From: a virus
Reading direction: 5' to 3' (one strand)
Virus record (IMG/VR): IMGVR_UViG_3300022744_000071
Location: 1-35,910 of that record
DNA: 35,910 bases
A program made the position numbers and the translations under genes. Within the stretch, counting starts at the first letter, position 1; the number at the start of each line of letters is the position of its first letter. The notes below the pieces were generated by a model. That model saw only the letters and a program-made list of their open reading frames with translations. It made no database searches and was not told the origin of the DNA. This document shows, piece by piece, positions 1 to 35,910 of this stretch.

Positions 1-326
1 CCCAAGGCGCGGCGGCTGCAACGGGCTACCAAGGCGCGGCGTCTGCAACGGGCTACCAAGGCGCGGCGTCTGCAACGGGCTACCAAGGCGCGGCGTCTGC
101 AACGGGCCCCCAAGGCGCGGCGTCTGCAACGGGCACCCAAGGCGCGGCGATGGCTTCCGGCTATCTTGGTTCAGTTTCCGGCGAAGACGGCAACGCGCTG
201 TTTGCCGTGGAGCGCAAAACTTGGGACGGGCGGATTATGTCCGTTGCCTGCGGAATTGTAGGCAAAGACGGCATCACGGCGGGCGTCTGGTATCGCTGCG
301 AAGGCGGAAAGCTGGTGTCAGCATGA
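1..326 (+). CDS. Repeat protein, C-terminal part (continues from the right end of the window)
   Basis: This is the open 3' part of the gene that begins at 35409. The reading frame has codons beginning at base 3 and runs through 27-bp units coding the nonapeptide G-x-Q-G-A-A-S-A-T, then a non-repeated tail of about 55 residues that includes [11 protein letters not shown] and ends GGKLVSA. Because the frame is open from base 1 and the N-terminal half lies at the other end, the gene spans the circle junction. Such glycine/alanine repeats with a unique cap suggest a fibrous or beta-solenoid protein. The function is unknown to me. Its stop codon overlaps the start of the next gene (ATGA). Confidence 0.8.
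3..137 (+). repeat. 27-bp tandem repeats (left end)
   Basis: Five consecutive 27-bp units begin at 3, 30, 57, 84 and 111, followed by a degenerate sixth at 138. Units differ mainly in the last codon (TAC, CCC or ACC) and once in GCT for TCT. They are in-frame coding repeats of the gene spanning the window ends. Confidence 0.95.
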
Positions 327-613
327 CCAAACACACCACCGCCCCCGTCGAACTATCCGACTATTCCGCAACCGCACATTTCCAGATCGACACGGATTGG
401 TCATGGGATGAACGCGGCGAGGTTGCCAGCGTTTGCGCCTATCTGACCTGCGTCAAGATCGGTGATTTGGAGTTGTCCAAGTCGCAAGCCGTCAAGGCGT
501 TCGGTGCGCAAGCCGTGGCGGATATGGAGCGCGGGGCGGAAGACCGCTTTGACGCATACACCGACGCCGCCGACGAATTGGCCGATTTGCGCGATGAAAG
601 GAACGCAGCATGA
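323..613 (+). CDS. Hypothetical 96-aa acidic phage protein
   Basis: I chose the ATG at 323 because it overlaps the preceding stop as ATGA, the rule for this operon; an upstream in-frame start at 221 would lie inside the repeat gene. The product begins [20 protein letters not shown] and has a helical, acidic C-terminal half ending in [14 protein letters not shown] recognise no domain or catalytic motif. It is the first gene of the accessory chain after the repeat protein, so it is probably translationally coupled to it. Confidence 0.75.
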
Positions 614-804
614 AAGTGCAAGTCCACGACTTTGACGGCGACCTTTACGACGCGCTGATTGAGCGTGGGTGGGAAGGGCATGAGTTTATCAACAAGGAAC
701 GCGCCTTCGATGAATTTTGCGAATGGCATGGCCTGATTGATTGGGGGCCGCGACTTCGCCACGTCTGGGATGAAGCAGTTACTACCGAGAGGGAATGCAC
801 ATGA
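610..804 (+). CDS. Hypothetical 64-aa protein
   Basis: This small acidic protein begins [20 protein letters not shown] and is rich in aromatic and charged residues (EFCEWHGLIDWG). The start overlaps the upstream stop as ATGA and its own stop overlaps the next start. No known family is recognisable. The tight coupling on both sides and the plausible composition support it as a real gene. Confidence 0.7.
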   Translation: MKVQVHDFDGDLYDALIERGWEGHEFINKERAFDEFCEWHGLIDWGPRLRHVWDEAVTTERECT

Positions 805-974
805 CCGACAAGCCAACCCTGCACATCATCGGAGGCCAAGACGTACACGCCCGCGCCGATGCCGTGATCCTGGCCGCAATGCAGGCGGGACGCGGCGTCA
901 AGGTTAGCCCGTACTTTGACGAAATCAAGCGGCAGGCGTTTGAAATCATTGTTGACGCGGAGGTGGGGAAATGA
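801..974 (+). CDS. Hypothetical 57-aa protein
   Basis: This short reading frame of 57 codons begins MTDKPTLHIIGGQDVHARAD and ends IIVDAEVGK. The ATGA overlaps at both ends place it exactly between its neighbours, leaving no spare base, which is strong support for a gene of this size. Function is unknown. Confidence 0.7.
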   Translation: MTDKPTLHIIGGQDVHARADAVILAAMQAGRGVKVSPYFDEIKRQAFEIIVDAEVGK

Positions 975-1195
975 ACGCCGCACAACGCGACACGATGGAC
1001 CATCTGCGGGCCGCACATGCCCAGCTTGACCTCGACGCAATGGGCTTTCGCCAGCCGGGGCAATACCGCCTGACGCTCTGGACGCAATACCGCCGCTGGC
1101 TCTGGAACGGCTTGCGGTCTGGATCATTCGCAGCCGTCGCGATGGGTGGCTTTGTTCTCGGCATGTATGCCGCAATTCTGATAGGTGCAAAATGA
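971..1195 (+). CDS. Small membrane protein, 74 aa
   Basis: The N-terminal half is polar and Arg/Gln-rich (residues 1-48). Residues about 52-71 form one hydrophobic segment (SFAAVAMGGFVLGMYAAILI), so the protein is probably anchored by its C-terminus in the inner membrane. Start and stop overlap the neighbours as ATGA. No family was recognised. A superinfection or accessory membrane role is possible but not shown. Confidence 0.65.
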   Translation: MNAAQRDTMDHLRAAHAQLDLDAMGFRQPGQYRLTLWTQYRRWLWNGLRSGSFAAVAMGGFVLGMYAAILIGAK

Positions 1196-1635
1196 CCCGC
1201 ATTGTCATCCCCCCGCACGTCGCCGCAGCGATGGACCGCCTGCAACTGCCGAACCAAGACGATATGGTGCCTGTCGCTGGCCCCGTTAAAGGCGAGTGGT
1301 GGGTAGACCGTATCACCGCGCTGCGGGAGTTTGAGGCATCAATCGTTGATGGGAACTGGCCTTGGCATATTAGCCCTGCAAATACAGGGATTTCTGGCGA
1401 GAATGTCCGGGAAATGTATCACGCTCACTCCGGCTCCCTCGACGCCGCCAAGGCGCTGCATGACGCGGTGCTGCCGGGGTGGGAGTGGCGATTGCGCGAC
1501 GATGGTCAGGCTTGGGTCTGGCGTACCGCCGCTGATCTACACGCGGCTTACGATGAAACCGAAACCCCCGCCCGAGCGTGGCTACTCGCCATCATCCGGG
1601 CGCTGATCTGGCAGGAGGAAAACCGCCATGAGTGA
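1192..1635 (+). CDS. Hypothetical protein with possible phage ABA-sandwich-like C-terminus, 147 aa
   Basis: Residues 1-75 are unremarkable. Residues about 80-143 contain the sequence SLDAAKALHDAVLPGWEWRL followed by a TPARAWLLAIIRALI helix. That layout (a helix plus 'LPGWEW', two strands, then an ARAWLLAI helix) resembles the small phage ABA-sandwich domain found beside accessory genes in many phages. I make the match from memory and hold it loosely. The gene starts with ATGA over the previous stop and overlaps the next start by 8 bases. Confidence 0.7.
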   Translation: MTRIVIPPHVAAAMDRLQLPNQDDMVPVAGPVKGEWWVDRITALREFEASIVDGNWPWHISPANTGISGENVREMYHAHSGSLDAAKALHDAVLPGWEWRLRDDGQAWVWRTAADLHAAYDETETPARAWLLAIIRALIWQEENRHE

Positions 1636-1840
1636 CCACCTGAAACCTCAATCGCCCGAACTGGTCGCCGCCCTGCGTAGTCACGGTCTGAAAAGCGACG
1701 AGCCGAGCCAGCTTTCCGATGCCTTTCGTCTTGGCTGGAACGCCCGCGCCCTACCTCTTGCGAAACAAGAACATTTTGCTGCGCAAAACACCGGCACCAA
1801 GGCATCCATCCGCGCCCGGTCGGAAGGGGGTGAGGGGTGA
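1628..1840 (+). CDS. Hypothetical 70-aa protein
   Basis: The product begins MSDHLKPQSPELVAALRSHG and contains DAFRLGWNARALPL, a small helical pattern common in phage accessory proteins. Its start overlaps the previous stop (ATGAGTGA). Its last codons, EGGEG-stop, are coded by a 19-bp sequence that recurs exactly at the end of the next gene and that also carries the purine-rich ribosome-binding site for the following start. Confidence 0.65.
   Translation: MSDHLKPQSPELVAALRSHGLKSDEPSQLSDAFRLGWNARALPLAKQEHFAAQNTGTKASIRARSEGGEG
1822..1840 (+). repeat. 19-bp gene-boundary repeat, copy 1
   Basis: This sequence (GGAAGGGGGTGAGGGGTGA) recurs identically at 2064-2082. In both places it holds the end of one gene (EGGEG-stop), a purine-rich Shine-Dalgarno stretch, and a GTG start overlapping the TGA. 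Confidence 0.95.
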
Positions 1841-2082
1841 ATGAGAAACCTATGCATCGGAAATCACCTGACGAACTGGCCGAACTCGGTTGGCGTCATG
1901 CGCGCTTCAAAAATGGTTTTGCCGTTACCGTGGCCGGAAATTTAGACGATCACGACCTTGCCGACTTTAAGTGGCTGGCATCAGAAATGGGGGAGGAATA
2001 TGTGCATCTTGAAGCCCTGCCCAGTTTCAAAGTGCCGTGGATAGACCGTTATTTTGCGCGGCAGGAAGGGGGTGAGGGGTGA
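1837..2082 (+). CDS. Hypothetical 81-aa protein, GTG start
   Basis: The start is the GTG at 1837 inside the 19-bp boundary repeat (GTGA over the previous TGA); the nearby ATG at 1841 is out of frame. The protein begins MNEKPMHRKSPDELAELGWR and has a mixed alpha/beta-looking sequence with no motif I recognise. It ends in the same EGGEG tail as its upstream neighbour, coded by the repeated boundary. Confidence 0.65.
   Translation: MNEKPMHRKSPDELAELGWRHARFKNGFAVTVAGNLDDHDLADFKWLASEMGEEYVHLEALPSFKVPWIDRYFARQEGGEG
2064..2082 (+). repeat. 19-bp gene-boundary repeat, copy 2
   Basis: Identical to 1822-1840. It again joins a gene end to a GTGA start. Confidence 0.95.
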
Positions 2083-2286
2083 GCAAGTTGGGTCGCATCA
2101 TCGGCTATCTCGCTGTATCGCAAAGACGCGGTGAAGATTGCAGACCTGTGCGATGAAACGCTTGACCCCAGCGGCGCTCTCCTCGGTTTTGTGCGTGACG
2201 CCGCGCTTGCGCCAATTATCGTGCGAGAGGCCGAAAAGCCTGATGATGAAATGGAATATGACCATAGATCGGGAGACGACGAATGA
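2079..2286 (+). pseudogene. Frameshifted small gene (about 68 codons)
   Basis: The expected start, GTG at 2079 (GTGA over the preceding stop), opens a frame VSKLGRIIGYL that stops at 2154-2156. The stop expected to overlap the next gene (TGA 2284-2286 against ATG 2283) belongs to a different frame. That frame is open from 2083 and reads LYRKDAVKIADLCDETLDPS and onward in good codons. The span is 208 bases, three times 69 plus one. One extra base near 2112 would explain this, joining GYL to LYRKDAV. A sequencing error, a true mutation, a +1 programmed shift, or a separate start at GTG 2131 (51 aa) are all possible. Confidence 0.55.
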
Positions 2287-3023
2287 CCGCTGTTGATATC
2301 GTGGCGAAGGCGCTGGCTGACTTCGCTGTTGATGTATTGGCATCCTACGATGTGGCAACGGCTGATTGCCATACTGATCCGGAGTTTCACGAGGTATGCC
2401 GCGAAAGCGCAGTTTTCCTATGCGCTAAACTCCGCGCCCTGCCCACCGTCCAGCCCGAGCCTGCGCCAGAGCATTTTGACGATTATGCGGTGCGGTCCTT
2501 TGCCAAGATGATGTCGGAAAAGATGGCTCTGTCTCGCGCCAAAGGCCGAAGTGGGTGGAATGATCCCGAACAATGCAGCGTCGAGTATTTGCGCCATCTG
2601 CTCTATGAGCACTTGGCTAAGGGCGATCCTGTCGATGTTGCGAATATCTGCATGATGCTGCGCCACTATGAGGCCAGCACCGCGCCCGAGCCTGCCCCCG
2701 CGCTGGGGGCCGAGTGGATGCGGCAGGAGGCGGTAGCGAAGGCTGAACAATGGAACCAGCACTATCGGTGCGCTGGCGGCTTTCATAATCATGCGGTCGC
2801 AGCCAAAGTTGTTCGGGACGAGATCGACGCCATCCCCGCTCCCACGCACGAGCAAATGCTGGCCGATGCGCTGGCGCTGGAGGAGGTGCGGGCGGTGGTG
2901 GAGGCTTGCCGCGACGTAATTGCAGAGCGTGAGATTGACGGCCAAGGCGATTGCGGTTGCGACATGTGCATGGCCGTTGATCGCATGACTATCACCCTCG
3001 CCAAGCTGAAAGGGGGTGCGTGA
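2283..3023 (+). CDS. Hypothetical 246-aa phage accessory protein
   Basis: This is the largest gene of the accessory chain. It looks modular: an N-terminal helical part, a Pro/Glu linker (QPEPAPEHF), a central block with SEKMALSRAKGRSGWNDP and LYEHLAKGDPVDVANICMML, a second PEPAP linker, and a helical C-terminal part with a cysteine cluster (CGCDMC). The central block is a widespread phage segment of unknown function as far as I recall. The start overlaps the previous stop as ATGA. Confidence 0.75.
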   Translation: MTAVDIVAKALADFAVDVLASYDVATADCHTDPEFHEVCRESAVFLCAKLRALPTVQPEPAPEHFDDYAVRSFAKMMSEKMALSRAKGRSGWNDPEQCSVEYLRHLLYEHLAKGDPVDVANICMMLRHYEASTAPEPAPALGAEWMRQEAVAKAEQWNQHYRCAGGFHNHAVAAKVVRDEIDAIPAPTHEQMLADALALEEVRAVVEACRDVIAEREIDGQGDCGCDMCMAVDRMTITLAKLKGGA

Positions 3024-3496
3024 TGGACGCAATTGAACCATCAAACTACGAGCAAGCCGGATGGTCTGATCTGACCTACGAATATGTGCAGGCCCTCCGC
3101 ACCGCCCTCGACGCAGAGAAGGCGCGGGCGGATGCGGCAGAGGCGGAACGGGACCGCGTTGCCGCTGAATGGGCCGAAACATCGCAACGGAATTACCAGC
3201 GAGCGCTGGCCGCAGAAGACCAGCGGGACAGGCTGAGACAGTGGTGGGAAACAGCCATTGTTGAACGTGACGCTTACTCAGAGGAGCGTGATGCGGCAGA
3301 GGCCGCGCTTAAGACGGCGCGGGAGGATGCGCTGCGGGAAGCGGCGGGTAAATCCCAAGCCCATGCAGAACATGCAAGGAAAATGCTTGGACGCGCTGAA
3401 ACACGACAGGAAGCGGCAGATTGGGCGCTGATTGTAACGCGCGCTGATCTGATCACTGACGCCATCCTCGCCCTCATCAAGGAGCCACGCAAATGA
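3023..3496 (+). CDS. Coiled-coil hypothetical protein, 157 aa
   Basis: I chose ATG 3023 (overlapping the preceding TGA as TGATG, behind AGGGGGTG); a GTG directly before it at 3020 is an alternative. Residues about 30-110 are a long heptad-like helix rich in Ala, Glu and Arg (ALDAEKARADAAEAERDRVA), predicting a coiled coil, followed by a helical C-terminal domain. Function is unknown. Confidence 0.7.
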   Translation: MDAIEPSNYEQAGWSDLTYEYVQALRTALDAEKARADAAEAERDRVAAEWAETSQRNYQRALAAEDQRDRLRQWWETAIVERDAYSEERDAAEAALKTAREDALREAAGKSQAHAEHARKMLGRAETRQEAADWALIVTRADLITDAILALIKEPRK

Positions 3497-3798
3497 CCGA
3501 CCACTTTAACGGGCTGACCCCAGCACAGGCCGAACGCCTCGCCATGCTGATCGAAGAATGTGGCGAGGTCATCCAGATCGCAGGGAAAATCCTGCGGCAT
3601 GGGTATGACAGCTATCATCCAGATCGTCCGCACATGACGAACAGATGGTTGTTGCAGATGGAACTGACTGACCTCTTTGCCGTGCAAAATCAAATTTACG
3701 CGCAGGACCGCGTTTTTCTGCCATCCAGTTTGAGCGTGGACGCAGCGTGGGCAAAGAAGCTGCGCTATGCCCACCACCAAGAGGAGCCGCGCACATGA
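3493..3798 (+). CDS. MazG-like nucleotide pyrophosphohydrolase
   Basis: The 101-aa protein has the pattern of the all-alpha NTP pyrophosphohydrolase (MazG/dUTPase-2) superfamily. Residues about 19-27 read IEECGEVIQ, matching the metal-binding ExxE helix, and a second acidic helix lies near residues 52-60 (QMELTDLFA, an ExxD pattern). Family members hydrolyse (d)NTPs or alarmones to monophosphates with Mg2+. In phages this can sanitise or remodel nucleotide pools or lower (p)ppGpp. The length fits the small single-domain phage forms. It overlaps both neighbours as ATGA and is the last full-length gene of the rightward operon. Confidence 0.7.
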   Translation: MTDHFNGLTPAQAERLAMLIEECGEVIQIAGKILRHGYDSYHPDRPHMTNRWLLQMELTDLFAVQNQIYAQDRVFLPSSLSVDAAWAKKLRYAHHQEEPRT

Positions 3799-3848
3799 CC
3801 CCCGCTGAGATTGCCGCCAAGCTGACCCCGGCGCAGGGGCGGGCATAG
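3795..3848 (+). CDS. 17-codon ORF, probable truncated gene remnant
   Basis: An ATGA start over the MazG-like stop opens a short frame reading MTPAEIAAKLTPAQGRA. The LTPAQ motif echoes the N-terminus of the gene before it. The stop sits immediately at the A-tract and hairpin of the convergent terminator. It may be the 5' stub of a lost gene kept by the ATGA chain, or a leader peptide. Confidence 0.35.
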   Translation: MTPAEIAAKLTPAQGRA

Positions 3849-3879
3849 AAAAACCCGCCCCAACTGAATGAGGCGGGTT
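3849..3879 (-). terminator. Rho-independent terminator for leftward transcription
   Basis: Arms at 3852-3859 and 3872-3879 form an 8-bp GC-rich stem (AACCCGCC with GGCGGGTT) with a 12-nt loop. Read on the minus strand the stem is followed by TTTTTC (plus-strand A-tract 3849-3853). There is no T-run on the plus side, so it is mainly a leftward terminator, although the rightward operon also ends here. Confidence 0.8.
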
Positions 3880-3888
3880 GATTGGTGC

Positions 3889-4128
3889 CTATCGAGGTGG
3901 CTTTAGGGTAGCTACTCCCCGGTTATCCCTCGCATCATCGCCGCACACATAGGAACCCCAAGCGCCTGGGTAAGTTTGGCAATCCGTTAGCTTGTCCGGG
4001 TGTGGATTCCAGACTGTAACCCCGGCCCCGCTACGCAGTACCGGACTTGCTATCCCGCCACGGATCAACGGACGGTAATTATGGCCACAGTGCCGCAGTT
4101 TCCGTTCACCCGTGGCGGCAAACCTCAT
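3889..4128 (-). CDS. Possible 79-aa hypothetical protein (alternative to the ncRNA)
   Basis: The frame begins MRFAATGERKLRHCGHNYRP and contains TDCQTYPGAWGSYVCGDD, which looks protein-like, with three or four cysteines. Against it, there is no Shine-Dalgarno sequence before the ATG, several codons (CTA, AGG, ACA, CGA) are unlike the neighbouring genes, and the same DNA forms a long RNA helix. It lies wholly inside the promoter-to-terminator unit. Confidence 0.3.
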   Translation of the reverse strand: MRFAATGERKLRHCGHNYRPLIRGGIASPVLRSGAGVTVWNPHPDKLTDCQTYPGAWGSYVCGDDARDNRGVATLKPPR

Positions 4129-4183
4129 AACCGATCAGCGGCTTTCGTTCCCACGTTGGTTTAAGTCGCAGGGCATCGCGGAA

Positions 4184-4236
4184 AAATTAACATATCCTGC
4201 ACCATATGTCAAAAACCCGCACGATTTTTGACATAT
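4184..4236 (-). promoter_or_regulatory. Strong leftward promoter overlapped by a 33-bp palindrome
   Basis: On the minus strand TTGACA (4207-4212) lies 17 bp from TAATTT (4184-4189), a near-consensus sigma-70 promoter. The -35 box is part of a perfect inverted repeat with 12-bp arms at 4204-4215 and 4225-4236 around a 9-nt centre. A dimeric regulator bound there would cover the -35 box, so I infer an operator. It lies 40 bp after the spanin stop and would start a new transcript. Confidence 0.65.
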
Positions 4237-4276
4237 CACCACCGCCATATCCAGCGCCGCCGAAAGCGTGGGCGTC

Positions 4277-4471
4277 TCATGGACAGACCGCGCCGAACGT
4301 GGTCACAAACCGCGCCCCTTCCGCCCGCGACTGCGCCGTGTCATGCGATGACCAAGAAGGCAGATCGGCGCGCAATTCGTCGCAGACCGCCTTAGTCGTT
4401 GCGGAGCCGTCCGGCGCGGCGCAGCACGTCATCAGGATCAGCGATAGGGCTGCGAGAAGTTGCCGCGTCAT
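4277..4471 (-). CDS. Putative outer-membrane spanin (Rz1-like lipoprotein)
   Basis: I chose the ATG at 4471; an upstream ATG at 4501 would prepend a basic stretch that spoils the signal peptide. The 64-aa product starts MTRQLLAALSLILMTCCAAP, a short lipoprotein-type signal ending at two cysteines, although the residue before Cys (Thr) is unusual for a lipobox. The mature part is short with further cysteines (AVCDELRADL, FGAVCP). It begins inside the preceding gene in another frame, the classic Rz/Rz1 arrangement. It would link to the inner-membrane spanin to fuse the membranes at lysis. Confidence 0.6.
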   Translation of the reverse strand: MTRQLLAALSLILMTCCAAPDGSATTKAVCDELRADLPSWSSHDTAQSRAEGARFVTTFGAVCP

Positions 4472-4598
4472 GATGGACCGTCTCCGCCTGTTGAAGGTCA
4501 TGGATGGTGTCGGCCTGCCGCTGCCGCCGCGCCCCGCCGATTAAGGCAAGAGCAACGAGGGCCGCAGCAAGCCCCAGGATAGCCGCTAGGGCTATCAT
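4392..4598 (-). CDS. Putative inner-membrane spanin (Rz-like)
   Basis: This 68-aa protein has an N-terminal hydrophobic segment (residues 1-22), then a basic turn (ARRQRQ) and a charged helical tail, the topology of an i-spanin, although short for the class. Its start overlaps the holin stop as ATGA. The putative outer-membrane spanin starts within it in another frame. The assignment rests on topology and position in the lysis cassette, not on sequence similarity. Confidence 0.55.
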   Translation of the reverse strand: MIALAAILGLAAALVALALIGGARRQRQADTIHDLQQAETVHHDAATSRSPIADPDDVLRRAGRLRND

Positions 4599-4771
4599 GC
4601 CAGCTTCGCGGGACGGTTGGTCCAGATCGACCAGACAGCCACGGCAAGCGTTCCCACGGCCCCGGCGATGGTCGCGGCGGTGGAGGCGTCAACAACGCCA
4701 GTCCCGACGAAGTAGCCGGACGCGGCGGACAGGAGGGCGCGGACAATGCCGCCGAATTGGTCTTGGGTCAT
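4595..4771 (-). CDS. Small phage holin
   Basis: The 58-aa protein begins MTQDQFGGIVRALLSAASGY and has two hydrophobic stretches (about residues 9-26 and 31-50, the latter ending AVAVWSIW) and a basic C-terminus. This matches the short holins of alphaproteobacterial and related phages (Pam3 gp28-like, from memory). AAAGGA lies 6 bases before the ATG. Holins gather in the inner membrane and open it at a set time, releasing or activating the endolysin. It sits directly downstream of the endolysin gene and overlaps the spanin start. Confidence 0.75.
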   Translation of the reverse strand: MTQDQFGGIVRALLSAASGYFVGTGVVDASTAATIAGAVGTLAVAVWSIWTNRPAKLA

Positions 4772-4790
4772 GGTGTGTCCTTTCGGGGTT

Positions 4791-5285
4791 TCAGATGATT
4801 TCGAAGTGCGGGCCGTCCAGAAAATCCTTGCCGGGGTGCTGGGCCTTATACCGCTCCATCGCCGCCAGCATGTCCGCCGGATCGCTGCCGTAGCGGTCCA
4901 TCGTCTCGTACCAGTTGCAGCCCCATTTGAGCCTATGCGCCAGCCCGAGGGCCTTGGCGCTGCGGCTCATGGCCGATGCCACAGCGGGATAGAGCGTCCA
5001 CGCCGCATCCGTGATGATTGGCTGGCCGCCAGCGAACGGCGTCAGGTCTACCGCGTGGCCGAGGCCGTCATCATGCGGTTGGTGGTTGCTTTTGGACGTG
5101 TATCCGTCCTTTTGCGTGACCCCCTGCAAAAACAGCGCGTGCTGTTCCGCCGCTGTCCGCACCGCTTTGCCCGTCACGCCGAAATCGACGGCGCTGGAGA
5201 TGATTGCTCCATCTACAATCCTGATCAGATCAGGATGGACGCCAGCCAGATTGGCGCGGCTGCGCGGGCTGAGGGAGTAGGTCAT
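4791..5285 (-). CDS. Endolysin, M15-family peptidoglycan peptidase
   Basis: The 164-aa protein has the zinc-peptidase signature of M15 (L-alanyl-D-glutamate or D-Ala-D-Ala peptidases): SNHQPHDDGLGHAVDL at residues 66-81 supplies His and Asp (D80) ligands, and GPHFEI at the C-terminus supplies the last His (H160). Family endolysins cut the peptide bridge of peptidoglycan. There is no signal peptide, so it probably depends on the holin for release. It starts with ATGA over the stop of the coiled-coil membrane protein. Confidence 0.85.
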   Translation of the reverse strand: MTYSLSPRSRANLAGVHPDLIRIVDGAIISSAVDFGVTGKAVRTAAEQHALFLQGVTQKDGYTSKSNHQPHDDGLGHAVDLTPFAGGQPIITDAAWTLYPAVASAMSRSAKALGLAHRLKWGCNWYETMDRYGSDPADMLAAMERYKAQHPGKDFLDGPHFEII

Positions 5286-5551
5286 GTCTTGTCCGCCTTG
5301 CCGCGCAACTCGCTCTTTATCTCGCGCAATGTCTCCTGGATCGCCTCCAGCGTGGCCGCGATGCCTGCCAGCGTGGCGGCCCCGGTATTGCCCTGCGTTT
5401 CCAAATGCCCCACCCGTTTTTTCAGATCCGCCAATTCGATCTTGAATTGGTCAAGCGACCATTGCGCCCGCCGCAGCCCCAACAGCCAGCCGCCGACGAT
5501 CCCGCCCACGGCGAACACCACCGCCCAGTATTTCTGGATCATCTCATCCAT
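5282..5551 (-). CDS. Membrane-anchored coiled-coil protein of the lysis region, 89 aa
   Basis: Residues about 7-26 form a transmembrane segment (YWAVVFAVGGIVGGWLLGL), and the rest is a charged helix with heptad character (DQFKIELADLKKRVGHLETQ). It resembles the DUF2730-type or Rz-like proteins placed just before endolysin genes, and could be a second spanin-type component. The start overlaps the stop of a 20-aa ORF (TGATG), and its own stop overlaps the endolysin start. Confidence 0.65.
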   Translation of the reverse strand: MDEMIQKYWAVVFAVGGIVGGWLLGLRRAQWSLDQFKIELADLKKRVGHLETQGNTGAATLAGIAATLEAIQETLREIKSELRGKADKT

Positions 5552-5613
5552 CAGGCTACCCCTTTGGACACGTTGCCCCAGCGGCCCCGCATCCCCATGT
5601 ACGTCTCAGCCAT
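5551..5613 (-). CDS. 20-aa mini-ORF with good ribosome-binding site
   Basis: The peptide MAETYMGMRGRWGNVSKGVA is preceded by AAGGA at good spacing, and its TGA overlaps the next ATG (TGATG). It may be a true small protein or a leader that couples translation. No function can be assigned. Confidence 0.4.
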   Translation of the reverse strand: MAETYMGMRGRWGNVSKGVA

Positions 5614-5677
5614 CGCAGATCCTTTCTGTTTGCGAAGGTTAGCCCTGCCTCGGTGTTAGCGCGACGGGGCGGGGCGA

Positions 5678-5764
5678 TTATTGGAGAGGTTGGTCCGTCA
5701 CCCACCGCTCACAGATCAGCAGCCACAGGACCGCGCAGCACGGGAAGATCAGCAGGGCACTCAA
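5678..5764 (-). CDS. Possible 28-aa membrane peptide, TTG start
   Basis: A TTG overlaps the stop of the long tail gene (TTGA). The frame reads LSALLIFPCCAVLWLLICER and ends TDQPLQ, a single membrane span followed by a charged tail. Placement between tail and lysis genes and the stop-start overlap support it weakly. The remaining bases 5614-5677 hold nothing I recognise. Confidence 0.35.
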   Translation of the reverse strand: MSALLIFPCCAVLWLLICERWVTDQPLQ

Positions 5765-8565
5765 TCGAATAGCTCCGGCAGATCAAATCGCACCCGCGCA
5801 TACATGGCCGCATGTCCCGCATCATTGGGGTGCAGCGCGTCGAAAAACTTCGTGGCATCCCGCGTCGTACCATCGCCGCCCGTAGTCAGAGCCCGCGCAA
5901 AGTCGATGTAACGATAGCCGCTCGACCTGATGTATGGGTTTTGCACCAGCACGGGATTTGTATCAGCCGCTTCCGGAGGCAACGTGCCAAAGACCGGAAT
6001 GACGCCATAGGTCATGCAAAGCTGATAGGCGTTGTCGATGGCCCGCTGCCAAATCGTCATGTCGGTGTCATTCGTCCCGGCAAGGATGATGGCATAGCGC
6101 ACCGATGGATAAGCGTTCAGGCCCGAGAATATGCGCTTGACGATGGACGCCGCCAGATCGCCACCGCGTGGGCTGGCAATGCCGTTGCCGTTCTCGCAGG
6201 TCAGATAGGCCCAGCTATTTGCAATGACCGTTGCCCCGCTGCCCTCTGTGATGCTGTCACCGAACAGCAGCACCTTCGGGGCTTTGCGCGCTGACCACAT
6301 AGCAAACTCGGTCAGGTCTAGCGAACTCGCTGAAACTGCGATGCCGGGAACGCCATAGGCAAAGCCCGCCGCCGTCACGCTGTCGCCGTCGATGGAAATC
6401 GTCTGCGTTGCACCTGCTACGGTGTCAGTGAACGTGATCGACCAATCCCGATAGGTTTTTGCCAGCGTGGCGGAATAGGTGCGCCCGGTGGTCAGGGTCA
6501 GTGTGCACGCCGTGGTGCTGTAGGCAGAGCCAAGCGTGCCCGTGGCTGGAAACATGTTATAGATGACGATGTTGCCGCTCGTCATGTCCAAGCTGACAAT
6601 GGACCCCTGCGACTGATCGGAGGGCTTGCGGTAGAAATAGACCAGCGTTCCGGAGGCGGTAAACGCAAACTTCCAGCGGCATGTCAGGTCGGTCAGGTGC
6701 GGATGGCCCGCCGACCATTCCAGCCCGTTTGCAAGGCCCACTGTGCCGCTGGACATTTTGCCCGCGCCCTTGGTCCACGTATCGCCCAGCATGGTCACAG
6801 GGCCATTCGCCGCGCTGAACTTTTCGCGCACGATGTACTGCGGCGCGGCCATGTGGACCGGATCAACCGTCTCCGAGAAGTCAAAGCGCACCTGAATTGC
6901 GCCCGAAAGGAATCCCACGGTTGACAGGCTCTCTGCCCCAGATGGCCAATTATAGGATGGGAAAATCCCATCGGTCGCATCGCCGTAGAACGTCCGATAG
7001 CGCGACAACGTGTTGAACACGTTGAGGTGCAGCGAGTTTGCAGTTCCAGCCTTGATGGCGATCATGCCGCCTTTCGGAACAACCATGCCAGCGGGGAAAT
7101 CCGTCCCGGCAACCAGAGTCGAAACGCCCGCCGCGAATTTGATCTGCACACTGCGCGTCGTGCGGAAGCCGCCTAGGTACGGCTCCATAATCAGCAGCTT
7201 GGCCACGCCAACGGCCTGAGAAGACAATGTGACGCCCGTCAGGACCGCGCCGGATTTGAACGTCCAGTCCCATCCGTAGGTATAGCCCGTCGCCACATAT
7301 TGCAGCGATGCCGGGGCTGCGGGCGACAACTCACCGACCGAGAACGTCCGCGCCAGCGAACTATCAACAGCCCTGATTTTGGTGATGTCCGCCGATGAAG
7401 AAGCCGCGATGGTTGCGCTAAACTGCAACTCGGTCGCACCCACTGCGCCCATATTGTCGAACGTGGCCGCGTCGGATTTATCGCCAGCAAAGAAGGTGTA
7501 ACCCGTCACCCCAGCAACAGCCGCATAGTGAATGTTTGTCGGCACATAGAGACCGATCACATCACCCTCTTGCACAAGGTATTCCGCCAGCGTGTTAGTC
7601 GCGACCGAGAACGTATTCAGACCCGCCGCGAGGGTCAGCGAAAACTCATAGGCCAGCGTGTAAGCCGTGCCGCCAACTGCGGAGGGGCGGTACACTTTGA
7701 TCTTGGCGGTCTGCGCCGAGGCATAGACCGAGATGGCCGAAATAGACCCCGCAACACAGGGACGGCCCGTGAAGAAATAGGTGCCTGCGCTACCAGCCGT
7801 GCCGACTGCGGGGGTAGTGGCCTTGCCGACAACCCGCGTTCCGGCTGTCCCGGTGAAAGCATTTTCCAGAGCTGCTACACGGGTGCGGTTGGCAATGACT
7901 GCCGTTGTTGCCGGGAAGCGGGCGACCTCTGTCGCAGTCGGGCCAGCGTCCACCCGGTAAAGTATCGCCGCGTCATTGGTTGTACCCGGAACGCTGAAAT
8001 ACTCGCCCACGTTGGCATTCGCGGCCATGACAGCGGTTGCCGATGCCCCAGTGAGCCCCGTAGACGCCGCAAACGAAAGCGTTGGCGTTCCTGCCGAATA
8101 ATAGCCAGAGGCCGTGATGGTGATCGACACAACCGCCCCGCCAGCGACGACAAAAACGCCAGCGGGTGCTACAACCTGTGTCCCGCCTGAGAATGCGAGC
8201 GCAAATGTGCCGTTGGTGCCACCAGTGCCGCCGACAATGGACGTGACGCCAGCAATGCCGTTGCCGATGCCTGCGGCTGTGGTCGGCCACGACATGATCG
8301 AGCCAGTAATAGCAGCATCACGGGCAGCCTCTGCGGCAGTCTGCGCGGTGGCGGAAGCCACGGCGCTCGTGGCGGATGCCGTGGCGCTGGCGGCAGCGGC
8401 AGTGGCCGACGTTGCCGAGGCGGCGGCCGACGCTGATGAGCTTGCGATGAAGCCCGCTGCGAAAACATCTGTCCGCACTTGTTTCGTGATGCCGCCTTGG
8501 GCAATCGGAATCGTGTCATCGGCATTGACAGTCGTGGCGGTCGGCAGGTCGGTAATTGTGGTCAT
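5761..8565 (-). CDS. Tail fibre/spike with C-terminal SGNH (GDSL) hydrolase domain, 934 aa
   Basis: The N-terminus (residues 1-40) is followed by an Ala/Ser/Thr-rich repetitive helix (about 40-90) typical of fibre shafts. A large beta-rich middle follows. The last 170 residues form an SGNH hydrolase: block I LLFGDSITEG with the nucleophile near S771, block III GTND near 830-833, and block V DALHP with Asp and His near 909 and 912. Such domains on tail proteins deacetylate or de-esterify host polysaccharide. It lies directly downstream of the head-binding fibre gene. GAGG precedes the ATG by 6 bases. Confidence 0.85.
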   Translation of the reverse strand: MTTITDLPTATTVNADDTIPIAQGGITKQVRTDVFAAGFIASSSASAAASATSATAAAASATASATSAVASATAQTAAEAARDAAITGSIMSWPTTAAGIGNGIAGVTSIVGGTGGTNGTFALAFSGGTQVVAPAGVFVVAGGAVVSITITASGYYSAGTPTLSFAASTGLTGASATAVMAANANVGEYFSVPGTTNDAAILYRVDAGPTATEVARFPATTAVIANRTRVAALENAFTGTAGTRVVGKATTPAVGTAGSAGTYFFTGRPCVAGSISAISVYASAQTAKIKVYRPSAVGGTAYTLAYEFSLTLAAGLNTFSVATNTLAEYLVQEGDVIGLYVPTNIHYAAVAGVTGYTFFAGDKSDAATFDNMGAVGATELQFSATIAASSSADITKIRAVDSSLARTFSVGELSPAAPASLQYVATGYTYGWDWTFKSGAVLTGVTLSSQAVGVAKLLIMEPYLGGFRTTRSVQIKFAAGVSTLVAGTDFPAGMVVPKGGMIAIKAGTANSLHLNVFNTLSRYRTFYGDATDGIFPSYNWPSGAESLSTVGFLSGAIQVRFDFSETVDPVHMAAPQYIVREKFSAANGPVTMLGDTWTKGAGKMSSGTVGLANGLEWSAGHPHLTDLTCRWKFAFTASGTLVYFYRKPSDQSQGSIVSLDMTSGNIVIYNMFPATGTLGSAYSTTACTLTLTTGRTYSATLAKTYRDWSITFTDTVAGATQTISIDGDSVTAAGFAYGVPGIAVSASSLDLTEFAMWSARKAPKVLLFGDSITEGSGATVIANSWAYLTCENGNGIASPRGGDLAASIVKRIFSGLNAYPSVRYAIILAGTNDTDMTIWQRAIDNAYQLCMTYGVIPVFGTLPPEAADTNPVLVQNPYIRSSGYRYIDFARALTTGGDGTTRDATKFFDALHPNDAGHAAMYARVRFDLPELFD

Positions 8566-8572
8566 GCTAACC

Positions 8573-9463
8573 TCACGGAGCAGGTTGGAAAAATGCGCGG
8601 ATGACGAGGTTGATATTCGAGGCCGCCGAGGCGGTTTGAACGGCGCTGACGGTGGTCACGTCGCCCGAGTTCATGGGCAGATAAGCAAGGCCTATGGACG
8701 TCATGCCAAGCCAGTTGGTTTGTTGCGTCACGATCCCCGCCAGCGTGGCCGACATCGTCAGGCCGTTGATCCGGTTTGCCGTATCGCAAAGCCCGTGCGC
8801 GTTGATGACGAGGAAGCCCTTGGTCGGCGCGGTGAAGCTGGCAGTTGTCGCGGTGACGGTGGTTGCCGCTGTGGCGGTCTGTTGGGCCGATATGGGCGCG
8901 ATGCCCTTGACTTGGCCCCTATTGACCGCCGACGTGTCAGACGCAGCAGCGGGCACAGTTGCTTGGCCCGTAACAGTCAGCGTCCCCGACACAGAGCCAT
9001 TGCCGCCAACTACCGCGTTGCCCGTGGTCGTCAGGCTGGTGAACGCGGCTTGCGCGGGGGTCGTCAGGCCGAGGTTCGTTCCGTCGATGCCGCCCGTGAT
9101 GGTCAGGCTGGTGAATTTACCAGTCCCCGGCGTGGTCGCGCCGATGTTCGTTCCGTCAATCGTACCGCCGGTGATCGTGACGGCGGTTCCGTCGAAGTTG
9201 TCCGCGAAACTGTCGCCGGTTAAGATGACCGAGCCGACCGAATTGGCGACGACCATCGAATAAGCACCGGTGCCCCACATCGCCGCCGAGCCTGACGCGT
9301 CCAGGGTGACGGGGTTTGTGTTGGAAATCGTCAGCGCACGGTCTTTGTACGTCGCTTTCGGTGACGTTGTGCCTTGCGCATAGGTGTAGACAAGCCCACC
9401 TGTTAGGGGCCGTCCTAGGCTGTCCAAAAACTGCGTTTTGGCAGGCGGAATGATGGCGCTCAT
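8573..9463 (-). CDS. Tail fibre with podovirus head-binding N-terminus, 296 aa
   Basis: Residues about 8-70 carry the pattern of podoviral fibre or tailspike attachment domains (QFLDSLGRPLTGGLVYTYAQ, then a TTSPKATYKD stretch and NPVTLDASGSAAMWG). Residues about 95-150 are imperfect repeats of the type TIDGTNIGATTPGTGKFTSL, a trimeric beta-fibre feature. The C-terminal part ends IRAFFQPAP. The N-terminal domain probably fixes the fibre to the tail hub made by the gp4/gp10-like proteins. AAGG lies 8 bases before the ATG. Confidence 0.8.
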   Translation of the reverse strand: MSAIIPPAKTQFLDSLGRPLTGGLVYTYAQGTTSPKATYKDRALTISNTNPVTLDASGSAAMWGTGAYSMVVANSVGSVILTGDSFADNFDGTAVTITGGTIDGTNIGATTPGTGKFTSLTITGGIDGTNLGLTTPAQAAFTSLTTTGNAVVGGNGSVSGTLTVTGQATVPAAASDTSAVNRGQVKGIAPISAQQTATAATTVTATTASFTAPTKGFLVINAHGLCDTANRINGLTMSATLAGIVTQQTNWLGMTSIGLAYLPMNSGDVTTVSAVQTASAASNINLVIRAFFQPAP

Positions 9464-9486
9464 TTAGCAGCCTTTCGGAGGGTGTG

Positions 9487-9681
9487 ATGTGGAATAGATT
9501 GGACAAGGTGACGCGGTTTGCGCTGGTGATCGGGCTTGCCCTGTGGCCGATTTTCTCAGCCCTGTTCGGGGTCCACAGCCCCGCTTGGGGAAGTGGGTTC
9601 TATGTGGACGTGATCGTTGTGGGTTTCTTCTGGGCTTTGGCCGAGGGGCTGAAGGCGGTATTTATTCCGCGCCGTTTTTAG
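9487..9681 (+). CDS. Lone plus-strand small membrane protein, 64 aa
   Basis: The gene runs opposite to the whole late operon and fills the gap between the tail fibre and the ejection lysozyme genes. GGAGG at 9477-9481 is 5 bases before the ATG, and codon use (CTG, GTG, GGG, TTC) matches expressed genes here. The protein has two hydrophobic spans (about residues 11-30 and 39-58) and ends FIPRRF. Its last 20 bases overlap the end of the convergent gene. It could be an independently expressed accessory gene (moron) or a holin-like protein. No promoter was identified. Confidence 0.6.
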   Translation: MWNRLDKVTRFALVIGLALWPIFSALFGVHSPAWGSGFYVDVIVVGFFWALAEGLKAVFIPRRF

Positions 9682-12010
9682 GCGGTTCCAGCAGGTAATT
9701 CCGCAGCTTCGCGGTCTTGTTGGACTTCACCGCGCCCTTGATAAAGGGCATGGCAAGCTCGGACATGCCCGCCGTCATGTGCGCTGCACCTGTCCTAAGC
9801 CCCGTCTCAACCGCACTCTTGGCGATTGACGCAAGGTTCTGCGCGGTGTTGGAGCCGCCCGGCATACCGCCCATCAGGCGGGTTGACCGTTGCAGGTCTT
9901 TGTCGATGTTCCACAGCGCCGTAAGCTGCTCGGGACTAAGTTTCGTTGCCGGAAGAATACCGCCCGCTTTGCGCTGTTCGTAGATGCTGCGCATGAAGTT
10001 GCGGAATTTCGCTGCCGACAAGACACCTTGGTTCATCAGGCTTGGTAGTTTGCTTTGCAGATACTCCATCGCGTCAATCGGGGCCTTCTGCGCCGCGTAT
10101 TGCTTCATCAACTCGCCAAATCCCGGCGTTGCGGCCTCAATCTGCGCATCCAGCGATGCCTTGACTTCCATCAAAGCATCGACAGCCTTGGCCGACATGG
10201 GGGCTTCCCGCAGGGCCTCCGGTGACGTGATGTCATTGATGTGCTGGCGCACGCCGTAAAGCATTTCCGGGTCGGTTTCGAGTTCACCCGTCTTGCGGTT
10301 TTTCAGGCTGGCCGAGACGCTTTCCATCGCCTTCTCAACCGCTGCCCGCTTGCCGTCCGGCCCATCAAGAATGCCGTTGATCGTGGCGACGACAGGCTCG
10401 GCGTCGGCGGGCTTTTTATCGGCAAAGACCGTCTTCAAGCCCTTGTCAAATTCGTCACTGAGCATGGCCGTCTTGGCCTGCACCGTCTCGGGGCTTCCCG
10501 CCATGTCGCCGAAGTAATTCAGCCGCGCCTCATTCTGGCCCGCCTGATGTTGGGTGACTTGGTGCGCGTATTCCGGGTCTGACGACATCGCCGCACGGTG
10601 CTGGATCGCGTCCGCCGTGTTGGTGGAATACTCGCCTTTGAGCGGCACAGAGCCGGGGACATAAACCTCCCCGCTCGGGTCCATCGTTTTGCCGCCTTCG
10701 GACAGCCGCTTGAGGTTGTCGCCAGCCTCCGCCGCCGCGAGTTCTGCGGGGGACATGGTGGCGAGTTCCTGCGGTGTCGCCGCCGCGCTCAGGTTCTGCG
10801 GCATACCCGCTGGCACCGGCGCGGGAAGCGCAGGGCGCGTCATGGCAGGCTCAACGCGCAGGGGTTCGGCCCGTGGCGGTATGGCAGGCTGGTCAGCCGC
10901 AACCGTCGCTCTAGGGACCGTCTCACGGGCTGCGGCGCGCAGGGGTTCGGCCCGTGGCGGTATGGCAGGCTGGTCAGCCGCAACCGTCGCTCTAGGGACC
11001 GTCTCACGGGCTGCGGCAAGCATGTTCAATTCCGGGATGGGCGGGGCTGTGACCATAGCCGCCATGTCCGCACCCAGCCGCCCGCTCGGGTCGATCAAAT
11101 TCCCGGCCTCGTAAAGCCCGCCTTCCACGCCGCCCGTCAGAGCGTTCAAGCCCCGGCCAGCCAAAGACAGCACCGGGCCGATGGTATGGTTGGCCACGGT
11201 ATCCAGCGCCTTGGAATATCCCGGCGCATCCGGCGAGGATTGCCAGTAGTTCGTGTCCAAGAGCGGGCCGCTGCCGAATCCCTCGGTCACGCCCGTCATG
11301 GCCCCATCGCCAATTTTGCCCGCGGCTTCACCAATGGCGAATGCCAATTTGTCTACCGGATCAACCTTCTTCGGCTTTGCCGTCGGGGCTTGGGATGCCA
11401 ACCAATCCAGATTGGCGTCGGGTGCGGCTTTGGTGTCCGGCGCGGCCTTCTCGGTCGGGGCCATCGTCTGCAACCAATCCAGATTGGCGTCAGGCGAGGT
11501 CGGGTCTGTCGGGGGCTTCTCGGCTTTGGGCGGTTCGGCGTAGAGTTGCGGCGCATCCGGCGCGGTCATGGCGGCATAAATGCGCTGCGCATTGGCCACC
11601 CGTGCGCCGTTGTTGGCCTCCGCCGCCCCGGGGCGTTCATAGGCTTGGGAGGCAATGACAGCGGCCTCGCCGGGGTCTTTGGCGTTCCAAAGCTTTGTCC
11701 AAGCGCCGCCTTCGCCCTTGTTGGCCTCGATCATGGTGTAATCGAGTTGGGTCGTCAGGTCGCCGGGGTCTTTGCCCTGCGATTTCGCATAGGCCAAGTA
11801 TCCCGCTTTCCGGTCGCCCAAGAACTGCGCAACGCCATAGGCCCCGCTGGACGGGTTCACAGCGCCGGGGTCGATGTCCCCCGTCTTGCGGTTGGTGCTC
11901 TCTTGCATGAGGCTTCCAACCATGCCTGCCGCGACCTGCGGCGGCACACCGGCCTTGACGTAATATTGGAACGCGTAAGCCGCGTTCGTCGGAACGTCAC
12001 TGCTGGCCAT
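9662..12010 (-). CDS. Internal virion/ejection protein with N-terminal tail-lysozyme domain (gp16-like position), 782 aa
   Basis: Residues about 8-150 match the phage tail lysozyme fold: AAYAFQYYVKAGVPPQVAAG, GSLMQES with the likely catalytic Glu, then GAYGVAQFLGDRKAGYLAYA. The middle (150-400) is Pro/Ala-rich low-complexity linker, and the C-terminal 350 residues are helical. In P22 the third ejection protein (gp16) enters the cell with DNA; here a peptidoglycan hydrolase could open the wall. An exact 81-bp tandem duplication lies in the linker. The start overlaps the previous gene by 14 bases. Confidence 0.75.
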   Translation of the reverse strand: MASSDVPTNAAYAFQYYVKAGVPPQVAAGMVGSLMQESTNRKTGDIDPGAVNPSSGAYGVAQFLGDRKAGYLAYAKSQGKDPGDLTTQLDYTMIEANKGEGGAWTKLWNAKDPGEAAVIASQAYERPGAAEANNGARVANAQRIYAAMTAPDAPQLYAEPPKAEKPPTDPTSPDANLDWLQTMAPTEKAAPDTKAAPDANLDWLASQAPTAKPKKVDPVDKLAFAIGEAAGKIGDGAMTGVTEGFGSGPLLDTNYWQSSPDAPGYSKALDTVANHTIGPVLSLAGRGLNALTGGVEGGLYEAGNLIDPSGRLGADMAAMVTAPPIPELNMLAAARETVPRATVAADQPAIPPRAEPLRAAARETVPRATVAADQPAIPPRAEPLRVEPAMTRPALPAPVPAGMPQNLSAAATPQELATMSPAELAAAEAGDNLKRLSEGGKTMDPSGEVYVPGSVPLKGEYSTNTADAIQHRAAMSSDPEYAHQVTQHQAGQNEARLNYFGDMAGSPETVQAKTAMLSDEFDKGLKTVFADKKPADAEPVVATINGILDGPDGKRAAVEKAMESVSASLKNRKTGELETDPEMLYGVRQHINDITSPEALREAPMSAKAVDALMEVKASLDAQIEAATPGFGELMKQYAAQKAPIDAMEYLQSKLPSLMNQGVLSAAKFRNFMRSIYEQRKAGGILPATKLSPEQLTALWNIDKDLQRSTRLMGGMPGGSNTAQNLASIAKSAVETGLRTGAAHMTAGMSELAMPFIKGAVKSNKTAKLRNYLLEPPKNGAE
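10855..11016 (-). repeat. Perfect 81-bp tandem duplication
   Basis: Bases 10855-10935 are repeated without change at 10936-11016. The unit codes 27 residues of the Pro/Ala-rich linker (containing ARETVPRATVAADQPAIPPR) and keeps the frame. Perfect identity points to a recent event or an assembly effect. Confidence 0.95.
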
Positions 12011-13478
12011 TCATCTGCCCCTTGAGGATGCCGATTTGCGCGCTGACCTTGGCCCGTTCGCTTGCGGGCAGGCTCTTGATGTAATCCAACATGCGGTTGA
12101 AGCCCTTGACGTCGCCCGTCTCGCGCATGGCCAGCATGGCGTAGAGCATCGGGCCGGGGTGCGTGTCGGCATACTGCGACTTGAACGCGGCATAGTTGTT
12201 CGTCGGATCGCCGCCCGCCTGCTGCCAAGCCAGCGCATCCTTAGCGAATTGCGCGTCAAACTGCGCTTTGCCGAGAACCATTGCCGTTGTGGAGCGGATG
12301 GCATCCTCGGTCATGTCGCCGTTGGGGGTCATGCCCATTGCAGCGGCGCGGGCTGCGTCCGAGGCCCCCGAGCCTGGTAGATAGGACGCCGCCTGTTGCG
12401 ACAGCTTGTGCATGATGTCCGAGCCGGTCGCGCCGTAGTCGATCGGTACGCCAACCGCCGCCGCCAGCTTCTCCGCCCAGACCTTCGTATCCTGAGCGCC
12501 GCCCGTGTAAGCATCGTCAATCGTCCCGGCCAGCTCGTGCAGGTTGTCAATGCGCGTCTGCATCTGCGGGCCAGTTCCTGCGTTGACGTCGGCTTGGAAG
12601 TTGGTCGCGTTGTCGGCCTGATAGACGGGCCGCTGCGGGTCTTGAACCATCGGGGTTCCGCCCGTCCCCGGAGCGGGCGTGTTGACTTGCGTCGGCTGCG
12701 CTCCGGTTAGCGGGTTCGCGGCGACAACGGGCTTTTTCCCGGTCAGCATGTTCGGCTTGCCAAGAGCCGCCATCGTCTGCGCGGCCACATCCTGCCCCGT
12801 GGGCGGCAGTGGCGTTGCGGCAATGGGGTCAGGCGCAGGAACGCCTTGCACGGGCTGTTGGGGCGGCTGCGCTGCTGGCTGTGCGCCTGCCTCCGTTACT
12901 TGCGGGGCGGCGTTGACGCCAAGGGCGGCAAGCTGCTGCGCCTTGGTGCCCATGACGATCTGCCCGGTCTTGGGGTCTTGCCACGACACGATGGCGGTGG
13001 CGTCCGTGACCGACTGCCCCTCGTTGATTTGCGTCGGGGTCTGGTTTCCGCCCGCCGCATAAGGGTTGTCCTGCCGATAGACAGCGCCCGCGCCTGTGTC
13101 AAAGCTTTGCATATGCGGCGTGATGGCCGCGAGGTTGTTTCCCACCCCGGCCAAGTTCGACCGCAGCCAAGCGCCCGCCGCCTTGGGGTCATTCGGCACG
13201 CTGGTCAGGGCCGTCGCGCCCTCGGTCGGGCTGATGATCCCGTTTTTGACCATATCCGTGATGCCGTTCTTGACGGCCTGCGGGTCGGCGGTGCCATCTG
13301 CGTTCAGCGAGGCCATCCCGGCGCGAAACATGGCGCTGAGACGGGTATAGTGCTGTTCCAACCCCATCCCGGTATTTTGCAGCAACTGGCCATTCAACGC
13401 CGCAGCCTTGCCCGCCATATCGAGCGGGCTAGCCATTGGCGTAATCGAGAGCGCCGGGTATGCAGGAAAATCGCCCAT
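11997..13478 (-). CDS. Putative DNA ejection protein (gp20-like position), 493 aa
   Basis: The N-terminal half includes helical stretches (GKAAALNGQLLQNTGMGLEQ), the centre is rich in Gln/Pro/Ala (QPAAQPPQQPVQG), and the C-terminal third is helical (WQQAGGDPTNNYAAFKSQYA). Low complexity and high Ala/Gln content are usual for virion proteins stored with the DNA and released through the tail. I assign it by order (between the gp7-like and lysozyme-bearing proteins) rather than by sequence match. Confidence 0.6.
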   Translation of the reverse strand: MGDFPAYPALSITPMASPLDMAGKAAALNGQLLQNTGMGLEQHYTRLSAMFRAGMASLNADGTADPQAVKNGITDMVKNGIISPTEGATALTSVPNDPKAAGAWLRSNLAGVGNNLAAITPHMQSFDTGAGAVYRQDNPYAAGGNQTPTQINEGQSVTDATAIVSWQDPKTGQIVMGTKAQQLAALGVNAAPQVTEAGAQPAAQPPQQPVQGVPAPDPIAATPLPPTGQDVAAQTMAALGKPNMLTGKKPVVAANPLTGAQPTQVNTPAPGTGGTPMVQDPQRPVYQADNATNFQADVNAGTGPQMQTRIDNLHELAGTIDDAYTGGAQDTKVWAEKLAAAVGVPIDYGATGSDIMHKLSQQAASYLPGSGASDAARAAAMGMTPNGDMTEDAIRSTTAMVLGKAQFDAQFAKDALAWQQAGGDPTNNYAAFKSQYADTHPGPMLYAMLAMRETGDVKGFNRMLDYIKSLPASERAKVSAQIGILKGQMNGQQ

Positions 13479-13486
13479 TTATGCCC

Positions 13487-14164
13487 TCAGAATTTGAAGT
13501 TGATGCCAGACCCGGCCAGATTGCCCGCGCCGTTCTGCGCCAGCATTTGATTGACAAGGTTATTTTGGTATAGATTGCCAAATCCGTTGGAGATGGCATT
13601 GCTAGCCCCGACGATGCCAGACGCCGCAGCCGTAGCCCCGTTCATCGTCGTTTGCCCCGCCGCGTTGGCTTGGCCCGTGATCAAGTTGCCCTGCCCTGCC
13701 GCCGCGTTCTGGCCAGCGCCAACCATGCCAGTCAGCAAATTGCCGATTTGTTGCTGGTTCTGCTGATAGATGCCCGCATTGGTCGCGTAGGTGTTGTTCG
13801 CAAGCCAAGTTGCGTAAGACGCCGCCCCTTTGAGCGCCGCCCCCGATATCCCCAAACCCTTCGCCGCAGCCGCGTTAGCCGTCGATTTCAGGCCCTGATC
13901 CAGCGTGAATTGATACCCCGGCGTGGCTTGCAACTGTTCCATCGTGGGGGCGTAGGGCGTCGTCAGATAGGGCAAGTTGGAATTGAGATAGCCCATCCCG
14001 ACCTTGCCTTCATCCACGAACGGTTGCAGCTTGGTTGCCGCATCTTGCCCCGCCGCAAGCTGGTTCTTCGCCACGCTCTTGGCCGCGCTGGATTGCGTAT
14101 GAGCCGCCGACATGGCCCCCGCCGCGCCGACAACCGATGACCCGATGATTGCACTGATAGCCAT
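13487..14164 (-). CDS. Putative DNA transfer/ejection protein (gp7-like), 225 aa
   Basis: The N-terminus is hydrophobic and small-residue rich (MAISAIIGSSVVGAAGAMSA). The centre holds PGYQFTLDQGLKSTANAAAA and GISGAALKGAASYATWLANN, a pattern I know from podoviral ejection proteins. The C-terminal half is Ala/Gln/Asn-rich. In P22, gp7 is one of three proteins ejected before DNA. The gene begins the three-gene ejection set and lies 4 bases downstream of the acetyltransferase. Confidence 0.7.
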   Translation of the reverse strand: MAISAIIGSSVVGAAGAMSAAHTQSSAAKSVAKNQLAAGQDAATKLQPFVDEGKVGMGYLNSNLPYLTTPYAPTMEQLQATPGYQFTLDQGLKSTANAAAAKGLGISGAALKGAASYATWLANNTYATNAGIYQQNQQQIGNLLTGMVGAGQNAAAGQGNLITGQANAAGQTTMNGATAAASGIVGASNAISNGFGNLYQNNLVNQMLAQNGAGNLAGSGINFKF

Positions 14165-14168
14165 GACG

Positions 14169-14621
14169 TCACCCGATCATTTTGGAATAGACAACTTCGT
14201 GCTTGGTGTAGCCAAGCCGCTCAAAGATCGGCCCGACATCCAACCAAGGCTTTGTTGCGCCGAAGAACTTCTTGACGCCGCGCTCTTTCAGGCTCTTTTC
14301 CATCTCGGTGAAGAGCCGCACCCCGGCCAAGCCCTTGCGATGCTCCGGCGCGATGAAAAAGATGTCCGTGAAAGCAAACAGCGTCGTGACGTAGTGCAAG
14401 TGCGACCGAACGACGGCGCAATAATAGCCGATCATTTCGCCGTCTTTGCGGGCAACCAAGATGTGCAGCACGCCAGACGCCGCCAGCGCGTCATAGGACG
14501 CGTAGTCAATGGCAAGCGGTATCTCCGCCTTATCGGCGGCAACCTCTTCCCAGTGGCGCTGCAAGAGCGGCAGGGCTTCGTCTTTGACGTCGTGCCAGTC
14601 TTCAATCTGATAGGTGATCAT
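14169..14621 (-). CDS. GNAT-family acetyltransferase in the virion gene cluster
   Basis: I chose ATG 14621 (ATGA over the previous stop) rather than one 4 codons upstream. The 150-aa protein shows the GNAT pattern: a strand with ILVARKDGEMIGYYCAVV, then DIFFIAPEHRKGLAGVRLFT, where the EHRKGLAG loop is the acetyl-CoA pyrophosphate-binding motif, and a late strand with FFGAT. Podoviruses of this layout often carry a GNAT gene here; its substrate (virion protein, host protein or toxin) is unknown. Confidence 0.75.
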   Translation of the reverse strand: MITYQIEDWHDVKDEALPLLQRHWEEVAADKAEIPLAIDYASYDALAASGVLHILVARKDGEMIGYYCAVVRSHLHYVTTLFAFTDIFFIAPEHRKGLAGVRLFTEMEKSLKERGVKKFFGATKPWLDVGPIFERLGYTKHEVVYSKMIG

Positions 14622-15196
14622 CCGACGCTCCACTGTGTGCCATCGTGATAGACGGGGACCGGAACAGCGCCCCCGCCGACAACTGCAACGCCAAATACCG
14701 GGGCCAGCGCATCTGTCACAAATGACCGCGCCCCCGCAGTTGCCGCAGGAAGGGCCGCAACCGTCGTCGGGGCCGTGACAACCGGGGCGCTAAACGTCTT
14801 CGTCCCCGTGATCGTCTGCGGCCCTGCAAGCGTGACAGACAACGCCGCCGATGCCGCTATCAGCGTGTTAGCTTGTTGCAGCGATGTCGCGTCCGTTGAT
14901 GCCGCAGCATCGGCCACGCCAAAGGTCTGCGCCGTGTTGCCCGCCAGCGCCGCATAGGCCCCGATAGGCTGATAGAGCGCCGAGGCCTGTGCCAGCGGCA
15001 CGACGTCATAAGGGCCGCTGGCGTGCGCCGCCTCGAACCGCTGCGCCTTGTTGCCGTTGATGGACGCGAAGGCCGCACCAATCGCCCCGCCGCCACGGTC
15101 CCACAGCGTTTGAAAGAAGGCCCGCCAAACGGGCGTCACTGCGCCGTCTGGCCCGGTCATTTTGCTGTTGAGGCTTGGGAAAGGTTGCCCGGTCAT
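14618..15196 (-). CDS. Small tail/fibre-like structural protein, 192 aa
   Basis: Residues 1-35 (PDGAVTPVWRAFFQTLWDRG) match the short N-terminal module common to phage structural and fibre proteins. The centre has ALYQPIGAYAALAGNTAQTF and a QTITGTKTFSAPV stretch, both fibre-repeat features. The last residues, VPVYHDGTQWSVG, form a typical fibre or base cap. It may be a tail needle or head fibre component. It overlaps the gp10-like gene as ATGA. Confidence 0.6.
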   Translation of the reverse strand: MTGQPFPSLNSKMTGPDGAVTPVWRAFFQTLWDRGGGAIGAAFASINGNKAQRFEAAHASGPYDVVPLAQASALYQPIGAYAALAGNTAQTFGVADAAASTDATSLQQANTLIAASAALSVTLAGPQTITGTKTFSAPVVTAPTTVAALPAATAGARSFVTDALAPVFGVAVVGGGAVPVPVYHDGTQWSVG

Positions 15197-16848
15197 TCTT
15201 CCGCCCGATGCACGTCAACATAAGCGCCGTTCAGGGCCGTCTTGACCGGAGCCGACCAGCGCAATTCAAACACGCGCCGCCGACCGAGGCCGAGGCGGGT
15301 CCATTGCGGGTTGGTTTCGTATTCCCCCGCATATCCGAGCGTCTGATAGACGATGTCAGACCAGTCCTGCCCCCCGGTATCGCTCCACCGCAGGCCAATC
15401 GGGATGCCAAACTGCGCCGCATTCACCGCGTCTTGGTTGGTGATAGGCCAATATTTGGCATATTTCCCTGTGTCTTCCGGGTTCAGCACAATATTGGACA
15501 GGCCATAATCGCCAACTGCCGAAATCGTATCATTCCCCTCCGTCGTCAGGATTTCCACGCCGTTTGCATCAACGTAAACCGGGTTTCCGCTGCCATCCAG
15601 CGAGTGCTGCGCGACAACCGGCCCCGCGTCGGTCGATCCGGCTGGCTCCATGTCGGCCACAAAGCAGTAATAAGCCACCCGCTTGAGTTCGTTTTGCAGC
15701 GTGGGAAAGCCCCGAATGCGTTCAATCGGTGCGCCGTCGTCGGTGTAGACGTCCGGGTCCAGTGCATAGACCTTGCCGTTCTCCCAATCGCCGACGATGT
15801 TCAACCCGTTGAAAACAGCGGCGCAATTTGCCCTGATCCGGTCTTCGACACCGTTGGTCAGGTACATCCGCTCATGCCAGAGGTCAGTCTGCGTGTCATA
15901 GGCCCACGTCTTGCCCGCACTTGGGAACGTCAGCACATAGAACTGGTGGCCTTGCTGCTGATAGATGAAGCCAATCGCGTCATCCACCCGCGCATATTTG
16001 GCAATATCGGCCTCGATGGCATGGCTTGAGATGCGGTCAACCGCGTACCCTTCGCCCTTCAAGACAACGCGTTCACCTTGGGCGTTTTGGCTCAGCCAAT
16101 AGATTTGCAGGTTCTGGACCGCGATGCTGTCCTTGGCCATGCAGCCGTGCTGGATGAACGCGCCCGGAACCTTGGCGAACGGGAAAGCCGCGTCCCCGCT
16201 CACATACCAGACCTCAGTCGTTTTCTCGCCGACAAGCCAGACTTCATCATGCATGACGACGGGGGCAACAAGCCGATCCGGCTTTGCAGTCTTGGCGGCG
16301 AAGTAGAGCGGGTCAAAGGGCGCAACGGCTTCGGACGTGGTGCAATAAAACTGCGACGTTCCTGGCTTGTTGAACACCAGATAGGTGTCGATGAAGTCCA
16401 CACGGTCCGCGCCATAGAATGCATCGTCAAAAATCTGTGAAAACGCGTGCGTGACCAGATCGACAGTGTAGCCATTCACCGAGCCGTCAACGATGACCAG
16501 CGAAAGACCATTGTCTGCCATGCTGACAGGCGTCGTCGCATATCCGATGTTGCCCAGTTTTGTCGCGGTGTAGTCAGCCGCGACAAGGTAAACCGCGCCG
16601 CCGCTCACGCAGTACAGTTCGTTCGTGCTGGCGACGAATAGCCCCCGGATTGGCCCGGTTCCTATGGTGCCGAGCGCCCGCAGCCCCGGCGTTGGGTAAT
16701 GCGTGATGACCGTATTGGTCATCTGCTGCGGGTAAAACAGCGTCTTGTTGAGTTGGTTGACTTCGGGGAACAAGTTGACGCACCGCTGCGCCGAGGCAAG
16801 CACAGACCGCGCCTCATAGGCCCCGTCGACAAGAGCGATCTGCGTCAT
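15193..16848 (-). CDS. P22 gp10-like tail hub / packaged DNA stabilisation protein, 551 aa
   Basis: The N-terminal region reads YEARSVLASAQRCVNLFPEV and the body is a beta-propeller-like series of strands (GPIRGLFVASTNELYCVSGG; WLVGEKTTEVWYVSGDAAFP; DLWHERMY). This matches the gp10 family that closes the portal after DNA packaging in P22-like phages. Its length is close to the family norm of about 470 with an extended C-terminus. It follows the gp4-like gene with an ATGA overlap. Confidence 0.75.
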   Translation of the reverse strand: MTQIALVDGAYEARSVLASAQRCVNLFPEVNQLNKTLFYPQQMTNTVITHYPTPGLRALGTIGTGPIRGLFVASTNELYCVSGGAVYLVAADYTATKLGNIGYATTPVSMADNGLSLVIVDGSVNGYTVDLVTHAFSQIFDDAFYGADRVDFIDTYLVFNKPGTSQFYCTTSEAVAPFDPLYFAAKTAKPDRLVAPVVMHDEVWLVGEKTTEVWYVSGDAAFPFAKVPGAFIQHGCMAKDSIAVQNLQIYWLSQNAQGERVVLKGEGYAVDRISSHAIEADIAKYARVDDAIGFIYQQQGHQFYVLTFPSAGKTWAYDTQTDLWHERMYLTNGVEDRIRANCAAVFNGLNIVGDWENGKVYALDPDVYTDDGAPIERIRGFPTLQNELKRVAYYCFVADMEPAGSTDAGPVVAQHSLDGSGNPVYVDANGVEILTTEGNDTISAVGDYGLSNIVLNPEDTGKYAKYWPITNQDAVNAAQFGIPIGLRWSDTGGQDWSDIVYQTLGYAGEYETNPQWTRLGLGRRRVFELRWSAPVKTALNGAYVDVHRAEE

Positions 16849-17570
16849 GTGCGGCTGTCCGAATAGGGGTTGTACCAGCCGCCATTGCCGCCTGGCACAG
16901 TCGCGCCCATACGCAGGGTCGGCACTTGCGCGTTGGCATTGCGCAAGATCGACTTGCCCTTGGTCAGCAGGGCTTCAAGCTTAGGATCGGGCGGCAGCGT
17001 GTATTCCGTGCGCAGCAGCGATGCCAATTCATACCGCAGCGGGGCGATATACTCGGGCGGCATATCCAGCACTTGCGTCATGTCGCTAATCTGCGGCAGT
17101 GGCGTTTTTGTGGTCACGAATAAGTCGCAGGTGCCGCTTGCCGGAACAGGCCAGAAATACACTTCACCGACCGGATAGGCGTTGTCATAGAACACGGAGT
17201 TCGGCACGGAACCAATGTTCTTGGTGGCGATCCGGTTGTAATCTTCGCGGGCGTTGATCAGGACCAAGGGGCGGTCAACCGTCGTCACGCCGGTATTGTT
17301 GAACCGCATGAAAGCGGCCTCGATCCGATCTGGGCGGACCATGTTGAAATCACCACCCGGCCCAATGGAATAGGACAGAGCGCCGTTGGCGGTGACGCTG
17401 TGGGTTTCAAGCCCATAGACAAGCCAGCGTTGAACCTGCCATTGCGCGAGGATGTCCGAAAGCGCATCCATCGTCGTCTGCGCGTCGTCCGAAGACATGC
17501 GCTGGCCGATGCCGATAATGCCTGACATGCGCAGGGACCGCGCGACGATGTCGCCGACAAGGTAGGCCAT
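16845..17570 (-). CDS. P22 gp4-like tail accessory factor (head completion), 241 aa
   Basis: I start at ATG 17570 (MAYLVGDIVARSLRMSGIIG); the open frame reaches 97 codons farther, but that part overlaps the capsid gene and the terminator and looks non-coding. Sequence such as DAQTTMDALSDILAQWQVQR and PVGEVYFWPVPASGTCDLFV followed by an ISDMTQVLDMPPEYI helix is typical of the gp4/head-tail adaptor family. It would bind the portal ring and receive the gp10-like protein. Confidence 0.75.
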   Translation of the reverse strand: MAYLVGDIVARSLRMSGIIGIGQRMSSDDAQTTMDALSDILAQWQVQRWLVYGLETHSVTANGALSYSIGPGGDFNMVRPDRIEAAFMRFNNTGVTTVDRPLVLINAREDYNRIATKNIGSVPNSVFYDNAYPVGEVYFWPVPASGTCDLFVTTKTPLPQISDMTQVLDMPPEYIAPLRYELASLLRTEYTLPPDPKLEALLTKGKSILRNANAQVPTLRMGATVPGGNGGWYNPYSDSRT

Positions 17571-17582
17571 GAAGCACCCCGC

Positions 17583-17613
17583 AAAAAAGGGATGGGGCGA
17601 CCGAAGCCGCCCC
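17583..17613 (-). terminator. Rho-independent terminator after the major capsid gene
   Basis: Arms at 17594-17599 and 17608-17613 (GGGGCG with CGCCCC, loop containing CTTCGG) are followed on the minus strand by ATCCC and TTTTTT. It lies between the capsid stop and the gp4-like start and would reduce transcription beyond the coat gene, keeping coat protein in excess. Confidence 0.75.
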
Positions 17614-17622
17614 AAAGCCGTG

Positions 17623-18861
17623 TTAGATGATGTCCGCGACCACGCAGGCCCATTCCGGGCGAAGCTGGGCGTAACCATACAGGATGTCGATGCGGGTGAT
17701 GGCCCGGTCGTTGTTGACATCGTAGGATTGCAGGAAGCGCAGCGAGACGCCGCCGAAGTTCTCGCGGGCCGAGGCGATGACGCCAGCGCCGTAAAGCGGC
17801 AGGTCGGCAGTTGCCAGGGTGAACGCCTGCGGGTGGAACACCAAGTTCCGGCGATAAGCAAGGCCCGTGGAAAGCGCAGCCTTCACCGCAGCGCTGTTGG
17901 CGGGCGATGCGGTGCAGGTGGCCCCCGGCACGGTGTTCAGGCCGTTGACGAACACAGCCGGAATCAGCGCCGGGTAGATGTTGATCGTCGTGCCGTTCGA
18001 ATAGGTCGAAGTCACCACGAATTGCGCAAGCTGGCCGGTCGATTGGCCGGTGATGCGGTTGACACCGTTGACCCCCGCGAAGGTGATGATGTCACCGACG
18101 TTCAGCGCCACCGCAGTACCCGCCGTCAGGGTGATGGTGGAGCCGGTTTGGTTCGCGCCGTTGACGGTCGGCATGGTGGTGTAGGTGCCGAAGTTGGTGA
18201 CTTGCACGGTCTGGTCAGACATCCAGTTGGCGATGCCGAGAGCCGGGCCGCGAATTTCGCCGCTGTCATAGTTGGCCGAGATGCGCCCGGTCGGGTTGAA
18301 CAGGCCTTGCAGCGAGTTCATGGCGCGAACGTCGGTGTCATAGTCCATGATGGCGCAGAGGTCAGACGGCGGGGCGGAGTTGCGAAGAATACGCGCACGC
18401 GCCGAGTTGAAGGTCTGACTGGTCGGGCTGATCAGGGTGCCGGTGCCGTCCAGAGCCACGCCGTTGCCGACAAGGTTCGGGGTGTTCAGGGCAACCGACA
18501 TGATGTCGTTAGCGACGGTCGCCGCCAGCGTGTTCATGGCGGGCTTGAGGATCAGTTCCCCAAACTCCATCAAGGACAACGACATTTCCTTCGACGTGAA
18601 GGCAATATCAACATGGCGTTGCTTGCTGACAGTCAGCGGGGTCGTGGTCTGGGTGTTGTCCTGCACCGAAAGCGTCGGGCCGTCAGACACAACGTAGTTG
18701 GACGGCAGGCGAACGTTAAGGGTGCTGCCGATCTTCGCGCCGGTGACAGCAAATTCATCGCTGTACTGCTTGTTGATCTGGCCCAAAAACGCGTTGGAGT
18801 TCAGGAAGTAAGGCACTGCGGCCTTGGTCACCATTGACGGTGTAAGAAGGGTGTTCGCCAT
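17623..18861 (-). CDS. Major capsid protein, P22 coat-like, 412 aa
   Basis: The N-terminal third (VPYFLNSNAFLGQINKQYSD, then SDGPTLSVQDNTQTTTPLTV and VDIAFTSKEMSLSLMEFGEL) matches the P22 gp5 coat family with its HK97 fold. Length (412 aa against about 430) is normal. AAGGAGA lies 8 bases before the ATG. It lies downstream of the scaffold gene and is followed by a strong terminator. Confidence 0.85.
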   Translation of the reverse strand: MANTLLTPSMVTKAAVPYFLNSNAFLGQINKQYSDEFAVTGAKIGSTLNVRLPSNYVVSDGPTLSVQDNTQTTTPLTVSKQRHVDIAFTSKEMSLSLMEFGELILKPAMNTLAATVANDIMSVALNTPNLVGNGVALDGTGTLISPTSQTFNSARARILRNSAPPSDLCAIMDYDTDVRAMNSLQGLFNPTGRISANYDSGEIRGPALGIANWMSDQTVQVTNFGTYTTMPTVNGANQTGSTITLTAGTAVALNVGDIITFAGVNGVNRITGQSTGQLAQFVVTSTYSNGTTINIYPALIPAVFVNGLNTVPGATCTASPANSAAVKAALSTGLAYRRNLVFHPQAFTLATADLPLYGAGVIASARENFGGVSLRFLQSYDVNNDRAITRIDILYGYAQLRPEWACVVADII

Positions 18862-18918
18862 GACAGGCTCTCCTTGGAGGGCGGGTGCCTAAGCCGCTGG
18901 GGAATACGACAGCGGGCG

Positions 18919-19590
18919 CTATCGCCGGTTGTGCTTTTGCCGCTGCTCGTTGAACCATTTCGTGAACTCTGCCATCGGCATGTTGTCGGGGTTCTTCGAG
19001 GTCGGCGTGGCCTTGCCGCCGATGCTTTCGGGCGGCGCAGGGGCTTTGGAGATTGGCTTGACGTTTGGCTTGGCAAGTTCACCGGAAAGGCTTGCCAGCT
19101 TCACAGCCATTTTGCCGGGTTTCATCTTGAGGATGCTTTGCGCCTCCTCCAAGTTCCCGGCCAAGTGCTGGAGGATTGCCGCGCCGTTGGGCAGATCGTT
19201 CACCGCGTCGAGAAAATCGTTGTTTTGACCCATGCCGATGTTTTGCAGGGTTTCAACGCTGTCTGCGAAGTCGGGGAACTGACTGACGCCCTTTTCAAAG
19301 GTGGCGTTGCATTCTTCCGCGAATTTCTCTTGCGCACGCAGTTCTGCGGCGGTCTGTTTGACCTGATCGTCAAAGGTCGGTGCGCTTGCGGTTTGGGGTG
19401 CGGCTTTGAGCCGGGCAAGTTCGCGCCGCGCTTCTTCGCGCTCGTAGGTCAAGCGGGCGATGCGCTTTTGCGCCTCACGCCCGAGTCGTTCTTTCTCTTG
19501 TGCAGCCGTGTCAACAGCCGGGGCAATCGTCTCTTCTTGGGGTGCAGCCTCAGCCTCTACGGCCTCAACCGGGAGTTCTTCGTCGGACAT
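18919..19590 (-). CDS. Scaffolding protein, 223 aa
   Basis: I start at ATG 19590 (MSDEELPVEA); another ATG lies 9 codons upstream. The protein is acidic at first, then a long charged coiled coil (AAQEKERLGREAQKRIARLT), and ends in a short basic helix (FTKWFNEQRQKHNRR). That layout, with a basic C-terminal helix that binds coat, is that of P22 gp8-type scaffolds. It sits just before the coat gene. Confidence 0.75.
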   Translation of the reverse strand: MSDEELPVEAVEAEAAPQEETIAPAVDTAAQEKERLGREAQKRIARLTYEREEARRELARLKAAPQTASAPTFDDQVKQTAAELRAQEKFAEECNATFEKGVSQFPDFADSVETLQNIGMGQNNDFLDAVNDLPNGAAILQHLAGNLEEAQSILKMKPGKMAVKLASLSGELAKPNVKPISKAPAPPESIGGKATPTSKNPDNMPMAEFTKWFNEQRQKHNRR

Positions 19591-19666
19591 GTGCAGGTGT
19601 TCCCTGATGTGTGGCAAGCGGCCACTGCGCAGCGCGGACTAACCGCGAATAGGGTGGTTCAGGCCG

Positions 19667-19951
19667 TTAAGCCTGAACGACAATGGTGTAGGTCGACGCA
19701 ACGGGGGTCAGCGAACCAGCCGTCGGGTTGGTGAAGGTCAGGGCCAGCGTGTCCGTGGCGGAAACGCGTGCGCCGGTCAGGCCGATGCCAGCGGTCTGCG
19801 CGACGGCGGGACGCACCGAAAGCACGGCCATCGACGTGGTCAGGCCAGTGACGGTGAAGGTCTGTTCTGCCGAGGTGATCGTGGCAACAGCAACAGGCGT
19901 GAGCGCCTGACTGGTGCTGAGCACCGCGTTAACGGGCGAAAAGGTAGCCAT
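19667..19951 (-). CDS. Small beta-rich virion protein, 94 aa (possible decoration protein)
   Basis: The sequence is Thr/Val/Ala-rich (TFTVTGLTTSMAVLSVRPAV; GARVSATDTLALTFTNPTAG) with alternating hydrophobic residues, indicating an Ig-like beta sandwich. Such small proteins between portal and scaffold genes are often capsid decoration or head proteins. AGGAG precedes the ATG by 6 bases. No closer match can be given. Confidence 0.6.
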   Translation of the reverse strand: MATFSPVNAVLSTSQALTPVAVATITSAEQTFTVTGLTTSMAVLSVRPAVAQTAGIGLTGARVSATDTLALTFTNPTAGSLTPVASTYTIVVQA

Positions 19952-19953
19952 TT

Positions 19954-21996
19954 TTACTCCTGAGGTTGGGCCGTTTCCGGCTGTTCTTGCTGCTCGGGCT
20001 GGATGCCGTGCCGCTCCTGTAGTTCCGCAACGCTGTTGCCCATCGCTTCCAGCACCATTTGCCGCACGATTGGCTTCAGCGCGTCGGGGTCGATGCTCTT
20101 GATGGCCTGCATCCGGTCCGTCTCGGCCCGGTATTCCTCAAGTTCGTGCTTGGACTGCGCGTCGCTCTGCTTGGCGACCAGTTCCCCCATCAGCTTTTGA
20201 ATGACCTGATGCTGCTGTGCCAACTGCGCCTGCATGGCCTGCGCCTCGGCAGATGGCCCGCCCAAGGCTTGCGGCGGAACCATGTTCTTGAGCCGCTCGG
20301 CCAGTTCATCGGCCATTGGGAAGTCTGCGGCCTTCATCAGCAAATCACCGGCAATTGGCAGAATGCCCTTGTCCGCGCCGATCAGCTGCATGATGGCGTT
20401 GAACGCCTCTTGCCGCTTGGTTCCAAAGCTTGGCCCAACGTCCGCCGTCACCGCATAGCGGCCAATCGACGGGTTGAAGATGATGGCGACGTCTTCGCCC
20501 TCTTGGTCTTGGCTCATAGCCTCGGGATGGTCAGGGTCGATCTGCACCGACTTCTGCGAACCGTCCTCTTCCATGATCTCGATGATCCGCGCCGTGTCAT
20601 ATACGTTCGGGATCATGTCAATCAGGATGCGCCCGGTGTACCGGATGGCCGAGGCCAGCGAATCCACGAAGTGATAGGTCGCCTGGTCTCCGCGCCTCTG
20701 GCGTGCTGTGATGGCCACGCCAGATTCTGCGTTGGTCTGCCTGCCCATCGACTCTTCGTGCTGCCCGGTGACAAGCTGCATGTCTTCGGCGGCGATCTTG
20801 AGGCCCGCCATATGCGCCTCTGCCATCTGCGGCGGGACTTGGCGCTGCGGCGGCGGCAGGGGGCGGTCTTCGTCGTCATAGCCGTTGTAGGGCAACCATG
20901 CCATCGCAGACGTGTTGGCTTGGTTCCAGTAGGTTTCCAGCCCGTCAAAGCTGGCCATCGCGCCAATGAACGGCGATTTAGGTTGCAGCGCGACCATCTC
21001 GACGTTGGCGCTGGCCCAATAGTTGTACATGCGCTGCGGGTCTTTAAGCGCCCGCACATGGCCGCGGCGGTCATATGTGCCGTCGATGTAGGTTTCCTCG
21101 CCAATCACGCGCACAATCGGGATGTACTGCGACGGCCAGTCATCTTTGGCGCAAACCCGACCGCCCGCGATCTTGAACCACTCCACCGCATGGCGCTTGA
21201 CTTTGCGGGTCTTGACGCCCGGTTCAGCCAGCAGGCCCTCAAGGATGGCATCCGCGCCCTTGAGTTGCGACTTGAGAACCGTCGTGCCGTCCGCCTTGCT
21301 GATCAGCGTGTCAGGCTTGGGATTGCGGCGGTAGTACATGACAACGCGAATATGCGTGTCGGATTTCAGCCCCGCAGTTAGTTCCAAAAGCGGGTCCGAG
21401 GTCACGTCGGCGTGTTGCGGATAGTCTTTTTCGAACTGCCAGCGCGGCACATCCTCGTAAAGCAGGCCCCACTTTGCATCGGACCCATCCGCCTCGGTGA
21501 TGTCCGGATCAAGATAGACCGACAGCGGATCATTCACCGGCTTTAGGTAGATTTCTTGGTCAAACGTCGCGTCGTCAATGTGGTCGGTCGTCACGCGCCA
21601 ATAGCCGATGCCCGTGTAGACGTTCCACCACACCGCATTGTCATAGACATCCTGCGCGTTGCTCTGGTATTCGATATGCCGCACCACGCCCTGCAAGATT
21701 TGCGCCGCGTCATAGGTTGCGCCGTCACCTGTCGGGCTGATCTTGATGGCGACTTTGTTCTGCTTGGCGTCGTTGATGATGTGCAGGCAGTGCACGCGGG
21801 TCTTGTTGATCGTCAGCATCGGCTGACTGCCCAGCTGGCGCTGTTTTGCGATGTCCTGCGGCCACTGATAGCCGTTATCGCTGTCCGCCGTGCCAAACTT
21901 CAGGTCGTCGATATTCAGGCGGCGGGTGTGTTCTTCCCACTCCTGCGCGGCCTTGAACCGCTGCTTCACCTCGCTGATCAGGTCGTCGTCGTTCAT
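19954..21996 (-). CDS. Portal protein, P22-like, 680 aa
   Basis: I start at ATG 21996, which overlaps the terminase stop as ATGA; 39 extra codons upstream lie in the terminase gene. The sequence (VKQRFKAAQEWEEHTRRLNI at the start, IYLKPVNDPLSVYLDPDITE, WFKIAGGRVCAKDDWPSQYI, VTGQHEESMGRQTNAESGVA) is typical of the large P22 gp1 portal family, and the length fits. The C-terminus is a long charged, Gln-rich helix corresponding to the barrel. It forms the dodecameric DNA gate at one vertex. Confidence 0.85.
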   Translation of the reverse strand: MNDDDLISEVKQRFKAAQEWEEHTRRLNIDDLKFGTADSDNGYQWPQDIAKQRQLGSQPMLTINKTRVHCLHIINDAKQNKVAIKISPTGDGATYDAAQILQGVVRHIEYQSNAQDVYDNAVWWNVYTGIGYWRVTTDHIDDATFDQEIYLKPVNDPLSVYLDPDITEADGSDAKWGLLYEDVPRWQFEKDYPQHADVTSDPLLELTAGLKSDTHIRVVMYYRRNPKPDTLISKADGTTVLKSQLKGADAILEGLLAEPGVKTRKVKRHAVEWFKIAGGRVCAKDDWPSQYIPIVRVIGEETYIDGTYDRRGHVRALKDPQRMYNYWASANVEMVALQPKSPFIGAMASFDGLETYWNQANTSAMAWLPYNGYDDEDRPLPPPQRQVPPQMAEAHMAGLKIAAEDMQLVTGQHEESMGRQTNAESGVAITARQRRGDQATYHFVDSLASAIRYTGRILIDMIPNVYDTARIIEIMEEDGSQKSVQIDPDHPEAMSQDQEGEDVAIIFNPSIGRYAVTADVGPSFGTKRQEAFNAIMQLIGADKGILPIAGDLLMKAADFPMADELAERLKNMVPPQALGGPSAEAQAMQAQLAQQHQVIQKLMGELVAKQSDAQSKHELEEYRAETDRMQAIKSIDPDALKPIVRQMVLEAMGNSVAELQERHGIQPEQQEQPETAQPQE

Positions 21997-23327
21997 CTGA
22001 GCCAACCTGTCGATTGAGGCCCCATCATCGGGCCAGCATTGGGGAGAGATGGCCCTAGCCCCTTCTTTTTCGGGGCGCGGGTCATGGACGGGAACAGTTC
22101 GGTGAAAGCCCACACAAGCGCGTCAACGCGGTCGGGGCTGTAGCCCTGCGCGGCCCGGTCAAAGCCCGAGACGAAGCTGCACATCTGGTCTTCAAGCTGC
22201 GGAAACTCGCCGTGGTGGAAGATCTTGCCGCGCTCGTAGAGGGCTGAGACGGGTTCGGCCCGAACTGCCTTACCTCTGGTCGCCGTGACCGCCGTGTAAG
22301 GCACGTTCGCCCGGACAGCGCGAATGGTGCTTTCCACCATGTCCCCGCCCTGGTTGACTTCGCCGACGATCCGGTCGGCCCCGTAGCTGTCGAACAGCGA
22401 CACAGCCCGCCGCGCCCACTCTTCCGGCCGGAATTTATCGCTGCCGTCGTCCAGAACGTAGCCGTAGCCTTTGGCGTCGATGCCTGCCGCAATGATGCCC
22501 GTTTCGTCCGATCCGGCCTTGTTCGTCACCGCAGGGTCAACCGCGATGACAATCCGCACGAGGTCCGGCAATTCCGGCGCCCGCTTGATGTAGGATCGGC
22601 GCCAGAGCGCATCCTCCGCGTCCTCGACGTAAGACCCTTCTAGAAACCGCTTGCGCGCCCGGTGGGGCAGGTTGGCGAGGTCGTTCAGGTATTCCGGCGA
22701 CAGGTTCTCAGCGTTGTCGTAGGGGTTGACGACGATGTGCCCGTATTGGCTGCGGTCGATCGCGCCTTCGCTCTCTGGCTCAATGCCTTCGATCCAAAGC
22801 TGATAGGTCCAGTGCTGGCGCGTGGTCGGGTTGAGGTCGACGTAGAACCGCTGCGATAGATCCTTGCCCGTGATCGTCTTGGCCGACTGAGCCAAGCGCG
22901 ACCGCAGAAGCGTGAACGCCAAGTAGCGGCATTCGCTGGCCTCGTTGATGTAGATGGTCGCGTATTCGTTGCCGAGTAGCTTCTCAAGCGCCCGGTCGTC
23001 GTTTAGCCCGCCAACCCACACTTCCGAGCCGTTGGCCAGTTGGAAGAAGCCATATTGCTCTTTCCACTCATAGCCCACGCCGGGGAAGCGGATGGCCATC
23101 ATTGCGGGCCATGTGCCTTTGACGATGGCGCGCTTGGCTGATGTTGCCTCTTGCCGCACGATCAGGTGCCGCGATCCGGGGGCAAGCAGCGCCCGCTCCG
23201 CAACCGTCCCGGTGATTTCGAACGTCTTGCCGGAGCGTGAGCCGCCGTAAATGAGGTTGAACCGCTTGCCCGAGGTCAGGAGTTCCGCGCGGGCGCGTTC
23301 CTGTCCGGGGTTGCGCTTGTAGGTCAC
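21993..23327 (-). CDS. Large terminase subunit (TerL)
   Basis: The 444-aa protein has the packaging ATPase Walker A GGSRSGKT at residues 28-35 and Walker B IYINEASE at 125-132. The C-terminal RNase H-like nuclease has Asp at 265 (AVDPAV), Glu at 324 (VGEVNQGG) and Asp at 403 (RVDALVWAF). It cuts concatemers and pumps DNA into the procapsid through the portal. The start overlaps the small-subunit stop as ATGA. Confidence 0.92.
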   Translation of the reverse strand: MTYKRNPGQERARAELLTSGKRFNLIYGGSRSGKTFEITGTVAERALLAPGSRHLIVRQEATSAKRAIVKGTWPAMMAIRFPGVGYEWKEQYGFFQLANGSEVWVGGLNDDRALEKLLGNEYATIYINEASECRYLAFTLLRSRLAQSAKTITGKDLSQRFYVDLNPTTRQHWTYQLWIEGIEPESEGAIDRSQYGHIVVNPYDNAENLSPEYLNDLANLPHRARKRFLEGSYVEDAEDALWRRSYIKRAPELPDLVRIVIAVDPAVTNKAGSDETGIIAAGIDAKGYGYVLDDGSDKFRPEEWARRAVSLFDSYGADRIVGEVNQGGDMVESTIRAVRANVPYTAVTATRGKAVRAEPVSALYERGKIFHHGEFPQLEDQMCSFVSGFDRAAQGYSPDRVDALVWAFTELFPSMTRAPKKKGLGPSLPNAGPMMGPQSTGWLR

Positions 23328-23668
23328 AGCTTCTCCGCGTCTGCCTCTAGCGTCACGGTGAGGCCCACGTTTGCCTCAATCGTCTGTTTGTCTTTTTGGT
23401 CAAGCATTTGCTTGCCAAGCCAAATCATCATGGTTGAGTTGCGGTCTTCAGTTGCGGCCTGAAACTGAGCGCGCCGCAGGGAGATTTTCCCCGGCGCGGC
23501 CTTTTGGGCGAAATAGTCCGGAAAACTCATTGCCTTGTCGCGCTTACATGCAACATCCAGCGTGTCGTAACTGATGCCGAGAAACGCGGCAATTTCGTTG
23601 CCGGTGCATTGGATGGCGCAAAGCTTATCCGCCGTGTCCCAGTCGATTACCTTGCGCGGTCTTCCCAT
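23324..23668 (-). CDS. Small terminase subunit (TerS)
   Basis: I start at ATG 23668; a GTG directly before it at 23671 is possible. The 114-aa protein starts GRPRKVIDWDTADKLCAIQC and continues into a helix-turn-helix (GNEIAAFLGISYDTLDVACK) typical of small terminases, which bind the packaging site and recruit TerL. The C-terminal half is helical (MMIWLGKQMLDQKDKQTIEA). It directly precedes TerL with an ATGA overlap. Confidence 0.8.
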   Translation of the reverse strand: MGRPRKVIDWDTADKLCAIQCTGNEIAAFLGISYDTLDVACKRDKAMSFPDYFAQKAAPGKISLRRAQFQAATEDRNSTMMIWLGKQMLDQKDKQTIEANVGLTVTLEADAEKL

Positions 23669-23677
23669 CACCTAACC

Positions 23678-23815
23678 TCAGAACGGCATCGCAGCAACGT
23701 GCGCGGCATGTTCTAGCCGCTTGACGTGTTGCGCAATTTTGGACATGCGCTGTTTGCGATCGGCTGCGGCGGTCTTGCCGCCCATCTTGCCGCCGGTTGT
23801 GACTTTGGAGGACAT
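23678..23815 (-). CDS. Possible 45-aa basic protein
   Basis: A short frame begins MSSKVTTGGKMGGKTAAADR and ends EHAAHVAAMPF. It fills the gap between the PLD-like gene (6 bases away) and the small terminase. It is basic and helical. The ribosome-binding site is weak. It could be a small DNA-binding protein of the packaging module, but is supported only by position and composition. Confidence 0.4.
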   Translation of the reverse strand: MSSKVTTGGKMGGKTAAADRKQRMSKIAQHVKRLEHAAHVAAMPF

Positions 23816-23821
23816 GGCGGC

Positions 23822-24547
23822 TCACTTTCGCGTCAGGTGGTCAAACAGCTTTTGCGCCCGCATGGGCTTGCGGATGGTCGCGTAGGCGTCAAGGATTTCG
23901 CGGTGCCAGCCCATGTGGAAGTCGTACAGGTCGGCGTTGGTTTCGAACGTCACAGTTTCGACAGAGCGGCTGGACCGCAGGTTGGCAGATCCATGCGCCA
24001 CGATCTTGCGGCCTTCGATGTTGATCAGCGCAATCTTGGTGTGCGTCCCTGCAACGGCAAGCTGGAAGCGGTCGCCTTGGTCCAGGGTCTTGTAGATGAA
24101 TTCGGCGTTGTGGCGGTTGTGCGACCAGAAATAGTCGCTGACGATGATGTTCAGGGTTCCGAGAAAGCCAGTTTCCAGCATGTTGCCGAGGCTGACCACG
24201 TTCTCATCCCCGATGGACAGGGTTGATATGGTCAGGTCATCAATCGCCGTCATGGTCTCGACGGCAAGCGCCTCGAACACGTCTCCGAAGATGAAGTTGC
24301 CGGACAAGAGCGCATCGACACGCTCACCGTCCAGAATGGCTTGGCCGCAGTCCTTCACGAAGTCCGCCGCCCGGTCGTATTTGACGGAGCGGGATGTGGG
24401 GCGCTTGGCCAGCTTTGGCAGGACGTAGCGGTTTTCCGACGTGTCGCCCTTGCCAAGGTCGAACGCGCCAAGGTCGAACGCGCCAAGGTCAAGATCGAAG
24501 TCGGCCAGACCGATGTCGATAGGCGCAAGATCAAGGTTCAAATCCAT
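23822..24547 (-). CDS. PLD-like (HKD-motif) protein beside the terminase genes, 241 aa
   Basis: ATG 24547 has AGGTGA six bases before it; an upstream GTG at 24556 is less likely. Residues about 8-35 are an acidic repeat series (DFDLDLGAFDLGAFDLGKGD) that resembles a beta-roll. The C-terminal half has the phospholipase D-type motif HTKIALINIEGRKIVAHGSA followed by NLRSS, i.e. HxK with a downstream GSxN. One HKD copy means it would act as a dimer, as in Nuc or BfiI-type nucleases. A DNA-processing role is inferred from its place before TerS. Confidence 0.65.
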   Translation of the reverse strand: MDLNLDLAPIDIGLADFDLDLGAFDLGAFDLGKGDTSENRYVLPKLAKRPTSRSVKYDRAADFVKDCGQAILDGERVDALLSGNFIFGDVFEALAVETMTAIDDLTISTLSIGDENVVSLGNMLETGFLGTLNIIVSDYFWSHNRHNAEFIYKTLDQGDRFQLAVAGTHTKIALINIEGRKIVAHGSANLRSSRSVETVTFETNADLYDFHMGWHREILDAYATIRKPMRAQKLFDHLTRK

Positions 24548-24585
24548 GCTAATCACCTGTTTACACGGGAAAATATAGCATTTTT

Positions 24586-24614
24586 CAGGGTGTTTTCCTA
24601 GAGAAAAGACCCTG
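24586..24614 (-). other. Leader stem-loop upstream of the late operon
   Basis: Arms 24586-24597 and 24603-24614 form an 11-bp stem with one mismatch and a 5-nt loop. It lies about 40 bases upstream of the PLD-like start codon. There is no T-run after it, so it is not a plain terminator. A second inverted repeat (GGTCCT/AGGACC) lies at 24661-24676. Confidence 0.55.
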
Positions 24615-24719
24615 TTGCGGGGCCTATCGTTGTTTGCGTTGGGGACATTTCGGGCTTGACGGTCCTCATTAGGACCAAGACCGCCAGCGGCTTAAGCCAG
24701 CAAAGCAGCACCTATTGCG

Positions 24720-24748
24720 ACCATACACCGCATATTGATATTTTGCAA
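24720..24748 (-). promoter_or_regulatory. Candidate late promoter
   Basis: On the minus strand TTGCAA (24743-24748) and TATGGT (24720-24725) are 17 bp apart. It starts 10 bases after the XRE regulator stop and gives a leader of roughly 165 nt with two inverted repeats before the first late gene. Between 24548 and 24758 no coding frame is evident. Confidence 0.5.
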
Positions 24749-24758
24749 GTGCGCGGCG

Positions 24759-24935
24759 CTATGCCTGCATCAACGCCAAAATCTGCGCTACCGCCAGCGC
24801 GTACAAGCGCGGAATATCGTCTGACTGGTTTTCGAGGCCCCACACTGTGCGGGGCTTGACGCCAAGTGCTTCGGCCATCTGATCTTGTGTCAGGCCCAGC
24901 GATTGCCTAGCCTGTTTCAATTCGTGTGGCCTCAT
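24759..24935 (-). CDS. XRE-family (Cro/CI-type) HTH regulator, 58 aa
   Basis: The protein begins MRPHELKQARQSLGLTQDQM and continues AEALGVKPRTVWGLENQ, a clear helix-turn-helix of the XRE class, with a short helical tail (ALAVAQILALMQA). It has no C-terminal oligomerisation or autocleavage domain. It overlaps the upstream 56-aa gene as ATGA, and both lie behind the palindromic promoter at 25146-25174, so autoregulation is likely. Confidence 0.85.
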   Translation of the reverse strand: MRPHELKQARQSLGLTQDQMAEALGVKPRTVWGLENQSDDIPRLYALAVAQILALMQA

Positions 24936-25102
24936 TCCGCCAAATCCGCAATTTCAACCTGCATGGCGATCCATTCTTTGGCAGCCACCAGCGTGCTGCA
25001 TCCCGTTTTGACACAACGGCCTTCCGCATTCACGATGTTCCACCCCATGTTGCCGACAGTTTGCTTGACGATTTCGAACCCTTTGTACATGCGCTTTGCC
25101 AT
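24932..25102 (-). CDS. Hypothetical 56-aa protein preceding the XRE regulator
   Basis: The product begins MAKRMYKGFEIVKQTVGNMG and ends VEIADLAE. It has the look of small phage proteins of about 60 residues with a beta-beta-alpha layout (AAKEWIAMQ). GGGAG precedes the start, and the same leader-like GGGAGnGACGAAGATG occurs at the rightward operon's first gene (35165-35180). Function is unknown. Confidence 0.7.
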   Translation of the reverse strand: MAKRMYKGFEIVKQTVGNMGWNIVNAEGRCVKTGCSTLVAAKEWIAMQVEIADLAE

Positions 25103-25145
25103 CTTCGTCGCTCCCGTTTAGGCTTCTGCCCGTTTCCATGACTAA

Positions 25146-25174
25146 GATATAGTCGCAAATTTTGCGACTTTCAA
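25146..25174 (-). promoter_or_regulatory. Promoter with a palindromic operator as its spacer
   Basis: On the minus strand TTGAAA (25169-25174) and TATATC (25146-25151) are separated by exactly 17 bp. The spacer GTCGCAAAATTTGCGAC is part of a perfect 19-bp palindrome. A second, imperfect copy (TCGCAAATATTGCAA) lies at 25184-25198. The likely ligand is the XRE protein encoded two genes downstream. Confidence 0.75.
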
Positions 25175-25198
25175 GGGGTATTTTGCAATATTTGCGAT

Positions 25199-25375
25199 TT
25201 ATGCCTCCGCATCCCGCATTATTTCATATTTGACCACTTCCATGACGCCCATTGCCAGCGTCAAAGGCACGCGGCCCACGTAGTCATAGATCACATCCTT
25301 GATCCGGTCGGCCATTTCTTCGGACAGGTCTTGCATTGGCTGGCCCGTGCTGACGATCTTGAACGGTTCGGTCAT
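25199..25375 (-). CDS. Hypothetical 58-aa helical protein
   Basis: I start at ATG 25375 (ATGA over the NusG-like stop). The protein reads MTEPFKIVSTGQPMQDLSEE and then an amphipathic helix (DVIYDYVGRVPLTLAMGVME). It is the last gene of the early operon. No motif was recognised. Confidence 0.65.
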   Translation of the reverse strand: MTEPFKIVSTGQPMQDLSEEMADRIKDVIYDYVGRVPLTLAMGVMEVVKYEIMRDAEA

Positions 25376-25893
25376 TCCGCCGCCCACCTTTTCGCGTTGA
25401 TCGGATCAACCGTCACTTCAACTGGACGGCCTAGCAATTCTACCCCTTGCACGGTTGCCTTGATCATTGGCACGGGGCCGCTTTCGTCAAGGCGCTGGAA
25501 CGTCGCCAGATGATCGGCAAACAGACCGCCTAGCAGTTGCAGCGCGTCACCGGGGTTGTACTCCTCCAGCCGCCTGCCAGCCTCATACTCGCCCATGCGG
25601 CGCTGATAGTCCTGTTCCACGCGGGCGCAAAATGCTTGCACATGCCGCCATTCGGTCGGGCCGATCTCCTGCACGGTGCGGTAATCGGATTTTGTCGCGT
25701 GCCAGTCGTTTGCGGATAGGCTGGCGAAAAAATAGGCCCCGAGGAACGGGCTTTCCACGATCTGCGGGCGGCGCTGTTTTGGCAGGCGCACCAATTCGAC
25801 CTTGCGCGGCGCGACGGCAAGCCCGCCCATGTCGTTAATGGCGTCGCAGATGGCGAAGACGTCCGATGGTGGCGCGGTGCAGAGTAGCTTCAT
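25372..25893 (-). CDS. NusG-like transcription elongation/antitermination protein, 173 aa
   Basis: I start at ATG 25893 (ATGA overlap). The N-terminal part follows the NGN pattern: VELVRLPKQRRPQIVESPFL, then GAYFFASL, where NusG has the 'arrive at PLLPGYVFV' strand. The C-terminal part matches a KOW domain: NPGDALQLLGGLFADHLATF and VPMIKATVQGVELLGRPVEV, in register with NusG's GD-V-GPFAG and LFGR-PVEV. NusG binds RNA polymerase and Rho or NusE. In a phage it most likely alters termination of early or late operons. Confidence 0.75.
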   Translation of the reverse strand: MKLLCTAPPSDVFAICDAINDMGGLAVAPRKVELVRLPKQRRPQIVESPFLGAYFFASLSANDWHATKSDYRTVQEIGPTEWRHVQAFCARVEQDYQRRMGEYEAGRRLEEYNPGDALQLLGGLFADHLATFQRLDESGPVPMIKATVQGVELLGRPVEVTVDPINAKRWAAE

Positions 25894-26186
25894 GCGGGCA
25901 TCCATGGTTCGCGTGGGAGGCTGACGGTCGAAATGCCGAACTGCGTCGATGACGCGCCCGCGCTGGCCACCGTGACCCTGCGCACATCAGCACGGGGCGG
26001 CACGTATGCGGGGCGCTGCGGTTTGGCGATGTGCTGGCCGTACCCGTCAGGCCGCGTCTCCGGGTGGTGCTTGCAGTAATCCTTCACCGCGCTTTCCGTG
26101 CGGCCCATGGCTCTTGCCGCGTCGGCGTTGCTCAGGTGTCGGTGGGCGATGTAGTCGGCTTTGATGCGCTCGTACAATTGCGTCAT
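25890..26186 (-). CDS. HTH-containing hypothetical protein, 98 aa
   Basis: The N-terminal 45 residues (IKADYIAHRHLSNADAARAM, then GRTESAVKDYCKHHPE) form a helix-turn-helix. The C-terminal half is Pro/Arg-rich and disordered. It overlaps both neighbours as ATGA. Together with the gene upstream, which ends in another HTH, it may make a DNA-binding pair. Confidence 0.65.
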   Translation of the reverse strand: MTQLYERIKADYIAHRHLSNADAARAMGRTESAVKDYCKHHPETRPDGYGQHIAKPQRPAYVPPRADVRRVTVASAGASSTQFGISTVSLPREPWMPA

Positions 26187-26830
26187 TTCATGCCCCGCAG
26201 CATCTCGCCAACATAGGATTTCGAAATCCCCATGCGGTTTGCGATTTCCATTAGCGTCAGGCCCTGCAGGCGCAGAGCATCGGCCTCACGCTCTTTCTGC
26301 GCACGGGTGTTTTTCCGGGCCTCTACGCTGGCATCTACCGCGTTTGACGTGCTGGTGCGCGGAACATCGTCTAGGGCCTTTGGCGGGCTTCCTATGGCCT
26401 GTGTGTGGATACTGTTGCCGCCGACCTTCTTGCGGGCGACATATCCGGCATGAACAAGACGGCGGATGCTGTCCAAGACCTGCGCGTGGGTGAGTTTCGC
26501 GGCGGCTTGGATATCCGGCACGAGGGCGTGCATGGCGATGGCGTCAAACACGGCGCGGTCACGCTCGTCGCGGGTTGTCTGACGTCCGGTTGCGTCCAGG
26601 ACGATATCCCCGGTCGGCTTGCGCTCTGCGGCACGGTCAGCGGCCCAACGGATGGCGAGGCGGGCTTCCAGGTTGGCGATCATATTCGACATTGCCGAAG
26701 AGAGCTTGTGGTCGGCCTTGATTGCGCCACAGCACAATGGCGCATGTGGGTTGTCGCGTTCCGGGTCTTTCGGGTCAATGATGTTGCCGAACGGGCGGAG
26801 GTCGGATTTCACTTCGGTCATGGCGTTCAT
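26183..26830 (-). CDS. Putative DNA-binding protein with C-terminal HTH, 215 aa
   Basis: Residues about 90-150 include ERDRAVFDAIAMHALVPDIQ and AKLTHAQVLDSIRRLVHAGY, which read as a winged-helix, and the last 35 (LRLQGLTLMEIANRMGISKS, then YVGEMLRGMK) as a resolvase-like helix-turn-helix. An N-terminal cluster HAPLCCGAIKADH may bind metal. A regulator or replication-associated protein is likely. Confidence 0.65.
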   Translation of the reverse strand: MNAMTEVKSDLRPFGNIIDPKDPERDNPHAPLCCGAIKADHKLSSAMSNMIANLEARLAIRWAADRAAERKPTGDIVLDATGRQTTRDERDRAVFDAIAMHALVPDIQAAAKLTHAQVLDSIRRLVHAGYVARKKVGGNSIHTQAIGSPPKALDDVPRTSTSNAVDASVEARKNTRAQKEREADALRLQGLTLMEIANRMGISKSYVGEMLRGMK

Positions 26831-27081
26831 GGCTTTTCTCCGTCAGCGTGGATTTTGACCCCCTCGGCGCGGCGGTTTTCGACATGCGCGGCGAAGGGCA
26901 GGTTTTCGTTAGTGCGCACTGACACGGCGGTCAGCAGTTGCGCGGCGATGGAAAGGGCGGCGCTGTGGGTCAGCGGGATTTCCGCGACGAGGCATCCGTC
27001 GATGTACGCTTTGGCAACCGGGCCGGGGTGGATGACCAACAGCGGCGGGCGCGGGGTGAAGGGGATAAGGCCGTGGGTCAT
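26827..27081 (-). CDS. Hypothetical 84-aa protein
   Basis: The product contains VAKAYIDGCLVAEIPLTHSA followed by a helix (ALSIAAQLLTAVSV). TTAGGAG lies about 9 bases before the start, and it overlaps the next gene as ATGA. It resembles small phage proteins of unknown role. Confidence 0.65.
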   Translation of the reverse strand: MTHGLIPFTPRPPLLVIHPGPVAKAYIDGCLVAEIPLTHSAALSIAAQLLTAVSVRTNENLPFAAHVENRRAEGVKIHADGEKP

Positions 27082-27093
27082 TTGCGGGCGCTC

Positions 27094-27660
27094 CTAATAG
27101 GGCAGTTCATCATCAAGGCTTTCTTCAAGTTCCGTCCGCTTGCGAACGGCTGTGATCTGCGCGCCGGGGAAAGCGGCTTTGGCATCCGCGACTATGCCGC
27201 GATAGGCGGACAGGGCGTTGGCAACCTCGCGGGGGGTGAACAGCGTAAGCCCCGGCATGGCGGATTGTGCGGCGGGCCAATCGCCGCCTTCGCGCAACAG
27301 GCCGAAGCGGAAGCCATCCACGTCAAACGTCCACACATCCGGCGCTAGCGGCTTGTGGCCTGCGTCGATGGCCAGTTGATCCATGCGGCGCAGGTTGGCG
27401 ATCAGGATGGCCACGGTTGCGGCGGTCTGCGCCGGGTCGTTGGCCGCAATGGCTGCGTTGAGTTCCGCCATGCGTGCGCCGTACTTGCGGGCGACCTCCG
27501 GCGTTTGCAGTTCGACCAGCCTATCCACGCCCCAGCGTTTGTCCATCTCGACGGCTACGCGGTCCAGCGGCCCGGTGGCGAAGTCGCATTCAACCTCCGC
27601 CGCCGTGGCTGCGCCGTAGGTCAGGCGGTCGTGCTTTTTGTGGCGGTTTGGTGCGGTCAT
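27094..27660 (-). CDS. Hypothetical 188-aa protein
   Basis: It starts with ATGA over the nuclease-like stop. A helical N-terminal part (DRVAVEMDKRWGVDRLVELQ) is followed by a region with PDVWTFDVDGFRFGLLREGG and TLFTPREVANALSAYRG. It ends acidic (ELEESLDDELPY). I know similar phage proteins only as hypothetical. Confidence 0.7.
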   Translation of the reverse strand: MTAPNRHKKHDRLTYGAATAAEVECDFATGPLDRVAVEMDKRWGVDRLVELQTPEVARKYGARMAELNAAIAANDPAQTAATVAILIANLRRMDQLAIDAGHKPLAPDVWTFDVDGFRFGLLREGGDWPAAQSAMPGLTLFTPREVANALSAYRGIVADAKAAFPGAQITAVRKRTELEESLDDELPY

Positions 27661-28193
27661 GCGGGAACCTCGCCATGTTCAAAACGTGCGCCCCGTGCAG
27701 CGTTGATTGCCTGCCAGCAGTTGGCATCATCGGCATTCCCATCGGGTTCTTCTGCTTCGGCATCTGTGATGCCCCAGAAAAGACGCGGAGACTTATCGTG
27801 AGGGTTTGGAGGCAAATATTTTGAGTTGAAGCATTCTGTCATCCAGAACGGTTCACCCCCATCCTCATGGGGCCACATCACAAGGTAATAACGATTGGTT
27901 GGTTGCCCCGCCGCCAGAAGCAACTTTCTGCCAGACTGTGAAACCAACGCTTTCCAGCGTTTCACGTGATCCGGCTCAATCACACCTTCCGGCTTCACCT
28001 CTGCCCACATGCCACCGCACAAATCAGGCAGATAGAAATCAGGCAAATACCAACCAGCATCGCCTAGGTCGAAACCTTCAGGCTCGTAATCCCAGCGCAA
28101 GCCAAGCGCTGAAAAGAAGACCGCCCACCTTGCTTCCGTGCGCGACCGAAAACGGTAGCCCTTCCAAACAGTCTCAATAGCCCTGATCGTCAT
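27657..28193 (-). CDS. PD-(D/E)XK-type endonuclease-like protein, 178 aa
   Basis: Residues 12-60 contain the nuclease core order: YRFRSRTEARWAVFFSALGL (Glu at the alpha helix), then WYLPDFYLPDL (Asp) and WAEVKPEG (E-x-K). This is the VRR/PD-(D/E)XK layout seen in phage proteins next to replication genes. AAGGAG lies 8 bases before the ATG, so it is translated independently. It probably cuts DNA in replication or recombination. Confidence 0.65.
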   Translation of the reverse strand: MTIRAIETVWKGYRFRSRTEARWAVFFSALGLRWDYEPEGFDLGDAGWYLPDFYLPDLCGGMWAEVKPEGVIEPDHVKRWKALVSQSGRKLLLAAGQPTNRYYLVMWPHEDGGEPFWMTECFNSKYLPPNPHDKSPRLFWGITDAEAEEPDGNADDANCWQAINAARGARFEHGEVPA

Positions 28194-28240
28194 GCCGGTC
28201 TCCTTGCGATTTTGATGGGGTTTCGGGGTGCCGCCGTAGG

Positions 28241-28545
28241 GGATTGCGCCACCTGCGCCACCTTTTCCCTACATCCCACAGGAATTTCGTAAGTGCTGCT
28301 GCGCCACCTGTAGTATTTCCTAACCAACTTTTAGACATAGTTGTTAATACATAAGCATTAACAACGACTTGCACTTTCAAATGAGTTATTGGGGCTGAGG
28401 TGGCGCAGGTGGCGCAATCAAGATGTGAAATTCGGCCATATGTCTGTTTTTCAAGGTTTTCTGCGCCACCTACCGTGAAGAGGTGGCGCACGACATGGCG
28501 CAAGGTGGCGCGCCAGTCCTGATGACTGATTTTCAAGGTGGCGCA
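28241..28545 (-). other. Iteron-rich putative replication origin
   Basis: Nine copies of AGGTGGCGCA or its complement TGCGCCACCT occur at 28245, 28254, 28300, 28398, 28407, 28462, 28481, 28503 (one mismatch) and 28536. They flank an AT-rich core (about 28310-28390) that holds a perfect inverted repeat GTTGTTAAT...ATTAACAAC (28340-28348, 28357-28365). An A+T-rich core between clustered iterons, next to the primase-helicase gene, is how iteron origins look. No coding frame here is convincing. Confidence 0.75.
28340..28365 (-). repeat. Inverted repeat in the AT-rich core of the origin
   Basis: Nine-base arms (28340-28348 and 28357-28365) surround an 8-nt loop. It lies between the two iteron groups and could be the unwinding element or a cruciform. 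Confidence 0.8.
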
Positions 28546-28556
28546 CTGGAAACAGA

Positions 28557-30947
28557 TCATTGCGCATTCCCTTCGGCCAAGATGTAACGCGCCAAGCTGC
28601 GGTTAGGGCCTTCGGTAAAGCGACCCGCCTTGACCCACCCGGCGCGCGTGATGATGCCCGCAATCCGCATGGTGTCGCTCTTGGTCCATCGTTCGCGCGG
28701 GATATCCAGGTACTGGAAAATGTCGCGGGTGGTTGTCTCCGTCTTGCCCGATACGGCGGCAAGCACATCAGCCGTCCAAGGGTCGTCTGGCGAGCGGGTT
28801 GCCGTGATCTGTGAGGCTTGGTTTTCGCCTTCCCGATCCAGCCACCAAACCTCGCCCGAATTGAACGCTACAACGGCTTCGGCCCAAAGCTGATCCCGGT
28901 CGCGGCGTATGCCGTCAGCATCAATCGCGGTGCAGCGCACGGGCCAGAACCGCCGCCCGCCTGTGTCATCCGTCAGATAGTCGAATGTGTTTGTCGTGCC
29001 CGCAAAGACGCAGCGCCGTGGCTCTGTCACGTCTAGGCGCGCGTAAGCTGGTCGATACCGTTCCTCCACCCGCGACAAGAAAGCCTTGACCGCCTCGTTG
29101 TCGGAGCGCCGCATGGCGGACAATTCTGGCAGCTCCACAATCCACTTACCGCGAAGGCCGGATGAAGCATCCTTATTATGCAAGTCACGAAGGCCGTCAA
29201 AGAACCACGCATCGGACGCCAGCGCGCGCAGCATGGTTGATTTGCCAATCCCCTGCCCGCCTTCCAGCATCAGCACGTTGTCAGCCTTGCAGCCGGGGAG
29301 CAGAGCGCGTGCTACAGCGGCGATAAGCCACGCCCGCCCCATCCGGTGTGTTATGCCATTCCCCGCGTCTACAGCCCCGCAATAGACAGCCAGCCATGTA
29401 TTCAGCCGAGGTTGGCCATCCCATGACAAACTGCGCAGGTAGTCTGCCACGGGAGATATGATCTTCTCGCGCGCCACCGCGTCGATCACATCGGACAAGC
29501 CGCTGCGTGGGGTGTCTGGAAAGCCATGCGAGTTGAACCAGCGTAGGGCCTCGGTGATGTTCTTCTCTGTGATGGCGTGCGGTTTGAATGATGCCTTCGG
29601 GGCCCGTGACCCTGGCACCGGGCGAAGCAACATCACACTGTTGGCGAATTCATCAAAGGCAAATATGCCCTTCCACGCCATGTGATTGTATAGGATCAAG
29701 TCACCGTTTTGCGGGCACCATACCGGCCTGCCGCGCGCATTCTTCACTAGATCGGCTTCCCAATCGGCTGATGGCTCTGGTTCTGATATGCTTGTTTCAG
29801 GTTCCTGCTTTGGTTTCACAACGTCAAAGTCTGACAGATCATCAGCGCGCAGCCTGTCAAAGGTCTGCCGTGCATCACGTTCCGCATACAGGTTGATTTC
29901 CTTCGCATATGCGATGGCTGCTTTTGACGGGTCGCCGCCATGTTCAAAGTGCGCAAACAGGTCAAAGGCGTCCCCGAAGGAGTGCCCATTCTTGCTTTGT
30001 GCGCCGATCTTGGCGGACAGGTCGCTATCAGAAAGGCTGATCCAATAGTCGCCATAGTTCCGCGTGGCGAAGGAACCAGATGACTGATATGGCGAGCGCC
30101 AGTCATTTGACTGACCATCTTGTGTGTAGCCATACTTTGCCAGCAAGTCGGCAACGCTGTGCCGCACATTGAAGATTTGACCGGGGCTTTCCGTTTCATC
30201 TATCTTGTTTGCCGCCCGGTCTGCCGCCTTGCGCGCACGCGCGGCTGCTGCTTCATCCTCTGCCGCCTTCCGCTTAGTGCGGTTGAGGTTGAAACGTTCA
30301 AGTATCTTGCTGCCTGTCAAAATCAGGCGGCTTCCCCGCACAATGTCGTATTCGTAAAAGTCACCACGGTTGGGCAAGAAGAAAAGCTGACCCGGCCTTG
30401 CGAGGGCGCGATCGGGTATAATTGCCCCTTGGCTAGCATCCTCGATCAGGTCAAAGAAAGCGTTTGAAGTTTCCGCATAGTCAGCCCCCGCGATGGGGGC
30501 CGCCAAAGGTATGACGGCCCGCCATTTCATATTCTCTGGGGTTGCCGACTTGGTGCTGTAGATCAGCAGTGATCCATCGCCGCACACGGCTTTTACCGCG
30601 GATTTCACCTCATGGATTGATGGATTGTTCTTGTCTATGTCCAAAGTCAGGACATGGAACCGCCCGTTCTGGCGTTGCGCGTCATGGTCACGCGCATCAT
30701 GTTCCATGTAATCGCTGCCAATGATCCATTGCGCCCGCGACTTTTCCACGCTTGGCGGGTTCTTGATCATTGCTGTAATTTCAACGCCAGTTATACCAAC
30801 ATATGGCTTTCCGGCGTCTGACGACCCATTTCTGCGGCCATCATTCAAGACAAGCGCATGGGTGTCCGACTGGCCCCAGCCGGTGACCAGTGAAAGCGCC
30901 GTTTTCGTTTCCTGCCGTATATTCATAGGCGCTTTCACCAATATCAT
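28557..30947 (-). CDS. VapE-type primase-helicase, 796 aa
   Basis: The N-terminal part looks like an archaeo-eukaryotic-type primase: LTLDIDKNN with DxD near 103-105, then WRAVIPLAAP and RPGQLFFLPN. The C-terminal half is a superfamily 3-like helicase of the virulence-associated E family with Walker A GGQGIGKST (563-571), a Walker B-like ELPELS (605-610) and a sensor-like CVFAGTTNT (about 646-654). It would open the origin and prime replication, with host polymerase doing synthesis. The start (30947, or an ATG 21 bases later) is uncertain, as neither has a good Shine-Dalgarno sequence. Confidence 0.85.
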   Translation of the reverse strand: MILVKAPMNIRQETKTALSLVTGWGQSDTHALVLNDGRRNGSSDAGKPYVGITGVEITAMIKNPPSVEKSRAQWIIGSDYMEHDARDHDAQRQNGRFHVLTLDIDKNNPSIHEVKSAVKAVCGDGSLLIYSTKSATPENMKWRAVIPLAAPIAGADYAETSNAFFDLIEDASQGAIIPDRALARPGQLFFLPNRGDFYEYDIVRGSRLILTGSKILERFNLNRTKRKAAEDEAAAARARKAADRAANKIDETESPGQIFNVRHSVADLLAKYGYTQDGQSNDWRSPYQSSGSFATRNYGDYWISLSDSDLSAKIGAQSKNGHSFGDAFDLFAHFEHGGDPSKAAIAYAKEINLYAERDARQTFDRLRADDLSDFDVVKPKQEPETSISEPEPSADWEADLVKNARGRPVWCPQNGDLILYNHMAWKGIFAFDEFANSVMLLRPVPGSRAPKASFKPHAITEKNITEALRWFNSHGFPDTPRSGLSDVIDAVAREKIISPVADYLRSLSWDGQPRLNTWLAVYCGAVDAGNGITHRMGRAWLIAAVARALLPGCKADNVLMLEGGQGIGKSTMLRALASDAWFFDGLRDLHNKDASSGLRGKWIVELPELSAMRRSDNEAVKAFLSRVEERYRPAYARLDVTEPRRCVFAGTTNTFDYLTDDTGGRRFWPVRCTAIDADGIRRDRDQLWAEAVVAFNSGEVWWLDREGENQASQITATRSPDDPWTADVLAAVSGKTETTTRDIFQYLDIPRERWTKSDTMRIAGIITRAGWVKAGRFTEGPNRSLARYILAEGNAQ

Positions 30948-30956
30948 GGGGTGGGT

Positions 30957-31184
30957 CTAGTCTTCGATCAGGCTAAATCCGCCTGATGGTGGTGGAAGCC
31001 ACCCGAGGTGACGGTGGCAATTTGCGCAGCGCACGCCGTCATGGTGCGGCCCAACTTGGCCTGTCAGGATGCCTGACACGCCGCCGCAATATCGGCATGG
31101 GCGCAACGCGGGCTTGCTGCCGTCCAGCGCCACGCAGGCACTAGACGGCAATCCGTTCACGTCGTCTGATGCGAGGTTGAACAT
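30957..31184 (-). CDS. Zinc-ribbon protein, 75 aa
   Basis: Two CxxC pairs (CRYCGG and CANCHRHLGW) separated by about 20 residues form a zinc ribbon. It overlaps the ssDNA-binding protein stop by one base (TGATG), and directly precedes the primase-helicase. A nucleic-acid-binding accessory role in replication is plausible. Confidence 0.75.
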   Translation of the reverse strand: MFNLASDDVNGLPSSACVALDGSKPALRPCRYCGGVSGILTGQVGPHHDGVRCANCHRHLGWLPPPSGGFSLIED

Positions 31185-31834
31185 CAGAAATCAGCATCGA
31201 CCGTCTGCGCAGTTTTTCGCTGCTGAGTTGCCGCTTGTTGGGCGGGTGCATCGCCAAAATCGTCGTCAGCCGTGAGCGTCTTTGCCACAGGCGCGACTTC
31301 ATCGAAATCGTCCAGACCGTCTCCACCATAGACAGCCTCGACGACCTGCACGGTGTCCAGAAGTAGGCTGATCCCGCCCGCGTCATCCGGGTCAGTCGCG
31401 GCAAATGCCAGCACGCGAAGGTTGCCCTTGGAACCAGACCAAATGGTCTTGTCGGCCAGATCATGCTTGAGGCCGTCGATGACGACAGGCGGCTTGTTCA
31501 CTTCGCCCTTGCCGTTCATAGCCCGCTTTTTGGCCGTAAACCGCACAGTGCCTGCGGCCTCATCTTTGACCATGCCGAAGACTTTGGAAAATTCGGGCAG
31601 CTTGGGGTTGGCAGCGCGGCTTGCGAGGTAGTGCTTTTTCAACTCCGCAAACAGCGCCTTGGCCTCTGCGGTCGGCATATCCCATGCAATGCTATAGCCC
31701 GCATTTGCTACACCGGGGGCGCACGCATCGGTGCGCTTGGTTTGGCTGTTGTAGCGGTAGGGTTGATCAAGGCGCGGCCAATGGAAGGTCACGTCTTTGA
31801 TCAGGATTTTGAGGAAATCCGTATTCGATGCCAT
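31184..31834 (-). CDS. ssDNA-binding protein (phage type, Enc34/DUF2815-like), 216 aa
   Basis: The N-terminus reads LKILIKDVTFHWPRLDQPYR, the start of the phage OB-fold SSB family, and a later strand includes LADKTIWSGSKGNLRVLAFA. The protein ends in an acidic tail with a terminal aromatic residue (VDADF), typical of SSBs that recruit partners through the tail. GGAG precedes the ATG. It would coat the strand opened by the helicase. Confidence 0.75.
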   Translation of the reverse strand: MASNTDFLKILIKDVTFHWPRLDQPYRYNSQTKRTDACAPGVANAGYSIAWDMPTAEAKALFAELKKHYLASRAANPKLPEFSKVFGMVKDEAAGTVRFTAKKRAMNGKGEVNKPPVVIDGLKHDLADKTIWSGSKGNLRVLAFAATDPDDAGGISLLLDTVQVVEAVYGGDGLDDFDEVAPVAKTLTADDDFGDAPAQQAATQQRKTAQTVDADF

Positions 31835-31879
31835 GCGTATTACTCCGTAGGAATACCGGGGAAACCGCCCCGGCGCGGA

Positions 31880-32191
31880 TCAATCGGCCCCTTGCAGGCG
31901 CTCGACGTATGCGGTGATGACCTCATCAAAGAGGCCGGGGTTTTCCTTGCCCAGGAGGCGCAGGAATTCCCAATTTGCGAGGAGTTGACCGCGCACCGTG
32001 TCCAGCTTGCGCGGGCGCTTGTCATCGGATCGGTCCAGCGACCACGAGCCGATGAGGTGATGCGCGAAACAGCGCACCACGTCAGCGTCCGGCGCTTCCG
32101 GCCCGGTCCAGTGGTCGGAGACGTAACCCGGCACAAAGTCGCGGGCGGTGCGCGGCGTGAAAGCTGCGCCTGTGTCGATTTCAAAAGTCAC
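31880..32191 (-). CDS. Hypothetical 103-aa protein
   Basis: The protein contains FVPGYVSDHWTGPEAPDADV and a helical C-terminal part (ANWEFLRLLGKENPGLFDEV). Its start overlaps the RuvC-like stop as ATGA. Its position among replication genes suggests an accessory role. No motif was recognised. Confidence 0.65.
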   Translation of the reverse strand: MTFEIDTGAAFTPRTARDFVPGYVSDHWTGPEAPDADVVRCFAHHLIGSWSLDRSDDKRPRKLDTVRGQLLANWEFLRLLGKENPGLFDEVITAYVERLQGAD

Positions 32192-32628
32192 TTGTGCTTC
32201 TCCAGCCCGTACCAGCCGATAAGCGCGGCCTCGGCCCTGCCGTCATCCTTCGCCCGCGCCCATTGGTCGGCGCAGCCGGGGAAAATCTGGCTTGCCTTGG
32301 AGCGGCTTGCGGCCTTGTCGGGCGACAGGCCCAAGGCGGCTTTCCACTTCGCCGGGGCAACCTCGATCATGGGAATGTCACGCCACAGCAGCGCCGATTT
32401 TAGCGCCCCGTAGTTTTCCGCCATGACGGCGACGGTCTTTGTGCCGACCATGCGGGGGAAGAACGGCTTCTCCACCATCGCGTGCTTGACGGGCGGCAGG
32501 TTGCACAACAGGCTGTGCAGCCCCGCGATTGTGTCGGGCATGTCAAACGTTTGGACAGTCAATTCCGCCCCGTCGATCAGCGCAAAAGCACCGCAGCGAC
32601 CCGGGTCAACGCCGATATATAGCGTCAT
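32188..32628 (-). CDS. RuvC-like Holliday-junction resolvase, 146 aa
   Basis: The first strand IGVDPGRCGAFALID holds the catalytic Asp. A second acidic residue lies in MVEKPFF near residue 53, and the C-terminal helix KDDGRAEAALIGWYG supplies the last acidic pair. This is the RuvC/RNase H fold order, of normal length for a phage RuvC. It would resolve branched DNA before packaging. Confidence 0.8.
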   Translation of the reverse strand: MTLYIGVDPGRCGAFALIDGAELTVQTFDMPDTIAGLHSLLCNLPPVKHAMVEKPFFPRMVGTKTVAVMAENYGALKSALLWRDIPMIEVAPAKWKAALGLSPDKAASRSKASQIFPGCADQWARAKDDGRAEAALIGWYGLEKHK

Positions 32629-32879
32629 GCCCGCACCCCCCGGAAAAGTCCCCCGACCGAAGTCGGGGGCAGTTGGGCAGTCATGGAAACCGGGGACAGG
32701 TTGCCATTGGTCACGACAGACGCCCGCACATGCGCAGCGTCGAACCCGTGGCGCACGGGCGGGCGATTACGGCGGTCAGCCGGAATAAAAGCCACCGCGC
32801 CGGGTTGGCTCAACAGCGCGGTGGAGGTGGCCGGGTGGGAGGAGGGAGAAGCCCCCGGCTGGCTGTGGGAATGGGTCAT
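32625..32879 (-). CDS. Hypothetical 84-aa protein
   Basis: I start at ATG 32879 (ATGA overlap). The product starts MTHSHSQPGASPSSHPATST, disordered and Ser/Pro-rich, and ends TSVGGLFRGVRA. The fit into the overlap chain on both sides is the main support. Confidence 0.5.
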   Translation of the reverse strand: MTHSHSQPGASPSSHPATSTALLSQPGAVAFIPADRRNRPPVRHGFDAAHVRASVVTNGNLSPVSMTAQLPPTSVGGLFRGVRA

Positions 32880-33190
32880 GCTGACCTCCGCGAATACCAA
32901 AAAGTTTGCGTCGGTCCCTCGATTGCGAAGCTATCTTGGCACAGGTCGGCTCGCATCTTTTCCGCAAGCCGTTCGCACTGATCCCAAATTTCCTGCGGCT
33001 CTTTTGGAAAGCGCGGGTAATTAATTCGCGTAACGACAACCCCAGCTTCCGCACCGCCCGTGTAAATGTAGTCAGCAGGAGAGACAGCGAAACACGCCCC
33101 CTCTTCGCAAAATTCGCGCACTGAGCGGCAGGCATCCCGATAATCGCCAGCAATCCAAATCCGGCAGGTGAACGACGACGCGGCAATCAT
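32876..33190 (-). CDS. Hypothetical 104-aa phage protein
   Basis: I start at ATG 33190, which overlaps the PP-loop gene stop (ATGA); a start 9 bases upstream is less likely. The protein has FTCRIWIAGDYRDACRSVRE, then CFAVSPADYIYTGGAEAGVV and INYPRFP. This is a small alpha/beta protein seen in other phages, as I recall, without known function. Confidence 0.65.
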   Translation of the reverse strand: MIAASSFTCRIWIAGDYRDACRSVREFCEEGACFAVSPADYIYTGGAEAGVVVTRINYPRFPKEPQEIWDQCERLAEKMRADLCQDSFAIEGPTQTFWYSRRSA

Positions 33191-34047
33191 ATGACGCACT
33201 CCCCATCATCACGCTGGCAAAGGGCGTCCTCGGCGTCGAAGAGCCAGTCGCCTTGGCGCTGAACGAAGCTGCGGAGCTGAGCCCAGCCGCCGCGCTTGTC
33301 AAAAAGAGATGCATCGGTCGGCCTGCCCTTTTGGGTTTCCAGTGCGCCGATGCGTGCCTCAGCCGCCTCCCACCATGCCGCCCGCTCGGGGTAGTCCCGG
33401 ATCAGCGCGGCCCGCGACTTTTCGCTCTTGAGGAAGCAGCCATCGCAGTTTCCATTGGGCGTCACGCCGTTGATGTTTTGCAGACACAGGTCAAAGGGCT
33501 GCCGCGCCCAAAACGCCATGACGTCGCGCTTCGAAACGCCCGCATCCGCCAAAGGGTGCCAGCGCGTCCAGCGCTCTTTGTTACGCTTGAACGAGTCCGG
33601 CAGTCTGTGCGCTTCATCGGCGCGGATGCCAATCGCCGACGTCCAATGCTTCCAGCCTGCCGCGACCAGATAACGCTTCGCCGGAAGGATTTTCAGGTCC
33701 TGGGTGCAAAAGCGCTGCGTGACATTGGGCAGGTATTGCTTGGCATCAATCAGCGCGTCGAAGGGCTCGCCGTTCATGCTAGCACCTTGGCGCCCGATGA
33801 CTTCAAAGCCAGGAACGCCGCGCCGATACTCCACCCAAGTGATGGACACGCCCCACCGCTGGCCGACCTCGGCCACGAAATCCAGCGTCTCTGGAAACTC
33901 GCGCCCGGTGTTTGTGAAGACCACCTCGACGCGATCTTCCGGCAATCCGCCATTAGCCTCCATGATCTGATGCAGCATGTAAGCCGAGGTGCGCCCCCCG
34001 CTAAAACTGATCTGCACAAGACCTTCCGGGAGTGTGAAATGGCTCAT
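33187..34047 (-). CDS. PP-loop (PAPS reductase-like) family protein, 286 aa
   Basis: I start at ATG 34047, in ATGA overlap with the methyltransferase stop. The PP-loop SGGRTS lies at residues 16-21. RFCTQDLKI (Cys 114) and NGNCDGCFLK (Cys 201 and 204) are the cysteine motifs usual in phage PAPS reductase-like proteins and in DndC-type enzymes. The family activates substrates with ATP, in some members for sulfur transfer. Substrate and role here are unknown; next to a DNA methyltransferase, DNA modification is one option. Confidence 0.7.
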   Translation of the reverse strand: MSHFTLPEGLVQISFSGGRTSAYMLHQIMEANGGLPEDRVEVVFTNTGREFPETLDFVAEVGQRWGVSITWVEYRRGVPGFEVIGRQGASMNGEPFDALIDAKQYLPNVTQRFCTQDLKILPAKRYLVAAGWKHWTSAIGIRADEAHRLPDSFKRNKERWTRWHPLADAGVSKRDVMAFWARQPFDLCLQNINGVTPNGNCDGCFLKSEKSRAALIRDYPERAAWWEAAEARIGALETQKGRPTDASLFDKRGGWAQLRSFVQRQGDWLFDAEDALCQRDDGECVI

Positions 34048-34583
34048 GCTGCCCTCATCAAGTAGGCCACAAGCCAGACGCGCTCTCTGCGATGGGGAGC
34101 GCCCAAGGCTGACGCCGGAATGTTTTCCCACTCAGCATCATACCCGCACTCGGCCAAGTCTCCGAGAACTCGGCCAAACCATCCGCCACGCCGTTCGCTT
34201 GGGCCAGAAAGCAACGCTGCGACGTTCTCCACGATGACGAAATCGGGTCGTAAATCGCCAACAAGTCGGACGATTTCGGACCAAAGTCCGCTGCGGGTGC
34301 CTTCGCCCATGCCGCGCTGTTTTCCGGCAACGCTAAGGTCTTGGCACGGGAAACCGCCTGTGATGACGTTGATTCCGGTAATTCCATCGGCAGCAAGTCT
34401 TGCCCCGGTAAGGGTGCGTACATCGTCATATTGGGGAACCTCTGGCCAGTGCTTCGCCAATACACGGCGCGGGAACGGCTCAATCTCGCAGAAGGCTACG
34501 GTTTCAAAGCCGCCTGTCCGTTCAAGCCCAAGGCTGAAACCGCCGATCCCGCTGAAAAGGTCGAGAACGCGCAACTTGCTCAT
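34044..34583 (-). CDS. C5 cytosine DNA methyltransferase, C-terminally short (179 aa)
   Basis: Motif I DLFSGIGG lies at residues 8-15, the catalytic Cys at 80 in GGFPCQDLS, ENV at 119-121 and HRRERVW (motif VIII) at 164-170. The protein ends 9 residues after motif VIII, so the target-recognition domain and motifs IX and X are absent. The next gene starts by ATGA, so the short form is the gene's real end and not a recent frameshift. Activity without a TRD would need a partner or a different recognition mode. Confidence 0.85.
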   Translation of the reverse strand: MSKLRVLDLFSGIGGFSLGLERTGGFETVAFCEIEPFPRRVLAKHWPEVPQYDDVRTLTGARLAADGITGINVITGGFPCQDLSVAGKQRGMGEGTRSGLWSEIVRLVGDLRPDFVIVENVAALLSGPSERRGGWFGRVLGDLAECGYDAEWENIPASALGAPHRRERVWLVAYLMRAA

Positions 34584-34861
34584 TCCATCGCCCCGGCGCT
34601 GATCCGAAAATCCACATCGCCGCGCCGCAAGTAGGTCGGCCCGTCAAAGGCGTTGCGCATATGCGCGCCGCTGTCCTCGTCGCGGGCTTTGACGCTGCGA
34701 AGGCGGGTTTGCCAGCCTTTCAGGTTCACAACCGTGCGGACGCGGTTGGTGGGTTCGTCCAGAGCTTCGGCCAGATCGGGGACGGTGATATCCCATTCAA
34801 TCGGCTGGCAATGCGACCAGATGCGAAACGCCAAGGCTTCGGAGCGGGGGGAATATGTCAT
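34580..34861 (-). CDS. Hypothetical 93-aa protein, winged-helix-like
   Basis: The N-terminal part reads RIWSHCQPIEWDITVPDLAE and then LDEPTNRVRTVVNLKGW, which fits a winged-helix DNA-binding unit. The C-terminal half is polar and ends DVDFRISAGAME. It overlaps the regulator upstream and the methyltransferase downstream as ATGA. Confidence 0.6.
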   Translation of the reverse strand: MTYSPRSEALAFRIWSHCQPIEWDITVPDLAEALDEPTNRVRTVVNLKGWQTRLRSVKARDEDSGAHMRNAFDGPTYLRRGDVDFRISAGAME

Positions 34862-35043
34862 ACCAAGTCCCTCACGGTTACTTTTCCGTTTGTTGCGTCC
34901 TCGATCCTGACCGCATCTGCTGCGGTAAGGCGCTGCTGTCTGGACAGGATTAGCGACAGCTTTTGCGGCACAATGCCCAAGCGCATGGCGAAGGCGGTTT
35001 GCGACTTCTCATGCTCTGCGATGTATGATGCAAGTTTTTCCAT
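34858..35043 (-). CDS. Cro/YdaS-like HTH regulator, 61 aa
   Basis: The protein MEKLASYIAEHEKSQTAFAM continues into a helix-turn-helix (RLGIVPQKLSLILSRQQRLT) and ends VTVRDLV. This is the YdaS/Cro pattern. It is the first gene of the leftward early operon, facing the rightward accessory operon across an operator-rich gap, and so is likely a switch or early autorepressor. The -10 box lies 6 bases from the ATG, so the mRNA may be leaderless or have a very short leader. Confidence 0.8.
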   Translation of the reverse strand: MEKLASYIAEHEKSQTAFAMRLGIVPQKLSLILSRQQRLTAADAVRIEDATNGKVTVRDLV

Positions 35044-35048
35044 GCCTT

Positions 35049-35080
35049 ACCCTAGCACGGTCTGTCTTGATGGGTCAAGA
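35049..35080 (-). promoter_or_regulatory. Leftward early promoter with operator
   Basis: On the minus strand TTGACC (35073-35078) and TAGGGT (35049-35054) have an 18-bp spacer. An inverted repeat (TCTTGA 35065-35070, TCAAGA 35075-35080) overlaps the -35 box. The predicted start is close to the ATG at 35043. Confidence 0.55.
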
Positions 35081-35096
35081 ACAATCATCACAATTT

Positions 35097-35140
35097 TCTT
35101 GACGATTTGTCTTGCGGCATAGTGATTTTGCGCGTATACC
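35097..35140 (+). promoter_or_regulatory. Rightward promoter of the accessory operon with half-sites
   Basis: TTGCGG (35112-35117) and TATACC (35135-35140) are 17 bp apart. Further TCTTG half-sites occur at 35097-35102 and about 35110-35114. An alternative -35 TTGACG at 35099-35104 pairs only at 15 bp with TAGTGA. The promoter would yield a leader of about 30 nt before the 35178 start. Confidence 0.5.
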
Positions 35141-35177
35141 TTCCCACATCGGCAACACGCCAATGGGAGAGACGAAG

Positions 35178-35345
35178 ATGATTGAACTTCAAAAACTGAA
35201 CCTTCCGGTGGGTCAGTCGCCTGAAGGTCGCGGCTGGAAGATGGAAACCGGCAACCTCACGCACAATCTTTGGTGGCGCGTGGTGCGCCCCGATGGAGAT
35301 GCGCAAGAAGTGCTTTCCCATACCTGCCATTGGGCAGCCGCCTGA
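35178..35345 (+). CDS. Hypothetical 55-aa protein, first gene of the rightward operon
   Basis: I start at ATG 35178, which has GGGAGAG about 6 bases upstream; earlier in-frame starts at 35112 and 35163 lack this. The product reads MIELQKLNLPVGQSPEGRGW and ends SHTCHWAAA. No motif was recognised. It is followed by a hairpin and then the repeat-protein gene. Confidence 0.65.
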   Translation: MIELQKLNLPVGQSPEGRGWKMETGNLTHNLWWRVVRPDGDAQEVLSHTCHWAAA

Positions 35346-35390
35346 CCCTTCCCTCAGCCGCTCCGACACCGGGGCGGCTGCGATGAAGGG
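35346..35390 (+). promoter_or_regulatory. Two-part hairpin before the repeat-protein gene
   Basis: Outer arms CCCTTC (35346-35351) and GAAGGG (35385-35390) enclose an inner stem AGCCGC (35356-35361) with GCGGCT (35374-35379). It follows a stop codon by 0 bases and precedes AGGAG and the ATG at 35409. No T-run follows, so an attenuator or RNA-processing site is more likely than a plain terminator. Confidence 0.6.
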
Positions 35391-35408
35391 CCAGCATAGG
35401 AGCCGCAA

Positions 35409-35910
35409 ATGGTTAAGGCATACAAGGGTTTCGACCGCGATTTGAAGTGTCGCAGATTCCAGTTCGAAATCGGCAAAACGTACACCCACGAAGGAAAGGT
35501 AGAAGCTTGCAGGTCTGGCTTTCACGCCATCGAAGGCCACCCGCTTGAGGTGTTTATCTACTACTCCCCCGGCGTTTCGCGGTTTTGCGTGGTCGAGGTT
35601 GACGGAGATATTCAGCGCCACACCGGCGATAGCAAAGTTGCCGCGTCTATCCTGACGGTCGTCAAGGAAATCAGCATCAGAGACATGGTGCACGATGCGG
35701 TCAAGTGGGTGATGGACCGCAGCAAGCCGGAAGGTGAGGAGGCGGCGGGCGACCGAGGCGCGGCGTCTGCAACGGGCACCCAAGGCGCGGCGTCTGCAAC
35801 GGGCTACCAAGGCGCGGCGTCTGCAACGGGCTACCAAGGCGCGGCGTCTGCAACGGGCTACCAAGGCGCGGCGTCTGCAACGGGCCCCCAAGGCGCGGCG
35901 ATGGCTTCCG
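35409..35910 (+). CDS. Repeat protein, N-terminal part (continues at base 1)
   Basis: AGGAG lies 6 bases before the ATG. The N-terminal domain (about 115 residues: MVKAYKGFDRDLKCRRFQFE, GFHAIEGHPLEVFIYYSP, HTGDSKVAASILTVVKEISI) is a conserved globular head found in phage and metagenomic proteins (I recall it as DUF7666-like). It is followed by tandem G-x-Q-G-A-A-S-A-T repeats that run off the window. The repeat number cannot be fixed from this sequence. A structural or beta-solenoid role is inferred; its place at the head of the accessory operon argues against a virion-only role. Confidence 0.8.
   Translation, partial: MVKAYKGFDRDLKCRRFQFEIGKTYTHEGKVEACRSGFHAIEGHPLEVFIYYSPGVSRFCVVEVDGDIQRHTGDSKVAASILTVVKEISIRDMVHDAVKWVMDRSKPEGEEAAGDRGAASATGTQGAASATGYQGAASATGYQGAASATGYQGAASATGPQGAAMAS
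35754..35910 (+). repeat. 27-bp tandem repeats (right end)
   Basis: Five 27-bp units start at 35754, 35781, 35808, 35835 and 35862, and a partial one at 35889 runs into the same degenerate unit as at 138-159. Bases 35887-35910 match 136-159 exactly. Confidence 0.95.

Follow-up and report, generated by a model that had tools for sequence, protein, structure and literature searches.

SaPI origins reportedly contain an AT-rich region flanked by repeats. In satellite phage P4, the alpha protein is a primase-SF3 helicase fusion that acts with short iterons and also needs a second, distant region, crr. Lactobacillus phage A2 (NC_004112) has an annotated rep_origin with ACGGGAGGA iterons directly 3' of its D5-type primase gene. 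PriRep1 (7pds), solved with dsDNA, is the nearest solved relative of the VapE part of the protein described below. The C-terminal domain of the SaPI Rep helicase is reported to read a downstream iteron origin, and the C-terminal domain of Cch2 to bind repeats downstream of its gene (PMC7581432). The window analysed here, 35,910 nt from an uncultivated phage, comprises an entire IMG/VR record. We propose with good confidence that a cluster of short repeats at 28242-28545 is the replication origin of this phage and is recognised by the phage's own VapE-type primase-helicase.

The 10-mer AGGTGGCGCA occurred in eight exact copies, four on each strand and all within 28245-28545; a scan of the entire 35,910-nt record found no exact copy outside this interval, and the reversed pattern, scanned as a control, gave no match. 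The nine iterons span 301 bp. They comprise a left tandem pair with 9-bp spacing on the minus strand (28245-28254 and 28254-28263), a single minus-strand copy at 28300-28309, a right tandem pair with the same spacing on the plus strand (28398-28407 and 28407-28416), an inverted pair at 28462-28490 (28462-28471 on the minus and 28481-28490 on the plus strand), a ninth plus-strand copy with one mismatch, AGGTGGCGCG, at 28503-28512, and a plus-strand copy at 28536-28545 that lies closest to the VapE stop codon. The two tandem pairs belong to a perfect 22-bp inverted repeat (28242-28263/28398-28419). The densest 9-mer cluster per 305 bp had nine copies at the array, compared with two to four in 200 dinucleotide shuffles of the whole record. 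Predicted single-strand folding of the region was strong (z -6.4) because of the inverted repeats. An earlier note, made from the letters of this DNA, had counted eight perfect and one near-perfect copies in both orientations within 305 bp and expected the 10-mer to be concentrated there; the count and the confinement were both reproduced. The same note had the tandem pairs at 28245/28254 and 28398/28407 facing each other around a core. The pairs do lie around the core, but they are divergent, each oriented away from it.

The core between the tandem pairs, a proposed unwinding region (28310-28397), is 66% AT over 88 nt and 71% AT over the 75 nt from 28316, in a record of 39.6% AT overall. Only 8e-5 of all 75-nt windows in the record reached this level, making the core the most AT-rich stretch of the genome. 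A 9-bp-arm inverted repeat, GTTGTTAAT-8 nt-ATTAACAAC, occupies 28340-28365 (arms 28340-28348 and 28357-28365), so that the flanked AT-rich core with its inverted repeat is present as the earlier note had described it. SaPI origins, too, reportedly have repeats flanking an AT-rich region. GC skew along the record was weak and without a clear signal, and is uninformative for or against an origin. The DnaA box TTATCCACA was found within one mismatch only at 686 and 26404, which is not above chance, and not beside the iterons.

The array adjoins a gene for a 796-aa VapE-type primase-helicase, the proposed initiator (28557-30947, minus strand; PF05272, 5.9e-76). Its stop codon occupies 28557-28559 and the last iteron ends at 28545, placing the array 11 nt 3' of the gene. 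The VapE part is homologous to PriRep1 (profile E 8.8e-92, Foldseek 4.8e-27). The C-terminal 114 aa (28560-28901, minus strand), the proposed iteron-reading domain, were predicted by AlphaFold2 to form a winged helix with a pLDDT of about 94 over its core; Foldseek matches of this domain were weak (best E 0.028) and mostly to winged-helix DNA-binding proteins. The model of the full-length protein was poor at residues 1-387 (pLDDT under 50), and we conclude nothing from it on the primase part. Upstream of VapE, on the same strand, are genes for a Gp2.5-like ssDNA-binding protein and a RuvC-like resolvase, and on the other side of the array is a nuclease-like gene (PHROG Holliday junction resolvase, 2.8e-8). 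Further on are genes for the small and large terminase, portal, major head, head closure and DNA ejection proteins. The adjacency to a primase-helicase, and the lack of a DNA polymerase in the subset of open reading frames scanned with Pfam and PHROGs, agree with the earlier reading.

Several other features of the record were observed. Genes at 33187-34583, next to the replication module, encode a PAPS reductase-like protein and a C5 cytosine methyltransferase; in Roseobacter phage CRP-821, too, cytosine methyltransferases and a gene of the PAPS reductase family are found close to the helicase. The frame 9662-12010, with product matches to tape measure and tail families, contains a perfect 81-nt tandem duplication at 10855-11017. 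An identical 27-nt tandem array, encoding a YQGAASATG-like 9-aa repeat, is found at both contig ends (2-149 and 35746-35900), and the right-end reading frame appears to run on into the left end. Probably the record represents a genome that is circular or has overlapping termini and that was cut within a single repeat gene.

Clusters at the same position recur in relatives. A single VapE protein as query found no relative loci, and an alignment query was used instead. Of 78 VapE loci on viral contigs, 23 carried a cluster of four or more perfect 8-mers, in both orientations, in the 350 nt 3' of VapE; no locus reached four on the 5' side. A stricter count on non-redundant loci (at least six 7-mers, 2.6 kb) scored 19 of 37 downstream regions, 0 of 35 upstream regions and 0 of 37 shuffled ones. 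Two of the 37 gene bodies (L291 and L305) scored as well, with the cluster inside the called frame, possibly reflecting frameshifted stops. About half of the VapE loci are without a cluster by this criterion, and some clusters lie 0.3-2.3 kb away. A first tally had suggested one C-terminal subtype without iterons; this was misleading, as the clusters of this subtype are in many cases about 280-400 nt farther downstream. Among named helicase phages, phiBT1, P2559Y and RHph_X2_26 had no cluster at the expected place, and none was obvious in EMB1.

The word itself varies between phages, often around a GTGG..CA-like core. At the same position phi105 has AGTAACAAA, the VapE phage PS3 of Marinobacter GGGGTGACC, and the Roseobacter phages TTGTATAAA (CRP-821, CRP-822 and CRP-831) or AACTACAAA (CRP-811 and CRP-823). 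Frequent kinds in the VapE survey were GTGGGACA, GTTGGGAC, TTGGTGACA and CTGGGTACA; the window's GTGGCGCA is GTGGGACA with two positions changed.

Viral contigs were then scanned for the window's word in inverted or out-of-frame spacing, the only patterns that are informative; with a 19-mer tandem pattern, most of the matches listed had the look of coding repeats, in phase and in one orientation. In phages that share the word, five to nine copies in both orientations lie 1-41 nt 3' of a replicative helicase gene. The helicase is of the D5_N type with or without a DnaG zinc ribbon (L012, L122), or an AAA_25 helicase alone or with a DnaG zinc ribbon (L123, L125, L128, L133, L151, L153); L126 and L141 are like L122 in context or sequence. 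Three helicase types (VapE, D5 and AAA_25) have this nine-letter word beside them, and their C-terminal domains had no mutual similarity by BLAST. The finding is conditional on a search by word in a very large collection, and the shared word is in itself no proof of common descent. An AT-rich core is missing from several of the GGTGGCGCA clusters at AAA_25 helicases. In blastn of the array region against phages and plasmids, matches were mostly coding or due to chance, save for a Rhodoplanes serenus phage-plasmid with six GGTGACGCA and one GGTGGCGCA behind an AAA_25 helicase, at the same position.

One-orientation tandem clusters in bacterial contigs (L168/L171, L221, L265 and L156) were set aside as other features. 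In the Rhizobiales/Devosia contigs L168 (3311-3363) and L171 (2165-2217), an integrase-like gene is preceded at 16-17 nt by five GGTGGCGCA copies, all in one orientation; here a similar word is put to another use. A short palindrome, CCCTTTAGGG or CCCTAAAGGG, is found repeatedly among the iterons in AAA_25 helicase phages whose words differ (L125, L144, L275, L282 and L285). A literature match for the word proved to be a tRNA-Arg attachment site in Latilactobacillus prophages and is unrelated.

The CRP phages offer a closer view of helicase and word together. Their proteins match the window protein in its N-terminal part, at about 40% identity, and carry an AAA_25 helicase in place of VapE. 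The helicases of CRP-823 and CRP-821 are 97.3% identical over residues 1-375, 98.5% over 376-640 and 67.6% over the C-terminal 105, and their words differ; for CRP-823 and CRP-811 the same three segments are 83.5%, 98.9% and 98.1% identical, and the words agree. The exchanged DNA block begins about 350 nt ahead of the helicase stop and ends 175 nt past it; on either side of the block, identity is 85-99%, as far as about 700 nt past the stop. Among CRP-811, CRP-821, CRP-823 and CRP-831, the C-terminal ~105 aa and the iterons have been swapped as one cassette. Across 27 VapE loci, a partial Mantel test gave a partial r of 0.28 for word with C-terminus given the core (permutation p 0.0005) and -0.13 for word with core given the C-terminus (p 0.96); core and C-terminal identity are themselves strongly correlated (0.94). 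Since C-terminus and iterons adjoin in the DNA, co-inheritance could mimic co-evolution, and linkage is still a partial explanation of this covariation.

Several explanations other than an origin were weighed. A 128-aa open frame on the minus strand (28174-28560) spans the array and overlaps the VapE stop by ATGA, as would be seen if the array lay in an internally repetitive protein-coding gene. The repeats occur in both orientations and out of phase, and the codon score per codon of this frame was -0.21, compared with +0.13 to +0.51 for 14 genes of the phage. We found no family match in Pfam or PHROGs and no tblastn match among 50,697 phage records. The frame is non-coding, and the lack of coding signal already contradicts a repeat-bearing gene, whose probability we regard as negligible; the earlier note had held that conserved coding here would count against its origin reading. 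Inverted and tandem sites at a gene junction could also serve a transcription regulator as operators, through which it would control the genes downstream of VapE, but no promoter-like or terminator-like site was found at the array, and in phages whose downstream genes differ the cluster still lies behind the helicase. An operator would not usually have nine sites spread over 300 bp about an AT-rich core, and this function seems very unlikely. That the cluster lies between helicase and terminase genes in several same-word phages would suit a pac or cos site for packaging, to which the small terminase would bind. The small terminase gene of the window is, however, about 4.6 kb from the array with several genes between, and the CRP phages and A2 have no terminase gene near the cluster, making a packaging site highly improbable. 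An origin is supported because the word is confined to the array and far beyond chance, with an AT-rich core, and because clusters recur 3' of the helicase in relatives and not upstream; together with the annotated rep_origin of A2 and the reports on SaPI Rep, this upholds the iteron-type origin downstream of VapE that the earlier note had put forward.

A further question is which protein reads the iterons. A separate phage HTH protein or a host factor could bind them and recruit VapE: HTH-like proteins are encoded nearby, and one common factor would simply explain the same word beside three helicase types with dissimilar C-termini. Against such a factor, the word tracks the helicase C-terminus in the CRP phages and across the VapE loci, and words differ among phages of the same host genus, which is unexpected for a host factor; the multi-helicase observation, too, is conditional on how it was searched for. 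We consider a separate reader unlikely. Indirect signs that the C-terminal domain of VapE would be the reader are the CRP exchange, in which the word follows the C-terminal 105 aa and not the rest of the protein, the partial Mantel test and the winged-helix prediction. The array is most likely an iteron-type replication origin read by VapE itself.

From the homology to PriRep1 and the mode of SaPI Rep, we infer that VapE would bind the iterons, load as two rings and unwind the core. The C-terminal winged helix would bind the iterons, and VapE subunits would assemble as hexamers on two sides of the AT-rich core. The core would melt and the two helicases would then unwind outwards, while the N-terminal primase part, together with a host polymerase, would begin synthesis. 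Two rings loaded in opposite directions would suit the divergence of the outer tandem pairs.

A broader proposal, which we hold tentatively and with the balance somewhat against it, is that C-terminal winged helix and iterons form an exchangeable specificity cassette that recombines between phages behind the unrelated engines VapE, D5 and AAA_25, so that origin recognition would evolve separately from the motor. If this is true, the GTGG..CA-like core of many words would be one common reading mode. In the openly licensed papers searched we found no prior description of cassette exchange or of the same word behind unrelated helicase engines, which may exist elsewhere, and no paper in which this word is named as an origin in phages; the paper on the CRP phages (PMC12629253) gave no match for 'primase' or 'repeats'. 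The analysis gives an uncultivated phage a testable candidate origin. It also suggests a simple rule by which origins could be located in many phage genomes, namely to inspect the region just 3' of a VapE, D5 or AAA_25 helicase gene. The roseophage exchange provides ready-made pairs for testing helicase-origin recognition and its change, and may bear on incompatibility between co-infecting phages and satellites.

Comparison with known systems suggests an iteron origin of a known kind, in which the cassette exchange and the word shared behind unrelated helicases are the parts without a known description. A DnaA-dependent iteron plasmid origin would have TTATCCACA boxes beside its iterons, which are absent here. 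A phage satellite of the SaPI or P4 kind would be without packaging and head genes, and the record has terminase subunits, portal and major head protein. Like P4 with alpha, ori and crr, the window combines a primase-SF3 helicase fusion with short iterons; unlike P4, it has one cluster of the word and no second distant region, as judged by exact copies outside 28245-28545. With the A2 origin it shares iterons in both orientations, an AT-rich core and a position directly 3' of the primase-helicase gene, whereas A2 has a D5-type helicase and another word, ACGGGAGGA. In Cch2 of SCCmec, too, the helicase C-terminal domain binds short repeats 3' of the gene, as proposed for the window; Cch2 belongs to the D5 family, with three 5-nt AAGTG repeats in a chromosomal cassette (PMC7581432). 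The SaPI Rep/PriRep origins have a homologous self-loading SF3 helicase and multiple short repeats directly 3' of its gene (here nine copies in 301 bp). They differ in that the window is an autonomous phage that encodes terminase, portal and head proteins itself, has another word, and fuses primase part and helicase in one protein. The C-terminal domain of SaPI Rep is reported to be the reader, as is proposed here for VapE, and the mode proposed for VapE is the one described for these self-loading helicases.
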